Positions 1-64,000 of a stretch of DNA of 64,000 nucleotides are shown here, one piece after another (positions within the stretch are counted from its first letter, which is position 1; each line of letters opens with the position of its first letter). Location: NCBI RefSeq assembly GCF_027924665.1, contig NZ_AP027043.1:4836001-4900000 (forward strand). The letters run 5' to 3'. The DNA comes from Flavobacterium sp. GSB-24 (GTDB lineage: Bacteria > Bacteroidota > Bacteroidia > Flavobacteriales > Flavobacteriaceae). Position numbers and translations under genes: made by a program. The notes beneath the pieces were generated by a model. It worked only from the letters and a program-made list of their open reading frames with translations, made no database searches and had not been told where the DNA came from.

Positions 1-2
1 AC

Positions 3-632
3 CGCAAATTAGAATGGGAAAAATTTTTAGGTAAAAGAGGAATCAACGTCCGTCATTCTTTACTAGAATTAAACTGGCATTTGCCTGTTGCAATGGAATG
101 GGCATTGAATCTCAAAACATTTCTGGTGCGAACACTCGACCAATTTGACATCAGCACATACGGATTAAACTTTGGAATTGCAGAATACAATCGTGATGGC
201 CACTATTTTACTTCGATTGTAATCGAAAAAAACGAACTTCCTGCAGCTTTAGAATCAATCAAAATCAGAGATACTTATAATGTTCTTTTTGCTAAAAATT
301 TCGACCCAAACACACGAGAATATATTGTACATTCTCAGGATATTGACAAACTAGAACTGCCGACAATTTTAATTGAATTAAGCCGAAAATATTTTGAAGA
401 GCTTGGAAATTCAACAATAGAAACAACAGAGAATCCGCAGAAAAAAGAAAAACCACAATTAGATATTTATCAATGTCAGGAATGTTTAACGCTTTACAAT
501 TCTGAATACGGAGATGAAACTCAGGGAATTCCAAAAGGTATTTTGTTTGAAAATCTGCCAGAAACATATTGCTGCTCTCTTTGCGAAGCTCCTAAAAGTA
601 ATTTCAAAACTTTGGAAGCCGTTGAGCATTAG
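3..632 (+). CDS. Rubredoxin-domain protein, 5' end cut by window edge
   Basis: The frame is open from the first bases of the window, so the true start lies upstream; the Met at 81 is internal. Counted from that Met, residues 130-178 form a rubredoxin-like domain with CxxC at 132/135 and a second CxxC at 165/168 (CCSLC), the four Cys that hold a single iron. About 120 residues before it have no motif I recognise. A rubredoxin carries electrons one at a time, so this protein probably serves a redox partner in the cytoplasm. The neighbouring Moco and siroheme genes suggest nitrate/nitrite assimilation, but that link is inference. It runs away from the leftward moa operon. Confidence 0.8.
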   Translation, partial: RKLEWEKFLGKRGINVRHSLLELNWHLPVAMEWALNLKTFLVRTLDQFDISTYGLNFGIAEYNRDGHYFTSIVIEKNELPAALESIKIRDTYNVLFAKNFDPNTREYIVHSQDIDKLELPTILIELSRKYFEELGNSTIETTENPQKKEKPQLDIYQCQECLTLYNSEYGDETQGIPKGILFENLPETYCCSLCEAPKSNFKTLEAVEH

Positions 633-656
633 CTTTTTCTACAAAAAACTTAACAT

Positions 657-684
657 TTGGGTATTCAAAAATTGCGTATATTTA
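657..684 (+). promoter_or_regulatory. Candidate promoter for the Lys-rich gene
   Basis: TTG at 657-659, a 17-base spacer and TATATTTA at 677-684 resemble the flavobacterial -33/-7 pattern (TTG, 17-23 bases, TAnnTTTG). The last base of the -7 box is off consensus. It lies about 90 bases before the start at 774. Confidence 0.35.
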
Positions 685-773
685 GCTTAACTAAGAATTT
701 ATATCCAAACATTGTACTCCAGCTATTGTTTAGCTCTTAGTAATCGTCTATTTTACTCAATAAAAATACAGTT

Positions 774-1367
774 ATGATAAAGAGAACAACTAAAACCCCT
801 GCTGTAAATACTACCGATATTCCAGCAGAAACAATTGTAGAACAAACTACAGAAACACAGCCAGAAGCAAAATCCACCGTTAGAAGAACAACCAGAACTG
901 CTGCAAAGACAACAGCTGTAAAAACACCCGCAGCAGTTAAACCGGGAGCAAAAACACCTGTGAGAGCGGCAGTAAAAGGAGCACCTAGAGCAACCGTAAA
1001 GAAAGAAGCAATAACACCTGAAAATACAGAACCTATTGTTTCTGAAATTGTTGAAATCCAGACAAATGATATTCCAGTTCCTTTTGAAGCAAACCAACCA
1101 GTTGTGACAATTGAAAAAATTGGTAAAAACAATGATATAAAATCAAAGCTGAAAGCTAAACTTAAAGCTAAAAAAGAAAAAGAAAAGAAAAGAGAAAAAG
1201 CGATTAAAGCTGTTATCAAAAAATTAGAAAAAGCTAAGAAAGCAAAACTAAAAGAAGCCGAAAAGAAAAAAGAAAAAGCAAAAAAAGAGAAGGCAAAAAA
1301 AGCTAAAAAAGCAGCAGAAAAAAAAGCTAAATCCAAGAAAAAAGCAAAGGCTAAAAAGAAAAAATAA
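774..1367 (+). CDS. Lys/Ala-rich histone-H1-like basic protein
   Basis: 197 residues. Residues 1-85 are Thr/Ala/Lys/Pro rich with repeated KTP/RTT-like steps, 85-120 are acidic to neutral, and 120-197 are almost wholly Lys, Ala and Glu ending in a poly-Lys tail. There is no signal peptide or catalytic motif. The composition matches the histone-H1/Hc1-like nucleoid proteins found in Bacteroidota, which bind DNA by charge. Low complexity makes family assignment uncertain; a ribosome- or RNA-associated basic protein is the main alternative. The gene stands alone and is followed at once by a strong terminator. Confidence 0.7.
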   Translation: MIKRTTKTPAVNTTDIPAETIVEQTTETQPEAKSTVRRTTRTAAKTTAVKTPAAVKPGAKTPVRAAVKGAPRATVKKEAITPENTEPIVSEIVEIQTNDIPVPFEANQPVVTIEKIGKNNDIKSKLKAKLKAKKEKEKKREKAIKAVIKKLEKAKKAKLKEAEKKKEKAKKEKAKKAKKAAEKKAKSKKKAKAKKKK

Positions 1368-1375
1368 TTACTGAA

Positions 1376-1411
1376 GAAAAGGTTTAACTTTAGGGTTGAG
1401 CCTTTTTTTTT
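1376..1411 (+). terminator. Rho-independent terminator after Lys-rich gene
   Basis: A 12-bp stem (AAAAGGTTTAAC pairing with GTTGAGCCTTTT, one G-U) with a 7-base loop, followed by a run of T. Confidence 0.85.
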
Positions 1412-1468
1412 AAAATAAATGCATGTATGAACATCAAAAAAAAGATACTAATTTCGTGTTCCGTAAAA

Positions 1469-1493
1469 GGCTTCCACTCCGCTCAGCCTGACA
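1469..1493 (+). repeat. Interspersed 25-bp repeat, copy 1
   Basis: Begins GGCTTCCACTCCGC and ends CAGCCTGACA. Near-identical copies lie at 18788-18812 (minus) and 61317-61341 (plus), with a partial at 39792-39803. All are intergenic. The outer GGCT/AGCC can pair. Confidence 0.75.
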
Positions 1494-1525
1494 ATCGTTA
1501 AAACAATTTGTAAATCGCAACTATC

Positions 1526-1578
1526 AATTCACAACTCACAATTCACAACTCACAACTCACAATTCACAATTCATAATT
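1526..1578. repeat. Heptad tandem array (AATTCAC/AACTCAC)
   Basis: Seven consecutive 7-base units starting at 1526, 1533, 1540, 1547, 1554, 1561 and 1568, alternating AATTCAC and AACTCAC. It sits just downstream of the moaA stop. This belongs to the family of 7-mer arrays described in the findings. Confidence 0.9.
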
Positions 1579-1585
1579 AAATAAC

Positions 1586-2593
1586 CTATCCCCCAATCGC
1601 AATCATACTGCGATTATCAAAGTGTTTTTTTGGATCGTCCATTTCGTCAATGGTAACCATTCCAGCGCGGACTTTCTTTTTATTTTGAATGGATTCTGAA
1701 ATCAAATCTGCAATTGATTCTCCATTTCTAAAAGCAGTCAATAAATCAGTTTCAGAATTAGAAAAAAGACAGTTTTTTATTTTCCCGTCTGCCGTCAAGC
1801 GGATTCGGTTGCAGCTGTCACAAAAAGGATTTGTAATAGAACTTATGATTCCGAAATCACCTTGAAAACCTTTTATTTTGTAATTTCTAGAAGTAAAGTT
1901 TTTTTCGTTTTCTAATTTTTGAATTTCATCTGAAGAAAAAGCATTTTCTACCAAAGATAAAATCTCTTTTTGTGAAACCATTTTGCTCCTGTCCCACTCG
2001 TTCCCTGCAAAAGGCATGAATTTAATAAATCGGACAGAAATAGGCAGAAACTGCGTCAGTTTAACAAAATCTACAATTTCGTTATCATTAAATCCTTTGA
2101 TTAAAACCACATTTACTTTTACCTTAAAATCATTATTCAAAAGCAAATGCAGATTGTCAATTACTTTCTCAAACTGATTTCTAAGTGTTATCGAATGAAA
2201 TTTCGACGAAACTAAAGTATCTAAACTCAAATTAATCTTTTGGATTTTAAACTGTTTTAAAACTTCAATATTACGATCAATTAAAATTCCGTTAGTGGTT
2301 ATCGAAAGTGAGATATTTAAATCTGATAATTTAGAAACTATTTCTGGAAAATCTTTTCTTAATAAAGGTTCTCCGCCCGTTAATCTTATTTTGTCAACAC
2401 CATTTTTTACAAAAGTCTGAGCGATACCAAAAATCTCTTCAGCCGTCATTAAACTGGCTTTTGGAGAAAGCGCAATTCCATCCGCCGGCATGCAGTACGT
2501 ACAACGCAAGTTGCATTTTTCCAGTAGCGAAATGCGTAAATAATTGTGTTTACGCCCAAAAACATCCGTCAAAATAGTGTTAGAGGCTGTCAT
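1586..2593 (-). CDS. moaA: GTP 3',8-cyclase MoaA
   Basis: Radical SAM enzyme of Moco synthesis that turns GTP into 3',8-cyclo-GTP, which MoaC then rearranges to cyclic pyranopterin monophosphate. Length 335 is normal. The N-terminal cluster motif CNLRCTYC gives Cys27, Cys31 and Cys34. The C-terminal second cluster is seen in CDSCNRIRLTADG and a later Cys in KNCLF. The protein ends in the Gly-Gly that MoaA needs for activity. It is the last gene of the leftward operon, and its start overlaps the moaCB 3' end by 14 bases, so translation is probably coupled. Confidence 0.97.
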   Translation of the reverse strand: MTASNTILTDVFGRKHNYLRISLLEKCNLRCTYCMPADGIALSPKASLMTAEEIFGIAQTFVKNGVDKIRLTGGEPLLRKDFPEIVSKLSDLNISLSITTNGILIDRNIEVLKQFKIQKINLSLDTLVSSKFHSITLRNQFEKVIDNLHLLLNNDFKVKVNVVLIKGFNDNEIVDFVKLTQFLPISVRFIKFMPFAGNEWDRSKMVSQKEILSLVENAFSSDEIQKLENEKNFTSRNYKIKGFQGDFGIISSITNPFCDSCNRIRLTADGKIKNCLFSNSETDLLTAFRNGESIADLISESIQNKKKVRAGMVTIDEMDDPKKHFDNRSMIAIGG

Positions 2594-3494
2594 GATTTTT
2601 TCCTTTTAAAATATGAAAGACGTGCATAACGTGTGGAAACACAGCATCCATCGACTCTTTTACTCCATTTGTTGACCCCGGCAGTGCCAAGACCAAACTT
2701 TTACCCAACGTTCCAGCGACACTTCTTGAAAGCATTGCATAAGGCATTCTCTGTTGTCCGTAACTGCGTATTGCTTCTTCGATTCCAGGAATTCTGCTTT
2801 CTAAAATCGGCGATAGCGCTTCTGGAGTTACATCTCTTGGCGATAAACCTGTACCTCCCGTAAAAATAACTAACTGATGATTTTTTGCGAAAGCTTTTGT
2901 TTTCTCTTGAATTATATCCAGTTCATCTGGAATGATTTCATAATGAGAAGTTTCGACTCCGTAAGAATCTAATTTTTCAACAATTGCTTTTCCGGAACGA
3001 TCTTCTTTATCACCCGCAAAAATTGAATCGGAACAAACAAAAACAGCTGCTTTTATCGCGGTTGGAAATTTATTTTTAAAAGAAGATTTTCCCCCTTCTT
3101 TATTGACTAATTTGATTGTCGAAATTTCAATTTCTTTATCTATTGGTTTCAGCATATCATACATTGTGAGCGCCACGATAGATGCGCCGTGCATGGCTTC
3201 AACCTCAACTCCCGTTTTATAAACGGTTTTTACATTGAATATGATCTGAATTTCCAAACCTTCAATTTTATATTCCACCGAAGTAAATTCAATTGGAATT
3301 GGATGACAATCCGGAATAGATAAATGTGTATTTTTAACCGCAAATAACCCCGCGGTTTTTGCCATTTCAAGCACATTTCCTTTTGGGACCAAATTATTTA
3401 CCACAGCATCAATCGTTTCCTGTCTGCTGACTTTTACAATTGCGGTTGCGGTTGCTTTTCTTAATGTACTTATTTTATGTGTAATATCTACCAT
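2580..3494 (-). CDS. moaCB: Bifunctional MoaC-MoaB/MogA fusion
   Basis: 304 residues, two domains. Residues 1-135 are MoaC (cyclic pyranopterin monophosphate synthase): LSIPDCHPIPI and KTGVEVEAMHGASIVAL carry the conserved active-site regions. Residues 145-300 are a MogA/MoaB-type molybdopterin adenylyltransferase: VCSDSI, FTGGTGLSPRDVTPEA and LPGSTNGVKES are the typical nucleotide and pterin loops. The enzyme therefore covers an early and a late Moco step. Such fusions are known in Bacteroidota. Its start codon shares one base with the moaE stop. Confidence 0.95.
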   Translation of the reverse strand: MVDITHKISTLRKATATAIVKVSRQETIDAVVNNLVPKGNVLEMAKTAGLFAVKNTHLSIPDCHPIPIEFTSVEYKIEGLEIQIIFNVKTVYKTGVEVEAMHGASIVALTMYDMLKPIDKEIEISTIKLVNKEGGKSSFKNKFPTAIKAAVFVCSDSIFAGDKEDRSGKAIVEKLDSYGVETSHYEIIPDELDIIQEKTKAFAKNHQLVIFTGGTGLSPRDVTPEALSPILESRIPGIEEAIRSYGQQRMPYAMLSRSVAGTLGKSLVLALPGSTNGVKESMDAVFPHVMHVFHILKGKNHDSL

Positions 3495-3925
3495 TAACTA
3501 TTTTGTTTCCAAGTAAATGTATCGTTTTCAAACATTTCTTTGCCAAAAATCGGAACGTCGGTTTTAATCCAGTTTACGATGGCTTCTGTCGCTTCATAAA
3601 CTTGTTTTCTGCGTGTTGCCGAAACAAACACGAACAAACAAATTTCGCCTGCTTTTACAACGCCCAGACTATGGTAAATGTGCATGCAGGTTAAATCGAA
3701 TTTAGCAAAAGCTTTTTCGCGAATCGTGTACAAAGCTTCATTTGCCATATCGGTGTACGCTGAATAATCAATCGCTACTACAGTATTATCGTGAATGACA
3801 TCGGCACGAACTTGTCCTAAAAAAATATTGTGCGCACCAATCGTATGTTTGGATTGATGTTTAGCGATAGATTCCGCTATAAACTCAGGAGCAATTGGCC
3901 CTTCTACAAATACATTTTTACTCAT
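3494..3925 (-). CDS. moaE: Molybdopterin synthase large subunit MoaE
   Basis: 143 residues, normal length. With MoaD it puts the two dithiolene sulfurs onto cyclic pyranopterin monophosphate. Family marks are FLGQVRAD near 36, YSAYTDMA near 54, HSLGVVKAGE near 85 and KTDVPIFGKE at 121-130. Lys121 matches the first catalytic Lys of E. coli MoaE (K119). At the second catalytic Lys position (E. coli K126) I read Gly128, with Lys129 next to it, so a one-residue shift may compensate. It lies between the LprI-like gene and moaCB. Confidence 0.93.
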   Translation of the reverse strand: MSKNVFVEGPIAPEFIAESIAKHQSKHTIGAHNIFLGQVRADVIHDNTVVAIDYSAYTDMANEALYTIREKAFAKFDLTCMHIYHSLGVVKAGEICLFVFVSATRRKQVYEATEAIVNWIKTDVPIFGKEMFENDTFTWKQNS

Positions 3926-3949
3926 TTTTAAATTTTTTTAATAAGGACT

Positions 3950-4303
3950 TTAAAAGCCATTCATCAAACTTTTCAATTCCTTTGTTCTGCTAATGGTAAG
4001 CTGCATTCTACAATCTGCGTACATTTTATTTGCTATAACACCACCGTCACCTTCAGAATAGCATTTAAATTTACAATTTGAATCTCTAAATTTTATCCAG
4101 TCTTTTTGAGCAGCAACTAAAGCTGTCTGATCTTTTGTTCCTAATTTATTTTTCAGCTGATTATAAACTTTATTCAATTCTTTATCTGCTTTATCATAAG
4201 CTTCATAAAGCTCTGTTTCACCAGTAGCATCAACTTGGTTTTGTGAAAAACCGAATTGAGAAAAACAAAAGAATAAAAACAATCCGAAAATAACTTTTTT
4301 CAT
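3950..4303 (-). CDS. Secreted LprI-like protein (DUF1311)
   Basis: 117 residues. A signal peptide (MKKVIFGLFLFFCFSQFGFS) is followed by a DUF1311/LprI-type domain: ADKELNKVYNQL, AQKDWIKFRDSNC and, near the end, DCRMQLTISRTKEL. Three Cys (in SNCKFKC and DC) could form disulfides after export. Members have been called lysozyme inhibitors, but most have no tested role. Its place inside the Moco operon, 8 bases from moeB and 24 from moaE, is odd, because the rest of the operon acts in the cytoplasm. Confidence 0.85.
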   Translation of the reverse strand: MKKVIFGLFLFFCFSQFGFSQNQVDATGETELYEAYDKADKELNKVYNQLKNKLGTKDQTALVAAQKDWIKFRDSNCKFKCYSEGDGGVIANKMYADCRMQLTISRTKELKSLMNGF

Positions 4304-4311
4304 AGTAGCTA

Positions 4312-5391
4312 TTATTTATTAATTAGAATGGATTTTTCATGCAACGATTCTTTCATTGCTAAAGCACCTCCAGCAATACTTTTTATATTTTTAAATTGAT
4401 GTTTTTGAAGTAATTCTACTGCAATTTTACTTCTAATTCCCGATTGGCAGAAAATATAAATGGTTTGATTTTTATCTAATTTTTCAATCTCATTTTCTAA
4501 ATTCATTAAAGGAATCTGGATTTGATTTTTTAAATTGATTTTTGGTGATTCATCAGTATTTCTAACATCTAGAAATAAAACGGCATCGTTTTGTTTTTCA
4601 CCCAAAATCAATTCAAAACTTACTTCTTCGGTTTCCGATTTATTGTATTTTTGGTCGAATGCTTCTCTGGTTATTATTTGAAAATCGCTTTTTTCAAAAT
4701 CATATTTCTGCTGTTCGTTATTTAGAATATTATAAACTAATATTTTACCGCTTAAAACTTCTCCTATACCAAGAATCATTTTCAAAACTTCGTTTGCCTG
4801 AAACATTCCGATAATTCCAACGGAAACTCCGATTACTCCGGCATCTTCACAATTCAAAGCATTATTATTTTCCTCGGGATACAAACATCTGTATGTTGGC
4901 CCATTTTGATAATTGAAAACTGAAACCTGCCCCTGAAATCTAAAAATCGATCCATAAACCATTGGTTTATTTAAAACCAGACAAGCATCATTAATTAAAT
5001 ATTTAATTGAAATATTGTCTGTTGCATCGACAATTATATCATATTCTTCGAATAAATTAAAAACATTCTTCCCTGATAATTTCTCTGAAAATGCTTTTAC
5101 TTTTACCTGCGGATTCAATTCTGAAATCATCAGTTTGGCTTCTTTTGCTTTTGATTTTCCAACAGCCGAAGTTTTGTAAATAACCTGTCTATGCAGATTT
5201 GAAATTTCAATACGATCATCATCAATAATTCCGATTTCGCCAACTCCTGCTGCAGCCAGATAGGGCAGAATTGCCGCGCCTAAACCTCCAGCTCCAACAA
5301 CCAAAACTTTCGATTTCAGTAATTTGTATTGTCCTTCCTCTCCTATTTCAGGAAGAATTATTTGTCGGTTATATCGATTTGATGTTTCCAT
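4312..5391 (-). CDS. moeB: MoeB/ThiF adenylyltransferase with C-terminal rhodanese
   Basis: 359 residues. Residues 1-235 are a ThiF/MoeB E1-like domain: VVGAGGLGAA is the ATP-binding loop, DDDRIEISNLHRQ and DATDNISIKYLIND are family marks. It should adenylate the MoaD C-terminal Gly. Residues about 255-355 are a rhodanese domain with active-site Cys in IYIFCQSGIRSK, which can pass sulfur to MoaD. The paired CxxC zinc motifs of E. coli MoeB are not kept: only single Cys are seen in RCLYPE and NCEDAG. The gene follows moaD by 6 bases. Confidence 0.93.
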   Translation of the reverse strand: METSNRYNRQIILPEIGEEGQYKLLKSKVLVVGAGGLGAAILPYLAAAGVGEIGIIDDDRIEISNLHRQVIYKTSAVGKSKAKEAKLMISELNPQVKVKAFSEKLSGKNVFNLFEEYDIIVDATDNISIKYLINDACLVLNKPMVYGSIFRFQGQVSVFNYQNGPTYRCLYPEENNNALNCEDAGVIGVSVGIIGMFQANEVLKMILGIGEVLSGKILVYNILNNEQQKYDFEKSDFQIITREAFDQKYNKSETEEVSFELILGEKQNDAVLFLDVRNTDESPKINLKNQIQIPLMNLENEIEKLDKNQTIYIFCQSGIRSKIAVELLQKHQFKNIKSIAGGALAMKESLHEKSILINK

Positions 5392-5397
5392 ATGTAT

Positions 5398-5637
5398 TTA
5401 TCCTCCTGCAAATGGCGGCAATAATGCAACGATATCACTTGCGATCAAAATGCGGTCTTTAGTTTTTGAAACTATTTTTTGGTTCACAGCTACGCTAAAA
5501 CTCAATGATTCAAATTCATATTTTTCGTCTAAATCCTGCAGTAATTTTTGCAGTGATAATTCTTCGGAAAAAGACAACTTTTCGAATTCACATTTTGTTT
5601 TTTCAGCAACAGCTCCAAAATATTTTACCTCGATCAT
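5398..5637 (-). CDS. moaD: Molybdopterin synthase small subunit MoaD
   Basis: 79 residues with a beta-grasp, ubiquitin-like fold. It ends in PPFAGG, so the last Gly can be adenylated by MoeB and turned into the thiocarboxylate that gives sulfur to MoaE-bound pterin. VALLPPFAGG is the classic MoaD end. It lies 2 bases after the methyltransferase gene and 6 before moeB. Confidence 0.95.
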   Translation of the reverse strand: MIEVKYFGAVAEKTKCEFEKLSFSEELSLQKLLQDLDEKYEFESLSFSVAVNQKIVSKTKDRILIASDIVALLPPFAGG

Positions 5638-5639
5638 TC

Positions 5640-6428
5640 TTATAAATTTAAATTCTGAAATATAAATTCGTCATCAAAATGTTCTTGAAAATACGAAATC
5701 CAGCTTGACGTATTTCGCACTACTTCTCCAATAACTATAATTGCCGGTGATGAAATCTTTTTTTCAGATACCAATTTACTAATTGTATTGATAGTTCCAA
5801 TTACTTTTTGCTCTGAATTTTTAGTTCCATTCTGAATAATTGCAATTGGCAGGTCATCCTTTCTGTTTTCCTGATAGATAGAAATGATTTCCTCTAATTT
5901 ATGCATTCCCATTAAAATGACAACGGTCGCAGCCGATTTTGAAGCCAATTGAACATCTTTTGATAATTTATGATCTGAAGTTGTCCCGGTAATTACCCAG
6001 AAACTTTCGGCGACTTTACGCTGCGTCAAGCTGATTCCGACCGATGCAGGAACTCCTAAAGCAGATGAAATTCCAGGAACAATTGCCGTTTCGATTCCAA
6101 ATTGTTCTGCAAATTCAATTTCTTCACTTCCTCTCCCAAAAACAAAAGGATCACCGCCTTTTAAGCGGACAACATGTCCATATGTTTTTGCCATACTCAC
6201 AATCAAATCGTTGATCTGATCTTGTGTGTAGGCGTGACAGCCAAGACGTTTTCCAACAAAAACAATTTCTGCATTTGCTGCGTAGTTTAATAATTCCTCG
6301 TTAACCAAAGCATCGTACAAAACTGCGTCTGCATTTTTCAGTGCTTTTATGGCTTTAATTGTGATCAATTCGACGTCTCCAGGACCTGCGCCTACAATCG
6401 TCAATTTTGGTGTTTTTAAGTTTCGCAT
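5640..6428 (-). CDS. cobA: Uroporphyrinogen-III C-methyltransferase (SUMT)
   Basis: 262 residues, the usual size of a single-domain SUMT. It adds two SAM-derived methyl groups to uroporphyrinogen III to give precorrin-2, on the way to siroheme. Motifs: VGAGPGDVELITIKA near 12-27, VLYDALV, KRLGCHAYTQDQIN, VRLKGGDPFVFGRG and VPGISSALGVPA. Siroheme is the cofactor of assimilatory nitrite and sulfite reductases, and the placement among Moco genes favours nitrate/nitrite assimilation. No fused CysG oxidase/chelatase domain is present. Confidence 0.95.
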   Translation of the reverse strand: MRNLKTPKLTIVGAGPGDVELITIKAIKALKNADAVLYDALVNEELLNYAANAEIVFVGKRLGCHAYTQDQINDLIVSMAKTYGHVVRLKGGDPFVFGRGSEEIEFAEQFGIETAIVPGISSALGVPASVGISLTQRKVAESFWVITGTTSDHKLSKDVQLASKSAATVVILMGMHKLEEIISIYQENRKDDLPIAIIQNGTKNSEQKVIGTINTISKLVSEKKISSPAIIVIGEVVRNTSSWISYFQEHFDDEFIFQNLNL

Positions 6429-6433
6429 AATAA

Positions 6434-7006
6434 TTAACTTAAATTGATATTGAGGTCATCTAATTCGTCCATTGAATTAATATTGGTTAAAGGAAAATTT
6501 TCGCTTTCTTCTATTTTTATAATCTGATGCGGTAATTTGGCTAACAAGTCCATCATTTTCAATTCATCAGAATCGATTGCTTCTTTTATTACCGGAACAA
6601 TATTTTTCGAGTAAATACCAATTAAAGGATGTGTTTTACTTTCTGAAGCAAAAATTGTAATTCCCGCCTCTTTCGTATGTTTTGATATTAACTCCTGCAA
6701 TAATTCGGTTGAAATCAAGGGAATATCACAACTTAAAATCAGATTAAATTCGGTTTCAGAATGAGATAATGCTGTGTAAATTCCACCCAGCGGACCTTTA
6801 TCTACAATCAAATCTGGTATTTTTTCATATTCCAGATAATCATAGTTTTTAGATGCTGTGATTAATTTTATTTGATTTGTAATGGGCAGAATCGCCTGAA
6901 TAATGTGATCAATGAATGGTTTATCCTGAAACAAAACCAATCCTTTTTCTGACTGCATTCTTGAGCTTTTTCCGCCGCAAAGAATAAATACTGTTAGTGC
7001 TTCCAT
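6434..7006 (-). CDS. mobA: Molybdenum cofactor guanylyltransferase MobA
   Basis: 190 residues. The N-terminal LCGGKSSRMQSEKGL is the nucleotidyltransferase GTP loop, followed by DKGPLGGIYTAL and the metal-binding LSCDIPLIS. It links GMP to Mo-molybdopterin to make the bis-MGD cofactor used by nitrate reductases of the DMSO-reductase family. This fits a nitrate assimilation role for the operon. It is spaced 5 bases from the SUMT gene. Confidence 0.93.
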   Translation of the reverse strand: MEALTVFILCGGKSSRMQSEKGLVLFQDKPFIDHIIQAILPITNQIKLITASKNYDYLEYEKIPDLIVDKGPLGGIYTALSHSETEFNLILSCDIPLISTELLQELISKHTKEAGITIFASESKTHPLIGIYSKNIVPVIKEAIDSDELKMMDLLAKLPHQIIKIEESENFPLTNINSMDELDDLNINLS

Positions 7007-7103
7007 GACTTTTTTTTATTTCACGTTTCAGGTTGTCAATCTTTATCCCGATGGTCGAAACCGTCGGCTATGTTTCATATAGCAATCATGTAATATTTTA
7101 ATT

Positions 7104-7850
7104 TCAAGGAAAAATCAATTTAATACTTGCCATCAAAATGACTGTTCCTAAAACCATTTTTAATGTTCGGTTAGAAAAAGAACCACTTCCATAAAATCCG
7201 CCTAGCATTCCTCCTACTACGGCAATTGGAACTAAATAAAAACTTTCTATCGGAATTGTTTTTCCTCCTAAAAAGAATCCCAGCATTCCTGCAAATGAAT
7301 TCACAAAAATGAATAAACTCGAAATCGCTGCCGACTCTTTAACAGAAGCCCATCCTAAAAACAATAAAATCGGACTTAAAATTATTCCGCCTCCAATTCC
7401 CAGCATGCCGGACAATAATCCGATGGTAAAACCAATTAATAATGCAAAAGGTAAATTAATTTTTACTTCTTCTTTTTCTTTAAAATTAAATATTCCGAAT
7501 AATCTTAATGCCGCAAAAATCAATACAATTCCTAAAACTATTTTGTAAATTGTATTATCTAAAGTTATAAAACCACCAATAAATGCGGCGGGAATAGAAG
7601 CAATTGCAAACGGATAAAAGAGCGTTGGTTTAAAGTAATTATTTCGGTAGTAAAACAAAAACGAAATACTGGAAACAAATAAATTCAACAATAAAGCAGA
7701 TGGTTTCATAATCGAAATAGGAAACGCAAAAATGCTCATCAAAGCCAAATAACCCGAAGCTCCACCGTGCCCAACGCTTGAATATAAAAACGCAATAACG
7801 ATTAAGGCGAAACTGAATAATACTATATTTTCGGAACTAAGGAGACTCAT
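7104..7850 (-). CDS. TSUP (TauE/SafE) family membrane permease
   Basis: 248 residues, seven to eight hydrophobic segments. Marks of the family are SSVGHGGASGYLALM in the first half and GLLSGMLGIGGGIILSPILLFLGW in the second, an internal repeat. TSUP proteins move sulfite, sulfonates or other small anions across the inner membrane. The substrate here is unknown; placement between moeA and mobA suggests an anion tied to Moco or nitrite/sulfite metabolism. Gaps of 97 and 89 bases on either side are the widest in the operon, so an internal promoter is possible. Confidence 0.88.
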   Translation of the reverse strand: MSLLSSENIVLFSFALIVIAFLYSSVGHGGASGYLALMSIFAFPISIMKPSALLLNLFVSSISFLFYYRNNYFKPTLFYPFAIASIPAAFIGGFITLDNTIYKIVLGIVLIFAALRLFGIFNFKEKEEVKINLPFALLIGFTIGLLSGMLGIGGGIILSPILLFLGWASVKESAAISSLFIFVNSFAGMLGFFLGGKTIPIESFYLVPIAVVGGMLGGFYGSGSFSNRTLKMVLGTVILMASIKLIFP

Positions 7851-7939
7851 TTTTTGGTTTAATTGTTTAATCGTTTTTTTGCTTCAATCTATTTTCTTCT
7901 TCTATTTTCTTTTCTCTATTTTCTTTCTTCTTAAAAAAA

Positions 7940-9112
7940 CTAATCAATTGGCAAAATAGTCACTAATTGTCCTTCTTTTATATTTTCTAGATCTTGCTCT
8001 ACAATTACCAATCCGTTTGCAATAGCAAAAGAGTTAAGCATCGCCGAACTTTGACCATCTAAAATTGTTACGTTTGTTTCGTCGTATTTTGCTTTTAAAA
8101 ACAACGTTTTTCCTGTATCATTTTTGATTTCAGAATTTACCTTTCGAACTACTTTTGGTTTATGAATTTCAGAAAAACCCATTTTATTTTTCACTGCCGG
8201 CAAAACATAAATATAAAAATTAGTCAATGACGAAGCTGGATTTCCTGGAAGTGCAAAAACTAAAGTTTCTTTTTTAGATCCAAAAAACATTGGTTTTCCA
8301 GGCTTTTGGTTGATTTTATAAAATAGTTCTTCTACTCCATTTTTCAATAACGCTTCTTTTACAAAATCGTAGTCACCTACAGAAATTCCACCCGAAATTA
8401 ATACGATATCATTCTTTTTTAAAATTGATTTTAATGCCTTCTTCGTGGCTTTTAGATTATCTTTTACTCTGTAAACTTTCGTTTTTTCGATTCCAATTGT
8501 CTCAAGTGCTGCCTGAAGCATAATAGAATTACTTTCGAATATTTTTCCTTTTTTTAGTTTTTTTCCAGGCTCTACTAATTCATTTCCAGTAACTAAAATA
8601 CCTATTTTGGGCTTTTTATAAACTTCAATTTCTGTAATTCCCAAACAAGCTAGAAATCCAATTGCGGCAGGAGTCAACAAAGTATTAGGTTCGAAAACAA
8701 CATCACCTTTGCCAATTTGCTCTCCTTTTGCACGAACATTTGTATTTTTCTCTGGCATTTGAGCAATTAGAATTGAATCTGTATTGGCCATTACATGCTC
8801 CTGCATTACCACTGTATCAGCATCGTCTGGAACATAGGCACCAGTAAATATTCTGATGGCTTCATTTTGTTTTAGTTTGATATTGGAGTGATCTCCAGCC
8901 TGAGAAATCCCTACAATATCGTATTGATGTCTTATACTGTGCGTAAAAGCATACCCATCCATTGCAGATTGACGAAAAGGAGGCATAGAAATTGGCGAGT
9001 AAATTGTTTCTGCCAAAACATAGCCTCGCGCTTTCTGTACTTTAATTTTCTGCGTTGGCATAACATTACTATTCGTTGCTACAATTTCTAAAGCTTCTTT
9101 TACTTCTATCAT
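7940..9112 (-). CDS. moeA: Molybdopterin molybdenumtransferase MoeA
   Basis: 390 residues, normal length. It inserts molybdate into adenylated molybdopterin. Motifs in order: SPISMPPFRQSAMDGYAF near 36-53, GAYVPDDADTVVMQEHV, TGNELVEPGKKLKKGKIFESN, LISGGISVGDYDFVKEAL and LPGNPASSLTNFYIYVLP. It is the first gene of the leftward Moco operon and has a clear promoter with a palindromic operator just upstream. Confidence 0.96.
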   Translation of the reverse strand: MIEVKEALEIVATNSNVMPTQKIKVQKARGYVLAETIYSPISMPPFRQSAMDGYAFTHSIRHQYDIVGISQAGDHSNIKLKQNEAIRIFTGAYVPDDADTVVMQEHVMANTDSILIAQMPEKNTNVRAKGEQIGKGDVVFEPNTLLTPAAIGFLACLGITEIEVYKKPKIGILVTGNELVEPGKKLKKGKIFESNSIMLQAALETIGIEKTKVYRVKDNLKATKKALKSILKKNDIVLISGGISVGDYDFVKEALLKNGVEELFYKINQKPGKPMFFGSKKETLVFALPGNPASSLTNFYIYVLPAVKNKMGFSEIHKPKVVRKVNSEIKNDTGKTLFLKAKYDETNVTILDGQSSAMLNSFAIANGLVIVEQDLENIKEGQLVTILPID

Positions 9113-9136
9113 TATTTATTTAGTTAAACTAAGTAT

Positions 9137-9163
9137 AAATACTTATTACAAATATAAGTATTT
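9137..9163. promoter_or_regulatory. Palindromic operator over the moeA promoter
   Basis: Perfect inverted repeat AAATACTTAT (9137-9146), a 7-base spacer, and ATAAGTATTT (9154-9163). A further AAGTAT at 9131-9136 makes a second, overlapping dyad with ATACTT. It covers the -7 box and expected start of moeA transcription. The binding protein is not known from the sequence. Confidence 0.7.
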
Positions 9164-9181
9164 AATATTAGGATGGATCAA
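9149..9181 (-). promoter_or_regulatory. Promoter of the Moco operon
   Basis: Read on the minus strand: TTG at 9181-9179, 22-base spacer, TATATTTG at 9156-9149. This matches the flavobacterial TTG / TAnnTTTG consensus, 37 bases before the moeA start. Confidence 0.7.
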
Positions 9182-9515
9182 ATTTTGAATTTTCTTTTTC
9201 GTCTTTATAAAATTACTTTAATTTATTCAAAATCAACTTTAAAATTTCATTACAATTAATCTGTTTTTTAATTTGAAAAAGGTTATATGATAGTTTTTAA
9301 CATTTTTTGCCTGAATATGAGACATTAAAAACCTTAAAATTGAGGTTTAAAATAATGTAAAATACTACATTTCAACCAGCAGGAAAAATTTATTTTAACA
9401 AATGTTCGAAGTATATGTTCTTTTGAAATCTCTTTAAAATAAGGGCTTAACAAATACAATAGAAGTTTAAACGTATATATAAACGAAGTTTTTTCAAAAA
9501 AAAATCAACAAACTT

Positions 9516-9545
9516 TTGGTTTTTATTATATAAAAATTAACTTTG
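9516..9545 (+). promoter_or_regulatory. Promoter of the SusC/sulfatase locus
   Basis: TTG at 9516-9518, 19-base spacer and TAACTTTG at 9538-9545, a full match to TTG / TAnnTTTG. It predicts a leader of about 490 bases before susC, which contains two Cys-rich short ORFs. Confidence 0.65.
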
Positions 9546-9546
9546 T

Positions 9547-9566
9547 CTATAGGATTAGTAGAGTTT
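9547..9566 (-). promoter_or_regulatory. Operator-like 20-mer, copy 1
   Basis: On the minus strand it reads AAACTCTACTAATCCTATAG. It matches the plus strand at 16750-16769 in 17 of 20 positions. Here it begins one base after the -7 box, so a bound protein would block the transcription start. Confidence 0.5.
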
Positions 9567-9599
9567 AAAATAATATTTCAAACCATAAAAACTATTATT

Positions 9600-9686
9600 G
9601 TGAAAACAACAGAAAGCATATCGTATTACATTCTTCCTAAAAAGTACACCTATAACACTTGCTGTTATATGTGCTTCTGTTGCTAA
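9600..9686 (+). CDS. Cys-rich leader peptide 1 (28 codons)
   Basis: GTG start at 9600, stop TAA at 9684-9686. The peptide begins MKTTESISYY and ends NTCCYMCFCC, so five of the last eight codons are Cys (TGC/TGT). It starts about 50 bases after the predicted transcription start and lies upstream of a sulfur-scavenging operon. The Cys codons fall inside the hairpins listed at 9607-9682. Ribosome stalling when Cys-tRNA is short would alter that folding, as in amino-acid attenuators. Not previously named as far as I know; the coding status is inferred from position and Cys bias. Confidence 0.6.
   Translation: MKTTESISYYILPKKYTYNTCCYMCFCC
9607..9682 (+). promoter_or_regulatory. Alternative RNA hairpins over the Cys codons
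   Basis: Inner hairpin: AGTACA (9643-9648) with TGTGCT (9670-9675) and TATAACA (9651-9657) with TGTTATA (9663-9669), 5-base loop. Outer pairing: CAACAGAAAGCA (9607-9618, one bulged A) with TGCTTCTGTTG (9672-9682). The two compete for bases 9672-9675, which suits a switch. Confidence 0.5.
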
Positions 9687-9872
9687 AACCTACTTTTATT
9701 TTATTTGCTATTTGATATTCTGTTACAGCAAATTTCTTAAAAAACACCATCAAAAAAATATTTACTGAATTTTACCCAAAAATCTCTCTGATGCATTTTC
9801 TGCGTTGGATGGATTCTTGAAACCACACCTATTATTCAATAATTTAAATAACTAACAACTAAAAAAACTAAA

Positions 9873-9905
9873 ATGAAAACAATGCAAACCTGCTGCTGTA
9901 AATAA
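9873..9905 (+). CDS. Cys-rich leader peptide 2 (10 codons)
   Basis: ATG at 9873, stop TAA at 9903-9905; peptide MKTMQTCCCK. Three Cys codons in a row are followed within 6 bases by a perfect hairpin. Like leader 1 it starts with Met-Lys-Thr. It lies 133 bases before susC and after an A-rich stretch typical of translation starts in this phylum. The likely role is to sense Cys supply; the peptide itself need not be functional. Confidence 0.6.
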   Translation: MKTMQTCCCK

Positions 9906-9910
9906 AAAAA

Positions 9911-9936
9911 GCCATTTCTGCGGCAACAGAAATGGC
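9911..9936 (+). promoter_or_regulatory. Hairpin after leader peptide 2
   Basis: GCCATTTCTG (9911-9920) pairs perfectly with CAGAAATGGC (9927-9936), loop CGGCAA. No T run follows on the plus strand, so it is not a simple terminator there; a Rho-linked or anti-terminator role is possible. Downstream, CAAGA (9965-9969) and TCTTG (10007-10011) bracket a second small structured element. Confidence 0.55.
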
Positions 9937-10038
9937 AAGGCTTAAAGAACATTTATCACTAAATCAAGAACACTTTTAGAGTGCTGTATAAACAGTGCTC
10001 AGGGCGTCTTGTTAATTACTTAAAACCAGTACAAAGAA

Positions 10039-13000
10039 ATGAAAAAAAAGTTAAACATATACATACCGCTGTTTCTACTCTTCATAACGGCGGGAATACA
10101 TGCCCAAAATACTACACCTCTTATACAGTCTAAACTTGACGGAACTGTTGTAGACGCTATTACAAATCAGCCAATTATAGGAGCTTCTGTTACAATTAAA
10201 GGAACAACTCACGGCGTTGTGACAGATGCGGAAGGAAAATTTTATTTTCAGACAGGACAAAAATTTCCATATACTTTACTTGTAAGTTACATTGGATATA
10301 AAAAAGCAGAAATTATTGTTGAAAAAAATCCAGTTACCATTAGTCTTAAAGAAGAACGCCAAGAACTTGATGAATTGGTCGTTGTTGGATACGGAACTCA
10401 GAAAAGAAAAGACATTACAGGTTCTGTAGCTTCTGTGCCTAAAGCTAATTTATCTCAGGTGACTTCTTCGGCAGATAATCTTCTAAGAGGTGCTATTTCT
10501 GGAGTGGTAGTTACGCAAAGTTCTGGACGTCCTGGTGCTTCTTCTAGTGTTCGTATTCGTGGAGGAAACTCTATAACTGCTGGTAATGAACCGCTGTATG
10601 TTGTAGATGGAATCTTAATTTACAATGATAATTCTAACAGCTCTGCGGGAGTAGCTTATGCAGGTTCTAGTGTTAATGTTTTGTCAACTATCAACCCTGC
10701 CGATATTGAATCAATCGAAGTATTGAAAGATGCTTCTGCAACAGCAATTTACGGTTCTCGAGGTGCCAATGGTGTTGTCATTATTACCACTAAAAAAGGA
10801 ACGAAGGGACAAGATAATATTTCGTATCAAGGTTATTTTGGATTTCAGAATATTTCGAAAAAACTTAGGATAATGAATGCCAGCGAATGGGCAAGTTTAA
10901 GAAACGATGTTCAAGCCAGTATTGGTCAGGCGCCTTCTTTTTCTGCAGCGCAGATAGAAGCCTTAAAAACTTCTGGAAATTATGACTGGCAGTCTGCGGC
11001 ATTTGTAACTGCAGCACCAATACAAAGTCATAACTTGTCTTTTTCTGGAGGTGATGAAAGATCAAGATATGCTATATCTGCTGGTTATTTTGATCAAGAC
11101 GGAATTGTTTTGGGTAGTGATTTTAAACGTATTTCACTTCGTGCTAACTACGAAAGAAATTATTCTCAGAATTTCAAATTTGGTGTAAATGCTAATTATA
11201 CCAATTCAGTATCAAATGGAGTAGGTGCCAGCAGCAGCGGAGGAAGAAATCCAAACCCTTTAGTTGGTGTTTTATTGACTGCTCCCGTTGTTCCTATAAA
11301 AAACGATAATGGAAGTTATAATGTTACTAATAACCCTTATGCTACTTCTGTAAATGGTTATGTTCCTAACCCCATTAATGATTTAGAAAACACTACTAAC
11401 GAAACTAAAATCAATAGAATTTTAACCAGCTTATTTGGTGAATACAAAATCACTAAAAAATTAACCGCTAAAGTTGCAGTAAGTGGTGATGTCATCAATA
11501 CAAAACAAAATTACTACGCTCCTGCAAACACATCAAATGGTGCAGGAACAAAAGGTTTAGCTTCTGTTGGTGAAAGAGCTGTAAGTTCTGTTTTAAATGA
11601 AAATACCTTAAACTACAATACAAATTTTGGCGAAAATCATAAATTCTCTGCTTTAGGAGGTTATACACTTCAATATACAAAAGGAGAAGTTGTTAATGCA
11701 GGAGCACAGACATTTGTAAATGATGCTAATACATACAATGCTTTGCAAGATGGTGTGCCAGTAAAACCATACAGCGATGCTTACGAAAGTGTTTTAAAAT
11801 CATGGCTGGCAAGAGTAAATTACTCTTATAAAGGAAAATACAACTTCACAGTGTCTGGACGTGCAGATGGTTCTTCTAGATTTGGTTCTGAATCACTTTG
11901 GGGTTACTTCCCTTCTGCTGGATTTTCATGGAATATTACTGACGAAGAATTTGCAAATAACATAAAAGGTGTAACAGAAGCAAAACTTAGAATTACTGCT
12001 GGAACAACAGGAAATCAGGAAATTGGAAATTATCTTTCGCTGGCTTCAATGGGCTCTGTAAACTATTCTTTTGGAGGTACATTGTATACAGGGTTGGCTC
12101 CTACCCGATTGGCAAATCCAGATTTAAGATGGGAAAAAACAAATCAATATAATGTTGGATTGGATTTATCATTATTAGATCGAAAAATCAATTTTGTATT
12201 TGATGTGTATTACAAAAAAACAAAAGATTTGTTAATCAATGTACCAGTTCCATTGAGTTCGGGTTATGCAACTGTTCTTCAAAATATTGGAGGTGTTGAA
12301 AATAAAGGTCTTGAGATTGGTTTGACAACAGAAAACATCAAAACAGAAAATTTCGCTTGGAATTCAAACATCGTATTTTCTGCCAATAAAAATAAAGTTA
12401 CAGAAATAGGAAATGGCGTTAATGAATTTTTCCCTGTAGTTCCAAATGGTTCTCTACTACAGCAGCAGCCTGTTATTGTAAAAGTTGGTCTGCCTTTGGG
12501 AAGCTTCTGGGGATATAAAACAAACGGGATTTTCCAAACTCAGGAAGAAGTAAATACACAGCCAAAAATTAACAGTTTAGCCAATACAAAAGTCGGAGAC
12601 AGAAAATATGTGGATGCAAATGGCGACGGCGTAATCAATGCATTGGACAAAGGAAATTTAGGAACTTCTCAGCCAAAATTTGTTGGAAGTTTTAGCAACA
12701 CGATATCTTATCATGATTTTGATTTAAATTTCTCTTTTCAAGGATCTTATGGCGGTAAAATTTTCAATGCTTTAAATCAGCAGTTAGAAATTTCTACGCT
12801 GGGAACAAATGCAGCATCTACTTTAAATGATCGCTGGACACCAACAAACCCAAGCAATGAAATTCCTAGGGCAACAAGTTCCCCATTAGGAATTGTTTCT
12901 GAGCGCTATGTAGAAGATGCTTCCTTCTTAAGATTAAAATTAATCACATTAGGATATACTTTACCAAAAAGCGTTTCTAAAAAATTAGGAACAAAAAGCG

Positions 13001-13164
13001 TGAAATTTTATATCTCAGCAGAAAACCTAATTACATGGACAAAATACACTGGTTATGATCCAGAGGTAAGTTCATACGAACAAAACAACTTATATCCGGG
13101 AATTGATTTTGGTTCTTATCCAAACTCTAAAACATTCATCTCGGGCTTGAACGTAACTTTCTAA
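10039..13164 (+). CDS. SusC/RagA-type TonB-dependent outer-membrane receptor
   Basis: 1041 residues. Signal peptide 1-22 (ends GIHAQ), carboxypeptidase-regulatory-like domain about 34-115 (GTVVDAITNQPIIGASV), a TonB-box/plug region from 120 (ELVVVGYGTQKRKDITGSV, then RIRGGNSI and PLYVVDGI), and a long barrel ending in SGLNVTF with a terminal Phe. It pairs with the SusD lipoprotein 16 bases downstream to import oligomers through the outer membrane with energy from TonB. Adjacent sulfatases and the Cys-rich leader suggest sulfated or sulfur-bearing substrates. The exact substrate cannot be read from sequence. Confidence 0.95.
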   Translation: MKKKLNIYIPLFLLFITAGIHAQNTTPLIQSKLDGTVVDAITNQPIIGASVTIKGTTHGVVTDAEGKFYFQTGQKFPYTLLVSYIGYKKAEIIVEKNPVTISLKEERQELDELVVVGYGTQKRKDITGSVASVPKANLSQVTSSADNLLRGAISGVVVTQSSGRPGASSSVRIRGGNSITAGNEPLYVVDGILIYNDNSNSSAGVAYAGSSVNVLSTINPADIESIEVLKDASATAIYGSRGANGVVIITTKKGTKGQDNISYQGYFGFQNISKKLRIMNASEWASLRNDVQASIGQAPSFSAAQIEALKTSGNYDWQSAAFVTAAPIQSHNLSFSGGDERSRYAISAGYFDQDGIVLGSDFKRISLRANYERNYSQNFKFGVNANYTNSVSNGVGASSSGGRNPNPLVGVLLTAPVVPIKNDNGSYNVTNNPYATSVNGYVPNPINDLENTTNETKINRILTSLFGEYKITKKLTAKVAVSGDVINTKQNYYAPANTSNGAGTKGLASVGERAVSSVLNENTLNYNTNFGENHKFSALGGYTLQYTKGEVVNAGAQTFVNDANTYNALQDGVPVKPYSDAYESVLKSWLARVNYSYKGKYNFTVSGRADGSSRFGSESLWGYFPSAGFSWNITDEEFANNIKGVTEAKLRITAGTTGNQEIGNYLSLASMGSVNYSFGGTLYTGLAPTRLANPDLRWEKTNQYNVGLDLSLLDRKINFVFDVYYKKTKDLLINVPVPLSSGYATVLQNIGGVENKGLEIGLTTENIKTENFAWNSNIVFSANKNKVTEIGNGVNEFFPVVPNGSLLQQQPVIVKVGLPLGSFWGYKTNGIFQTQEEVNTQPKINSLANTKVGDRKYVDANGDGVINALDKGNLGTSQPKFVGSFSNTISYHDFDLNFSFQGSYGGKIFNALNQQLEISTLGTNAASTLNDRWTPTNPSNEIPRATSSPLGIVSERYVEDASFLRLKLITLGYTLPKSVSKKLGTKSVKFYISAENLITWTKYTGYDPEVSSYEQNNLYPGIDFGSYPNSKTFISGLNVTF

Positions 13165-13180
13165 GTAAAAAAAATATAAA

Positions 13181-14653
13181 ATGAAAAAGATTATTATAAC
13201 ATTCCTTTTTAGTGCCGGTTTACTTGTATCGTGCACGGAACTAGAGGTAACGCCTACCTCTTTTGTAACAGAAGACAATTACTTTATAACCCAGGATGAT
13301 GCTGTAGCTAGTGTAACTGCAGTTTACGCTTCGTTAAGTATTGATCCGGGAGAGCAGAGTTTATTTGGAAGAAACCTTTATTTCTTAACAGATATGGGTT
13401 CAGATTATGCTGCAGCTGGAGTTTCTGCCACAAATCCGCAAGTTAGAGCAATGAGCAGTTTAACGCATGATGCAACAAATGACCGTGTTCAAGTAGCTTG
13501 GAGACAAATTTACAATGGAATCAACAGAGCGAATGTGTCGATTGATAATATCCCGAAAGTAGCTGGAAATGAAGTTATCAAAACTAGGCTAATCAATGAA
13601 GCAAAATTCATACGAGGATTGTTGTATTTTCAAGCAGTGCGTCTTTGGGGCGGTGTCCCAATTGTTTTACACGAAGCAAAATCTATTAATTTAGGAGACT
13701 TAAAAACTAACAGAGCAACTGTAGAAGAAGTTTATACTCAGATTATTCAAGACTTGACTGATGCTGAAGCTTTACCTCCTACTTACACTGCTGCAGATGC
13801 CGGCCGTGCAACTTCTGGAGCTGCAAAAGCAATTTTGGCAAAAGTTTATTTGACGAGAAAAGACTGGCCAAATGCAATTTTAAAAGCTAGAGAAGTAATT
13901 AACGGCGGATATGGATATGCTTTGTTTGAAGATTTTCAAGATATCTTCACAAAAACCAAAAAGAACGGAAAAGAGCATATTTTTTCTGTTCAGTTTGAAC
14001 CTAATCAAGCAGGAAACGGATCTAGCGGAAGTACTTTTCAATCAACATCATTTACTGGATTTACTGCGACAGAACCAGCAGATATTATTTCAGACGTAGC
14101 ATTATTTTATGACATTTATGCGCCTGGAGATAAAAGAAGAGATGTGAGTTACGCCAAACAATTGCTGAATCCCACAACTGGAACGCTATACACATTTCCG
14201 AAACCAATTTTCAAAAAATACTTGGATTTAACCAATTTAGCAACACCTGGAAATGTCGCTATCAACTTTCCAATTATTCGTTATGCCGATATCTTATTGT
14301 CTTTAGCGGAAGCGATAAATGAACAAAGCGGACCAACTGCCGAAACTTACGAATTAATCAATCAGGTAAGAAGAAGAGCTTTTGGAAAACCAATTACGAC
14401 TCCAGATGCAGCTGTTGATTTGGCAGGACTAAATCAGACAACGTTTAGAGCGGCAATTCAGGAAGAACGTAAAAAAGAATTTGTTCAGGAAGGACAGCGC
14501 TGGTTCGACTTGGTAAGATGGGGAACTCTGGTTACTGAAGTGAAAAAAGTAACGGCTAAAAATTCGGTTTCAGAAAGAAATAATCTTTATCCAATTCCTC
14601 AAAGCGAACGAAATATTAACCCTGACGGTTTACCTCAAAACCCTGGATATTAA
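13181..14653 (+). CDS. SusD/RagB-type surface lipoprotein
   Basis: 490 residues. Lipoprotein signal with lipobox LLVSC, Cys18 the lipidated residue. The body has the SusD pattern: RQIYNGINRANVSIDNI, AKFIRGLLYFQAVRLWGGVPIV, and the closing IQEERKKEFVQEGQRWFDLVRWGTL followed by LYPIPQSERNINP. SusD proteins form the lid over SusC and bind the ligand at the cell surface. It is co-transcribed with susC and sits 31 bases before the first sulfatase. Confidence 0.95.
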   Translation: MKKIIITFLFSAGLLVSCTELEVTPTSFVTEDNYFITQDDAVASVTAVYASLSIDPGEQSLFGRNLYFLTDMGSDYAAAGVSATNPQVRAMSSLTHDATNDRVQVAWRQIYNGINRANVSIDNIPKVAGNEVIKTRLINEAKFIRGLLYFQAVRLWGGVPIVLHEAKSINLGDLKTNRATVEEVYTQIIQDLTDAEALPPTYTAADAGRATSGAAKAILAKVYLTRKDWPNAILKAREVINGGYGYALFEDFQDIFTKTKKNGKEHIFSVQFEPNQAGNGSSGSTFQSTSFTGFTATEPADIISDVALFYDIYAPGDKRRDVSYAKQLLNPTTGTLYTFPKPIFKKYLDLTNLATPGNVAINFPIIRYADILLSLAEAINEQSGPTAETYELINQVRRRAFGKPITTPDAAVDLAGLNQTTFRAAIQEERKKEFVQEGQRWFDLVRWGTLVTEVKKVTAKNSVSERNNLYPIPQSERNINPDGLPQNPGY

Positions 14654-14684
14654 TCTAAAAAGTAACTAAAAAAACTATAAAATC

Positions 14685-16598
14685 ATGAAAAAATTAAATA
14701 ACCTTTTAAACAAAAGTCCAAAAACGGGGCTTTTGTTTACCGCTTTTCTAGCCGTCCAGATCGGGTTTGCACAAGAAAACACAGAATTTAAAGGAACTGT
14801 TGGCAAAACTTTGGCTGATTCTAAAGAATATTGGCCAGAACCAGTAAAAGCTCCAAAAGGTGCTCCAAATATTGTTTGGATTTTATTGGATGACGTTGGA
14901 TTTGGTGCTGCAAGTACTTTTGGAGGTTTAATCAATACACCTACTTTTGATAATCTGGCTAATAATGGTTTACGTTATACGAATTTCCATACTACTGCAA
15001 TTTGTGCTCCAACACGTGCTGCGTTATTAACAGGAAGAAATTCAGGAAGAGTTCACGTAAGCGGATTTTCTCACACTATTTTATCTGCTGGTTTCCCAGG
15101 ATGGGACGGAAGAATTCCTTCTGATAAAGGAACAATCGCTGAGATTTTGCGTGAAAACGGATACAATACTTTTGCAGTTGGTAAATATGGCGTAACACCA
15201 GACGAAGATGCTACAGATGCAGGTCCGTTTGACAGATGGCCGACAGGAAAAGGTTTCGATCATTTTTACGGATTTTTGGGTTCACAGACGGATCAATACA
15301 ATCCTGATTTGGTTGAAGATCAAGTTCATATTAAACCTGACGGACGTCATTTAAATGAATTAATTACAGACAAAGCAATCAGCTATATTCAAAAACAACA
15401 AAAAGCCGCACCTGGAAAACCATTCTTTTTATACTACGCACCGGGAGCAGCGCACGCACCTCATCAAGTTGCTACAAAATGGAGCGATCCTTATAAAGGA
15501 AAATTTGACGAAGGTTATGATGTTTACCGCGAAAAAGTAATTGCAAACCAAAAGAAATTAGGTGTTATTCCTGCCAATGCGGTGTTGCCAGAACGCAACC
15601 CATTGATTACAGATTGGAAAAAATTGACTCCAGAACAAAAGAAAGTTTATGCTAGATTTATGGAAGTTTATGCTGGTTTCTTGACTTATACAGATTATGA
15701 AGTTGGAAGAGTCGTAAATTATTTAAAAGAAAGCGGACAGCTTGACAATACTTTGATTTTTGTAGCAATTGGAGATAATGGAGCTAGTAAAGAAGGAACT
15801 ACAGAAGGAACAATCAATCAAAGTTTGTTTTCTCAAGGTATATCTGACGAGGAAAATTTAAAGAAAAACTTAGCTAATATTGATGAAATTGGTACGCCAA
15901 AAGGGTTAAATACCAATTATCCGTTAGGATGGGCTCAAGCAACAAATGTTCCGTTTAAAAACTGGAAACAAGATGCCCAATCTGAAGGAGGAACACATAA
16001 TCCGTTAATTGTTTTTTATCCAAACGGAATTAAAGACAAAGGCGGTATTAGAAATCAATACAGCCACGTAACCGATTTGCTTCCAACAACATTGGATATT
16101 GTGGGAATTAAAGCTCCAGAATACATCAAAGGAATCAAGCAAGATATTATTCAAGGTTCTTCATTCCAGGCCTCATTAGATAATCCGAAAGCAGAATCTT
16201 TACACAAAGTTCAATATTACTATATCTTCGGAAACAGAGCAATTTACAAAGATGGTTGGAAAGCTGGAGCAGCACATCTTCCAGATTCGTTTGCCGTTAA
16301 AAAAGCTTTTGGTAAAAATGAAAAGCCTGCACCAAGTAATTTCGATACTGATGTTTGGGAATTGTACAACTTAAACGAAGATTTTAACGAGCGTAATAAT
16401 CTTGCGAAAAAATATCCTGAGAAACTGGCAGAGCTTCAAAAATTGTTTGATGAACAGGCAAAAGAAAACAACGTTTACCCGTTAATAGACTGGCAGGATG
16501 TGTACAACAGACGAATCCATAATACAGGAGCCGATAAAGGAAAAACAGTGTCTGATTTGATTAAACAGGCTACTAAACCCGGAGGATCCAATAATTAA
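14685..16598 (+). CDS. Sulfatase 1 (formylglycine type)
   Basis: 637 residues with signal peptide ending GFAQ at 30. Residues 61-71 (PNIVWILLDDV) start the alkaline-phosphatase/sulfatase fold and hold the metal Asp pair. The active-site motif CAPTR is at 107-111 followed by AALLTGR; Cys107 should be oxidised to formylglycine. GKYGVTP replaces the usual GKWHLG. A later IGDNGASKEG gives further metal ligands. It hydrolyses sulfate esters, likely in the periplasm. It follows susD directly. No maturase (anSME or FGE) gene is in the window. Confidence 0.93.
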   Translation: MKKLNNLLNKSPKTGLLFTAFLAVQIGFAQENTEFKGTVGKTLADSKEYWPEPVKAPKGAPNIVWILLDDVGFGAASTFGGLINTPTFDNLANNGLRYTNFHTTAICAPTRAALLTGRNSGRVHVSGFSHTILSAGFPGWDGRIPSDKGTIAEILRENGYNTFAVGKYGVTPDEDATDAGPFDRWPTGKGFDHFYGFLGSQTDQYNPDLVEDQVHIKPDGRHLNELITDKAISYIQKQQKAAPGKPFFLYYAPGAAHAPHQVATKWSDPYKGKFDEGYDVYREKVIANQKKLGVIPANAVLPERNPLITDWKKLTPEQKKVYARFMEVYAGFLTYTDYEVGRVVNYLKESGQLDNTLIFVAIGDNGASKEGTTEGTINQSLFSQGISDEENLKKNLANIDEIGTPKGLNTNYPLGWAQATNVPFKNWKQDAQSEGGTHNPLIVFYPNGIKDKGGIRNQYSHVTDLLPTTLDIVGIKAPEYIKGIKQDIIQGSSFQASLDNPKAESLHKVQYYYIFGNRAIYKDGWKAGAAHLPDSFAVKKAFGKNEKPAPSNFDTDVWELYNLNEDFNERNNLAKKYPEKLAELQKLFDEQAKENNVYPLIDWQDVYNRRIHNTGADKGKTVSDLIKQATKPGGSNN

Positions 16599-16609
16599 TA
16601 ATGAATAAA

Positions 16610-16644
16610 TCAACCTATGTAGGTTTTAAAACCTTCTAGGTTGA
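16610..16644. repeat. Palindromic element with AGGTTTT/AAAACCT core
   Basis: TCAACCTA pairs with TAGGTTGA around an inner AGGTTTT/AAAACCT, making a nearly complete palindrome without a T tail. A related one is at 20607-20634. It could act as a weak terminator after sulfatase 1 or be a REP-like repeat. Confidence 0.55.
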
Positions 16645-16749
16645 TTTCAAACAATAAAAATAAAAATTTAACCGTTGAAACACTTCCAACCATTCAAAAA
16701 GTGAAGTAAAACAACAAATTCTAACAAATTAATGAAAAAATAAAAAATA

Positions 16750-16778
16750 AAACTCTACTAAATCCATAGAATTAGAAG
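16750..16778 (+). promoter_or_regulatory. Operator-like 20-mer, copy 2
   Basis: AAACTCTACTAAATCCATAG at 16750-16769 matches 17/20 to the minus strand at 9547-9566. With its flank (16755-16778) it forms an imperfect dyad around TCCATAGA. A weak -7-like TATTTTTA follows at 16789-16796, so this may regulate an internal promoter for the small protein and hydroxylase genes. Confidence 0.5.
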
Positions 16779-16823
16779 TTAAATTATTTATTTTTACATT
16801 AAAGAATTAAAATTCAAAAAGAT

Positions 16824-16943
16824 ATGAAACGAGTAGATTATGAAATCATAGGGAAAAAGATTGTCGTTGGGGCAATCCTATTTTTAGTTCCGCTGGTAAT
16901 TTTAGCTGGAGGATTAGCATTAATTAATCAATTTTTAAAATAA
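16824..16943 (+). CDS. 39-residue single-span membrane protein
   Basis: ATG at 16824, stop TAA at 16941-16943, six bases before the hydroxylase start. The peptide begins MKRVDYEIIGKK, has one hydrophobic span at about 13-34 (VVGAILFLVPLVILAGG region), and ends NQFLK. A basic N-terminus and one span suggest an inner-membrane micro-protein. Tight spacing indicates coupled expression, and it may be a partner or stabiliser of the membrane hydroxylase. I recognise no family. Confidence 0.6.
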   Translation: MKRVDYEIIGKKIVVGAILFLVPLVILAGGLALINQFLK

Positions 16944-16949
16944 GAAATC

Positions 16950-18008
16950 ATGGCAATAGTTCAAAAAGAAAAATTAACAAGAGATTTAACGATAAGTTTT
17001 TTCATCTATTCATTGCCGGTAGTGGCAATTTACCTTTATTTTAAACTAACAGGCGGATCAGTAACTGATTCTCATATTGCGCTTCCTGGATTTTTAGAAT
17101 TCGCAAAACCTGCTTTTGAAAATATCCGCACTTGGGGATTAACAGTTTTTATGCTGGTTTTGGGAGTTATCGAATTTGCAGCAGGTTTGTACGATGACGA
17201 ATGGACAGGCGAAGAACGTAAAATTGATATCGTTTGTTTTTTAGCTCCAAAATTACTTTTACCGCCGGTAATTGCCTTTTTTAGTTTAACAGCTTTGCCT
17301 TATTTACTTCCAAATCTGTCAAATGCATTGGCATGGGTTCCGTTTTGGGGAGGGTTTTTCTTAATTGCAATTGCAGACGATTTAACGCAGTATTGGTATC
17401 ATAGACTGCATCACCAAGTTCCGTTTTTATGGCGTTTTCATAGAACACATCACTCAGCTCCATACATGGGAATGGCGATGGCTTCTAGACAAAACTTTAT
17501 TTACACGGTTTTCTTTTCTCAAATTTATTTGACGGCAACGTTAACGTATTTAGGTTTAGGATTACCAGCTTTATTTGTTTTAGTAATCAAAAGTTTCATC
17601 ACTTTGGGCGCACATTCAAGTATTGCTTGGGACAAGCCATTTTACAAATACAAAGTTTTGCATCCAATTGCATGGGTTTTAGAAAGATTGATTTCTACTC
17701 CAGCAACCCACCACGCACACCACGCAGATACAAGCGGAGATGGCGTTGGACATTTTAAAGGAAACTTCGGAAACATGTTTTTTATCTGGGATGTAATCTT
17801 CGGAACTGGATTAATCACTCGTAAATTCCCAGAATCATACGGAACAAAATCATACAAACAAGAAGAATGGTACGCACAATTTTTATGGCCAATTTTCAAG
17901 TCTAAAAAAGAAGGAAGTTCTCTTGCAGAAGGTGTATTGTCACTACCAATAAAAGCCAAACCAGTTTCTGAAGAACAACCGCAAGCTCCAGTACTAGAAC
18001 AAGCGTAA
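16950..18008 (+). CDS. Sterol desaturase / fatty-acid hydroxylase family protein
   Basis: 352 residues with four or more membrane spans. The di-iron His boxes are HRLHH at 151-155, HRTHH at 164-168 and HHAHH near 257-262, the pattern of the membrane-bound hydroxylase superfamily. Such enzymes use O2 to hydroxylate or desaturate lipids. In this locus the substrate may be an alkyl sulfate, a sterol-like compound or the cell's own sulfonolipids, but none of these is shown. A Pro/Glu-rich tail of about 25 residues follows the last box. Confidence 0.88.
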   Translation: MAIVQKEKLTRDLTISFFIYSLPVVAIYLYFKLTGGSVTDSHIALPGFLEFAKPAFENIRTWGLTVFMLVLGVIEFAAGLYDDEWTGEERKIDIVCFLAPKLLLPPVIAFFSLTALPYLLPNLSNALAWVPFWGGFFLIAIADDLTQYWYHRLHHQVPFLWRFHRTHHSAPYMGMAMASRQNFIYTVFFSQIYLTATLTYLGLGLPALFVLVIKSFITLGAHSSIAWDKPFYKYKVLHPIAWVLERLISTPATHHAHHADTSGDGVGHFKGNFGNMFFIWDVIFGTGLITRKFPESYGTKSYKQEEWYAQFLWPIFKSKKEGSSLAEGVLSLPIKAKPVSEEQPQAPVLEQA

Positions 18009-18012
18009 TGGT

Positions 18013-18729
18013 ATGAGAAATAAAATCTTAAAAACCAGTATAACAGCAATTGCCTTTGTATGGGCAGTTGCTGCTTTTTCGCAAAATGAAAATCATAGTT
18101 CATTATCGTTAGATTCATTTTATTCGAAAATAAAAAGTCAAAAAAATCCGCAGATTGTAGACGCGCGAACGCCAGAAGAATTTGCTTTAAATCATATTGA
18201 AGGTGCTGTAAATTTCAACCTTCAATCTGAAAATTATGACCAATATGTGGCTAAACTAGATAAATCTAAACCTGTTTTTATCTATTCTATTGGAGCCGGC
18301 AGAAGTGTTATTTTAGAAAAAGAATTACTAAAAACGGGATTTTCAGAAGCGTATAGCTTAGAAGGCGGTATTGCAAATTGGATTGGCGGCGGAAAACCGT
18401 TTTATTCCAATCTTAAAAGCAAATTATCCTTAAAAGAATTCAATAAAATAATTGCAGATAACAAAACGGTTTTAGTAGATATTGGTTCCAAATATTGTGG
18501 TCCGTGTAAAAAAGTAAAACCTGTTTTAGAAACGATTAGAGGAGAATATAGTTCGAATTTAAAAATCGTAGAAATCGAATTAGAAGATAGTCCGCAGGTT
18601 ATTGCAGATCTAAAAACAATTAAAGTTTTTCCAACTTTACTCTTATACCAAGATGGAAAAATTGTGTTTAAAAAAGAAGGCATCAGCGATTTAAAAAATG
18701 AAGTTGATGTTGCATTGGCTTCGAAATAA
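18013..18729 (+). CDS. Secreted rhodanese-thioredoxin fusion
   Basis: 238 residues with a signal peptide (cleavage near AFSQ at 24). Residues about 30-130 are a rhodanese domain (VDARTPEEFALNHIEGAVNF, LEGGIANWIGGGKPF), but the active-site loop reads YSIGAGRS: Ser stands where the sulfur-carrying Cys belongs. Residues about 135-238 are a thioredoxin domain with the redox pair CGPC and the cis-Pro region VFPTLLL. It probably acts as a periplasmic thiol-disulfide protein whose rhodanese part only binds or scaffolds. It starts 4 bases after the hydroxylase stop. Confidence 0.87.
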   Translation: MRNKILKTSITAIAFVWAVAAFSQNENHSSLSLDSFYSKIKSQKNPQIVDARTPEEFALNHIEGAVNFNLQSENYDQYVAKLDKSKPVFIYSIGAGRSVILEKELLKTGFSEAYSLEGGIANWIGGGKPFYSNLKSKLSLKEFNKIIADNKTVLVDIGSKYCGPCKKVKPVLETIRGEYSSNLKIVEIELEDSPQVIADLKTIKVFPTLLLYQDGKIVFKKEGISDLKNEVDVALASK

Positions 18730-18787
18730 TACTTGATTTTTTACTTCTGAAGAAGTTCATCTAATTAACTAAAACACATCCGCATTA

Positions 18788-18812
18788 TGTCAGGCTGAGC
18801 GAAGTCGAAGCC
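18788..18812 (-). repeat. Interspersed 25-bp repeat, copy 2
   Basis: On the minus strand it starts GGCTTCGACTTCGCTCAGCC and ends TGACA, one or two bases different from the copies at 1469 and 61317. It lies in the 181-base gap before sulfatase 2, which shows no other clear element. Confidence 0.75.
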
Positions 18813-18910
18813 ACGCTATCAAAATCGACAATATTTGAAAGACCACTTTTAAAGATTCTTCGAAATGAAAAAATGCGCATAAAATTCAAAAATAACTAAC
18901 CAAAACCAAT

Positions 18911-20533
18911 ATGCCAGCATATAAAAAAATAACCAAGATCGTTATACCCATTTTAATTATTCTGCTTATTCTAGCCGCCTTTCTATTCTGGCCAATCAAT
19001 ACCAATGAAACCCTAGTAAAAGAAGATCAAAAACTAGCCGAAGGAAAAAACGAATTTTTAGCATCAAAAGTTGCTGCTGATTCCGTTTCTGGAAAAAAGA
19101 CCAATATTATTATTCTTTTAGCCGATGATTTAGGCAAATATGATATTTCGCTCTACGGCGGAAAATCGACTCCAACACCACAGATTGATTCTCTGGCAGC
19201 ATCTGGCGTTACATTTACAGATGGATATGCATCGGCTGCGATTTGTTCGCCTTCGAGAGCTGGATTAATAACAGGAAGATATCAGGAACGTTTTGGACAT
19301 GAATATCAGCCAGGCGATCGTTATCCTAAAAACAACTTAGAATATTATGCTTTTAAATATTTGCTGGATACCAATAATTGGAAATTAAACGATAAGATCA
19401 AATATCCAAATGACGCCTCTATTGCAACGCAGGGTTTGCCAAAATCTGAAATTACTTTTGCCGATTTAGCCAAAAGACAAGGTTACAGCACCGGTATTAT
19501 CGGGAAATGGCATTTGGGACATAACAAAGGATTTTTTCCGCTGGATAGAGGTTTCGATTACCATTACGGATTTTATCAGGCTTTTTCATTATATGCTCCA
19601 GAAGATAATAATCCTGATATTGTAAATCATCATCATAAAGATTTTACCGATAAAACGATTTGGGGAAAAGGCCGTGTCGGAATTGGACAAATTCGCCGAG
19701 ACAATACCATAATTGATGAAAAAGCGTATTTAACAGAAAAATTTGCTGACGAAGCCGAAGCTTTTATCGATAAAAATAAAAACAAACCTTTCTTGCTGTA
19801 CATTCCTTTTAATGCACCACACACGCCATTTCAGGTTCGAAAAAAATATTACGATCGTTTTCCGAATGTAAAAGACGAAAACAAACGCGTTTATTTTGCG
19901 ATGATCAGCGCTTTGGATGATGCGATTGGCAGAATTCGTGCAAAAGTGAAAAAAGAAGGACTTGAAGAGAATACTTTAATCATTTTTGCCAGTGATAATG
20001 GCGGTGCCGATTATACTTTTGCCACAACAAATGCACCGTTAAAAGGCGGTAAATTTTCTCATTTTGAAGGCGGTATAAATGTTCCTTTTGCACTTTCGTG
20101 GAAAGGAAAAATCAAACCAAATACGGTTTACAAAAAACCGGTTAGTACTTTAGATTTTTTCACCACAATTGCCGCAGCCATACATTCTGATTTACCAAAA
20201 GATAGAGTTTATGACGGTGTAGATCTAGTTGCAACAGTAAATGAAAATAAAACAGCTCATAAAGATTTATACTGGCGCTCGGGCGATGCAAAAGCGATTA
20301 GAAGCGGCGACTGGAAATTAATCATTAGCGGCAAAACACATGAAAATTGGCTGTATAATCTTGCTTCTGATAAATTTGAAACAACAGATCTAGCGCAGAA
20401 AAATCCAGAAAAGGTAAAAGAATTGCAAACTGCTTTACAAACTTGGGAAAAAGGTTTGATTGATCCGCTTTGGCCAAATCTAACCTATTATGAATTTGAT
20501 TTTGGAAAACAAAAATACTTTGTAGATCTCTAA
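18911..20533 (+). CDS. Sulfatase 2, membrane-anchored
   Basis: 540 residues. An uncleaved-looking N-terminal span (about 9-28, IVIPILIILLILAAFLFWP) suggests an inner-membrane anchor with the enzyme in the periplasm. Metal Asp pair in LLADDLGKYD, active site CSPSR at 112-116 followed by AGLITGRYQ, then GIIGKWHLGHN and FASDNGGADYT. All signs of an active formylglycine sulfatase are present. The CSPSR form and the anchor set it apart from sulfatases 1 and 3, which suggests a different substrate. Confidence 0.93.
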   Translation: MPAYKKITKIVIPILIILLILAAFLFWPINTNETLVKEDQKLAEGKNEFLASKVAADSVSGKKTNIIILLADDLGKYDISLYGGKSTPTPQIDSLAASGVTFTDGYASAAICSPSRAGLITGRYQERFGHEYQPGDRYPKNNLEYYAFKYLLDTNNWKLNDKIKYPNDASIATQGLPKSEITFADLAKRQGYSTGIIGKWHLGHNKGFFPLDRGFDYHYGFYQAFSLYAPEDNNPDIVNHHHKDFTDKTIWGKGRVGIGQIRRDNTIIDEKAYLTEKFADEAEAFIDKNKNKPFLLYIPFNAPHTPFQVRKKYYDRFPNVKDENKRVYFAMISALDDAIGRIRAKVKKEGLEENTLIIFASDNGGADYTFATTNAPLKGGKFSHFEGGINVPFALSWKGKIKPNTVYKKPVSTLDFFTTIAAAIHSDLPKDRVYDGVDLVATVNENKTAHKDLYWRSGDAKAIRSGDWKLIISGKTHENWLYNLASDKFETTDLAQKNPEKVKELQTALQTWEKGLIDPLWPNLTYYEFDFGKQKYFVDL

Positions 20534-20547
20534 TCATCCTTTACACA

Positions 20548-20580
20548 AACCCGACAGGTTTTAAAAAGCTGTCGGGTTTA
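20548..20580 (+). terminator. Hairpin after sulfatase 2
   Basis: AAACCCGACAG pairs with CTGTCGGGTTT across a loop of about 11 bases. The T run is short (TTTAAT), so termination may be partial and allow read-through to the permease gene. Confidence 0.6.
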
Positions 20581-20606
20581 ATCTAAAATTCAAATCTAAA
20601 ATTAAT

Positions 20607-20634
20607 ACCTACGAGGTTTTGAAAACCTTGCAGG
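20607..20634. repeat. Palindromic element, second copy
   Basis: ACCTACGAGGTTTTG followed by AAAACCTTGCAGG is a 27-base imperfect palindrome like that at 16610-16644, 16 bases before the next gene. Confidence 0.5.
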
Positions 20635-20649
20635 AAAGAAAGCATTTAA

Positions 20650-21912
20650 ATGTCAACCTCAACAAAACAATTTAATATTCACGAAGATTGGACTGTCGTC
20701 ATTCTCGGTTTTCTTATTATCGGAATATCTCTTTTTATTTTCCTTCCACAAGTTCCTGTTTTCAAATGGACAAACGGAGCTGATTTAATCACTAATGTAT
20801 TCGAAATAAAAAACCTCCAAATTATTGGTTTTCAATTTATTTATTTTATTTCAATCGGACTTATCGGAACTTTTCTAGTGGGAAAATCAATTAAAAATTT
20901 CCTATTCACATTTCCAGTAATTTATATTCTAACTATTCTTGCACTAATAATTGCAGGAAATACAGAAGTTAAAGCATTAAATCTAGAAGCTGTAATTTTC
21001 AGTTTACTAATCGGATTAATAATTGGGAATTTTTTCAAACTTCCAGAATGGTTTCGTTCTGCTTTGTCAACCGAACTCTTTGTCAAAATCGGGCTCGTTT
21101 TGTTGGGAACTAGTGTTATTTTTTCAGATATTTTAAAAGCAGGGTCTTTAGGTTTAATTCAGGCTTTAGTGGTTGTTTTATCCGTTTGGTATTTTGCATT
21201 CTGGCTTTGCAAAAAGTTAAAAGTAGATGAAGAATTAACAATGATGATTTCGAGTGCTGTTTCTATCTGCGGTGTTTCTGCGGCAATAGCAACTTCGGGT
21301 GCAATAAAAGGAGATTCTAAAAAATTATCTTATGTAATTTCGATGGTTTTGGTTACCGCCATTCCGATGATGATTTTTATGCCCATAATTGCCAGTCATT
21401 TTAATTTTCCCGAAGAAGTTACCGGAGCCTGGCTTGGCGGGAGTATTGATACTTCTGGAGCGGTTGTAGCATCTGGGACTTTGGTGGGAGAAACAGCTTT
21501 AAAAATAAGTACAATTGTAAAATTTTCGCAGAATGTTTTACTGGGTTTAGCCGCTTTTGCCATTTCCATTTATTGGACTTACACACATAATCAATCTGCT
21601 GAAGTAAAGAATTCTAAACCAACATTGGGTGTAATTTGGGAACGCTTTCCAAAGTTTGTCATTGGCTTTATCGGGGCATCAATTGTTTTTTCATTTTTTG
21701 TAGCTCCTGAAACTCGAGAAGTACTAAAAGAAAGTTTGAAAAACCTACAGGGACTTTGGTTTGCTCTGGCCTTTACAAGTATTGGTTTAGAAACTAATTT
21801 TAAAGATTTACTGCAACATAATAGCAGAAAACCTTTAATAGCATTTTTAACGGCTCAATTATTCAATATTATTATCACATTGATTATCGCTTTTTTACTT
21901 TTTAAGCCTTAA
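20650..21912 (+). CDS. YeiH/PSE family putative sulfate exporter
   Basis: 420 residues with about ten to twelve hydrophobic segments. Family marks are GNFFKLPEWF, KIGLVLLGTSVIFSDIL, SAVSICGVSAAIATSGAIKG and LGGSIDTSGAVVASGTLVGE. The family (Cons_hypoth698/UPF0324) is called putative sulfate exporter. In a sulfatase locus it could expel excess sulfate or move a sulfur compound across the inner membrane; neither is proved. It lies between sulfatases 2 and 3 in the same orientation. Confidence 0.9.
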   Translation: MSTSTKQFNIHEDWTVVILGFLIIGISLFIFLPQVPVFKWTNGADLITNVFEIKNLQIIGFQFIYFISIGLIGTFLVGKSIKNFLFTFPVIYILTILALIIAGNTEVKALNLEAVIFSLLIGLIIGNFFKLPEWFRSALSTELFVKIGLVLLGTSVIFSDILKAGSLGLIQALVVVLSVWYFAFWLCKKLKVDEELTMMISSAVSICGVSAAIATSGAIKGDSKKLSYVISMVLVTAIPMMIFMPIIASHFNFPEEVTGAWLGGSIDTSGAVVASGTLVGETALKISTIVKFSQNVLLGLAAFAISIYWTYTHNQSAEVKNSKPTLGVIWERFPKFVIGFIGASIVFSFFVAPETREVLKESLKNLQGLWFALAFTSIGLETNFKDLLQHNSRKPLIAFLTAQLFNIIITLIIAFLLFKP

Positions 21913-21970
21913 AAATCTTCACTTTACAAAAATATCCAAGATAAAATTTTGACTAGTAAATTATAATAAC

Positions 21971-23623
21971 ATGAATAAAAGAATAAACATTTTATTTTCC
22001 GTTTTACTGACAGGAATAATAGGTTCTTATAAAACCAATGCCCAAACTGCATCTTCTAAACCAAACGTAATTTTGATTATGGTGGACGATATGGGCTATT
22101 CGGATTTAGGAAATTATGGTTCTGAAATTAAAACACCAAATCTGGATCGCTTAGCAAAAGAAGGAACACGCCTTCGCGAATTTTATAACAACTCGATTTG
22201 CGCGCCAACCAGAGCCTCTTTATTAACGGGACAATATCAGCATAAAGCTGGAGTTGGTTATTTTGATGTGAATTTAGGTTTACCAGCTTATCAGGGTTAT
22301 TTAAATAAGGAATCTTTGACTCTTGGTGAAGTTTTCCGCTCTGGAGGTTACAGCACTTTAATGTCTGGAAAATGGCATGTAGGTTCTGAAGATCAATCGC
22401 AATGGCCAAACCAAAGAGGTTTTGACAAGTTTTACGGAATTTTAAAAGGTGCTTCAAATTATTTTGATACTAAACCGCTTCCGTTTGGAAAAACACCTTA
22501 TCCTGTAAAAATGATTCGCAATAATGAAGAGCTGCATCCAAAAGACGATTCGTATTACTTTACAGATGAAATCGGAAACAATGCGGTTACCTTCTTAGAC
22601 GAACAAAATAAAGAAAACAAACCTTTCTTTTTATATCTCGCTTTTACTGCGCCTCACTGGCCGCTGCAGGCAAAACCTGTTGATATTGCTAAATACAGAG
22701 GAAAATTTGATGAAGGCTGGGATGCTTTACGAGAAAAAAGAATTCAAAAATTAAGAGAGAACGGAATTTTACTTCCAGGACAGACTATATCACCAAGAGA
22801 TCCTGAAGTTCCAGAATGGAATAAATTGACCTATGACGAAAAGCAATTCTGGAAAGCTAAAATGGAAGTTTACGCCGCAATGGTAGACAATATGGACCAA
22901 AATGTTGGGAAGGTTTTAGAAAAACTTAAAGCTTTGAAAAAAGACAAAAACACTCTGATTATTTTTATTGCAGATAATGGTGCTCAAGGCGGTTTCAACA
23001 CTTATAATCCGTTAAGAAGAGGTTTAGTTCGTAACGACGGACCAGTTGGAACTTCTGGTTCTTTTGATTATCAAGAACAAAACTGGGCTTATTTATCGAA
23101 TACTCCATTGCAGGATTATAAAAATAATATGCACGAGGGGGGTTTCAGTTCTCCATTTATTGCATGGTATCCATCCAAAATTAAAGCTGGTAGAATTGAT
23201 AAAGGAACTGGACACATTATTGACCTTGCTCCTACTTTTTACGAATTGGCTGGAATTGAATATCCTAAAAACCTTAATGGTGTAAATTCTAATCCGCTTC
23301 CAGGGAAAAGTTTACTGCCAGTATTATTTGAAAATGCTTCTGAAGTAAACAGAGGTGCACCGTTATTCTGGGAAAGAGCTGGAAATAGAGCTGTTAGAGA
23401 AGGAAAATGGAAATTGGTTTCTATTTATCCGTCGTACCAATGGGAACTTTATGATCTTGAAAAAGACCGAGGCGAAACAACAAATGTCGCAGCTCAAAAT
23501 CCAGGAATTGTAAATGATCTTTCTGCAAAATATTTTGACTGGGCAGATAAAACTGGAGTTGTAGAATACAGCAAATTCAAACAAAAAGAAGAACTGATCC
23601 CTGGAGCAGTGCCTAAGAAATAA
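21971..23623 (+). CDS. Sulfatase 3 (arylsulfatase-like)
   Basis: 550 residues. A signal peptide ends near TNAQ at 25. Metal Asp in MVDDMGYSDLGNYG, active site CAPTR at 77-81 followed by ASLLTGQYQ, then SGKWHVGSE and IADNGAQGGFNTY. The spread of motifs resembles the AtsA-type arylsulfatases. It closes the locus and is followed by two terminators. Confidence 0.94.
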   Translation: MNKRINILFSVLLTGIIGSYKTNAQTASSKPNVILIMVDDMGYSDLGNYGSEIKTPNLDRLAKEGTRLREFYNNSICAPTRASLLTGQYQHKAGVGYFDVNLGLPAYQGYLNKESLTLGEVFRSGGYSTLMSGKWHVGSEDQSQWPNQRGFDKFYGILKGASNYFDTKPLPFGKTPYPVKMIRNNEELHPKDDSYYFTDEIGNNAVTFLDEQNKENKPFFLYLAFTAPHWPLQAKPVDIAKYRGKFDEGWDALREKRIQKLRENGILLPGQTISPRDPEVPEWNKLTYDEKQFWKAKMEVYAAMVDNMDQNVGKVLEKLKALKKDKNTLIIFIADNGAQGGFNTYNPLRRGLVRNDGPVGTSGSFDYQEQNWAYLSNTPLQDYKNNMHEGGFSSPFIAWYPSKIKAGRIDKGTGHIIDLAPTFYELAGIEYPKNLNGVNSNPLPGKSLLPVLFENASEVNRGAPLFWERAGNRAVREGKWKLVSIYPSYQWELYDLEKDRGETTNVAAQNPGIVNDLSAKYFDWADKTGVVEYSKFKQKEELIPGAVPKK

Positions 23624-23655
23624 TTACTTTTTTTGATATTTTTAGTAATTATAAC

Positions 23656-23685
23656 AAAAGCGATTGTTGTAAAATAGTCGCTTTT
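23656..23685 (+). terminator. Terminator after sulfatase 3
   Basis: AAAAGCGA pairs with TCGCTTTT around a loop of about 14 bases; modest T run. Confidence 0.55.
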
Positions 23686-23704
23686 AAATAAAAATGGTGT
23701 ACAA

Positions 23705-23733
23705 AAAAAGCAGCAATTTATTTGCTGCTTTTT
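23705..23733. terminator. Bidirectional terminator
   Basis: AAAAAGCAGCAA pairs with TTGCTGCTTTTT, 5-base loop. A/T runs on both sides serve sulfatase 3 (plus) and the convergent glycosyltransferase (minus). Confidence 0.85.
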
Positions 23734-23800
23734 ATTTTTATCTCTTACGATAATAAAATCTCTAAAACAATATGAAGCTTAAATTTCTGCTCTTAAATAT

Positions 23801-24901
23801 TTAATTCCATTTAAATAGAAAAGTCTTTTTTTCTTCCATCACAGAAGCAAAATATTGACGATTGTGCAGTACTGATTTATGATTTATTTTAAACTTTCCA
23901 GCTTCTTCATTATGAAAAATTGCTTGCTCAATATCACTAATTTTATCATAGCACACTGCTAATTCTATATGAGGAATAAAATTCCAGCATTCTGGGGTTG
24001 TTGTAGCAATATCATTTTCAGGAAATTCTAATCCAAGGATAAATTTGTACCAATAAATAGCTTTTTTAAAATCGCCTTTATTTTGAAAAATACCTGCAAT
24101 CTCACAACAGGTTTCTGCTCTAGGATTATCAAAAGTGAAACTATAAAATAATGCCTTTAACGCATCATCCAATTTACCTTGTTTTTTGAGAATTTTTCCA
24201 ATTTCCAGGCAGGCGTAAACAAAATCATCAGCCGATCCTTTTTGGGTTTCCAAAAATTTTGTAAAATAGTTTTCTGCTTCAGCATACATTTCATGATCCC
24301 TTAACTCTCTTGCATAATAAAAAAGTGATCTAGGTGAAAAATAATCTCCTCTCTCAACCATTTCTTTATAAATCTTTAAGTTTCTATCTGAAGAAGAGGA
24401 TACTCTTTTGTGTGTTACGGCAATTTCCGAAACTAAATAATTACCACCGTATTCTATATACTCATGAACGGGATCATTCCATTTATAATTGTTCTCTCTC
24501 TTAACCAATCTTTCTCTATAAAATGAAAACAATGGATTATTATTCTCATCTACTGAATAATTATATTTCATTAAAACCATATCTGTTTCTAATGAAAGCG
24601 TTTCTTTTAATTCTAAAAATAAAACTTGATCTTTTTCAACAAAAATATCATCTGCATCAAGCCAAAATTGATAATCTTTTGTTGCTTTAGAAAAAGCAAA
24701 ATTTCTGGCATCTGCAAAATTATTTGTCCATTTAAAATCATAAACTTTATCTGTAAATGAATTTGCAATATCTTTTGTTTTATCTGTTGAACCTGTATCG
24801 ATTATAATAATTTCATCTACAAGATGTTTTACAGAGTTTAAACATCTTGCTAATAACTGTTCTTCATTCTTCACAATCATGCAAAGGCTTATTGTAATCA
24901 T
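23801..24901 (-). CDS. Family 2 glycosyltransferase with TPR-like C-terminus
   Basis: 366 residues. The first 100 hold a GT-A fold: TISLCMIVKNEEQLLARCL, DEIIIIDTGSTDKT and FWLDADDIFVEKD with the metal DxD (DAD). Residues about 190-350 are helical repeats like TPRs (AEAENYFTKFLETQ, AIYWYKFILGLEFPEND). This is the same layout as the SunS/TPR glycosyltransferases that modify peptides or act in polysaccharide work. The acceptor is unknown. It stands alone, without other sugar genes. Confidence 0.88.
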   Translation of the reverse strand: MITISLCMIVKNEEQLLARCLNSVKHLVDEIIIIDTGSTDKTKDIANSFTDKVYDFKWTNNFADARNFAFSKATKDYQFWLDADDIFVEKDQVLFLELKETLSLETDMVLMKYNYSVDENNNPLFSFYRERLVKRENNYKWNDPVHEYIEYGGNYLVSEIAVTHKRVSSSSDRNLKIYKEMVERGDYFSPRSLFYYARELRDHEMYAEAENYFTKFLETQKGSADDFVYACLEIGKILKKQGKLDDALKALFYSFTFDNPRAETCCEIAGIFQNKGDFKKAIYWYKFILGLEFPENDIATTTPECWNFIPHIELAVCYDKISDIEQAIFHNEEAGKFKINHKSVLHNRQYFASVMEEKKTFLFKWN

Positions 24902-25020
24902 AATAACTCAAATTAGTTTAAAATTTGAGAGCAAAATTACACCTGCAACCCATTTAAAACTACCCTTAAAAGACTGAATAATAACAGAATAATGTTTTTT
25001 TTTCTTGAATATCATTTAAA

Positions 25021-25053
25021 AAAAAACATACCCAAAGTATGAGTATGTTTTTT
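25021..25053 (-). terminator. Terminator after rocD
   Basis: AAAAAACATAC pairs with GTATGTTTTTT across an 11-base loop. It lies 27 bases beyond the rocD stop on the minus strand. Confidence 0.7.
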
Positions 25054-25079
25054 ATATAATTGAAAAATAGGTTTATAGA

Positions 25080-26333
25080 TTAAATCTTAAAATCATTCAA
25101 AGATTTCTCAATAATCTCCAGACATTCATTAATTTGCTCTTCTGTCATAACCAAAGGCGGAGCTAATCTAATTTTATTTCCGTGAGTTGGTTTTGCTAAT
25201 AATCCGTTGTCTCTAAATTTTAAGCAGATTTCCCACGCTAAATCAGAGTGTTCATCGGTGTTGATTACAATTGCATTCAAAAGTCCTTTTCCGCGGACAA
25301 GCGTAATTAAATTATTTTTTTCAGCGATTTTATTTAATCCATCTCTTAAAATAATTCCCAAACGTTCTGCATTTTCAGCAAGTTTCTCATCTTTAATTAC
25401 TTCTAGAGCAGCAATGGCAACAGCAGCAGCAACAGGATTTCCACCAAAAGTAGATCCGTGTTGTCCTGGTTTAATAACATTCATAATTTCGTCGTTACAC
25501 AAAACAGCCGAAACTGGATAAACACCGCCAGAAATTGCTTTGCCTAGAATTAAAATATCTGGTTGCACATTTTCATGATGAACGGCTAATAATTTTCCTG
25601 TACGTGCAATTCCAGTCTGCACCTCATCTGCAATAAAAAGTACATTGTGTTTTTCACAAAGGGCTTTTGCTTTTGCTAAATAGCCTTCAGAAGGAACATA
25701 CACTCCCGCTTCCCCTTGAATTGGCTCTACTAAAAATCCAGCAATATTTTTTGATGAATTTAAAGCATTTTCAAGAGCTTCAAGATTATCGTATTCAATT
25801 TTTATAAAACCATCTGTAAAAGGTCCGAAGTTTTTACGGGCTGTTTCATCGTTTGAGAAAGAGATAATTGTAGTGGTTCTTCCGTGAAAATTATTCTCAC
25901 ACACGATAACCTGCGCTTGATTTTCAGGAATTCCTTTTACTTCATACGCCCATTTTCTGCAAACTTTAAGTGCTGTTTCAACGGCTTCAGCTCCAGTATT
26001 CATTGGAAGAACTTTATCAAATCCAAAATAATTGGTTACATATTCTTCGTAATTTCCTAATTTATCATTGTAAAAAGCACGAGAAGTCAAAGTTAGTTTT
26101 TGCGCTTGCTCTATCATTGCGTTCACAATTTTTGGATGACAATGACCTTGATTTACTGCAGAATAAGCCGATAAAAAATCATAATATTTTTTGCCGTCAA
26201 CATCCCAAACGTACACTCCTTCTCCGCGTTCTAAAACTACTGGAAGCGGATGGTAATTGTGAGCTCCATATCTATTTTCTTTTTCGATCAAAATTTCTGA
26301 TTTTGATGAAAGTGCTTTTTCTGTACTTATCAT
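25080..26333 (-). CDS. rocD: Ornithine-oxo-acid aminotransferase
   Basis: 417 residues, normal length for ornithine delta-aminotransferase. It moves the delta-amino group of ornithine to 2-oxoglutarate, giving glutamate semialdehyde and glutamate. Class-III aminotransferase marks: [49 protein letters not shown], and the PLP Lys265 in [31 protein letters not shown] is typical of the ornithine enzyme. A divergent Lrp-type regulator gene lies 223 bases away and may control it. Confidence 0.95.
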
Positions 26334-26376
26334 AATCTGCTTTTTATTTTTACAAAAATATTAAAATTAAATTAAT

Positions 26377-26429
26377 TTTCGACTATAAAATTATATTTTG
26401 ACTCAAAAATAACAAAATTAAAGTCAAAA
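26377..26429. promoter_or_regulatory. Candidate Lrp-type control site between rocD and its regulator
   Basis: TTTTGAC (26396-26402) and GTCAAAA (26423-26429) form an inverted pair 20 bases apart, with a further TTTTCGAC at 26377-26384. On the minus strand TAATTTTG and TATTTTTG are possible -7 boxes for rocD inside this block. Confidence 0.4.
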
Positions 26430-26556
26430 ATTATTTTTTCAGCATTTAAAAAGCTATATTCATTTTAATACATTTTATATTTTATCCTCCCTTTATTAAA
26501 AAAAATAGTTACTTTTATAAATCACAAAAACCGAATTTATTAAACGATTTTATTGA

Positions 26557-27009
26557 ATGGAATTATTAGACGAATTTGATATTAGTATTATTAAAGAATT
26601 AGAAAAAGATGGCAGAATGGCTTTTTCTGCGATTGCTGCTAATTTGAAAATATCAAATACAATGGTGCATCAACGTATTAACAGAATGATCGAACAAGGT
26701 GTAATTGGAGGTATAAAGCCCATTATTCAGGAAAAGAAAATTGGATATGACTGGGCATCTTTTACGGGAATTACGCTAAACAAAGATTCTGATTCTGACC
26801 GAATAATTGAAGCACTTAAAGAAATTCCAGAAATCACAGAATGTTATTATGTAACGGGTTCCTTTACTTTATACATAAAAATAATTGCCAAAAATCATGA
26901 ACACATGCGCCGCATTCTTTATGAAAAAATTGATGGAATTCCAGGTATTGCCAAAACTGATTCTATAGTAGAATTGGGCTGCGCTTTTAAAAGAAATATA
27001 TCCTTATAA
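26557..27009 (+). CDS. Lrp/AsnC family transcription regulator
   Basis: 150 residues. Residues 1-60 form the winged-helix DNA-binding domain (ISIIKELEKDGRMAFSAIAANLKISNTMVHQRINRMIEQGVIGG). Residues 70-150 form the ligand-binding RAM domain (ITECYYVTGSFTLYIKIIAKNHEHM). The protein should sense an amino acid and form an octamer. Its position back to back with rocD points to ornithine/arginine/proline control, by analogy with other Lrp-aminotransferase pairs. It has its own terminator. Confidence 0.93.
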   Translation: MELLDEFDISIIKELEKDGRMAFSAIAANLKISNTMVHQRINRMIEQGVIGGIKPIIQEKKIGYDWASFTGITLNKDSDSDRIIEALKEIPEITECYYVTGSFTLYIKIIAKNHEHMRRILYEKIDGIPGIAKTDSIVELGCAFKRNISL

Positions 27010-27042
27010 AAAAACACGTATTTGTTATCTAAAATATTGGTT

Positions 27043-27078
27043 ACAAACCTCACAAGAATTTACTTGTGAGGTTTTTTT
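27043..27078 (+). terminator. Strong terminator after lrp-type gene
   Basis: AAACCTCACAAG pairs perfectly with CTTGTGAGGTTT, 6-base loop, then seven T. It overlaps a longer frame of the next gene, which argues against that longer start. Confidence 0.9.
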
Positions 27079-27119
27079 GTAACATAATATTTCTGATATT
27101 TGTTAAAAATTGTAGAATT

Positions 27120-27893
27120 ATGAAAAATACAGTGCTAATTTTATTCAGTGCAATCTTATTTTCAAACCTTATGAATGCACAACTAAAACCCGTTAAGTAT
27201 ACAGAAGGAAACCAGCAGTTAAATGGTTTATTTATAAAATCTGCTAAAAAGAGCAGTCAAAATCCTGGAATCTTACTTTTACCTGCCTGGCTGGGAATCG
27301 ACAATGCTTCTAAAGGAATCGCGGAGGAATTATCTAAATTGGGTTATCATGTTTTTATCGCTGATATTTATGGAGAAGGAAATTATCCAAAAAATACCGG
27401 AGAAGCTGGAAAACAAGCTGGTTTTTATAAAGCCAATTTTGAAGCGTACCAAAAACGCATCAATACTGCATTACAAGAACTAGTAAAACAGGGAGCCAAT
27501 GCCGATAATATTGTTGCTATTGGTTATTGCTTTGGAGGAACAGGAGTTTTAGAAGCTGCACGCGGTCATCTAAAACTTAAAGGAGTTGCTTCATTTCATG
27601 GCGGTTTAGGGAAAGATGCCAGCAGAAAAACAGAAACTATAACTACGAAAGTTTTAATATGCCACGGAGCTGACGATCCGTTTGTACCAAAAGACGAAAT
27701 TACAGCATTCCAACAAGAAATGCGTGATGCAAAAGCCGACTGGCAAATGATTTATTATGCTGATTCTGTTCATTCATTCACCAATCCAGAAGCTGGAAAT
27801 GATAATTCAAAAGGTGCGGCTTATAATCCTGTTGCTGCAAAAAGATCTTTTGACCATTTGCAATTATTTTTGAATGAAGTTCTAAAAAAGTAA
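27120..27893 (+). CDS. Secreted dienelactone hydrolase family protein
   Basis: 257 residues from the ATG at 27120; the frame is open further back but only through the terminator, and the chosen start begins a signal peptide (MKNTVLILFSAILFSNLMNA). It is an alpha/beta hydrolase with nucleophile Cys137 in GYCFGGTG, acid Asp in HGADDPFVP and His in DSVHSF. The Cys nucleophile is typical of dienelactone hydrolases. The natural substrate is not evident, and export to the periplasm makes aromatic catabolism unlikely. Confidence 0.88.
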   Translation: MKNTVLILFSAILFSNLMNAQLKPVKYTEGNQQLNGLFIKSAKKSSQNPGILLLPAWLGIDNASKGIAEELSKLGYHVFIADIYGEGNYPKNTGEAGKQAGFYKANFEAYQKRINTALQELVKQGANADNIVAIGYCFGGTGVLEAARGHLKLKGVASFHGGLGKDASRKTETITTKVLICHGADDPFVPKDEITAFQQEMRDAKADWQMIYYADSVHSFTNPEAGNDNSKGAAYNPVAAKRSFDHLQLFLNEVLKK

Positions 27894-27939
27894 TACTACC
27901 TGCCCTCCCAGCCAAAAACAAATTAACTAAACCAAACCA

Positions 27940-28941
27940 ATGTCACATAGTAAAATTAGAGAAGATAAAACCTGCTTGAACTGCAGGCATGTTGTAGAAC
28001 AAAAATTCTGTCCAAATTGCGGACAGGAAAATACAGATTCCAGAAAAACATTTCATCATTTATTTATTCATTTCTTTGAAGATTTAACGCATTATGAAAA
28101 TGCTTTTTGGAAAACAATAAAAAACCTTCTTTTTAAACCTTCTACTTTAACTAAAGAATATCTTTCTGGAAAAAGGCTTTCTTATCTGGCTCCGGTTCGT
28201 CTTTATATTTTTATAAGTTTTATTACTTTTCTTTTAATTGCATTATTCCCAAGTGAGATAACTGAGAATTTGACAAAAAGTGAAAAGCAAATTGCGTCCA
28301 GTTTAGAAAAAGAAAATACAAAAGAAATTAAAAGCTACACTGAAAAGTCTTATTTGAAGTCAAAAACATTGGATAAGTCCTATTTTCAATTGAAAACAAT
28401 GAAAGAAATCGATTCCATTCAAAAATATGGGAAAGAAAGCGAAAAACTGACACAATTTGAATACTGGCTATATGAAAAGGCTGTGCACGTGACAGAGAAT
28501 AATACTAAAAAGCAAATTATTGAAAAATTTATAGAATCTTTTGTACATAACATACCTAAAATCCTGTTTATCATCATGCCTTTTTTTGCATTTTTCTTGT
28601 GGCTTTTCCACAGTAAAAAAAGATGGTATTATTTTGATCATGGTATTTTTACACTTCACTATTTTTCATTTCTGCTGTTGATATTTCTTATCATGTTTAT
28701 CGTCAACCGATTAATTGGTCTTTTGGGAGAAGATAGTCCGTTATCTTTTATATCAGGAATTACAACATTTGCAGGAACAATTTGGATGTGTTATTATTTT
28801 TATCCCGCACACCATCGTTTTTATGGCGAATCTAGAATAGTGTCCTTTATAAAAAGTTTTTTCTTATTTGTAATAAACTCACTATTTATTATATTTTTAC
28901 TCACCTTTTATATTCTTTACACATTTATTAATTTACACTAA
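27940..28941 (+). CDS. DUF3667 zinc-ribbon membrane protein
   Basis: 333 residues. An N-terminal zinc ribbon (CLNCRHVVEQKFCPNCGQ) is followed by the DUF3667 core (FFEDLTHYENAFWKTIKNLLFKP, YLSGKRLSYLAPVRLYIFIS) and four or five membrane spans in the second half. A charged stretch at about 105-190 lies between the first and second spans. The family is frequent in Bacteroidota and has no known function. It starts 46 bases after the hydrolase gene and is closely followed by the peptidase gene. Confidence 0.88.
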   Translation: MSHSKIREDKTCLNCRHVVEQKFCPNCGQENTDSRKTFHHLFIHFFEDLTHYENAFWKTIKNLLFKPSTLTKEYLSGKRLSYLAPVRLYIFISFITFLLIALFPSEITENLTKSEKQIASSLEKENTKEIKSYTEKSYLKSKTLDKSYFQLKTMKEIDSIQKYGKESEKLTQFEYWLYEKAVHVTENNTKKQIIEKFIESFVHNIPKILFIIMPFFAFFLWLFHSKKRWYYFDHGIFTLHYFSFLLLIFLIMFIVNRLIGLLGEDSPLSFISGITTFAGTIWMCYYFYPAHHRFYGESRIVSFIKSFFLFVINSLFIIFLLTFYILYTFINLH

Positions 28942-28949
28942 CAATAAGA

Positions 28950-29966
28950 ATGAAAAAATTACTCGTTTTATTATTAATTGCTTCTGCGTATTCTTGTAAA
29001 ACTACGCAGTCAGTTGCATCCAAAGACAATTCGGATCCGACAAAATATATCAAAGTTATTACCGAGAAGGATCTTAAAAAAATGCTTTATACTGTTGCTT
29101 CTGATGAAATGGAAGGCCGAGAAACAGGTTCTAAAGGACAGAAAAAAGCTGGTCTTTATATGATTGAGCAATACAAAAAAAACGGGGTATCTTTTCCTAA
29201 AGGCGCTTCAGATTACTACCAGTCAATTCCTGCTGCTTTCTTAAACGCAAAACGCAATCAAAATTTACCTGACTCAGAAAATATCTGGGCATACATTGAA
29301 GGTTCTGAAAAACCAAATGAAGTTTTAGTAATTTCTGCTCATTATGACCACGTTGGAATTAAAGACGGAGAGGTTTATAATGGAGCTGACGATGATGGTT
29401 CTGGAACTGTAGCGGTTATAGAAATGGCTAAAGCGTTTGCTAAAGCTAAAAAACAAGGCCACGGACCAAAACGTTCTATATTATTTCTTCACGTTACCGG
29501 AGAAGAACATGGTTTGCACGGATCTCGTTTCTATTCTGAAAATCCATTATTTCCAATCGCAAATACGATTGCTGACATCAATATTGACATGATCGGACGT
29601 CGCGATGTTGAGCATGCTAAAACAAACAATTACGTATATGTGATTGGTGCGGACAGATTATCTTCAGATTTACATAATGCTGTTGTAGCTCAAAATGACA
29701 AATACATCAAAATGGACTTAGATTTTAAATTTAACGACCCTAAAGATCCAAATCATTTTTACGAGCGTTCTGATCATTATAATTTCGCAAAACATGGTAT
29801 TCCATCTGTTTTCTTATTTAACGGAGTTCACGAAGATTACCATGGAAAAGACGATATTCCAGAAAAAATCGAATACGATGCTTTAGCCAGAAGAACAAAA
29901 TTAGCTTTTGTAATCGCATGGGATTTAGCGAACAGAGAAAATAGACCTGTAGTTGATAAGAAATAA
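28950..29966 (+). CDS. M28 family metallopeptidase lipoprotein
   Basis: 338 residues. Lipobox with Cys16 (SAYSCK). Zinc ligands and catalytic residues of the M28 aminopeptidase fold: His131 in SAHYDHVG, Asp148 region in NGADDDGSGTVAVIE, Glu185/186 in TGEEHGLHGS, Asp in DINIDMIGR and His in RSDHYNFAKHG. The protein should be an envelope-anchored aminopeptidase. It starts 8 bases after the DUF3667 stop. Confidence 0.93.
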   Translation: MKKLLVLLLIASAYSCKTTQSVASKDNSDPTKYIKVITEKDLKKMLYTVASDEMEGRETGSKGQKKAGLYMIEQYKKNGVSFPKGASDYYQSIPAAFLNAKRNQNLPDSENIWAYIEGSEKPNEVLVISAHYDHVGIKDGEVYNGADDDGSGTVAVIEMAKAFAKAKKQGHGPKRSILFLHVTGEEHGLHGSRFYSENPLFPIANTIADINIDMIGRRDVEHAKTNNYVYVIGADRLSSDLHNAVVAQNDKYIKMDLDFKFNDPKDPNHFYERSDHYNFAKHGIPSVFLFNGVHEDYHGKDDIPEKIEYDALARRTKLAFVIAWDLANRENRPVVDKK

Positions 29967-29999
29967 GGTTCTGAGTTGCTAAGGTTCTAAGGCGCTAAG
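29967..29999. repeat. 8-base tandem array, left arm
   Basis: Units GGTTCTGA, GTTGCTAA, GGTTCTAA, GGCGCTAA in exact 8-base register. The mirror-image arm is at 30073-30112, on the other side of the terminator. Confidence 0.8.
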
Positions 30000-30001
30000 G
30001 T

Positions 30002-30045
30002 AAAATACAAAAGGGATGAGTTTAAAAACTCATCCCTTTTGTATT
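30002..30045. terminator. Long bidirectional terminator (M28 peptidase / rho)
   Basis: A stem of about 20 bp, AAAATACAAAAGGGATGAG paired with the reverse complement ending CTTTTGTATTTT, with a small A/T loop. It lies between convergent genes. Confidence 0.9.
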
Positions 30046-30072
30046 TTATTGAAATTTAACCTCTTAAGAAAA

Positions 30073-30112
30073 ACCTCAGTACCTTAGAACCTTAGTCCCT
30101 AAGAACCTCTCG
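30073..30112. repeat. 8-base tandem array, right arm
   Basis: Units ACCTCAGT, ACCTTAGA, ACCTTAGT, CCCTAAGA, ACCTCTCG in 8-base register, the reverse complement in style of 29967-29999. It ends at the rho stop. Confidence 0.8.
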
Positions 30113-31966
30113 CTAGTCATTCATCGAAATTAAAAACTCTTCGTTGTTTTTAGTTTTCTTGAAACGGTCATTTACAAAATCCATAGATTCTACTGGGTTC
30201 ATATCCGATAGATATTTACGCATAATCCACATTCTTTGTAATGTTTTTTCGTCTAACAATAAATCATCACGACGTGTACTAGACGAAGTAAGATCGATTG
30301 CAGGGAAAATACGTTTATTGGCTATCTTACGATCTAATTGTAATTCCATGTTACCAGTTCCTTTAAATTCTTCGAAGATAACTTCGTCCATTTTAGAACC
30401 TGTTTCTGTTAATGCAGTTGCGATGATACTTAAAGAACCTCCGTTTTCTACATTTCTCGCAGCTCCAAAGAAACGTTTTGGTTTTTGCAATGCATTTGCA
30501 TCAACACCTCCACTTAATACTTTTCCAGATGCTGGCTGTACTGTATTATAAGCTCTTGCCAAACGTGTAATAGAATCTAAAAGAATCACAACATCGTGGC
30601 CGCATTCTACTAAACGTTTTGCTTTTTCAAGTACTATATTAGCAATTTTTACGTGTTCTTGTGGCTCTCTATCAAAAGTAGAAGCGATAACTTCACCACG
30701 AACACTTCTCTGCATATCAGTAACCTCCTCAGGACGTTCGTCGATAAGAAGAACGATCAAATAAACCTCTGGGTGGTTAGCAGCAATTGCATTTGCAATA
30801 TCTTTAAGAAGCATTGTTTTACCCGTTTTTGGCTGTGCAACGATCATACCACGCTGTCCTTTACCAATAGGTGAAAACAAATCAATAATTCGGGTTGAAA
30901 CAGAACTGCCTTTTTCTGCTAGTTTGAATTTTTCTGAAGGGAAAACTGGTGTTAAATGTTCGAAAGAAACTCTATCGCGAACAACCTGCGGATCGTGCCC
31001 ATTAATTTTTAATACACGAACCAAAGGAAAAAACTTCTCTCCTTCTTTTGGAGGGCGAACCACTCCTTTTACAGTATCTCCGGTTTTTAGACCAAATAAT
31101 CTAATTTGCGAAGTTGATAAATAAATATCATCTGGAGAAGCTAAATAATTGTAATCTGATGAACGTAAAAATCCGTAACCGTCGGGCATCATTTCAAGAA
31201 CGCCTTCACTTTCGATAATTCCATCAAATTCAAAGTCTGAATCTCTAAAATTATTGCTTTTTTTATTTTTATGATTAGGATTTTGGTTGTTGTGATTTCC
31301 ATTTCCGTTTCCATTGCCATTCCCGTTTTGATTCTGATTTGGATTCGAATTCGGGTTTTGATTTTGGTTTGGATTCTGGTTTTTATTTTGATTCGGATTA
31401 ACCTTTTTTGCAGGAGCAATTTGTGGAGTTTTCTCAGCCGTTTCAGCTGTTGGTTCAGAAGTAGCTATTTCTGAAGTAACTGATTCTGAAGGCTCTTCAT
31501 TTGTAATTTCTTTTACAACTTCTTTATCTTTTTTAAGAGCTACTTTTTTCTCGTAAGCCGATTTGTTGAACTTTACAATTTTAGGCTCTTTCTTTGCTGC
31601 TGATGTCTTATCTCCTTGTACTTCTGGAGCGGCAGCTTCTGCAATTGGCTGCACAGTTTCAGCAGTATCGTTTTTTTGAACAGTTTCCTCTACTTTATCA
31701 AATTCTAAAACGGGAGTATTTTTGGTATTTGCTGCTTTAGTTTTCACTGGAGCTATTCTCGCTCGCTTTGGTTTTTCGTCTTTAGAATCAGAAACTGCTT
31801 CTGTTTGAGGAGCTTCAGCGGGCGCAAGAGTACTTTCTTGATGTGCTAAAATTTGACTAATTAAAGTCTCTTTTTTGACACCATTAATCTTTATTGTTTT
31901 AGCTAACTTAGCTATTTCTTGAAGCTCAGCAAGCTTCATTTCTTTTAATGCAGAAATATCAAACAT
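30113..31966 (-). CDS. rho: Transcription termination factor Rho with disordered insert
   Basis: 617 residues against about 420 for E. coli Rho. Residues 1-45 are the Rho N-terminal helix bundle. Residues 50-245 are an added disordered region: acidic/Lys/Ala rich to 185, then an Asn/Gln/Gly-rich stretch at 190-235 with repeated NPNQNQ and GNGN. Residues 245-325 are the RNA-binding cold-shock-like domain ([15 protein letters not shown]). The ATPase follows with Walker A near 377-384 (AQPKTGKT), [18 protein letters not shown] and [14 protein letters not shown]. Long inserts of this kind are known in Bacteroidota Rho and may drive phase separation. Confidence 0.97.
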
Positions 31967-32149
31967 GAATGTTCTATGAATTTAATTATTTTAAAGGAAA
32001 TACTGTAAAAAGAATAGGTAGATAATTAATTTGAATTGACCGCAGTATGAAGTGCTTACGGTATTATGATGCAATAATACGAATAAAATTTAATCATACA
32101 ATAGTATTTTAAAAAAAGAAAATATATTTTTGTAAAACATTTTTAGATC

Positions 32150-32560
32150 ATGATACAAAGAATTCAAACTGTATATCTATTTCTGGCTTTTGCTGCAACG
32201 GGCATTTTAATGCTTTTTGTTCCGTTATGGACGACAAGTGCAGGAAAACCATTCTTTTTTATGCAGGACCAGCTTTACACCGTTTTGTTAGGGTTAACCA
32301 CAATGCTTAGTGTAATTAGTATTATTTCATTCAAAAAGAGACAAAATCAGTTTGTATTAAACAGACTGAACATAATATTAAATTTAATTTTATTAGGATT
32401 ATTTGTATATCGTTCGCTAAATTTATCTGGAGAGGCTGAAGTCTCTGAGAAAGGTATTGGGATGTTTCTACCAATTATTGCTATCGTATTATTAGTTTTA
32501 GCTAATAAGGCCATCAAGAAGGATGAAGATCTTGTAAAATCTGTCGACCGTTTGAGATAA
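32150..32560 (+). CDS. DUF4293 family membrane protein
   Basis: 136 residues with four membrane spans (about 8-27, 40-60, 72-90 and 105-122). It starts MIQRIQTVYLFLAF, the typical opening of DUF4293 proteins, which often lie beside rho in Bacteroidota. There is no known function and no catalytic motif. A -7-like TATTTTTG is at 32125-32132. Confidence 0.88.
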   Translation: MIQRIQTVYLFLAFAATGILMLFVPLWTTSAGKPFFFMQDQLYTVLLGLTTMLSVISIISFKKRQNQFVLNRLNIILNLILLGLFVYRSLNLSGEAEVSEKGIGMFLPIIAIVLLVLANKAIKKDEDLVKSVDRLR

Positions 32561-32592
32561 ACCTATAAACTTAATTTTTATGTGCGAAGAAG

Positions 32593-32619
32593 AACCCGAA
32601 TTTTATTCGGGTTTTTTTT
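32593..32619 (+). terminator. Terminator after DUF4293 gene
   Basis: AACCCGAA pairs with TTCGGGTT, 5-base loop, followed by T8. Confidence 0.9.
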
Positions 32620-32685
32620 CGCCTTAAAACGAAATACTTGTAAGATAATTTTCATAATTTTGTTATTTAATTAGCTTCTAAAGAA

Positions 32686-33345
32686 ATGACTCCAAAAATA
32701 AAAATCCATCTTGCAGACGATCATCAGGTTTTAATTGATGGATTATCTAACTTATTAAAAACAGTGCCAAACTTCGAAGTAGCAGGAAGTTCACTAGACG
32801 GCACAACAGTTTTTAATGATGTGGTTTTGGATGGAGCTGATGTTTTAATTCTGGATATCAGCATGCCGAAAAAAGATGGAATTGAAACGTTAAAAGAATT
32901 TAATGAAAAACAATCGCCCTGCAAAGTCATTATTTTATCTAGTTATGATGATTTAAAAATCATTAAAGAAGTAATGAAACTTGGCGCAAAAGGTTATCTC
33001 ACAAAAAATTGCGCAGGCGAAAACATCATTGAAGCGGTTGAAGCAGTTTATAACGGACAGGAATATTTTAGCGATGCTGTTAGAGAAAAAATCTTTAATA
33101 CCTTTAAAGATAATCCTAAATTGAACCACAATGCAGTTATCGAAAATCCGATTCTAAGTCCGCGTGAAATCGAGATCATCATTTTAATTGCCTTGGAATA
33201 CAGCGGAAAAGAAATCAGCGAAAAACTTTTCATTAGTTCACATACTGTTGAAACCCATCGCAAAAACATTATGAAAAAACTAAACATTAAAAGCACAATT
33301 GGTTTAGTAAAATATGCTCTTAAAAACAATTTGATTAATCCATAA
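32686..33345 (+). CDS. NarL/LuxR-type response regulator
   Basis: 219 residues. Receiver domain 1-125 with acidic pair DD11-12, phosphorylation site Asp57 (LILDISMPKKDG), the Ser/Thr position in IILSSYD and Lys in KGYLTKN. The LuxR helix-turn-helix is at about 150-215 (LSPREIEIIILIALEYSGKEISEKLFISSHTVETHRKNIMKKL). The kinase gene follows by 13 bases, so the two form a two-component system of unknown signal. Confidence 0.94.
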   Translation: MTPKIKIHLADDHQVLIDGLSNLLKTVPNFEVAGSSLDGTTVFNDVVLDGADVLILDISMPKKDGIETLKEFNEKQSPCKVIILSSYDDLKIIKEVMKLGAKGYLTKNCAGENIIEAVEAVYNGQEYFSDAVREKIFNTFKDNPKLNHNAVIENPILSPREIEIIILIALEYSGKEISEKLFISSHTVETHRKNIMKKLNIKSTIGLVKYALKNNLINP

Positions 33346-33358
33346 AAATCAGTTTTTT

Positions 33359-34276
33359 ATGTTTGGTTTTAATTTTTTCATATCACTTGTTTTCTCCTTC
33401 GCTGTCAAAGGAATTTTTGTTTCGCAAAAAGTTGTTTCAAATCTTCAAAGTCACAATCCTGTAACACAAACTGAAAACAAAACAACTGTTAATCAGCTTA
33501 AAATGAGTGAGCAGTTGCGAAATAAAAAAATAGTCAGTTTATCAATTGTTCTCATAGTTATCATCTTCTTTTTATTTTATTTTTTATATCAGAACAATAA
33601 ATTAAAACAAAAAATAAAACGAAAAGATACGAAACAAAAAATCCTCCTTGACATCATTAATTCTGGAATTGATACTCAGGAAATAGAGCGAAAAAAAATA
33701 GCTTCTTTTCTGCATGATAATATTAATTCACTGCTTTCATCTGCTGGATTACATTTAAATACGTTTACTGCGCAAAACGATATTAAATCTGATGAAATAC
33801 AAAAAGCAAAAGCCATTTTGTCTGAAGCACATGAACTTTTACGAGATATGTCCCACGATCTTGTTCCTTCGCTTTTAGTTCGCTTTGGGTTAATTTATGC
33901 ATTAGAAGATTTATGCGAAAAAAACTCCAATTCTGCGATTGAATTTGAATTTTCGAGTTCTATCCCAACCAGCAGAAGATATCTTGAAAAATTTGAAATG
34001 AAAATTTATTTCATTGTAAGCGAACTCTTCAACAACATTATAAAACACAGCGACGCCAAAAAAGCTCGGCTTTCTTTGACTGAAAAAAACAACCAATTGA
34101 TCTTGAGCATACATGATGACGGAATTGGTTTTAGAACTCAAAAACTAAAAGATGTAGAAGGTTTTGGTTTGAACCGAATTAGAGCCAGAATTAAAAAGTA
34201 CAAAGGATCATTATCTATTACATCAAAAGAAAACGAAGGAACTAAAATTAAAATTCAGATTCCGTTACCGAATTAA
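33359..34276 (+). CDS. NarL-partner histidine kinase without sensor domain
   Basis: 305 residues. An N-terminal hydrophobic segment (1-20) and a span at 58-78 leave only about 35 residues outside. The HisKA_3 dimerisation helix has His119 in RKKIASFLHDN. The HATPase domain (about 195-305) shows ELFNNIIKHS (N box), DDGIGF and GFGLNRIRARI. Similar flavobacterial kinases carry TPR or other sensors, which are absent here, so the signal may come from a partner or the membrane. It probably phosphorylates the regulator just upstream. Confidence 0.9.
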   Translation: MFGFNFFISLVFSFAVKGIFVSQKVVSNLQSHNPVTQTENKTTVNQLKMSEQLRNKKIVSLSIVLIVIIFFLFYFLYQNNKLKQKIKRKDTKQKILLDIINSGIDTQEIERKKIASFLHDNINSLLSSAGLHLNTFTAQNDIKSDEIQKAKAILSEAHELLRDMSHDLVPSLLVRFGLIYALEDLCEKNSNSAIEFEFSSSIPTSRRYLEKFEMKIYFIVSELFNNIIKHSDAKKARLSLTEKNNQLILSIHDDGIGFRTQKLKDVEGFGLNRIRARIKKYKGSLSITSKENEGTKIKIQIPLPN

Positions 34277-34278
34277 AG

Positions 34279-34773
34279 TTATTTTGCTCCAATTTCCACA
34301 ATTTCTAAATCTTTGATTTTATCATCATCGATTACGAATCGAAGCATTGTTCTCACTTTATGAAAACCACTTTTTCCTGCGGCACCCGGATTCATGTGCA
34401 ATAAATTATTTTTCTTATCAAACATTACTTTTAAAATGTGAGAATGCCCGCAGATAAAAAGCTTTGGCGGATTCTGTGCCATTTCTTCTTTAATATTAGG
34501 ATTGTATTTTCCAGGATAACCGCCAATATGCGTAATCCATACGGAAACATTTTCACATGAAAAACGATTGTTTAAAGGGAATTCCATTCTTGCTTTTGCA
34601 TCGTCGATATTACCGTAAACAGCCCTAAGCGGTTTTAGTTTTTTTATAGTATCGGTAACATTCAGATCTCCAATATCGCCGGCGTGCCAAACTTCATCTG
34701 CCTGATTAACATATTTTAAAATAGTATCATCTATATGGCTGTGCGTATCAGAAAGCAGAAGGATTTTTGTCAT
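34279..34773 (-). CDS. YfcE/MJ0936-type metallophosphoesterase
   Basis: 164 residues. The calcineurin-like motifs are all present: LLSDTHSHID (metal Asp, His), HAGDIGD, YGNIDDA, ITHIGGYPGKY and CGHSHILKV. Members are small cytoplasmic phosphodiesterases tested on artificial and cyclic substrates. It converges on the histidine kinase gene, with only 2 bases between stops. Confidence 0.93.
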   Translation of the reverse strand: MTKILLLSDTHSHIDDTILKYVNQADEVWHAGDIGDLNVTDTIKKLKPLRAVYGNIDDAKARMEFPLNNRFSCENVSVWITHIGGYPGKYNPNIKEEMAQNPPKLFICGHSHILKVMFDKKNNLLHMNPGAAGKSGFHKVRTMLRFVIDDDKIKDLEIVEIGAK

Positions 34774-34782
34774 TTTTTTAAA

Positions 34783-35030
34783 GGAGCTAAAGTTCTAAGA
34801 TGCTAAGATACTGAGATTTTTTTGTTGACACATGTTAAAAAAACTTAGAACCTTAAAAACTCCAATCTGCCGTTAGACACACTGCGGTGGGTTTCTACAG
34901 ATATACATCACAGAAAAACCTTTGAACCTTTGTCCCTAAAAAGAAAAAACTTAGTCCCGAAGTCTCGCGACAGCATCTTAGAATCTCAGAACCTTTTTTC
35001 GTACCTTTGTGCCTCTGAACCTTTGAACCT
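34783..35030. repeat. 8-base period arrays filling a 262-base gap
   Basis: Forward units GGAGCTAA, AGTTCTAA, GATGCTAA, GATACTGA at 34783-34814. Opposite-sense units AACTTAGA, ACCTTAAA at 34842-34857, and AACCTTTG twice at 34917-34932, then looser CCTTTG/CCTCTG steps to 35030. The whole gap before truA is made of this material; no gene is seen in it. Confidence 0.75.
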
Positions 35031-35035
35031 CTACA

Positions 35036-35770
35036 GTGAGATATTTTATTCAATTTGCTTATAACGGAACACATTATCATGGCTGGCAGATACAGCCCAA
35101 CGCTTCTTCTGTTCAGGAAACTTTAAATAAAGCTTTATCGGTTTTATTGAATGAATCTATTAGCATTATGGGCGCTGGAAGAACAGATACTGGTGTGCAT
35201 GCAACTGAAATGTTTGGGCATTTTGATACTGAGAAAACTTTAGATGTTCCAATTTTGATTCATAAACTGAATTCTTATTTACCAAAAGATATTGCCATTT
35301 TTGATATTATTCTGGTTCATGATGATGCGCATTGCCGATTTGATGCTACAAAAAGAACGTACGAATATCATATCAATACCATTAAAAATCCATTTTTACA
35401 GGAATTAAGCTGGTATGTAAATCAGAAACTGGATGTGAATTTGATGAACGAAGCGGCGCAGTTATTATTGAAACATACCGATTTTCAATGTTTTTCAAAA
35501 GTAAACACAGATGTAAATACTTTTGACTGCACTATCTTTGAGGCGTTTTGGAAACAAGAAAACTCAAAACTGATTTTTACTATTTCAGCAAATCGATTTT
35601 TGAGAAATATGGTTCGGGCAATTGTCGGTACTTTAATTAATATCGGTTTACACAAAATTACGCTGGCAGATTTTGAAAATATAATTGCCAGCAAAAGCAG
35701 GGAAAAAGCTGGATTTTCGGTTCCAGCACATGGTTTATATTTAACCAAAATAGATTACGATTATTTATAG
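35036..35770 (+). CDS. truA: tRNA pseudouridine(38-40) synthase TruA
   Basis: 244 residues from a GTG start (MRYFIQFAYNGTHYHGWQIQ), which matches the conserved TruA beginning; no ATG fits better. Catalytic Asp51 is in MGAGRTDTGVHA. RTYEYHI and FLRNMVRAIVGTLINIG are further family marks. It isomerises uridines 38-40 in the tRNA anticodon arm. It is followed after 88 bases by the ABC exporter. Confidence 0.96.
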   Translation: MRYFIQFAYNGTHYHGWQIQPNASSVQETLNKALSVLLNESISIMGAGRTDTGVHATEMFGHFDTEKTLDVPILIHKLNSYLPKDIAIFDIILVHDDAHCRFDATKRTYEYHINTIKNPFLQELSWYVNQKLDVNLMNEAAQLLLKHTDFQCFSKVNTDVNTFDCTIFEAFWKQENSKLIFTISANRFLRNMVRAIVGTLINIGLHKITLADFENIIASKSREKAGFSVPAHGLYLTKIDYDYL

Positions 35771-35851
35771 CTGTAGGCTATAGGCTTTAAGCAATAAGCT
35801 TCTAGCACTTTATTAAAAGCCTACTGCCTAAAGCTTATAGCTTAAAGCACC
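35771..35851. repeat. Mirror-image heptad arrays between truA and ABC exporter
   Basis: Left: CTGTAGG, CTATAGG, CTTTAAG, CAATAAG, CTTCTAG in 7-base register from 35771. Right: AGCCTAC, TGCCTAA, AGCTTAT, AGCTTAA from 35818. The two arms are reverse complements in style and could fold together. Confidence 0.85.
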
Positions 35852-35858
35852 AAAAAAA

Positions 35859-37613
35859 ATGAAAGCAAAAGCATTCGATACAGGATTATTCAAACGAATT
35901 TTAAAATATACAAAGCCTTATAAATGGCGTTACTACGGTGTAATTATTTTCGCCGTATCGCTGTCTATTTTCGCCGCACTCCGCCCCTATTTACTTAAAG
36001 AAACCGTAGATGGATATATCAAAACCCATGACAAGACGGGATTATTGATGTATATCATTTTGATGGGTGTAGTTTTATTAATGGAAGTTTTCTCGCAGTT
36101 TTACTTTGTATATTGGGCGAACTGGCTCGGTCAAGACATTGTTAAGGACATTCGAACAAAACTTTTTAAACACATTTTGAGTTTCAGAATGAAGTATTTT
36201 GATTTGGTTCCGGTTGGCCAGTTGGTTACTCGAGCCGTTTCAGACATTGAATCGATTGCCCGTATTTTCAGTCAAGGTTTATTTATGATTATAAGCGACT
36301 TGATGAAAATGTTTGTCGTACTTATTTTTATGTTTTACATGAACTGGAAGCTGACTTGGATTGTGGTTCTTGCCATGCCTATTTTGGTTTTCATTACTAG
36401 AATATTTCAACGTAAAATGCAGGTGGCTTTTGAAGAAGTGAGAACTCAGATTGCGAACATGAATTCTTTTGTACAGGAACGCGTAACGGGAATGAAAATC
36501 GTTCAGCTTTTTAACCGTGAAAAAATCGAAGCCGAAAACTTCAAAGACATCAACAATAAACATCGCGTTGCTTGGATCAAAACGATTTTATACAACTCGA
36601 TCTTCTTCCCTATTGCTGATATTATTTCATCTATCACTTTGGGATTAGTTGTGGTTTACGGCGGTTTTAGAATCTTGAACGGAGATCATTTTACCACTTT
36701 TGGAGATTTGTTTTCGTATACAATGTTCATTGGAATGCTCTTTAATCCATTAAGACAAATTGCAGATAAATTCAATGAGATGCAGTTGGGAATGATTGCA
36801 GCCAATCGTGTTTTTGATATTATAGATACACAAGATCATATTCAGGATACTGGAAAAATTGAAGCGCCAGTTTTTAACGGAAGCATAGAATTTGAAGCGG
36901 TGCGTTTTAGTTATATTCCCGAGGAAGAAGTTATAAAAGGAATTGATTTATCTGTTGCTGCGGGACAAACAGTAGCCATTGTAGGTTCTACAGGTGCAGG
37001 AAAATCTACTATAATCAATCTGTTGAATCGTTTTTACGAAATTAACAGCGGAACAATCTCTATTGACGACGAAAATATCGAGAACTATACGTTGGCTTCA
37101 CTTCGAAAACAAATCGCAGTGGTTTTACAAGATGTATTTTTGTTTGCCGATACTATTTACAATAACATCACTTTACATAATCCAGAAATTACCCGCGATC
37201 AAGTAATTGATGCCGCGAAGAAAATTGGCGTTCATGATTTTATTATGAATCTGCCCGATAATTATGATTTTGATGTAAAAGAGCGAGGCGTAATGCTGTC
37301 GTCTGGACAAAGACAATTGATTGCTTTTTTACGTTCGTATGTAAGCAATCCAAGTATTTTGATTTTAGACGAAGCAACTTCTTCTATAGATACCTATTCT
37401 GAAGAATTGATTCAGCGTGCAACTGAAACAATTACAAAAGGAAGAACTTCTATTATTATTGCCCACCGATTGGCAACAATTGTAAATGCAGATAAGATTG
37501 TAGTGATGGACAAAGGACTAATTGTTGAACAAGGAACGCATCAGGAATTATTGCACAAAACTGATGGTTATTATAAAAACCTGTACGATTCGCAATTTTC
37601 AGTAGCTAATTAA
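35859..37613 (+). CDS. MsbA-like ABC exporter, fused permease and ATPase
   Basis: 584 residues. Six spans in residues 20-310 form the type-1 exporter domain. The ATPase has Walker A GSTGAGKS at 376-383, Q-loop VVLQDVFLF, signature LSSGQRQ, Walker B ILILDEATSS and the H-loop IIAHRLAT. It acts as a homodimer or with a partner half-transporter. MsbA-type lipid flippase or multidrug exporter are both possible; no substrate gene is adjacent. Confidence 0.93.
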   Translation: MKAKAFDTGLFKRILKYTKPYKWRYYGVIIFAVSLSIFAALRPYLLKETVDGYIKTHDKTGLLMYIILMGVVLLMEVFSQFYFVYWANWLGQDIVKDIRTKLFKHILSFRMKYFDLVPVGQLVTRAVSDIESIARIFSQGLFMIISDLMKMFVVLIFMFYMNWKLTWIVVLAMPILVFITRIFQRKMQVAFEEVRTQIANMNSFVQERVTGMKIVQLFNREKIEAENFKDINNKHRVAWIKTILYNSIFFPIADIISSITLGLVVVYGGFRILNGDHFTTFGDLFSYTMFIGMLFNPLRQIADKFNEMQLGMIAANRVFDIIDTQDHIQDTGKIEAPVFNGSIEFEAVRFSYIPEEEVIKGIDLSVAAGQTVAIVGSTGAGKSTIINLLNRFYEINSGTISIDDENIENYTLASLRKQIAVVLQDVFLFADTIYNNITLHNPEITRDQVIDAAKKIGVHDFIMNLPDNYDFDVKERGVMLSSGQRQLIAFLRSYVSNPSILILDEATSSIDTYSEELIQRATETITKGRTSIIIAHRLATIVNADKIVVMDKGLIVEQGTHQELLHKTDGYYKNLYDSQFSVAN

Positions 37614-37730
37614 CTCTGCAAAAATTCTATATCTTTTATTTTCAAATTCTTACAGATAATTTAAATACTAAAAACAGGATTATTAATTATATTTTGGGCA
37701 AAATAAATTAACACACCCCAATAATATTAC

Positions 37731-37761
37731 TTGTTTTCTTACAAATAAATAAGTAAGTTTG
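37731..37761 (+). promoter_or_regulatory. Promoter of ubiquitin gene 1
   Basis: TTG at 37731-37733, 20-base spacer and TAAGTTTG at 37754-37761, a full match to the flavobacterial consensus. The same layout and spacer length precede the second ubiquitin gene. Confidence 0.75.
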
Positions 37762-37789
37762 AAATGAATAATAATTTTCAAAAAAACTT

Positions 37790-38083
37790 ATGAAAAAAAA
37801 ATTACTTTTTATCGTTTTATTTCTAGCCTTTTCGGCTAATGCATTCTCAATGCAAATTATTATAAGAGTTGTTGGTTCTCTACAAACTATAACTCTTGAG
37901 GTGGAAAGTTCTGATACTATTGAGAATATTAAGTTTAAGATACAAGATAAAGCAGGAATTCATCCTGATTGTATAAGGCTTATATTTGCAGGAAAACAAC
38001 TTGAAGACGGCAGAACATTATCTGATTATAACATTCAAAAAGATTCCTTTATACATCTAGTTATAGGTTATCCATGCAATTAA
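37790..38083 (+). CDS. Secreted ubiquitin 1
   Basis: 97 residues. Signal peptide 1-20 ends ANAFS, so cleavage leaves Met21 as the exact first residue of a ubiquitin domain (MQIIIRV). By my alignment about 52 of 76 ubiquitin positions are identical, including an unbroken match over ubiquitin residues 42-63. Lys27, 29, 33, 48 and 63, Ile44, His68 and Val70 are kept; Lys6 is Arg and Lys11 is not kept. One residue is added in the first beta hairpin. The tail reads IGYPCN instead of the RLRGG needed for conjugation. Bacteroides fragilis is known to have a secreted ubiquitin (BfUbb). Acquisition from a eukaryote is likely. Confidence 0.95.
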
Positions 38084-38141
38084 TTGTTTCTTAAAGAAGT
38101 AGCAAAAAAACACTTTTAAAAAAATGTGTAAGATTAAAAAT

Positions 38142-38178
38142 AAAAGGGTTTGGCTTTTTTTAAAGTTGAACCCTTTTT
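38142..38178 (+). terminator. Terminator of ubiquitin gene 1
   Basis: AAAAGGGTTTGGCTTT pairs imperfectly with AAAGTTGAACCCTTTT and is followed by T. The same stem, better paired, ends the second ubiquitin gene. Confidence 0.75.
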
Positions 38179-38366
38179 TCATACGACCTTAGAATTGATT
38201 TTAAATGTTTCTCTATCTAAATCTGATTGAATTTTAATAGCTAATTAGCTTTAAGAAATGACTTACATCTTTAACTCTCAAAATCTTACAAACACTTAAA
38301 CACTAAAAATACAATCATTCATTATATTTAAGGCAAAATGAATTTAGCATAACTCAACAATACAAC

Positions 38367-38397
38367 TTGTATTCTTACAAATAAATAAGTATGTTTG
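38367..38397 (+). promoter_or_regulatory. Promoter of ubiquitin gene 2
   Basis: TTG at 38367-38369, 20-base spacer, TATGTTTG at 38390-38397. The surrounding bases closely match those before gene 1 (for example TTCTTACAAATAAATAAGTA), so the promoter was duplicated with the gene. Confidence 0.75.
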
Positions 38398-38427
38398 AAA
38401 AATAAATAATCATTTTTAAAAAATACC

Positions 38428-38724
38428 ATGAGAAAAAAATTACTTATTACCGTTTTATTTCTAGCCTTTTCGATTAATGCATTCTCAATGCAAATTTTTG
38501 TAAGAGTTGTGGGTAGTGGAAAAACTATAACCGTTGAGATGGAAAGTTCTGATACTATTGATAATCTTAAGGCTAAAATATTCGAGAAAGAAGGAATTCC
38601 AGTAGAATGCCAAAGAATTATATTTGGAGGAATACAACTTGAAGACAGCAGGACATTATCTGATTATAATATTCAAAAAGACTACTCTGTACATCTCGTT
38701 ATTAGTAATCCATGTAATAAATAA
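38428..38724 (+). CDS. Secreted ubiquitin 2 (tandem paralogue)
   Basis: 98 residues, with a signal peptide (1-20, ends INAFS) almost identical to copy 1 and mature start MQIFVRVVG. About 48 of 76 ubiquitin positions are identical by my alignment, including ubiquitin residues 54-63. Lys27, 29, 33 and 63 are kept but Lys48 is Ile, Gly53 is Ser, and the tail is ISNPCNK without Gly-Gly. Residues at the beta1-beta2 turn (SGKTIT) are closer to ubiquitin than in copy 1, while other parts are more diverged, so the paralogues have drifted in different places. The single Cys near the C-terminus is kept in both. Confidence 0.95.
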
Positions 38725-39114
38725 TTTTTGTAAAGAAGATAACCATGTGTTTAGAAAACATTTAAAATAAATTCTAAATACACTTATTACAATAAAAGGG
38801 TCTAACTTTAACTAAAGTCAGACCCTTTTTTCACATATAACTTTACTTAATTGCATTGTTAAAGGTTAAGCAAACTGGATAGATTCATAACTTAATGACC
38901 TTTTATCTTAAATTTCACACTACACTCAAAATTAAAAAACTACATAATTCACAATTTGTGATTTAAAATCCGATTAAAAACTGTCGAAATCGCTTTAAAA
39001 CGTTAAATTAGCGTTATAGAAATCATAAAATTGATCTTTCATAATCAACAACATAGCGGTAATTTTTCGTTTATTATTTATCTTTGAGAATATAGAAATC
39101 AAATGTAAAAGAAA
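38725..39114. other. Gap after ubiquitin 2
   Basis: This 390-base gap holds the terminator at 38794-38830 and a -7-like TATCTTTG at 39079-39086 for the next gene. Between them I see only AT-rich sequence with no coding signal. Confidence 0.6.
38794..38830 (+). terminator. Terminator of ubiquitin gene 2
   Basis: AAAAGGGTCTAACTTT pairs with AAAGTCAGACCCTTTT, 4-base loop, followed by T. Confidence 0.9.
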
Positions 39115-39699
39115 ATGCCACAAAATAGATTTTATCCGAACGAACAGTTTAAAGAAATAGAAATAAATGCCTCATTACAATTAAGATATGCAATTTCAAA
39201 CAGAGGAAGACTTATAAGTTTTACTGATGAAATTGAAAACGGACGCATCCTGAAAGGCGGATTAAGCGATGGATATCCAACCTTCCGTTTTAAGGTTAAA
39301 AAAGACGATAAAATCGTAAACAAATATCTCTTCCTATACAAATTAGTAGCCCAATATTTTATTCCGAAAGATTCCGAAGATCAAACGTATGTTCTGCATT
39401 TAGATTACAACAGAGCAAATGATGATGTAAGCAATTTACGCTGGGCAACCAAGCAGGAAATGATGGCGCACAGCCGTAAAAGTCCGAGAGTTATCCAAGC
39501 CAAAAAGAATCTAATCGAACACAATCTTAAAGCCGACGGACGAAAATTAACAACAACGAAAGTCATGTTAATCAAAAAAATTCTTGCGCGCCCAGAACAA
39601 AAAACGCGTCTTAAAATGATTGCCAAACAATTCGGAGTAAGCGAAATGCAGATTAGAAGAATTGCCAGCGGAGAAAACTGGGGACACGTTAAGATTTAA
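39115..39699 (+). CDS. NUMOD4/HNH-like protein with C-terminal helix-turn-helix
   Basis: 194 residues. The N-terminal part (YAISNRGRLISFTDEIENGRILKGG, then YLFLYKLVAQYFIP) matches the NUMOD4-type domain of homing endonucleases. HLDYNRANDDVSNLRWATKQEM aligns with an HNH core, but the usual D-H-x-N is replaced by L-H-L-D-Y-N, so nuclease activity is doubtful. The end (IAKQFGVSEMQIRRIASGENWGHV) is a helix-turn-helix like NUMOD1. A DNA-binding role is likely. It may be a domesticated homing-endonuclease relative; I see no intron or mobile element around it. Confidence 0.75.
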   Translation: MPQNRFYPNEQFKEIEINASLQLRYAISNRGRLISFTDEIENGRILKGGLSDGYPTFRFKVKKDDKIVNKYLFLYKLVAQYFIPKDSEDQTYVLHLDYNRANDDVSNLRWATKQEMMAHSRKSPRVIQAKKNLIEHNLKADGRKLTTTKVMLIKKILARPEQKTRLKMIAKQFGVSEMQIRRIASGENWGHVKI

Positions 39700-39790
39700 T
39701 GGTTAATGGTTGATAGTTAATGGTTGATGGTTGATTATTAATTGTTTGATGTTACTTCAAAATTAACAACTAACAATTAACAATTAACAA
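39697..39790. repeat. Mirror-image heptad arrays after the NUMOD4-like gene
   Basis: Seven plus-sense units from 39697 (TAATGGT, TAATGGT, TGATAGT, TAATGGT, TGATGGT, TGATTAT, TAATTGT), then four opposite-sense units from 39761 (AATTAAC, AACTAAC, AATTAAC, AATTAAC). The first array starts at the stop codon. Confidence 0.9.
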
Positions 39791-39837
39791 GGAAGTCGAA
39801 GCCACGCAAAGAATTCCACATGAAATTTAAAATTATA

Positions 39838-39904
39838 ATAGCCACAGATTACACAGATTAATACTGATTTTAAAATCTTTTTAATCCTAACAATCTGTGG
39901 CTAT
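39838..39904. repeat. Inverted repeat with 13-bp perfect arms
   Basis: ATAGCCACAGATT (39838-39850) and AATCTGTGGCTAT (39892-39904) flank 41 AT-rich bases. The rest of the 489-base gap before lpdA (39700-40188) holds heptad arrays (39697-39790, 39983-40010), a part copy of the 25-bp repeat at 39792-39803, and no evident gene. Confidence 0.7.
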
Positions 39905-39982
39905 ATTATTTTTGACATTGATATTTGACATTGGTATTGGTATCGATAAATTTTCAGATTTAACTTCTAAATGTCAATTTTC

Positions 39983-40010
39983 AGTTCATAATTCACAATT
40001 TACAATTAAC
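39983..40010. repeat. Short heptad array
   Basis: AGTTCAT, AATTCAC, AATTTAC, AATTAAC in exact 7-base register. Confidence 0.75.
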
Positions 40011-40188
40011 AATTCCTTCAGTTTCTGTGAAAAGACCAAAATCTGTGTTGCTAAAAACAAATTTTCGAACGTTGATTTAAAATAAATCATTAAATTCGCA
40101 AGCACAAATAACAAAAGAATAATAATCGAAAAATGAGTTTCGGAAATATAAACTTCATTTTCGGTAGTTAATATTAAAAACCAAAAAA

Positions 40189-41577
40189 ATGAAATACGAC
40201 GTTATTGTTTTAGGAAGTGGTCCTGGCGGATATGTTACAGCAATTAGAGCTTCACAATTAGGCTTTAAAGTAGCTGTAGTTGAAAAAGAAAATCTTGGTG
40301 GTGTATGTTTAAACTGGGGATGTATCCCAACTAAAGCATTACTAAAATCGGCTCAGGTTTTTGATTATTTAAAACACGCTTCTGATTACGGATTGAAAGT
40401 TTCAGAATTTGACAAAGATTTCCCAGCAGTAATTCAACGCAGCCGTGGTGTTGCTGAAGGAATGAGCAAAGGAGTTCAATTCTTAATGAAAAAAAACAAA
40501 ATTGACGTTATTGAAGGTTTTGGAAAACTAAAACCAGGAAAAAAACTTGACGTTACTGATAAAGATAATAAAGTTACAGAATACAGCGCTGACCACATTA
40601 TCATCGCTACTGGAGCTCGCTCTCGTGAGTTACCAAACTTACCTCAAGATGGTGTAAAAGTAATAGGATACCGTCAGGCAATGTCATTGCCAACACAGCC
40701 AAAATCTATGATCATTGTTGGTTCTGGAGCAATTGGAGTTGAGTTCGCTCACTTCTACAACTCAATGGGAACAGATGTTACAATCGTAGAATTTATGCCA
40801 AACGTAGTTCCTGTAGAAGACGAAGATATCTCAAAACAATTTGAGCGTTCATTGAAAAAAGCAGGAATTAAAGTTATGACTAACTCATCTGTTGAGCGTA
40901 TAGACACAACTGGTGCAGGAGTAAAAGCGTTTGTTAAAACTGCAAAAGGAGAAGAAGTTCTTGAAGCCGACATCGTACTTTCTGCTGTTGGAATCAAAAC
41001 AAACATTGAAAATATCGGATTAGAAGAAGTTGGTATTGCTGTTGACAGAGATAAAATCTTGGTAGACGCTTACAACGCAACTAACATTCCAGGATACTAC
41101 GCAATTGGAGACGTTACTCCAGGTCAGGCTTTAGCTCACGTAGCTTCTGCTGAGGGAATTAACTGTGTGGAAAAAATTAAAGGTCTTCACGTAGATCCTA
41201 TTGATTACGGAAACGTTCCAGGTTGTACTTATGCAACTCCTGAAATCGCTTCTGTAGGTTTAACAGAAAAACAAGCAAAAGAAAAAGGTTACGAATTAAA
41301 AATTGGTAAATTCCCATTCTCAGCTTCTGGAAAAGCAAAAGCTGCCGGAGCTGCAGACGGATTCGTAAAAGTAATTTTTGATGCTAAATACGGAGAATGG
41401 TTAGGATGCCACATGATTGGTGCTGGTGTTACAGATATGATTGCTGAAGCAGTTGTAGCTCGTAAACTAGAAACTACAGGTCATGAAATCCTTAAATCTA
41501 TCCACCCTCACCCAACAATGAGCGAGGCTGTTATGGAAGCTGTTGCAGATGCTTACGGCGAAGTAATTCACTTGTAA
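40189..41577 (+). CDS. lpdA: Dihydrolipoyl dehydrogenase
   Basis: 462 residues, normal length. FAD-binding loop LGSGPGGYVTAIRA at 8-21, redox disulfide Cys40/Cys45 in GGVCLNWGCIPTKA, NAD loop IIVGSGAIGVEFAHF, and the C-terminal active-site HPHPTMSE. It reoxidises dihydrolipoamide of the pyruvate and 2-oxoglutarate dehydrogenase complexes (E3) or of the glycine cleavage system. It stands alone with no E1/E2 genes beside it, so it may serve several complexes. Confidence 0.97.
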   Translation: MKYDVIVLGSGPGGYVTAIRASQLGFKVAVVEKENLGGVCLNWGCIPTKALLKSAQVFDYLKHASDYGLKVSEFDKDFPAVIQRSRGVAEGMSKGVQFLMKKNKIDVIEGFGKLKPGKKLDVTDKDNKVTEYSADHIIIATGARSRELPNLPQDGVKVIGYRQAMSLPTQPKSMIIVGSGAIGVEFAHFYNSMGTDVTIVEFMPNVVPVEDEDISKQFERSLKKAGIKVMTNSSVERIDTTGAGVKAFVKTAKGEEVLEADIVLSAVGIKTNIENIGLEEVGIAVDRDKILVDAYNATNIPGYYAIGDVTPGQALAHVASAEGINCVEKIKGLHVDPIDYGNVPGCTYATPEIASVGLTEKQAKEKGYELKIGKFPFSASGKAKAAGAADGFVKVIFDAKYGEWLGCHMIGAGVTDMIAEAVVARKLETTGHEILKSIHPHPTMSEAVMEAVADAYGEVIHL

Positions 41578-41615
41578 AAATATACCGTTTTACGGTTATA
41601 TATAATTTTCAATCT

Positions 41616-41651
41616 AAAAATCCGATTTGCGAAAGCGAGTCGGATTTTTTT
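41616..41651 (+). terminator. Terminator after lpdA (shared-stem family, member 1)
   Basis: AAAATCCGATTTGC, loop GAAA, GCGAGTCGGATTTT, then T. The same CCGATTT core recurs at 44970, 45809 and 46445. Confidence 0.9.
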
Positions 41652-41828
41652 ATTGTTATATCCAATCAACAGCTTTGTTTGTCATTTCGAGGAACAAAGA
41701 ATGATAATACATTGTCTCAAAAATAAAGCCTTAAACTTTTATAAAGAAAAATTTGTTAAAAACTTGACATTAAAAAATTTTCTCATCGTCTTAAAATTCT
41801 TATTTTTATTATTTCTAAATAATTTTGC

Positions 41829-42779
41829 ATGAAATTACCATTTATAGAAATAATTGAAGCCACTACAATTGATCCCAATCTATTAATGTGGAAATATTAT
41901 GATGAAGACAAAGAAATCAAAAACGGAGCAAAATTAACCGTTAGAGAAAGTCAGCAGGCAATGTTACTAAATGAAGGACAGCTTGCAGATGTATTCTCAC
42001 CGGGACTTTACACCTTATCTACAGAAAACATTCCGATTCTGAGTAAACTAAAAGGCTGGAAATACGGATTTGAAAGTCCGTTTAAAGCTGACGTTTACTT
42101 TTTCAATACTCATCAATTTATCAATAACAAATGGGGAACTCCTGCTCCTATCCTATTAAATGATCCTCAGTTTGGGCAAATCAGGGTTCGCGCTTTTGGG
42201 AGTTTTGATATTAAGATTGTTGATGCTGCCAAATTCTTTCGTCAATATGCAGGAACATATCAACAGTTGACCATTTTTGAATTACAGAATCAATTAAGAG
42301 ATTTTGTTGCGCCAAAATTTGGTGAAGTTCTCGCAAATGAAAATATTACAATTACTGATGTTGCTGGAAATATTACCCAATTAGGTCAAAAAATAGAGCC
42401 TTATCTTAAACCTTATTTTCTACAATTGGGAATTGAATTAACGCAGTTTGTTATTACCAGCGTGACATTGCCAGAAGAAGTTACCGCTCATTACGATAAA
42501 ATCACCAATATGAATATGGTAACGGATATGGATAAGTTTACCAAATTTAACACCGCAACTGCTATTGGAGACAAAGGAACAGCGCTTCACGATGCAACAC
42601 AAAATGCACTGAGTATGGGAATTCTTTTAAACCAAATACAGCAGAATAAAGAAACTCCAAAACAAGAAACAGACGATCTGACTTCTAAACTTCAAAAACT
42701 CAAATCATTGTTTGATGCTGGTTTAATTGACGAAGCGGAATTTAAAACAAAGAAATCTGAACTATTAAGTCAACTGTAA
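41829..42779 (+). CDS. SPFH-domain protein with SHOCT tail (YdjI-like)
   Basis: 316 residues. Residues 1-240 are a band-7/SPFH domain of the virion-core-like (YdjI) type: VRESQQAMLLNEGQLADVFSPGLYTLSTENIPIL, then VRAFGSFDIKIVDAAKFF and LPEEVTAHYDKI. Residues 285-316 are a SHOCT motif (LQKLKSLFDAGLIDEAEFKTKKSELL). No membrane span is visible, so membrane contact would be peripheral. In Bacillus, YdjI works with YdjG, YdjH and PspA in membrane stress. The next gene starts on the last base of this stop codon. Confidence 0.88.
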   Translation: MKLPFIEIIEATTIDPNLLMWKYYDEDKEIKNGAKLTVRESQQAMLLNEGQLADVFSPGLYTLSTENIPILSKLKGWKYGFESPFKADVYFFNTHQFINNKWGTPAPILLNDPQFGQIRVRAFGSFDIKIVDAAKFFRQYAGTYQQLTIFELQNQLRDFVAPKFGEVLANENITITDVAGNITQLGQKIEPYLKPYFLQLGIELTQFVITSVTLPEEVTAHYDKITNMNMVTDMDKFTKFNTATAIGDKGTALHDATQNALSMGILLNQIQQNKETPKQETDDLTSKLQKLKSLFDAGLIDEAEFKTKKSELLSQL

Positions 42780-43021
42780 TGGAAGAAAAAAAAGTCAATT
42801 CATTTCTGGACAAACTTAAAGCAAACGCAAAAAAACAATCTAATTACGGCGGTGAATTAGAAATTACCCAAGCCCAAATGAATGTAAGGGATTGCCCAAA
42901 TTGCGGCGCTGGAAGAGCCAAACAAGATGGCGTAACACATTGCGCTTATTGCGGATTTGAGTTCATAACAGTACAACTTACAGACGGAGTTTACATTAAG
43001 AAAGAAGATAATTCAATTTAA
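42779..43021 (+). CDS. Small zinc-ribbon protein
   Basis: 80 residues. A zinc ribbon is formed by CPNCGAG and CAYCGFEF. The N-terminal 35 residues are charged and likely helical. ATG overlaps the SPFH gene stop by one base, so the two are translationally coupled and probably work together. No known family beyond the ribbon. Confidence 0.8.
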   Translation: MEEKKVNSFLDKLKANAKKQSNYGGELEITQAQMNVRDCPNCGAGRAKQDGVTHCAYCGFEFITVQLTDGVYIKKEDNSI

Positions 43022-43034
43022 AAAATCAAGATAA

Positions 43035-43970
43035 GTGTTCGGATTATTCAAGAAAGAAAAAGAAGAAAGTCTACCCGATTGGTATTGTGAACTTCAGGAA
43101 TCACAAGAAAGATGGTTTAATTTTTTAGAAAAATTGGAAACCAAAATGGAAGAGTTTGCAACGGCAGCAATTCCAGAACTAAAACAGATTTTAGAAGAAG
43201 ACGATGATCTTTATAAAAGAACTTTTCAGAAAGTTTATTCAGGTGTAAATGGGCAATTAAACAATATAAGAGAAAAAGCCAGAGACACTTTCGAAGAAAA
43301 AATATTGGATACTTACCAAAACATCAATTCGCAGGTTTCTGTTCTAAGTAAATATTACGGGTTAATTTCTGATTTTAGAACTGTTTGTTCCGATCGTTAT
43401 CATAGAGGTTTTGAAGACAAATATGAATATTGGAGAAAACAAATAGAAAAAACACAGGAGCGTGATCTTGAAATAGAATATCAGAAAATCTTAGATGAAT
43501 TTGAATCTATTAAAGATAAATTCAGCTGTAAACAATGCGGTGGAAATATCACAATCGAAAAAATCTTTTTAATCGAAACCTATATTTCATGTCCGTATTG
43601 CAAAACACAGAATACTTTTGCGCCAAGCACACAGGGAAGGAATTTACAACATATTGCACGGGGACTTGCCGAACAGAGAACTGCACATTTACAAGAGGCT
43701 TATGAAATTGAAAATGAAAAAGAACGTGCCTTATACAATCAGCGACATGAATTAAGTTTGAGCACAATACACGAAACAGACAAAAAAGTTTTGAGTGAAA
43801 TCAATGCGAAAATGGATGAACTGGAAGAACAAAGACAGTCTGCAATTCAAAATGCTCCAAAATTATATCATACTTATTTAAGAGCAATGTATGATGAGTG
43901 GAATAAAATTACCCCAGATTTGAAAGAACACAACGAAAAAATGTATCAAAATCAATTGAAATATAAATAG
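43035..43970 (+). CDS. Coiled-coil protein with central zinc ribbon
   Basis: 311 residues from a GTG start (MFGLFKKEKEE). Residues 20-165 and 205-305 are mostly helical and charged, and a zinc ribbon (CKQCGGN near 172 and CPYCKTQN near 192) lies between them. The long helices recall PspA-like or membrane-curvature proteins, but I see no clear PspA signature. Its place 13 bases after the zinc-ribbon gene suggests one complex with the SPFH protein. No family recognised. Confidence 0.78.
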   Translation: MFGLFKKEKEESLPDWYCELQESQERWFNFLEKLETKMEEFATAAIPELKQILEEDDDLYKRTFQKVYSGVNGQLNNIREKARDTFEEKILDTYQNINSQVSVLSKYYGLISDFRTVCSDRYHRGFEDKYEYWRKQIEKTQERDLEIEYQKILDEFESIKDKFSCKQCGGNITIEKIFLIETYISCPYCKTQNTFAPSTQGRNLQHIARGLAEQRTAHLQEAYEIENEKERALYNQRHELSLSTIHETDKKVLSEINAKMDELEEQRQSAIQNAPKLYHTYLRAMYDEWNKITPDLKEHNEKMYQNQLKYK

Positions 43971-43993
43971 TTATTAACCCTAAAAATCGACAA

Positions 43994-44947
43994 ATGTTTA
44001 AAAAGCTTTTTGGATCTCTAACCGGAGACAATAAACAGGAAAACCAAAATTACGAAGCCCAGACTTCAAATAACAATTACGAAGACGATAACAATTATCA
44101 AGAAACAGAATACGATCCTGAAACTTTACACGGAACACATTACGATGTAGAAGATTTTGATAATGAAGTAGCTGCAAGAGCGGAAGCTTGGATTGCAGAC
44201 GAAAGAGCAAACGGCGAAAATCTAGATGAAAAAGATATTCAAAATATATATTTCAACTACAGAAAAGCAGTTTACACAGAATGGAACAATTGCGATTCTG
44301 ATCAAATGATACGATTTGAACATGCTAATTCACTAAAATACTCAGGAATTCAAACTTCAGGATTTGTAAAAGTAGATGACAACAATCCGTTTTTAGAACC
44401 TGTACATGGCGTAGATTTAAGAACTTATACCGCAATGTGTCTTAAAATAAGCGCCGGAATAGATTACTTGGAAGTTTGTAAAGCAATGGGATTTGAACCA
44501 ATAATCTGGGAAGAATTAAATACAATCTGGCCGCAGCGTATGGGCGAAGATACTTCGTTTACGGTTACAACTTTATTCGGACAATATTACGCTGAAAATG
44601 TAACAGTTCCGCAGTTGGAAAATCTTAAAGCTGAAATTTCTGAAGAAGGTGCTGCAAATCTAGAAAGAATCAGAACTGATCGCTATTTCTACGAAGAACT
44701 TGCCGGAGCAAGACAAGCAGCTTATGAATACGGAATTGACGGTGCTCAATGGATTTTGGATAATTTCGGAATCAATCTTGCCGATTTTCAATCTGTGGCA
44801 ATGCAATGGATGACGGAGCAAAATCAGAATTGGAATTCAGAACACATCATGGAATTCACAAATTATCAGCAGGAAAAACAAAAAGAATATGCTGCAAAAT
44901 TTGCCGCAGAACAAGGCGGTAATATTGCAGACGATGTAAATTTCTAA
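43994..44947 (+). CDS. Acidic protein of the SPFH cluster, unknown family
   Basis: 317 residues. It begins MFKKLFGSLTGD, much like the previous gene's MFGLFKK start, then has an Asn/Gln/Glu-rich linker to about residue 50. The remainder is helical with YFNYRKAVYTEWN, LRTYTAMCLKISAGIDYLEVCKAMG and many aromatic residues. No catalytic motif, signal or span. It may correspond to a DUF of stress-related clusters (DUF6620 is a guess). It is the last gene before a terminator. Confidence 0.75.
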   Translation: MFKKLFGSLTGDNKQENQNYEAQTSNNNYEDDNNYQETEYDPETLHGTHYDVEDFDNEVAARAEAWIADERANGENLDEKDIQNIYFNYRKAVYTEWNNCDSDQMIRFEHANSLKYSGIQTSGFVKVDDNNPFLEPVHGVDLRTYTAMCLKISAGIDYLEVCKAMGFEPIIWEELNTIWPQRMGEDTSFTVTTLFGQYYAENVTVPQLENLKAEISEEGAANLERIRTDRYFYEELAGARQAAYEYGIDGAQWILDNFGINLADFQSVAMQWMTEQNQNWNSEHIMEFTNYQQEKQKEYAAKFAAEQGGNIADDVNF

Positions 44948-44969
44948 CCCGATTTACTTTTGATATAAA

Positions 44970-45001
44970 AAAACCGATTTGCGAAAACAAATCGGTTTTT
45001 T
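44970..45001 (+). terminator. Terminator after the SPFH cluster (shared-stem family, member 2)
   Basis: AAAACCGATTT, loop GCGAAAAC, AAATCGGTTTTTT. Confidence 0.9.
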
Positions 45002-45052
45002 ATTCGTTTAGAATAACGTAAAAATTAGAAAATCACTCATAAATACTATATA

Positions 45053-45802
45053 ATGGAAGAGACAAAAATATTCTACGCCGACGGAGAAAATCCAAAAATG
45101 ATTGAGGCTTATAAAAAAGCACAAGAAACCTTTAAATATTTCTGGAGAGAATTGTCTTGGGAATACCGCAGAATAATTCCAGGGCTTGATGTTGCTTGTG
45201 TAAAACTGGCTTTTACGCAGGAAATCGACAATGAAACTGTTGTAGAACACATGTGGATTAACGATGTAAATTTTGACGGAGAAAATATATACGGTGTTCT
45301 AGTAAATGATCCTGACGAATTAACGAATGTAAATAACGGTGATGAAGTACAAATTCCAGTAAATCAAATCAGCGATTGGTTATTTACAATTGGCGGAAAA
45401 ACGTATGGTGCTTTTACGATTCAGGCAATGCGTTCTGAAATGAGTGAGGAAGAAAGAGCATCACATGATGAAGCTTGGGGGTTAGATTTTGGTGATTTTA
45501 ATGATATTCTGGTGGTTAACGAACAAAAAGAAAAACCAGAAAACATCATTGAACATCCTATGAGTAAAAACATGAAAGAAAGCCTTATTGACTTTGTAAA
45601 AAATAATCCTGAAGAAATAACAGCTCAAGACGAATTGGGTTATACTTTTTTACATCGCGAAACAATTGCAGGAAATCAGACTTCTATTGAAGTTTTATTA
45701 GAATCTGGCGCAGATAAAAATGCAAAAACCGAAAATGGAAAAACTGCATTAGATTTTGCAAAAGAACTTAAATGGGATCATTTACTTCCTTTATTGCAGT
45801 AA
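45053..45802 (+). CDS. DUF2314 protein with C-terminal ankyrin repeats
   Basis: 249 residues. Residues 10-125 match DUF2314 (AQETFKYFWRELS, VKLAFTQEIDNETVVEHMWINDVNFDGENIYGVLVNDP, GDEVQIPVNQISDWLF). Residues 175-249 hold two ankyrin-type repeats (DELGYTFLHRETIAGNQTSIEVLLESGADKNAKTENGKTALDFAKEL). Both parts are common in immunity proteins of toxin systems and in general scaffold proteins. No toxin is adjacent. Confidence 0.85.
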   Translation: MEETKIFYADGENPKMIEAYKKAQETFKYFWRELSWEYRRIIPGLDVACVKLAFTQEIDNETVVEHMWINDVNFDGENIYGVLVNDPDELTNVNNGDEVQIPVNQISDWLFTIGGKTYGAFTIQAMRSEMSEEERASHDEAWGLDFGDFNDILVVNEQKEKPENIIEHPMSKNMKESLIDFVKNNPEEITAQDELGYTFLHRETIAGNQTSIEVLLESGADKNAKTENGKTALDFAKELKWDHLLPLLQ

Positions 45803-45808
45803 AATTTA

Positions 45809-45841
45809 AAAATCCGATTTACTTGTAAATCGGATTTTTTT
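45809..45841 (+). terminator. Terminator (shared-stem family, member 3)
   Basis: AAATCCGATTTA, loop CTTG, TAAATCGGATTT, then T. Confidence 0.9.
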
Positions 45842-45946
45842 ATTTGAATGTTATGGGAAATAAATATTGATTTTTCGTAACAATTTAAGGTCTGAATTTT
45901 AATAATAAAGCATTAGTTTTGCATCGCCCAAATCAACATATCTGCC

Positions 45947-46438
45947 ATGAAAAAATTAGTATTCGTTTTTGCAATTGTTCTTTTTTTTCCAAATTATTTT
46001 TTTGCACAAACAAAAGGTGAAGCACAAAACATCTTTGCCAAATCATACGATTATGTAAATGATTTCGAAAAAATCCTTACTCCAAAACAAATCAAGGATT
46101 TAAATGATTATCTGAAAGCAAGTGAAGCCAAAACAAAAAGCAAAATCCTAATTGTTACAACCTCATCAATAGCACCTTATACAGACCTGACAGATTATTC
46201 GCTGGACTTAGATAAATACCTGCTTTCTAAATTAAAGATCGACACTTCAATTTTAATTGTAATCAGTAAACAACTAAGACAAATTCAAGTACAGGGAGTT
46301 GACAAAATACGTGCAAAAATGACCGATCAAGAAATGAAAGATATCATAGCTGCGTATGTGGTTCCTGAGTTAAAAAAAGGCGATTATTACAAAGGTTTAC
46401 AGCAAGGCACTCTGCAGCTGATAAAAAAAATAGAATAA
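45947..46438 (+). CDS. Secreted TPM-domain protein
   Basis: 163 residues with a signal peptide (ends NYFFAQ near 21). The TPM domain follows: VNDFEKILTPKQIKDLNDYLKASEAKTKSKILIVTTSSIAPYTDLTDYSLDL, DTSILIVISKQLRQIQVQ and VVPELKKGDYYKGLQQGT. Plant TPM protein TLP18.3 has acid phosphatase activity, while bacterial members are often membrane-linked and of uncertain role. Without a C-terminal span the protein is probably periplasmic. It may be functionally tied to the SPFH cluster, as YdjH (TPM) is to YdjI in Bacillus. Confidence 0.85.
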   Translation: MKKLVFVFAIVLFFPNYFFAQTKGEAQNIFAKSYDYVNDFEKILTPKQIKDLNDYLKASEAKTKSKILIVTTSSIAPYTDLTDYSLDLDKYLLSKLKIDTSILIVISKQLRQIQVQGVDKIRAKMTDQEMKDIIAAYVVPELKKGDYYKGLQQGTLQLIKKIE

Positions 46439-46444
46439 AACAAG

Positions 46445-46477
46445 ATCCGATTTGCGAAAGCGGGTCGGATTTTTTTA
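46445..46477 (+). terminator. Terminator (shared-stem family, member 4)
   Basis: ATCCGATTTGC, loop GAAA, GCGGGTCGGAT, then T7. Almost the same as the lpdA terminator. Confidence 0.9.
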
Positions 46478-46545
46478 TATCGTAAATTCCCAGTTTTCGA
46501 ATAAAAATAATATCTTGTATACACTTAAACTACAAACCGATAAAG

Positions 46546-47193
46546 ATGACTTTAGAAGAATACAAGAAAGAATTTTCAGAAGATGACGCTGTTGGATGGT
46601 TAGAAATTGACAAAGAATTTGACCGACTTTATCCAGGGCAGGAACCTAAACATTTTGTACCTGCGATTAGTTATATGCTTGGTGGAGATGACCCTCTAGA
46701 TGGTATAAGCGTCTATGAAAGTAAAAAACAAACAAATCATTATCATTTTATAACCTACGGATTTTCTGAATTATATTATAATGAAGAAAAAGTTGATGGG
46801 GAATTTAGCAAATGGGGTTTTGAGCTTACTTTTAGACTAAAACCTTTCGAAGCCGATAACGGAAACCCAAGCTGGGCAGTGGTCCTACTTCAAAATATTG
46901 CAAAATATGTTTTTAGCAGCGGTAACTGGTTTGAAGAATTTCATTACATGCCTGCAAACGGACCTATTCGTCTCGATACAGATACCGATATTACAGCACT
47001 TGTTATTGTAAATGATCCCGAAATTGAAAAAAAACATACCCCGCATGGAGAAGTTTCATTTCTACAGATTGTTGGAATAACTTCATCTGAATTCGAACAT
47101 ATCAAAGCAAATCCTGGAACAGCCGAAGAATTAGTCAACAAACTTAAAGAGAACAATCCGTTATTGATTACCGATTTAAATCGAAAAGACTAA
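46546..47193 (+). CDS. Suppressor-of-fused (SUFU) domain protein
   Basis: 215 residues. The SUFU pattern is clear: DDPLDGISVYESKKQTNHYHFITYGFSELY, FSKWGFELTFRLKPFE, WAVVLLQNIAKYVFSSGNWFEEFHYMPANGPI and FLQIVGITSSEFE. Bacterial SUFU proteins are predicted immunity factors in polymorphic toxin systems. No toxin gene adjoins, so this may be an orphan immunity gene or have another role. The next small gene starts 10 bases later. Confidence 0.9.
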   Translation: MTLEEYKKEFSEDDAVGWLEIDKEFDRLYPGQEPKHFVPAISYMLGGDDPLDGISVYESKKQTNHYHFITYGFSELYYNEEKVDGEFSKWGFELTFRLKPFEADNGNPSWAVVLLQNIAKYVFSSGNWFEEFHYMPANGPIRLDTDTDITALVIVNDPEIEKKHTPHGEVSFLQIVGITSSEFEHIKANPGTAEELVNKLKENNPLLITDLNRKD

Positions 47194-47203
47194 AAAATCC
47201 AAA

Positions 47204-47542
47204 ATGATTAATTACAACGGTAAAATTTTTAAACCCTTCAGTAATAGTGACAATGGAGAAACGTCTCACGAGACAGTATTTCATTATCAACAAGAAGGAA
47301 ATATTTTAACGGCTCAATATTCGGGAGGAAAAATAGTTACTGGGCACTTAATTGGTTTGGTTGATGAAAAAGGAAATATCGAAATGCGCTATCATCAAGT
47401 AAATGACAAAGGCGAATTAATGACAGGAATGTGTTCCTCGAAACCAGAAGTTTTAGAGAACGGAAAAATAAGACTCCATGAAACCTGGCAATGGACCTCT
47501 GGAGATCATTCTAAAGGAAATTCTATAATCGAAGAACAGTAG
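47204..47542 (+). CDS. Small beta-rich conserved protein
   Basis: 112 residues, no signal peptide. Alternating strands (VFHYQQEGNILTAQYSGGKIVTGHLIGLVDEKGNIEMRYHQVN, RLHETWQWTSGDHSKGNS) suggest a lipocalin-like or similar barrel. Such proteins are often mislabelled N-acetylglutamate synthase in databases, but there is no acetyltransferase motif here. It is likely co-transcribed with the SUFU gene. Confidence 0.75.
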   Translation: MINYNGKIFKPFSNSDNGETSHETVFHYQQEGNILTAQYSGGKIVTGHLIGLVDEKGNIEMRYHQVNDKGELMTGMCSSKPEVLENGKIRLHETWQWTSGDHSKGNSIIEEQ

Positions 47543-47637
47543 AAATCAGATATCTAAAACAAGTCGAATTTGATTTGGTCTTTTAAAAAAATTAGCCCGT
47601 ATAAAAACATAACCTCAATATAAAAAGACATCTCTAA

Positions 47638-49983
47638 ATGAAATTAAAGATTATAACTTTTATTATTACAGCATGTTTTTACGGCATTTCATTTTCTCAG
47701 GAAAATGCAGTGAAAAATCCCGAAACAACTTTTTCACAAAAAGAATCCTTTCTTGATAGTGTTATTGAACCGCTTAAAAAAAATCCGTTATATTTTGAAA
47801 AAGTGTTTCTTCATACCAATAAAACATCCTATTTTATTGATGACATTGTTTGGTTTAAAGCTTATGTTGGTGACATTTCGAACAAACCTTCTCTAAAAAC
47901 AACACGTCTCAATGTGAATCTCTTAGATGTAAAAGGCAAAATAATTCAAAATCAGCAAGTTTTTATTTATAAAGGAATCGGAAAGGGACAGTTTATAATA
48001 AACGATTCGCTAAAAACTGGAGTTTATTATCTTGAAGCTGCGACAAATTACATGAGAAACTTTGGAGATGACAATACCTTTATTCAACAAATAAATATTC
48101 TGAACAACATTTCCGTAAAGCAAACCTCTTCGAAAAATAAATATGATATTCAGTTCTTTCCAGAAGGAGGTTATTTACTGGAGAATGTAGAAAATACAAT
48201 TGGCATTAAATCACTATGCAATGGAAAAGGAATTGATTATTTAGGCAAGATAATAAATACAAAAAATAAGGAAGTTGCCACTTTTAAAAGCCAGCATTTG
48301 GGAATGACAAAGTGTAACTTTCTCTATGAGCCAAATGAAACATACAGTGCCGTTGTCCATATTAATGACACTTTAATAAAAGTAAATCTGCCTGCTGCTC
48401 AAAAAACAGGTATTCTTTTAAATCTTGACAATACACCGCATGAGTATATTAAACTAAGTCTTAAGACAAACAGCAATTCTGTTCCTGAAATAAAAAAGAA
48501 TCGTTACAAACTCTTATTTCATCAAAAAAATAATATTCTAGATTATCTCGAAATTCAAAACTTAGAAACATTAAATCTAGAAATCGACAAAAAAAACTTC
48601 TATAAGGGTATTAATACGATTACCCTTTTTAAAGATAATCAGCCAATTGCGGAAAGAAAATTTTACGTTGAAAAAGAAGTACAACCAATCGTTGCGATAG
48701 AAAAAACAACTGTTGAAAATGATTCTATTAACTACAAGCTTAAAATATCTCACTTAGATCAAAGTATAAATGCAAATTTGAGTACGTCAGTATTACCTCT
48801 AAACGCATTAAATTATACGGAAAACAATACTATAAAAAGTGCTTTCCTCCTATCTCCTTATGTAAAAGGATATATTGAAAATCCTGCCTATTATTTTAAT
48901 ACAAAAAATGATAACAGAAACCAGCATTTAGATTTGCTGTTGCTTACGCAAGGCTGGACTCAATTTACATTAAAAGAAATGATTGCTGAATTAAATCCTG
49001 TTTATAAATATGATTTTGAAGCAGGATTTAAGCTAAAGGGCAGCTTGTCAACTCTTCCTGCAAATCATCTGGCTCTATTAACAACAGATAATATAATTAT
49101 TGATAAAATATTTTTGAATGGAAAAAAAGATTTCAGCTTCAATAATCTTCTCATTTACAAGGGAGATGCAGTCAAAATTTCATTTGTAAACAATAATAAC
49201 GAAGCCATAAAACCAGAAAATATTCAGCTTAATAATTTAAAAAACTCGTCGCTGACTAATGTAAACATTGAAAACAGAATAAAATCAACTTCTATTTTAA
49301 ACGAGAATTCATGGAATGAAATGTATACGGCAGGCTCTATAAAATTGGATGAAATAAGAATTACTGCCCAAAACAAAAGAGCTGTCGATCGAAAAAAGCT
49401 CATTAAAAAATACCAGCCATTGGTTTTTGATATTGGGAAATATTATGATATAGAAATTGCAGAACATTTTAAGAACAAAGATTTAATGTATTTTTTAAAT
49501 TTTGATCAAAATGTCAAAATGGTAACCTGGAAAGGTCAAGAAACCTATCTAGAAACTGGAATTGACAAAGAAGCTGTTTTGTATATTGATGGAAAATATA
49601 TTTCATCTAATGAATTACTTGGTGTTTCTTTAGAAATAAAAGACATCGAAAACATTATGATTCAAACTGTGAAAGGAAATAAAATTTTTCAGGTTTTCAC
49701 CACACAAAACTATCAAAATAATATCGTTGAACTTTTTAATCAATACATCATTACAGACGGATTTGATAAAGAGAAAAAATACTATTCACCAATTTACGCT
49801 TTCAATACCGAAAAGTACAGTAATTGGACAGAAATTGACTGGAAACCAGATTTACAAACGAATAATGGAGAGGTTTCATTCAAAATAAAATCCAATCCTC
49901 AATTAGAAGGTTATTTATTTTCAGTTCAAGGTTTTGCACAAGATGGTTCTTTGATTTCAGAAGATTTCAAAATAAATCAATAA
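47638..49983 (+). CDS. Large secreted protein with macroglobulin-like domains
   Basis: 781 residues with a signal peptide (ends GISFSQ near 21). Residues 50-150 look like an MG2 macroglobulin domain: EKVFLHTNKTSYFIDDIVWFKAYVGD and GKGQFIINDSLKTGVYYLEAATNYMRNF. The rest is a series of beta-sandwich stretches and a region near 590-690 with partial likeness to a TonB plug. Families of this design in Bacteroidota are envelope proteins, some beside peptidases, with no assigned role. The predicted place is periplasm or outer membrane. Confidence 0.75.
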   Translation: MKLKIITFIITACFYGISFSQENAVKNPETTFSQKESFLDSVIEPLKKNPLYFEKVFLHTNKTSYFIDDIVWFKAYVGDISNKPSLKTTRLNVNLLDVKGKIIQNQQVFIYKGIGKGQFIINDSLKTGVYYLEAATNYMRNFGDDNTFIQQINILNNISVKQTSSKNKYDIQFFPEGGYLLENVENTIGIKSLCNGKGIDYLGKIINTKNKEVATFKSQHLGMTKCNFLYEPNETYSAVVHINDTLIKVNLPAAQKTGILLNLDNTPHEYIKLSLKTNSNSVPEIKKNRYKLLFHQKNNILDYLEIQNLETLNLEIDKKNFYKGINTITLFKDNQPIAERKFYVEKEVQPIVAIEKTTVENDSINYKLKISHLDQSINANLSTSVLPLNALNYTENNTIKSAFLLSPYVKGYIENPAYYFNTKNDNRNQHLDLLLLTQGWTQFTLKEMIAELNPVYKYDFEAGFKLKGSLSTLPANHLALLTTDNIIIDKIFLNGKKDFSFNNLLIYKGDAVKISFVNNNNEAIKPENIQLNNLKNSSLTNVNIENRIKSTSILNENSWNEMYTAGSIKLDEIRITAQNKRAVDRKKLIKKYQPLVFDIGKYYDIEIAEHFKNKDLMYFLNFDQNVKMVTWKGQETYLETGIDKEAVLYIDGKYISSNELLGVSLEIKDIENIMIQTVKGNKIFQVFTTQNYQNNIVELFNQYIITDGFDKEKKYYSPIYAFNTEKYSNWTEIDWKPDLQTNNGEVSFKIKSNPQLEGYLFSVQGFAQDGSLISEDFKINQ

Positions 49984-49995
49984 ACGAATTCGTTA

Positions 49996-50427
49996 ATGAT
50001 CATAGAAGAAGTCCAAAATAAACATTATCCAGCTTTAAAAGAATTGTTTTTAAACGAAAGAAAAAAAACTTTTTCATGGCTCGATACATCCAAATTCCAT
50101 CTAGATGATTTCGAAAAATACACAAAAGGAGAATATATTCTCACTGCATTAGTAAATGATATTCCTGTTGGTCTTATTTCGATTTGGATGCCGACAAATT
50201 TTATTCATCATTTATATGTTGACGAAAAATATCAAAACAAAAAAATTGGAACAGAATTATTAAAAGCAGCTATTGGCGTAACAAAATCTGCCGTAACTTT
50301 AAAATGTCTAGAAAACAATACAAAAGCAATTGAATTTTATAAAAAAAGAGGATTTACAGAAAAAGAAAAGGCATACTCCCAACATGGCAGCTGTATTTTT
50401 TTAAAATCTTCTGAAGAAATAGTTTAA
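49996..50427 (+). CDS. GNAT acetyltransferase
   Basis: 143 residues, standard GNAT length. LYVDEKYQNKKIGTELLKAAI holds the acetyl-CoA pyrophosphate loop (QNKKIGT), and CLENNTKAIEFYKKRGFTEKEK is the typical C-terminal part. The substrate is unknown. It lies 12 bases after the MG2 gene. Confidence 0.9.
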   Translation: MIIEEVQNKHYPALKELFLNERKKTFSWLDTSKFHLDDFEKYTKGEYILTALVNDIPVGLISIWMPTNFIHHLYVDEKYQNKKIGTELLKAAIGVTKSAVTLKCLENNTKAIEFYKKRGFTEKEKAYSQHGSCIFLKSSEEIV

Positions 50428-50446
50428 CACATTAAACTTAAAAAAC

Positions 50447-50848
50447 ATGAATAAAGAAATTCAGGCATATAACGATTCTCAAAGCGATGAAGATCAAAAG
50501 ATATGCACAGTTTTAAGTACTATAATCAACCATTTGCTGCCTGAAGCGGAAAATAAAATCTGGCATGCACACCCAGTTTGGTTTTTAGATGGAAATCCGA
50601 TTGTGGGTTATAGCAAATTGAAAGATTCTGTTAGATTGCTTTTTTGGAGCGGACAATCTTTTGACGAAGAAAAACTTCAAAATGAAGGATCTTTTAAAGC
50701 TGCCGAAATCCGTTATACAAACTCCGATCAAATCAATGAAGAAGATTTAAAACGCTGGCTGGAAAAAGGAAAAGAAATTCAGTGGGATTATAAAAATCTT
50801 GTAAAACGAAAAGGAGTTCTTATTCGATTAATGACCAAACCCTATTAA
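50447..50848 (+). CDS. DUF1801 family protein 1
   Basis: 133 residues. IINHLLPEAENKIWHAHPVWFLDGNPIVGYSKLKDSVRLLFWSG matches the YdhG/DUF1801 fold. Related proteins have been called iron chaperones or are found beside AraC-type and toxin genes, without a firm role. It is 19 bases after the GNAT gene. A second, different DUF1801 gene is at 59651. Confidence 0.82.
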   Translation: MNKEIQAYNDSQSDEDQKICTVLSTIINHLLPEAENKIWHAHPVWFLDGNPIVGYSKLKDSVRLLFWSGQSFDEEKLQNEGSFKAAEIRYTNSDQINEEDLKRWLEKGKEIQWDYKNLVKRKGVLIRLMTKPY

Positions 50849-50861
50849 CTTAAAAAACAAA

Positions 50862-51596
50862 ATGAAATTTTTTCAATTATTAGCCGTTATTTTTTTTACA
50901 TCAACAACTTTTTCACAAACCAAAATGCGCCCTGTAAACGAACTCATAGATCCAAAAGATTCTGGATGGAAATTAGTAAAAGAATGGATTGATACTGCCA
51001 AAAATAAAGTAGAAATTCTTCCAGCAGATTCACAAAAAGCCAAAGATGCTTTGTATCATACACAAGTAACAACAAAATCACCAATGGGTGCGATTGTATA
51101 TAAAACCGGAGGAATCATAGTAGACAACGGCTGGATTAGGATTTTAGGCTCAGGCAGTTCCAAACTCAACCGCAGTCTTCCGGATTGGAATAAAGGAAAA
51201 TCTTTTAAAGAATTTGGAGAAGCTCCTTCTTATTTTTTAATCGCAGACGACGCTCTGGGTGGTTTTTATATATTAAACGGAGGCGCTTTAGGAACAGATC
51301 TTGGCAATGTTTATTATTTTTCTCCAGATAATTTAGAATACGAACCGCTTGATATTACCTATTCTCAATTTTTAGAATTTTGTTTCAACAACGATTTAGA
51401 CAAATTTTATTCAGGAAGCAGATGGGAAAATTGGAAAAGTGATGTTGCTGTACTTAAAGGTGATCAAGTTTTTAGTTTTTATCCTTTTTTATGGTCAGAA
51501 GAAGCAAGCGATATAAACAAAGTCTATCGAAAACCTGTTCCTATTGAAGAACAATACAGCTTAAATTTAGATTTAAGAAAACAGCTTAGCCATTAA
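50862..51596 (+). CDS. DUF2625 family secreted protein
   Basis: 244 residues with a signal peptide (ends STTFSQ near 19). The body matches DUF2625: MRPVNELIDPKDSGWKLVKEWI, IRILGSGSSKLNRSLPDWNKG, LIADDALGGFYILNGGALG and VYYFSPDNLEYEPLDITYSQFLEFCF. The function is unknown; the fold resembles SUKH/SMI1-like immunity proteins in layout. It starts 13 bases after the DUF1801 gene. Confidence 0.85.
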   Translation: MKFFQLLAVIFFTSTTFSQTKMRPVNELIDPKDSGWKLVKEWIDTAKNKVEILPADSQKAKDALYHTQVTTKSPMGAIVYKTGGIIVDNGWIRILGSGSSKLNRSLPDWNKGKSFKEFGEAPSYFLIADDALGGFYILNGGALGTDLGNVYYFSPDNLEYEPLDITYSQFLEFCFNNDLDKFYSGSRWENWKSDVAVLKGDQVFSFYPFLWSEEASDINKVYRKPVPIEEQYSLNLDLRKQLSH

Positions 51597-51704
51597 TGAT
51601 TTATTAAATAGTGTCCTTCACGTATCAGTTTTCACAACAACGTTTTGCGTCAAATTAATTTGTATTTTAGTAAGATCAGAACTACAACCTAAAACCTTCT
51701 AATC

Positions 51705-52385
51705 ATGCTGAAACAAATTTTTCTTCTCCTAATTTTTTGTTTGGGAATTCAAACGTATTCTCAAGAACTTGGTTTCACAATTCCAGATTACAAAGCAATC
51801 GAAAAAGAAATTAACGATGAGAATTCCAAATTCTTTTATCCCAAATTAATGGAAAGGCTGACGAAAAATGATACTTTATTATCGCATGAGGAATACCGTC
51901 ATTTGTATCTTGGGTACTTTTTTCAACCCAAATACAATGCCTTTTGGAAATCGCCAGATGAGCAAAAACTAAACGAATTATTTGGAAAAGAAAAACTCGA
52001 AAACGCAGATTATGATGAGATTATTAAATTAATCAATCATTCTTTAAGTGAATTTCCTTTTGACCTCAAACAACTCAATTACCTCTCATATATTTACCAT
52101 TTAAAGGGCGACGAAACTTCATCTAAAATAACTTCTTTTAGATTTCACAGTATTATGAATGTGATTTTATCTTCTGGTGACGGAAAAAAATGCGAAACTG
52201 GTTTTCATGTTTTACTAGTCGAACACGAATATGTTCTTTTGAACGTTTTCGAAATCGAATCCAAAGGTCAGTCTCTTGTCGACAACTGCGATTATCTAAG
52301 TTTTGAAAAAGGTGCTTACAATGTTGACGGTATTTATTTTAATATTGAAAAAATGCTGGAAAACGAAAGAAAAGCAATTCGATAA
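51705..52385 (+). CDS. DUF4919 family secreted protein
   Basis: 226 residues with a signal peptide (ends IQTYSQ near 20). DUF4919 marks: FTIPDYKAIEKEINDENSKFFYPKLMERLTKNDTLLSHEEYRHLYLGYFFQPKYNAF and GTAFHVLLVEHEYVLL-like LLVEHEYVLLN. No function known. It is common in Bacteroidota and probably acts in the envelope. The 109-base gap before it suggests its own promoter. Confidence 0.85.
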   Translation: MLKQIFLLLIFCLGIQTYSQELGFTIPDYKAIEKEINDENSKFFYPKLMERLTKNDTLLSHEEYRHLYLGYFFQPKYNAFWKSPDEQKLNELFGKEKLENADYDEIIKLINHSLSEFPFDLKQLNYLSYIYHLKGDETSSKITSFRFHSIMNVILSSGDGKKCETGFHVLLVEHEYVLLNVFEIESKGQSLVDNCDYLSFEKGAYNVDGIYFNIEKMLENERKAIR

Positions 52386-52427
52386 TTTTTTTCAAATTTT
52401 GCTCTTATGAAAAATTAAATTTCTCTT

Positions 52428-52520
52428 CTAGCCCCGATGGAAACGGCATCCTTTTTTGGCTCTCCACTCCTATTGTCTGCCAAAAAAGATATAGTGGACA
52501 GCGGGACAAGTGGTCTTTTT
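52428..52520 (+). ncRNA. Structured intergenic RNA-like element
   Basis: Begins TAGCCCCGATGG and ends GACAGCGGGACAA. GATG/CATC closes a small hairpin, CCTTTTTTGGC pairs with GCCAAAAAAG across an 18-base loop, and CCCG at the start can pair with CGGG at the end. I recall sequences of this layout (AGCCCCGAT, GGCATCC, AGATATAG, AGCGGGA) in many flavobacterial intergenic regions; it may be the Rfam Flavo-1 motif, but I cannot check. A terminator follows. Confidence 0.55.
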
Positions 52521-52555
52521 AAAACTAAAGTACTGCTTCTAAAAAACAAAATAAC

Positions 52556-52597
52556 AACTCCAATAGATTTTTGTCTACTGGAGTTTTTTTTTTTTGA
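52556..52597 (+). terminator. Terminator after the RNA-like element
   Basis: AACTCCAATAGA pairs with TCTACTGGAGTT (one mismatch), 6-base loop, then a run of 12 or more T. Confidence 0.9.
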
Positions 52598-52669
52598 TAA
52601 AAATTATATTTTTATTGTTTATCAATAAATATTTATTATTTTAGCAGCATAACTTTTAATCTAATTACA

Positions 52670-53212
52670 ATGGAAATTAAAATTGGAACACCAGAAATCC
52701 TGAAATTTTTGAATATTCTATCCTGGATCATTTTTATTGGTTTATGCGTAGAAGCGGGTATGTATTTATTTAACGGTATTTATACGATGACTATAAATTC
52801 ATACAACGCACGTTTTCTCAATTTACTATATCTGTATAATTTCAGTCCCAGCCATTATATTCAAGAAATGATTCTTATAAGTATTGTAGCTGTTTTAAAA
52901 GCGATTATGTTTTACCTAATTGTAAAAATGCTGCACGAGAAAAAACTAAATGTGACACAGCCTTTCACTGCAGAAATGGGTCGTTTTATATTTTACATGG
53001 CTTATCTGGCTTTTGGAATAGGTTTGTTTTCTTACTGGGCTTCAAAATTTAACAATTGGCTCACTACAAATGGTGTAAAGCTTCCTGCGCTAGAAACATT
53101 AAATTTAGAAGGTGCCAGCGTATGGATATTTATGGGTGTTATACTATTTGTTATCGGACAGGTTTTTAAAAGAGGAATTGAAATTCAGTCTGAAATTGAC
53201 TTAACTATTTAA
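52670..53212 (+). CDS. DUF2975 membrane protein
   Basis: 180 residues with four spans (about 12-32, 62-84, 103-125 and 148-168). Layout and the partner HTH gene 10 bases downstream match the DUF2975/YozG-like pairs seen in Bacillus and Bacteroidota, where a membrane protein and a small Xre-type regulator are encoded together. Function unknown; a membrane-tethered control of the regulator is possible. Confidence 0.85.
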   Translation: MEIKIGTPEILKFLNILSWIIFIGLCVEAGMYLFNGIYTMTINSYNARFLNLLYLYNFSPSHYIQEMILISIVAVLKAIMFYLIVKMLHEKKLNVTQPFTAEMGRFIFYMAYLAFGIGLFSYWASKFNNWLTTNGVKLPALETLNLEGASVWIFMGVILFVIGQVFKRGIEIQSEIDLTI

Positions 53213-53222
53213 ACGAGAAATT

Positions 53223-53429
53223 ATGCCTATAATAGTAAATTTAGATGTAATGATGGCAAAAAGAAAAATGTCATTAAACGAACTTTCAGAAAAAGTAGAT
53301 TTGACATTATCTAATCTTTCGATTTTAAAAACCGGCAAAGCAAAAGCAATTCGTTTTAGCACACTTGAAGCAATCTGTAAAGTATTGGACTGCCAGCCTG
53401 GAGATATTCTAGAATTTTCGGAAGAATAA
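53223..53429 (+). CDS. Small Xre-family regulator (YozG-like)
   Basis: 68 residues, wholly a helix-turn-helix: VMMAKRKMSLNELSEKVDLTLSNLSILKTGKAKAIRFSTLEAICKVLDCQPGDILEF. This is the compact Cro/CI-type fold of the YozG group. It partners with the DUF2975 gene just upstream. Confidence 0.93.
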   Translation: MPIIVNLDVMMAKRKMSLNELSEKVDLTLSNLSILKTGKAKAIRFSTLEAICKVLDCQPGDILEFSEE

Positions 53430-53514
53430 ATTAGATAGCTTTTTTGGATTTAATTTGTATTTTCGTACAAAATTATTTCTATTTCAAAAGGTTTTAAATC
53501 TAAAGAATCTAAAA

Positions 53515-54111
53515 ATGAATATTTTAATTGTTTACGCACATCCCAGCAGAAAATCATATACGTTTCAAGTTTTAGAAAAATTAAAATCTGTTTTAGCTCT
53601 TGAAAAATGGAATGTCGAAATTTCCGATTTATACGCTTCCAATTTCATCAGCGATATGTCTGAAGAAGAATACGAACGTGAAGGTTTTGGAAGAACAGAA
53701 CTGCCGATTTCGGCAGATGTTTTGAGTGAACAAGAAAAAATAGAAAGAGCAGACTGCATTATTTTTCTGTATCCCGTTTGGTGGAGCGATTGTCCTGCTA
53801 AACTAAAAGGCTGGTTTGATCGTGTTTATTCTGTTGGATATGCATACGGTCAAAATGAAACTTCAAGAAAAATGAAAACAATTCCCCTTGGACTTGTGAT
53901 CTGTACGGCTGGACATCCAAATGATTTTTTACATGAAATCGAAATTGCCCAAAGCATGGAAAAAATAATGCTACAAGATCGACTTGGAAAACGTTTTGAA
54001 AATAAAGAAATGATTATTCTAGGCGGTACTTTGGACTTGGAAAATGTGATGGAAAAGCACTTTGACCAAATGAATCAAATTCCAGAAAAAATAAAAACTA
54101 TAAAGCAGTAA
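53515..54111 (+). CDS. NAD(P)H quinone reductase-like flavodoxin-fold protein
   Basis: 198 residues from the ATG at 53515; the 20 codons before it in frame lack family likeness and probably overlap the promoter. MNILIVYAHPSRKSYTF is the FMN-binding start, followed by DCIIFLYPVWWSDCPAKLKGWFDRVYSVGYAYG and LVICTAGHPNDFL, as in MdaB/KefF/NQO-type enzymes. It should reduce quinones with NAD(P)H in the cytoplasm. Confidence 0.9.
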   Translation: MNILIVYAHPSRKSYTFQVLEKLKSVLALEKWNVEISDLYASNFISDMSEEEYEREGFGRTELPISADVLSEQEKIERADCIIFLYPVWWSDCPAKLKGWFDRVYSVGYAYGQNETSRKMKTIPLGLVICTAGHPNDFLHEIEIAQSMEKIMLQDRLGKRFENKEMIILGGTLDLENVMEKHFDQMNQIPEKIKTIKQ

Positions 54112-54131
54112 TTACCCAATATTAATAAAAA

Positions 54132-54572
54132 ATGATACAAGAAGACGAGTCACAAAAATCAGTATTTGAAGAAATTCCAACCGAAAAAATTTACTCTTCC
54201 AAAGCCATAAAAACAGCAACATTTTTTGCTGGTATTCTAGTTGGAGGATATTGCATTGCTGAAAATTTTAAAGCTTTTAACGATTTTGATAAAGCAAGAA
54301 AAACATGGATTTTCACTATAATTTCTACAATAATAGTTATTGTATTGGTATTCTGGCTTCCTGATAACTTTCCTTCAATTTTATTTCCAGCGGCTTATTT
54401 AGGAATGGCTTCTTATGCTGTTCAAACTTATCAAGAAAAAAATATTCAAGACCATATCGAAAAAGGTGGAGAAACTTTCAGCGGTTGGAGAACTTGTTTG
54501 ATTGGTTTGATCAGTATTTTGATTTTTTTAAGTCTTGTTTTAGGTGCTTCCACATTAATTGACGGTATTTAA
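54132..54572 (+). CDS. Small membrane protein, unknown
   Basis: 146 residues. A soluble start of about 25 residues precedes four hydrophobic segments (about 28-45, 57-75, 77-95 and 118-140). No motif recognised. It lies 20 bases after the quinone reductase gene and 90 bases before another small membrane protein. Confidence 0.7.
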   Translation: MIQEDESQKSVFEEIPTEKIYSSKAIKTATFFAGILVGGYCIAENFKAFNDFDKARKTWIFTIISTIIVIVLVFWLPDNFPSILFPAAYLGMASYAVQTYQEKNIQDHIEKGGETFSGWRTCLIGLISILIFLSLVLGASTLIDGI

Positions 54573-54661
54573 TTAAATCTTAAAATCAATTTGTTAATAA
54601 TTTGGAAGAAGGATTAAGAACACTCCTACCTAAAATTTCTATTGACTTTAATAAAATAAAC

Positions 54662-55138
54662 ATGAATCTTAAAAAAATAAAAGTTTATCATTTATTTTGG
54701 TTTGTTGCTGTATTAGTTGCATTCATTGCATTAGTGTCAAGCAATTATCCTAACTCATCATTAGATATAAACATTTCAGATACTTACTTTGTCATTTCAA
54801 ATTATCATTTAGCTATTGTTTTATTTTTTTCTTATCTATTAATGGGGCTCGGGTATTGGCTGGTTCTAAAAATTTTAAATAAACAGCTGTTTAAACTTTT
54901 GACTATTATTCATACCTTAATTTTAATCGGTAGTTTTCTCTTTTATTGGATCGTTGTAGTATTTGGCAAGCTCCATCTTAATAATCGTACTTATAATTAT
55001 TTTGATGATTTTGAATTAATCAATATTACTTTAGTGTCTGAATTCTTAATCATAATTTTCGTAGCCACTCCAATTTATATAATCAATTTATTAATTGGAA
55101 TTTTTAGAAAAAGTAAAACAGAAATGATTCAACATTAA
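54662..55138 (+). CDS. Small membrane protein resembling a cytochrome-oxidase subunit I helix
   Basis: 158 residues from the ATG at 54662 (MNLKKIKVYHLFWF). The frame is open 20 codons further back from a TTG, but that part looks non-coding. Four spans. Residues 35-70 read LDINISDTYFVISNYHLAIVLFFSYLLMGLGYW, strikingly like subunit I helix X (LDI..HDTYFVVAHFHYV), but the first heme-ligand His is Asn and only the second His remains. A working oxidase is ruled out by length. It may be a decayed or repurposed relative. Confidence 0.7.
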   Translation: MNLKKIKVYHLFWFVAVLVAFIALVSSNYPNSSLDINISDTYFVISNYHLAIVLFFSYLLMGLGYWLVLKILNKQLFKLLTIIHTLILIGSFLFYWIVVVFGKLHLNNRTYNYFDDFELINITLVSEFLIIIFVATPIYIINLLIGIFRKSKTEMIQH

Positions 55139-55143
55139 GTTTA

Positions 55144-55171
55144 AATCTAAAGTCTAAAATCTAAAATCTAA
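55144..55171. repeat. Heptad array (AATCTAA)
   Basis: AATCTAA, AGTCTAA, AATCTAA, AATCTAA in exact 7-base register, just after the stop at 55138. Confidence 0.85.
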
Positions 55172-55283
55172 AATCCCTCCCCCCTTCCTTGTCCGAAACA
55201 CACCGTAAAATTGTCTTTTAAACACCTCAACTAATTGATTTTTAGATTGTAATTTTACTTTACTAATTTATAAATCACTAAAA

Positions 55284-55769
55284 ATGAGCGCACAAAGTTT
55301 TACCACAAAAATAATAGTCGATCAATCTGCAGAAGAAGTTTTTAAAGCCATACAAAATGTTAGGGGCTGGTGGTCTGAAGAAATTGAAGGAAATACTGCC
55401 GAACTTAATGATGAATTTGATTACCATTATGAAGATGTTCATCGATGCCAAATAAAACTGGTTGAAGTTATTAAAAATGAAAAAATAGTCTGGCTGGTTG
55501 AGCAAAACTATTTTAAATTCACCGAAGATAAAACCGAATGGACAGGAACAAAACCAACTTTTGAAATCGCAGAAGAAAACGGAAAAACAGAGCTTACATT
55601 CACCCATTTCGGATTAGTTCCTGAATACGAATGTTATGAAGTCTGTAAATCTGGTTGGACGAATTATATTCAAAACAGTTTAAAAAAGCTGATTACAACT
55701 GGTAAGGGTGAACCGAATGCAACTGGAAAACCTCAAACAGAAACCGAACGAAAATTATCTGAAAAATAA
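55284..55769 (+). CDS. SRPBCC (AHSA1-like) protein
   Basis: 161 residues. FTTKIIVDQSAEEVFKAIQNVRGWWSEEIEG is the opening of the START-like fold, and KTELTFTHFGLVPEYECYEVCKSGWTNYIQNSLKKLI its closing helix. Members bind hydrophobic ligands or act as Hsp90-like co-chaperones; the ligand is unknown. Confidence 0.9.
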   Translation: MSAQSFTTKIIVDQSAEEVFKAIQNVRGWWSEEIEGNTAELNDEFDYHYEDVHRCQIKLVEVIKNEKIVWLVEQNYFKFTEDKTEWTGTKPTFEIAEENGKTELTFTHFGLVPEYECYEVCKSGWTNYIQNSLKKLITTGKGEPNATGKPQTETERKLSEK

Positions 55770-55874
55770 ATAATACAGATTCATAATTCTATTTTTAGAC
55801 TACATCAATAATAGATTTGACTACATCTCTTTGATAGATGCTTCGCAACTTTGTATCATCAAAAAAATAGAATT

Positions 55875-56771
55875 ATGAAAATTATAATTACAGGTTCTTT
55901 AGGGAACATCAGCAAGCCTTTAACTGCAGCTTTAGTACAAAAAGGACATTCGGTTACCGTAATTGCAAGCAGCAATGAAAGACGAGAAGAAATTGAAAAA
56001 TTGGGTGCATCGGCAGCAATTGGTTCTGTAGAAGATTTGAGTTTTTTAACCAAAACTTTTACTGGCGCAGATGCCGTTTATTGTATGATTCCTAGAGCGA
56101 ATTATTTTGATCCGAATCTTGATTTGGATGCGTTTACACGAAAAATAGGAAATAATTATGCCGAAGCAATCCAGCAATCTGGTGTAAAACGTGTTGTTTT
56201 TCTGAGTAGTATTGGTGCACATTTAGAACAGAATTCTGGAATTATCCAGCGTTATAACGAGATTGAAGCCGTTCTGAATAAACTTTCAGATGTTTCGATT
56301 ACGTTTATGCGTCCGACTTCATTTTATTACAATTTGCTGGCTTATATTCCGATGATTAAAAACCAAGGAATCATTGCAGCAAATTACGGAGGAGATCAAT
56401 TGATTCCGTGGGTTTCTCCAAACGATATTGCCAGCGCTATTGCAGAAGAAATCACAACTCCGCTTGACGGAAGAAAAATTCGTTATGTTTCTAGTGAAGA
56501 ATTAACGGGTGATGAAACAGCTAAAATTTTGGGCGATGCCATTGGAAAACCAGATTTAAAATGGCAGTTAATCAGCGACGAAGAAGTCCTAAACGGATTA
56601 GTTTCTGTTGGGATGCAGCCAAAAATTGCCCAAGGTTTAGTTGAAATGTATGCCGGACTTTACAACGGTACACTAGGTGAAGATTATTATAAAAACCGTC
56701 CTTTTGAATTAGGAAAAACAAAACTGGCTGAATATGCCAAAGAATTTGCTTCTATATACAACCAAAATTAA
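55875..56771 (+). CDS. NmrA-like NAD(P)-binding protein
   Basis: 298 residues from the ATG at 55875; the longer TTG frame starts in untranslated sequence. MKIIITGSLGNISKPL is the Rossmann loop, then ADAVYCMIPRANYFDP, VKRVVFLSSIGAH and FMRPTSFYYNLL. Family members either reduce small ketones/quinones or sense NADP. It is followed after 12 bases by an AraC-type regulator that may control or be controlled with it. Confidence 0.9.
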   Translation: MKIIITGSLGNISKPLTAALVQKGHSVTVIASSNERREEIEKLGASAAIGSVEDLSFLTKTFTGADAVYCMIPRANYFDPNLDLDAFTRKIGNNYAEAIQQSGVKRVVFLSSIGAHLEQNSGIIQRYNEIEAVLNKLSDVSITFMRPTSFYYNLLAYIPMIKNQGIIAANYGGDQLIPWVSPNDIASAIAEEITTPLDGRKIRYVSSEELTGDETAKILGDAIGKPDLKWQLISDEEVLNGLVSVGMQPKIAQGLVEMYAGLYNGTLGEDYYKNRPFELGKTKLAEYAKEFASIYNQN

Positions 56772-56783
56772 GTACTTTAGACT

Positions 56784-57698
56784 ATGGCAAATCAACAACC
56801 CGTTCGAATAAAAAGTATCAGCGAATTTCATCAATTTCGAAATCTGCCTAAACCGGAACATCCTCTTGTAAGTGTTTATAATTTTGAAGATTTAAAATAC
56901 TTAAACGAAAATGAACCAAAAAGCCTGATGCTTGATTTCTACTCCATTGCACTCAAACGAAACGCAAATGCCAAAATGCGTTATGGCCAGCAGGAATATG
57001 ATTTTAAAGAAGGAGTTTTGTTATTTATTTCGCCGGGTCAAGTTTTTTCTATAGAAGGAAATTCCGAAATGCAGCATACAGGATGGTCATTATTGATCCA
57101 TCCTGATTTTTTATGGAATACACCACTTGCGCAGAAGATTAAACAATACGAATATTTTGGATATGCCGTTCATGAAGCATTGCATCTTTCTGATAAAGAA
57201 GAAAAAATGATTATCGATCTCATCAAAAATATTCAGCAGGAATATCAATCGAATATTGACAAATTCAGCCAAGAGGTAATTATTGCCCAAATCGAATTAT
57301 TGCTTACTTATTCGGAGCGTTTTTATAACCGTCAGTTTATTACCAGAAAAATAAGCAATCATCAGATTCTGGCGCGTTTAGAGAAATTACTTGAGGATTA
57401 TTTCAACAACGATTCTCTGTCTAAAAAAGGTCTGCCCACTGTTCATTATATCGCCGAAAGCCTGAATGTTTCTCCTAATTATTTAAGCGGTTTATTGAAA
57501 CATCTTACCGGACAAAGCACGCAGCAGCACATTCACAATAAACTGATTGAAAAAGCAAAAGAAAAACTTTCGACCACAAACTTATCTATAAGCGAAATTG
57601 CTTTTGAATTAGGTTTCGAACATCAGCAGTCGTTTAGCAAATTATTTAAAACCAAAACGAATGTTTCTCCTCTGGAATTCAGACAATCTTTCAATTAA
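56784..57698 (+). CDS. AraC family transcription regulator
   Basis: 304 residues. An N-terminal cupin-like sensor (about 40-150, FKEGVLLFISPGQVFSIEG) and two helix-turn-helix units at 205-302: VHYIAESLNVSPNYLSGLLKHLTGQSTQQHI and LSISEIAFELGFEHQQSFSKLFKTKTNVSPLEFR. Likely co-transcribed with the NmrA-like gene and a candidate regulator of it. Confidence 0.93.
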   Translation: MANQQPVRIKSISEFHQFRNLPKPEHPLVSVYNFEDLKYLNENEPKSLMLDFYSIALKRNANAKMRYGQQEYDFKEGVLLFISPGQVFSIEGNSEMQHTGWSLLIHPDFLWNTPLAQKIKQYEYFGYAVHEALHLSDKEEKMIIDLIKNIQQEYQSNIDKFSQEVIIAQIELLLTYSERFYNRQFITRKISNHQILARLEKLLEDYFNNDSLSKKGLPTVHYIAESLNVSPNYLSGLLKHLTGQSTQQHIHNKLIEKAKEKLSTTNLSISEIAFELGFEHQQSFSKLFKTKTNVSPLEFRQSFN

Positions 57699-57756
57699 AC
57701 ATTTAGCGAAACGATTCATTTATTTCATAAATTCGTTATACTAAAAACGAAAATAA

Positions 57757-57969
57757 ATGAGCACAAAATCTACAATGAAACCTGCCAAAAAATGCTACGA
57801 ACATCTTGGCGGTAAACTTGGAGAACTCCTTTTAGAAAACTTTGCAGACAAAAACTGGATTGCTAAAAAATCGCCTTCAGACAAACATTTTTATATTACA
57901 GAATTGGGCGAAAAAGAGTTTTCTAAATTAGGAATTGATCTCTCAAAAATTAAATCTGAAGAAGTTTAA
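57757..57969 (+). CDS. Free-standing C-terminal domain of an ArsR-type regulator
   Basis: 70 residues. CYEHLGGKLGELLLENFADKNWI followed by FYITELGEKEFSKLGID matches the C-terminal half of ArsR-type winged-helix regulators, which usually has CYDHLAGK and ends in LGID. The N-terminal DNA-binding half is missing, and only 58 bases separate it from the AraC gene, so no remnant is hidden upstream. It may be a gene decay product or a small partner protein. Confidence 0.75.
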   Translation: MSTKSTMKPAKKCYEHLGGKLGELLLENFADKNWIAKKSPSDKHFYITELGEKEFSKLGIDLSKIKSEEV

Positions 57970-58048
57970 TTTTATAAATTTCCAGTCATTTTCTGCAATA
58001 ATTATCGAGCCGAATTCCTTACCTTAGTTTGCTTTTAAATCTCGAATT

Positions 58049-58417
58049 ATGACTAAGAAAGAAATCGCTAAGAACTTTCTGAAATTGGCCGCAAAAGGGC
58101 ATTCTCACGAAGGTTTTAGATTATATGTCGGAAAGAATTTCAAACATCATAACCAGCACTTCAAAGGTGATGCCGAAACTTTGATGCTGGCTATGGAAGA
58201 ATCTGCCAGAACAAATCCGAACAAGGTTTTTAAAATTCACCATATTTTAGAAGACGGAAATCTTGTCGCAGTACATTCGCACCTCAAACAAACACCAACA
58301 GATATTGGTTTTGCTGTTGTTCATATCCTTAAATTTGAATCGGATAAAATCGTCGAACTGTGGGATTTAGGCCAGCCGATTCCTAAAGAAACTATTAACG
58401 AAAATGGAATGTTTTAG
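58049..58417 (+). CDS. SnoaL-like / NTF2-fold protein
   Basis: 122 residues. KNFKHHNQHFKGDAETLMLAM and VHSHLKQTPTDIGFAVVHILKFESDKIVELWDLGQPIP match the SnoaL-like polyketide cyclase group. A small cavity protein of unknown ligand. Confidence 0.9.
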   Translation: MTKKEIAKNFLKLAAKGHSHEGFRLYVGKNFKHHNQHFKGDAETLMLAMEESARTNPNKVFKIHHILEDGNLVAVHSHLKQTPTDIGFAVVHILKFESDKIVELWDLGQPIPKETINENGMF

Positions 58418-58419
58418 AT

Positions 58420-58559
58420 TAATGGTGAATTGTTAATTGTTAATTGTTAATTGTTAATTGTCAATCATAAATTTTTAATCTTTAATTTTTAATCTTTAAT
58501 TTTTAATCTTTAATTTTTAATCTTTAATTTTTAATCTTTAATTTTTAATCTTTAATTGT
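58420..58559. repeat. Long heptad array (TAATTGT, then TAATCTT/TAATTTT)
   Basis: About 20 units in one 7-base register: TAATGGT, GAATTGT, four TAATTGT, CAATCAT, then alternating TAATCTT and TAATTTT to 58559. It starts at the stop codon of the SnoaL-like gene and ends 41 bases before the next gene. Confidence 0.95.
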
Positions 58560-58599
58560 AAAACACATAAAACGCTAATCACCAATCTTTAATCCATCA

Positions 58600-59649
58600 A
58601 TGAACTTATTTTTTAAACTTTCGTCTTTTTTATTTTTAGTACTTGTTTTATCCAGCTGTTATTCAGCGGCACAAAAAAAAGTAGATTATAAAAAAAGTAT
58701 TGACAGTTTAATTCAAAATGCAGATCCGCTTTTTAATGGCGTTGTTCTTATTTCCCAAAAGGGAAAAACTTTGTATTCGAAAGCAAAAGGATATTCTGAT
58801 TTTGATTCTAAAAAAGTTTTAAAACCCGAAAGCCAGTTTGAGATTATGTCCAACAGCAAACAGATCACTGCTGTTTTGATTTTATTGGAAGTAGAAAAAG
58901 GAAAAATTGACCTGCAATCTCCAATTAAAAAATATTTACCTCATATTAAACAAACTTGGGCAGATTCAGTTACCGTTCATCAATTATTAAATCATACTCA
59001 CGGAATTGTAGATTTAGATAAACCATTGGCTTTTAAACCTGGAACCGATTTTAAATACGGAAATCTAAGCAATAATTTATTGGCAGAAATTGCGGCATAT
59101 TCGGCACAAAAAAACTTTTCAGTATTACAAAATGAGCTTTTTCAAAAACTAGAAATGAAGAATACTTTCTCTTACGATAAAAGCAAAATTCAAAATTTAG
59201 TTTCAGGATATTTTAATGAAAACAATGTTTTAGAAAAAGTAACCCAAAGCCAGATCACACCGCAAAGTTTAGGTGCAGACGGCGTTGTTTCTACCGCAGC
59301 AGATTTGGTAATTTGGAATAATAAGCTGCACAACGGGAAAATCTTAAAGCCAGAAACCTATAAATTAATGATAAAGTATAATATTTTGTCGCAGCATAAT
59401 GTCTTCGGAAAAGACAAAAAAGGCTACGGTTACGGCATAAGAATTATCGACAACGAGCCTATAAAATATTTGGGACACACAGGTTTAGGAGATGGTTTCT
59501 CTTCTCTTAACTTATATTTTCCTGATTCTGGAATTAGTTTAATTATTCTAGAAAATCAAATGAACGCTAAATCTGATCTTTTTTATGCTTCAGAAATTAA
59601 GATCAAAGACATTTTGATGAAGAGCAAATTATTCAATCAAAAATTATAA
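58600..59649 (+). CDS. Beta-lactamase-family serine hydrolase lipoprotein
   Basis: 349 residues. Lipobox with Cys20 (VLSSCYS). Class-C penicillin-binding fold: SxxK at 84-87 (SNSK), YxN in YGNLSNN, and HTG in LGHTGLGDG. It is likely an envelope esterase or peptidase acting on small D-amino-acid or ester substrates; resistance to beta-lactams cannot be inferred. The next gene begins two bases after the stop. Confidence 0.92.
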   Translation: MNLFFKLSSFLFLVLVLSSCYSAAQKKVDYKKSIDSLIQNADPLFNGVVLISQKGKTLYSKAKGYSDFDSKKVLKPESQFEIMSNSKQITAVLILLEVEKGKIDLQSPIKKYLPHIKQTWADSVTVHQLLNHTHGIVDLDKPLAFKPGTDFKYGNLSNNLLAEIAAYSAQKNFSVLQNELFQKLEMKNTFSYDKSKIQNLVSGYFNENNVLEKVTQSQITPQSLGADGVVSTAADLVIWNNKLHNGKILKPETYKLMIKYNILSQHNVFGKDKKGYGYGIRIIDNEPIKYLGHTGLGDGFSSLNLYFPDSGISLIILENQMNAKSDLFYASEIKIKDILMKSKLFNQKL

Positions 59650-59650
59650 A

Positions 59651-60073
59651 ATGGCAAAAAATAAAACTACCGAAACGCAGCAAAGTGTAACTGATTTTAT
59701 TAATGCTGTCGAAAATGACGCAAAAAGAAATGATGCTTTTGAACTCGTAAAAATAATGCAGGAAGCCACAGGTTTTGAACCAAAAATGTGGGGGACAAGT
59801 ATTATTGGTTTCGGAAGCTATCATTACAAATACGACAGCGGACACGAAGGCGATGCCCCATTAGCCGCTTATTCGCCAAGAAAAGCTGCCACTACTGTTT
59901 ATTTCTATTTACCAGAAGAAAATAGAGAGGAACTTTTGTCTAAACTAGGAAAACATAAATCTTCAAAAGCCTGCATTTACATCAATAAATTGACTGATAT
60001 CGATATTGAAGTCTTAAAAAAGATAATTTTGCGTTCAATCGAATTTACCCAAAAATTATATCCCCAACAATAA
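59651..60073 (+). CDS. DUF1801 family protein 2
   Basis: 140 residues. AFELVKIMQEATGFEPKMWGTSIIGFGSYHYKYDSGHEGDAPLAAYSPRKAATTVYF matches DUF1801 better than the gene at 50447 does. C-terminal ACIYINKLTDIDIEVLKKIILRSI completes the domain. Function unknown. It overlaps neither neighbour but is tightly spaced on both sides (2 bases each), so it is in an operon with the hydrolases. Confidence 0.88.
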   Translation: MAKNKTTETQQSVTDFINAVENDAKRNDAFELVKIMQEATGFEPKMWGTSIIGFGSYHYKYDSGHEGDAPLAAYSPRKAATTVYFYLPEENREELLSKLGKHKSSKACIYINKLTDIDIEVLKKIILRSIEFTQKLYPQQ

Positions 60074-60075
60074 AA

Positions 60076-61179
60076 ATGATCACATTCTTAATTATCCTAG
60101 TTCTAATAGTTTTTATAACTTATAACTTTTTACAACATCCAAAATTCGGAAAAGCACCTTCTGGTGAAAGATTAACCACAATTCAAAATTCGCCTCAATA
60201 TAAAAACGGAAAATTCGAAAACCAGCATTTCACGCCAGATCTTGCCGAAGGAGCTAGCTTTGTCGGAGTTTTGTTTGAATTTTTCTTTAAAAAAGTAGAC
60301 AGAAAAATTCCAACCGATTTGATTCCGTCCGTAAAAACCAATTTACACGAATTACCTATCGATCAGGATATTTTGGTTTGGTTTGGGCATTCTTCATATT
60401 TTATACAGCTTGAAGGAAAGCGTTTTCTAATCGATCCTGTTTTCAGCGGGAACGCCTCTCCTATTCCCGGCACTACAAAATCGTTTAAAGGATCTGATAT
60501 TTATACTGTTGATGATCTTCCAGAAATTGATTATTTATTGATTACACACGATCATTACGATCATCTGGATTATGAAACTATTTTAAAATTAAAACCCAAA
60601 ACTAAAAAAATAATTACTGCTCTTGGAGTGGGTTCTCATTTTGAATTCTGGGGTTTTCCTCCAGAAAATATCATCGAAAAAGATTGGTACAGTACAATAG
60701 TATTAGATGAAAATCTTACTATTCACACGGCTCCCTCCAGACATTTTTCGGGCAGAAGTTTTAAACGCTGCAATACGCTCTGGACTTCTTTTGTTTTAGA
60801 AACGAAAGATTTTAAAATGTATCTGGGCGGAGACAGCGGTTACGATTCGCATTTTGCTGAAATCGGCGAAAAATACGGACCTTTTGATATTGCTTTAATT
60901 GATAATGGTCAATACAACGAAAAATGGAAATACATTCACAATATGCCAGAAGATGTGATAAAAGCCATGAAAGATTTAAAAGCGAAAAAGGTTTTTCCAG
61001 TTCATTCTTCTAAATTTGCTTTATCACTTCACTCTTGGGATGAGCCGTTAATCAGAGTGACAGAATTAAATAGTTTATCTGATAATCCAATTTCTTTGAT
61101 CACACCAATGATTGGTGAAACAGTAGAGTTGAAAAATGAAAACCAAAAATTTAAACAATGGTGGAAAGGGGTTAGGTAA
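60076..61179 (+). CDS. MBL-fold metallohydrolase (NAPE-PLD/UlaG-like), membrane anchored
   Basis: 367 residues. Residues 2-18 are a membrane anchor. WFGHSSYFIQLEGKRFLIDPVF is the family start, the metal motif is HDHYDH at 158-163, GGDSGYDSHF holds the bridging Asp, and the last His is in VFPVHSSKFA. The nearest known group includes N-acyl-phosphatidylethanolamine phospholipase D and RomA/UlaG-like enzymes. It probably hydrolyses a phosphodiester or lactone at the membrane. Confidence 0.92.
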   Translation: MITFLIILVLIVFITYNFLQHPKFGKAPSGERLTTIQNSPQYKNGKFENQHFTPDLAEGASFVGVLFEFFFKKVDRKIPTDLIPSVKTNLHELPIDQDILVWFGHSSYFIQLEGKRFLIDPVFSGNASPIPGTTKSFKGSDIYTVDDLPEIDYLLITHDHYDHLDYETILKLKPKTKKIITALGVGSHFEFWGFPPENIIEKDWYSTIVLDENLTIHTAPSRHFSGRSFKRCNTLWTSFVLETKDFKMYLGGDSGYDSHFAEIGEKYGPFDIALIDNGQYNEKWKYIHNMPEDVIKAMKDLKAKKVFPVHSSKFALSLHSWDEPLIRVTELNSLSDNPISLITPMIGETVELKNENQKFKQWWKGVR

Positions 61180-61183
61180 TTTT

Positions 61184-61239
61184 TAATGTTGAATTGTCAA
61201 TTGTGAATGGTTAATGGTTAATGGTTAATTGTTGATTTT
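61184..61239. repeat. Heptad array (TAATGGT family)
   Basis: TAATGTT, GAATTGT, CAATTGT, GAATGGT, TAATGGT twice, TAATTGT, TGATTTT in 7-base register from 61184. Confidence 0.9.
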
Positions 61240-61316
61240 ACTTGAAACCTGAATCTAAACATTTTCAATGTTACCCTAAGCGTCCCGAGAATTCGGGAGA
61301 AGTTTACAACGCAAAA

Positions 61317-61341
61317 GGCTTCGACTTCGCTCAGCCTGACA
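61317..61341 (+). repeat. Interspersed 25-bp repeat, copy 3
   Basis: Begins GGCTTCGACTTCGCTCAGCC and ends TGACA. It lies between two heptad arrays. A short TCCCGAGAATTCGGGA palindrome is nearby at about 61283-61298. Confidence 0.75.
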
Positions 61342-61353
61342 ATGCGGGCAAAA

Positions 61354-61409
61354 ACTTGAAACCTGAAACCTGAAACTTGAAACTTGAAACCTGAAACCTG
61401 AAACTTCAT
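61354..61409. repeat. Heptad array (ACCTGAA/ACTTGAA)
   Basis: Eight units: ACTTGAA, ACCTGAA twice, ACTTGAA twice, ACCTGAA twice and ACTTCAT, ending 4 bases before the next start codon. Two more units are at 61240-61253. Confidence 0.92.
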
Positions 61410-61413
61410 AAAA

Positions 61414-62538
61414 ATGAAACAAAAAATAACTTTCATAACGATTACGTTTCTCCTAACGTTTAACCTGTTTGCTCAAAGTACTTATGTCTTTTTAGGATCG
61501 TACAATCGTGATAAATCGGCAGAGGCTATTCAGGTTTATCAGCTCGATACTTTAAGTGGTAAATTGGTAAAGGTTACTTCGGTTAAGAATATTGTTAATC
61601 CTTCTTTTTTAACTCTTTCTCCAAATGGTAAATTTGTTTATGCGTGTACCGATACCAAAACGCCGAACGCGGGAAGCATTAGTAGTTTTGAGTTTAATCC
61701 TGCAGCTAAAAGTCTGACTTTTCTAAACAGTCAGAGAAGCGGAGGCGAAAATCCTGTTTATGTTGCCGTTCACAAAAGTGGCAAATGGATTGCAAATGCC
61801 AATTATACAGAAGGAAGCGTTTCTGTTTTCCCGATTTTAGAAAACGGAAAAATAGATTCTATTGCACAGAATTTTCAATATATGGAAGGAAGCACACACA
61901 AAGAAAGACAAACAAGATCTCATGTCCATTCCTCTGTGTTTTCTCCCCAATTTGATTATCTCTTTTTACCCGATTTAGGTGCCGATAAAATCCGTTGTTA
62001 TGCTTTTGATGAAAATCGAAAAAAGCCGTTAATGGAAACTAAAAATCCATTTACCAAAACCGATTTAGAAGCTGGTCCAAGACATTTTACCTTTCATCCG
62101 AATCAAAAATTTGGTTATTGTATTGAAGAAATGGCGGGTCAAATAAGTGTTTATAAATATAATGATGGCGTTTTAAACAAAATCCAGCGCATTGCTGCTC
62201 ATCCTGACAAAATAAAAGAAGGTTTTGAAAGTTCAGACATTCATATTTCACCAGACGGAAAATTTCTATACGCCACAAACCGAGGTCAAGAAAACAATAT
62301 TGCCATTTTCTCTATTGACGAAAATGGCCTTTTGAAAAATATTGGTTATCAACCGACTTTAGGAAAACATCCTCGAATTTTTGCCATTGATGAAAGCGGC
62401 AAATTTTTGGTTGCTTCGAATGTTCTCACTGGGAATGTGATTGTTTTTAGAAGAGATCCCAAAACGGGATTACTAAAGAAAGTTGGTAAAGAAATTAAAA
62501 TGGAAAATGTTTCGTGTGTGCAGATTAAACGGATTTAA
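61414..62538 (+). CDS. Secreted lactonase-family beta-propeller
   Basis: 374 residues with a signal peptide (ends NLFAQ near 20). Seven-bladed lactonase/YbhE-type repeats: PSFLTLSPNGKFVYACTD, NPVYVAVHKSGKWIANANY, HVHSSVFSPQFDYLFLPDLGADKIRCYAFD, GPRHFTFHPNQKFGYCIEEM and DIHISPDGKFLYATNRGQENNIAIF. Cytoplasmic relatives are 6-phosphogluconolactonases; an exported one must act on another lactone in the periplasm. Confidence 0.92.
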   Translation: MKQKITFITITFLLTFNLFAQSTYVFLGSYNRDKSAEAIQVYQLDTLSGKLVKVTSVKNIVNPSFLTLSPNGKFVYACTDTKTPNAGSISSFEFNPAAKSLTFLNSQRSGGENPVYVAVHKSGKWIANANYTEGSVSVFPILENGKIDSIAQNFQYMEGSTHKERQTRSHVHSSVFSPQFDYLFLPDLGADKIRCYAFDENRKKPLMETKNPFTKTDLEAGPRHFTFHPNQKFGYCIEEMAGQISVYKYNDGVLNKIQRIAAHPDKIKEGFESSDIHISPDGKFLYATNRGQENNIAIFSIDENGLLKNIGYQPTLGKHPRIFAIDESGKFLVASNVLTGNVIVFRRDPKTGLLKKVGKEIKMENVSCVQIKRI

Positions 62539-62599
62539 TTTATTTTATAATGACATATTCTACGATCTCAATTAAAAACTAACTATAAAACTTCAAAAA

Positions 62600-63127
62600 A
62601 TGACAAAACCATATTTCAACTTACAACCCGATTTTTTAGAAGATGAAATCGTAAAATTAATTCCTTTAGAAGAAAGTCATTTTGAAGAGCTGTTCAAAGT
62701 TGCTTCAGATCCTTTAATTTGGGAACAGCATCCTGCAAAAGACAGAAGTAACAGAAAAGGTTTTAAAACCTTTTTTGAAACAGGAATAAATTCTACGGGT
62801 GCTTTTTTAATTTTAGATAAGCAAACCAATGAAATTATAGGAACTACCCGTTATTACGATTATAAACCAGAAAACTCAAGTATTGCGATTGGATATACTT
62901 TCTTAGCAAGAAAATTTTGGGGCGGACCTTATAATAAATCTTGTAAAAAACTATTGATTGATTATGCTTTTCAATATATAAATTCGATAATATTTCATGT
63001 TGCAGCAGAAAATTTCCGTTCGCAGAAAGCCGTTTTAAAATTGGGAGCGCAAAAAACGAATACAATGGTAGTTGTTAATAATGGGATAAATTTGCCCCAC
63101 TTTGAATATGAACTTAAGAAGAGTTAA
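62600..63127 (+). CDS. RimJ/RimL-like GNAT acetyltransferase
   Basis: 175 residues. VKLIPLEESHFEELFKVASDPLIWEQHPAKDR is the typical opening, and IGYTFLARKFWGGPYNKSCKKLLIDYAF the acetyl-CoA region. HVAAENFRSQKAVLKLGAQK follows. Substrate unknown. Preceded by 61 bases of AT-rich DNA. Confidence 0.9.
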   Translation: MTKPYFNLQPDFLEDEIVKLIPLEESHFEELFKVASDPLIWEQHPAKDRSNRKGFKTFFETGINSTGAFLILDKQTNEIIGTTRYYDYKPENSSIAIGYTFLARKFWGGPYNKSCKKLLIDYAFQYINSIIFHVAAENFRSQKAVLKLGAQKTNTMVVVNNGINLPHFEYELKKS

Positions 63128-63361
63128 TGAGTTATGAGTTAGAAGTTAGAAATCAAACTAGAGTCATCGGCTAATTATTGTGGCGTTTAACCCAAACTCA
63201 CAGCTTATAACCCACTACTCATAATTCAAAACCTCATAATTCAAAACCTCATAACCCATAACCCATAACTCATAACCCACTACTCATAATTCAAAACCTC
63301 ATAACCCATAACTCATAACCCTTAACTAATAACCCTTAACCCACAACCCACAACCCATAAC
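63128..63361. repeat. Mirror-image heptad arrays
   Basis: TGAGTTA, TGAGTTA, GAAGTTA from 63128, then after about 50 bases a long opposite-sense array of CATAACC, CATAACT, CATAATT and CACAACC units to 63361. It fills nearly the whole 246-base gap. Confidence 0.85.
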
Positions 63362-63373
63362 TCCAAAAAAAAA

Positions 63374-63955
63374 ATGAAAAGAATTACAGTTTTCTGCGCC
63401 TCAAGTTTTGGTACTGATAAAATTTACGAAGAACAAGCAATTGCATTGGGTAGAACTTTAGCCGAACAAAATATAGAATTAGTATATGGAGGTGCTAATG
63501 TAGGTTTGATGGGCGCAGTTGCCGATGGAACTTTAAATGCAGGCGGAAAAGTAATTGGCGTTCTTCCTAACTTCTTAAGATCTAAAGAAATTGCACATCA
63601 AGGCTTAACCGAATTGATTTTGGTTGAAAGTATGCATGAACGCAAAACCAAAATGAATGAATTATGCGACGGTGTAATTGCGCTTCCGGGTGGTTTTGGA
63701 ACTCTTGAAGAGCTTTTCGAAATGCTGACTTGGGCACAATTAGGACTTCATAAAAAGCCTATTGCAATTTTAAACGTCAATGGTTTCTACGATTCACTTT
63801 TAGAATTGCTTGAAACTATGACAGAAAAAGGTCTTTTGAAAGAGGTAAATCAAAAAATGCTTTTGGTGAGTGAGGATTTAGAAGATTTATTGAACCAAAT
63901 GAAAAATTACATTCCTCCAACAGTTGGAAAATGGATTGATAAAAAGGAAGTTTAA
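63374..63955 (+). CDS. LOG-family (TIGR00730) Rossmann-fold protein
   Basis: 193 residues. VYGGANVGLMGAVADGTL at 38-54, MHERK at 87-91 and PGGFGTLEE at 105-113 are the family signature. Members cleave nucleoside 5'-monophosphates (cytokinin-type or plain AMP) to base and ribose 5-phosphate. It is complete within the window. Confidence 0.94.
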   Translation: MKRITVFCASSFGTDKIYEEQAIALGRTLAEQNIELVYGGANVGLMGAVADGTLNAGGKVIGVLPNFLRSKEIAHQGLTELILVESMHERKTKMNELCDGVIALPGGFGTLEELFEMLTWAQLGLHKKPIAILNVNGFYDSLLELLETMTEKGLLKEVNQKMLLVSEDLEDLLNQMKNYIPPTVGKWIDKKEV

Positions 63956-64000
63956 AACCTTTTTAAAAATACTGTAAAACATTCAACCAAAATTAACTAA

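Follow-up and report, generated by a model that had tools for sequence, protein, structure and literature searches.

Introduction

The closest described counterpart of the genes reported here is BfUbb, the product of the ubb gene of Bacteroides fragilis, which in the parts of two reports that we draw on (Patrick 2011, PMC3352274; Chatzidaki-Livanis 2017, PMC5705921) is presented as one of very few eukaryote-like ubiquitins in bacteria. According to the same extracts, BfUbb inhibits ubiquitination in vitro and binds human E1 (PMC3352274; PMC5705921), and it is toxic to some B. fragilis strains, with potent killing, while the authors' data suggest that no immunity protein is needed against it (PMC5705921). 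The ubb locus of B. fragilis is described there in three states, present in 13, 73 and 11 of 97 genomes (PMC5705921; PMC3352274). The sections used of the later report also describe a secreted ubiquitin of plant-parasitic nematodes as an effector (PMC5705921).

Here we analyse a window of 64,000 nucleotides from Flavobacterium sp. GSB-24 (contig NZ_AP027043.1, positions 4,836,001 to 4,900,000), in which an earlier reading of the DNA without database searches (the sequence-only reading) had proposed two adjacent genes for secreted ubiquitins at 37790..38724. The pair is a real, bacterial, exported variant of the BfUbb kind.

Two exported ubiquitins encoded side by side

Both open reading frames are present as proposed, on the plus strand at 37790-38083 (copy 1, 97 codons) and 38428-38724 (copy 2, 98 codons), and they are the only ubiquitin copies that we found in the genome. 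Read directly from the translations, each begins with a signal peptide of 20 residues (37790..37849 and 38428..38487, both +), in which a Lys-rich stretch gives way to a hydrophobic one and N-A-F-S stands directly before the first Met of ubiquitin (MQ). The leader ends fit the -3/-1 rule (A, S), with the predicted mature start at ubiquitin Met1 and the cleavage site judged by eye from the translation, and neither leader has a lipobox when read by eye. The exact fusion of signal peptide to Met1 that had been described earlier agrees with these translations, and export is likewise supported.

The mature domains comprise 77 residues plus stop in copy 1 (37850..38083, +) and 78 residues plus stop in copy 2 (38488..38724, +). 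Over residues 1-71 of human ubiquitin, 52 positions are identical in copy 1 and 48 in copy 2, the same numbers that the sequence-only reading had counted against eukaryotic ubiquitin, and the two mature copies share 52 identical residues with each other. Profile searches matched the two proteins to Pfam PF00240 with E-values of 2.1e-24 and 1.7e-26, and PDB chains of single ubiquitins matched them at ~1e-28 and ~1e-26, with none of the PDB matches recognisable as BfUbb. Likewise, an AlphaFold2 model of mature copy 1 (mean pLDDT 91.6) was identified by Foldseek as ubiquitin with a probability of 1.00 and a TM of ~0.9.

Several features had gone unmentioned in the sequence-only reading, namely a single extra residue in the first turn of ubiquitin in both copies, the cysteines Cys40 and Cys75 in both, the replacement of Arg72 by Gly in copy 1 and by Ser in copy 2, and the missing GG. 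Both copies end in PCN(K), as opposed to the RLRGG of ubiquitin, and lack the C-terminal diglycine of a conjugated modifier. When the seven ubiquitin lysines were compared, Lys27, Lys29, Lys33 and Lys63 were kept in both copies, Lys6 was Arg in both, Lys11 was gone from copy 1 and Lys48 was changed to Ile in copy 2. Ile44, Val70 and most of the ubiquitin fold surface are retained.

The T9SS C-terminal sorting domain PF18962 is missing from both window proteins, which rules them out as T9SS cargo, and domain profiles gave no surface anchor on the stand-alone ubiquitin forms. PADLOC returned no match. A search of the host genome for E2 enzymes (PF00179) was also without a match, as it was in 14 control genomes, and the ThiF family gave six matches in the host genome, five of them above the cut-off; the one inside the window (~4696-5373) is unlinked to the pair. 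This ThiF-family gene (PF00899; 4312-5391, -) lies far from the ubiquitin genes and probably encodes a cofactor-synthesis enzyme.

Separate transcription signals

Each copy has its own signals on the plus strand. A TTG-N20-TAnnTTTG motif, which we take to be the flavobacterial-type promoter of the phylum, ends 28 bp before the ATG of copy 1 (37730..37761) and about 30 bp before that of copy 2 (38369..38400), and a terminator hairpin with a T run follows the respective genes at 38142..38177 (-17.7 kcal/mol, z -5.7) and 38794..38829 (-17.0 kcal/mol, z -5.0). With a promoter-like motif and a hairpin terminator for each copy, the pair reads as two units, and we reject a single two-gene operon. The copy 1 hairpin was not in the output of a simple scan for sigma-70 promoters and short-loop terminators, a scan that proved uninformative at this locus. 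The promoter pattern (N17-24) recurs in 12 of 14 ubiquitin units, missing only from F. notoginsengisoli copy 1 and G340, and occurred in 0.7% of shuffled versions of a single region, that upstream of unit 1. From upstream region through terminator the two ~0.6-kb units are 77% identical (460/597 columns). The only Rfam match in the window is a Flavo-1 RNA (RF01705, 73 bits) at 52426-52512 (+), away from the pair.

Cysteines occur in complete pairs

We next compared 28 stand-alone sequences (27 unique), 15 from loci and 13 from protein searches, with the truncated P0168 and eukaryote-like matches left out and leader cysteines uncounted. The GG tail is missing from the stand-alone forms. Cys40 and a tail cysteine (73 or 75) occur together in 24 of the 27 unique sequences and are both absent from 3, while 10 have Cys19 together with Cys57 and 17 have neither; a half-complete pair or an odd cysteine count was seen in 0/27. 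Cysteine-free forms are P0185 and two Flavobacterium orthologues. The 17 fused or other bacterial ubiquitins of alignment A3 are all without these cysteines.

This pattern of complete pairs points to disulfides, one of which would tie the tail to the body. Positions 19 and 57 presumably touch in the ubiquitin fold. Among PMC12853789, PMC11354881, PMC10942258 and PMC10637973, each represented here by extracts, one source places positions 19 and 57 within one contact patch of ubiquitin and one groups Gln40 with Leu71 and Arg72. On the best tree the pairs changed 5 and 3 times, always together, with one change each on well-supported branches; given the kinship of the sequences and this single well-supported event per pair, no significance can be claimed for the pairing. 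With the diglycine lost, the tail probably closed by a disulfide and Arg72 replaced in the window copies, conjugation is very unlikely.

A variable chromosomal slot

The pair occupies a variable slot bordered on the left by a conserved ABC transporter gene (35859..37613, +) and on the right by a NUMOD4/HNH gene (39115..39699, +; PF07463, PF13392), which are 94-99% and 93-98% identical, respectively, to their counterparts in eight other ubiquitin-bearing Flavobacterium loci. Ubiquitin matches were found in 13 of the 398 genomes of the genus sample, eight having stand-alone forms in 1, 2 or 3 copies and five having ubiquitin at the start of longer frames, and the phylum sample (6/395 matched) added a ninth genome with stand-alone forms, G1082. 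In 9/9 stand-alone Flavobacterium genomes the ubiquitin genes are flanked by this ABC transporter gene on one side and this NUMOD4 gene on the other. The pair is thus no isolated case; the two copies belong to a locus that carries one to three separate units in nine genomes. As assembled, the ubiquitin copy of G340 has no in-frame start codon.

The genome G230, of the same species, has no ubiquitin match; its similarity to the window ends 3 bp past the ABC transporter stop codon, and ~10 kb of other genes (sensor kinase, metallopeptidase, SusC, SusD and LytR, named by eye) precede NUMOD4. NUMOD4 was matched in 152/398 genomes, and among the 30 best NUMOD4 loci the slot held ubiquitin in 5, was empty in 10 and held LytR in 15. 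The gap in empty slots is 143-350 bp (7 of the 10 measured), and the LytR matches span 253-254 residues, with SusD also in view at 11 of the 15. Weak LytR 3' remnants (E 3e-4 to 2e-3) lie between ubiquitin and NUMOD4 at L046, L020 and L092, with none in the window slot, and at L022 and L023 a second copy of the ABC transporter 3' end is found behind ubiquitin. These remnants, duplicated ends and alternative contents suggest replacement and recombination at the slot, which is in this respect similar to the ubb locus of B. fragilis with its three states. Beside it, at ~39690-39755 of the window, is a short intergenic dispersed repeat with dozens of similar places in G230.

Across 11 ubiquitin gene pairs, one of which is the two window copies, dS is 0.23-0.68, a range that short genes and codon bias may partly depress, compared with 0.79-1.59 in 10 flank-gene pairs, and ubiquitin dS is below NUMOD4 dS in 8/8 matched genome pairs. 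The contrast is largest between window copy 1 and F. sp. 270 (0.23 for ubiquitin, 1.45 for NUMOD4) and mild between window copy 2 and F. notoginsengisoli (0.68 and 0.91). For dN/dS, ubiquitin gave 0.03-0.62 and the flanks 0.02-0.05; no ubiquitin pair exceeds 1, and an arms race or positive selection is thus unsupported. Lower dS together with higher dN/dS than in the neighbours is what would be expected of an exchanged, fast-changing accessory gene, and the transfer of cassettes between species seems to postdate the species split, with the encoded proteins changing faster.

Relatives and other exported ubiquitins

Full-length protein searches were swamped by eukaryotic polyubiquitins, and it was a leader-region query that found relatives, returning NCBI 'ubiquitin-like protein' entries of Flavobacterium sp. 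CFBP9031, F. tyrosinilyticum, F. sp. HJSW_4, F. collinsii and F. chungangensis. These entries belong to the same family, have the same leader type and, in those retrieved, the same cysteine pairs, but carry automatic names only. Partial lists of titles and abstract openings from the open-licence literature contained no description of a flavobacterial secreted ubiquitin. The idea that such a tandem pair is little described holds for these lists, whereas its relatives already have database entries.

In a tree of 52 rows, 26 of the 27 stand-alone sequences form one clade (100/97), which includes a sequence from another genus of the family (G540) and adjoins plant- and fungus-type ubiquitins; P0185 lies apart on a long branch. 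When the cysteine and tail columns were removed, the stand-alone clade was not recovered against the eukaryotic rows, and the tree holds only eight eukaryotic or viral rows, some partial. Since clade support rests on those columns and eukaryotic rows are few, we put forward an origin from a plant- or fungus-type donor as a suggestion.

Exported ubiquitin domains occur in many bacteria beyond Flavobacterium and B. fragilis. Eight of the 397 genomes in the family sample matched ubiquitin, and five of these eight encode six leader-ubiquitin proteins with a T9SS-like tail in frames of 170-201 codons, the tail being PF18962 in the two relatives tested (L085 and L086). A genome scan gave 19 ubiquitin loci, 14 outside Flavobacterium, and in 12 of these 14 ubiquitin follows immediately on a hydrophobic leader (by eye; L027 was unviewed and L037 differs). 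Downstream of the leader-ubiquitin part are SLH (Paenibacillus), IPTL-CTERM (Brevundimonas, Paracidovorax) or other long regions without assignment. The T9SS, SLH and IPTL-CTERM proteins resemble the window pair in having the leader joined to Met1, but there ubiquitin, which lacks the cysteines, heads a larger protein that is probably anchored.

Some further loci deserve mention in their own right. In two Flavobacterium genomes, G002 (L011) and G212 (L012), a leader-ubiquitin opens frames of 583 and 358 codons whose downstream parts are repetitive and of surface type. An uncultured Cytophagales MAG (L037, ~6001-9031) has frames unlike the stand-alone forms, in which cysteine-rich leaders (GGCCCKK) come before divergent ubiquitin-like domains in tandem. 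Plasmid pRUMAL01 of Ruminococcus albus 7 (L083, NC_014824.1 387760-388500) carries a 'ubiquitin family protein' gene with a phosphatidylinositol-specific phospholipase C gene and a dockerin protein as neighbours. The viral-labelled contig IMGVR_UViG_3300021559_000195 (L078) encodes a leader and stand-alone ubiquitin with an intact LRLRGG end (3953-4279, +), the only such case among five viral-contig loci, with a cyclophilin ORF in the same stretch (1613-2149, -). A phage origin was rejected, with no match in 50,697 phage records.

Proposed function and alternatives

The pair matches BfUbb in protein plan and in the way its locus behaves, which leads us to read the pair as an antibacterial antagonist, bacteriocin-like in the manner of BfUbb; to this reading as a whole we would give an even chance. 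Sec would export a small protein, cleaved exactly at ubiquitin Met1, and periplasmic oxidation would bond tail Cys75 to body Cys40, yielding a free, stable ubiquitin fold that could not be conjugated. We infer that the protein is then released and acts like a bacteriocin on related Bacteroidota, where its non-covalent partner would be a protein of the target's envelope, a periplasmic peptidyl-prolyl isomerase (PPIase) being the most plausible candidate, as reported for BfUbb. With copies multiplying, diverging quickly and passing from species to species at a single slot, variants with different target ranges would arise.

BfUbb is said to bind an essential PPIase via its C-terminal disulfide, reportedly the finding of Jiang in 2024. 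A PPIase as the target is nevertheless a doubtful part of our proposal. The L101-type FKBP, whose best match is the PPIase chain of PDB 6h3i (which we take to be the SprA translocon complex), shows no residue by which 9 carriers could be told from 12 non-carriers, and its sequences in the window genome and in the non-carrier G230 are 100% identical. The three other exported PPIases were compared between these two genomes only: two cyclophilin-FKBP proteins differ by 2 and 1 substitutions, and a GldI-like FKBP by 3 substitutions and 6 gap positions (names by eye), differences that do not lend themselves to interpretation. Of 42 loci, 1 has a PPIase gene close to ubiquitin (L078; overlapping loci are counted, and L045 is without ubiquitin), and the L078 cyclophilin was rejected as an immunity gene because it was seen in this locus only. 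Neither the FKBP allele comparison nor the PPIase linkage survey supports a resistance or immunity signature, and with the B. fragilis target gene unpinned here both are weak tests in either direction.

Alternatively, the proteins could be effectors or decoys directed at eukaryotes, mimicking ubiquitin or blocking the E1, E2 or deubiquitinases of plant, fungal or protist partners. The retained Ile44, Val70 and fold surface would suit such a role, as would the in vitro activity and human E1 binding of BfUbb and the nematode effector, as given in the extracts cited above (PMC3352274; PMC5705921). However, we consider it unlikely, as GG is missing, the tail is probably bonded to Cys40, Arg72 is replaced in both copies and Lys48 is lost in copy 2; moreover, no route into host cells was identified, albeit without a systematic search, and it is potent killing of bacteria that the portions used of the later report ascribe to BfUbb (PMC5705921). 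The sequence-only reading had left the site of action between host, competitor and structural role, and while the missing GG, a tail probably closed by a disulfide and the replacement of Arg72 weigh against use of a host conjugation pathway, a bacterial competitor would be the likeliest target of the three.

A role within the envelope of the producer itself, as a disulfide-stabilised periplasmic binding protein, adhesin or structural part, strikes us as a slightly poorer prospect again: ubiquitin domains do head T9SS, SLH and IPTL-CTERM proteins, yet the stand-alone forms have no anchor, their genes are exchanged and fast changing, and ubiquitin is absent from the same-species genome G230 and from most of the genus (13/398 matched). 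Divergent tandem copies, and cysteine-free copies in two genomes, would fit a harmless ubiquitin that competes with neighbours' ubiquitin toxins for the same target, but such an immunity decoy is improbable, as sequence does not favour decoy over toxin and the Cys40-tail pair is kept in both window copies. Eukaryotic contamination or a dead gene has next to no chance despite the high identity to eukaryotic ubiquitin, as the pair sits on a 5.29-Mb contig of a genome that is 100% complete with 0.23% contamination, has a bacterial leader and transcription signals, recurs at the same locus in other Flavobacterium assemblies (the ground on which we reject contamination) and gives dN/dS <1 between species.

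Building on the antibacterial antagonist, we also offer a wider and speculative reading, towards which we are more sceptical than not. Exported ubiquitin may be a recurrent bacterial invention: bacteria would have acquired ubiquitin from eukaryotes on more than one occasion, given it a leader, removed its conjugation tail and either locked it with one or two disulfides in stand-alone forms or anchored it at the surface, to form a group of extracellular antagonists that change fast. The Flavobacterium slot would then be a locus into which toxins are swapped. If true, this invention has so far gone largely unrecognised. A diverging multi-copy family with paired cysteines lets comparison ask how ubiquitin became antibacterial and offers natural variants for mapping target specificity, and in it a highly conserved eukaryotic protein is seen changing fast once freed from conjugation.

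Comparison with known systems

The secreted ubiquitin of plant-parasitic nematodes, so far as the extracts used describe it, is alike in combining a leader with a ubiquitin that acts outside its producer, but differs in being an animal gene with a cleaved C-terminal extension (PMC5705921). The likeness to the B. fragilis ubiquitin, already remarked on in the sequence-only reading, goes further. Judged by the portions of the BfUbb reports available here, the window pair shares with it a leader joined exactly to Met1, the absence of GG with a C-terminal Cys, ~63% identity to human ubiquitin and a strain-variable chromosomal slot with empty and alternative forms. From the same portions, the flanking genes of the BfUbb locus differ from those of the Flavobacterium slot, and antibacterial activity is reported for BfUbb, whereas for the Flavobacterium copies it would follow from likeness. 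The Flavobacterium forms have Cys40 as the probable partner of the tail and an optional Cys19-Cys57 pair, the comparison with BfUbb here covering its C-terminal Cys only, and in place of the one gene per genome described for BfUbb, Flavobacterium carries one to three diverging copies.
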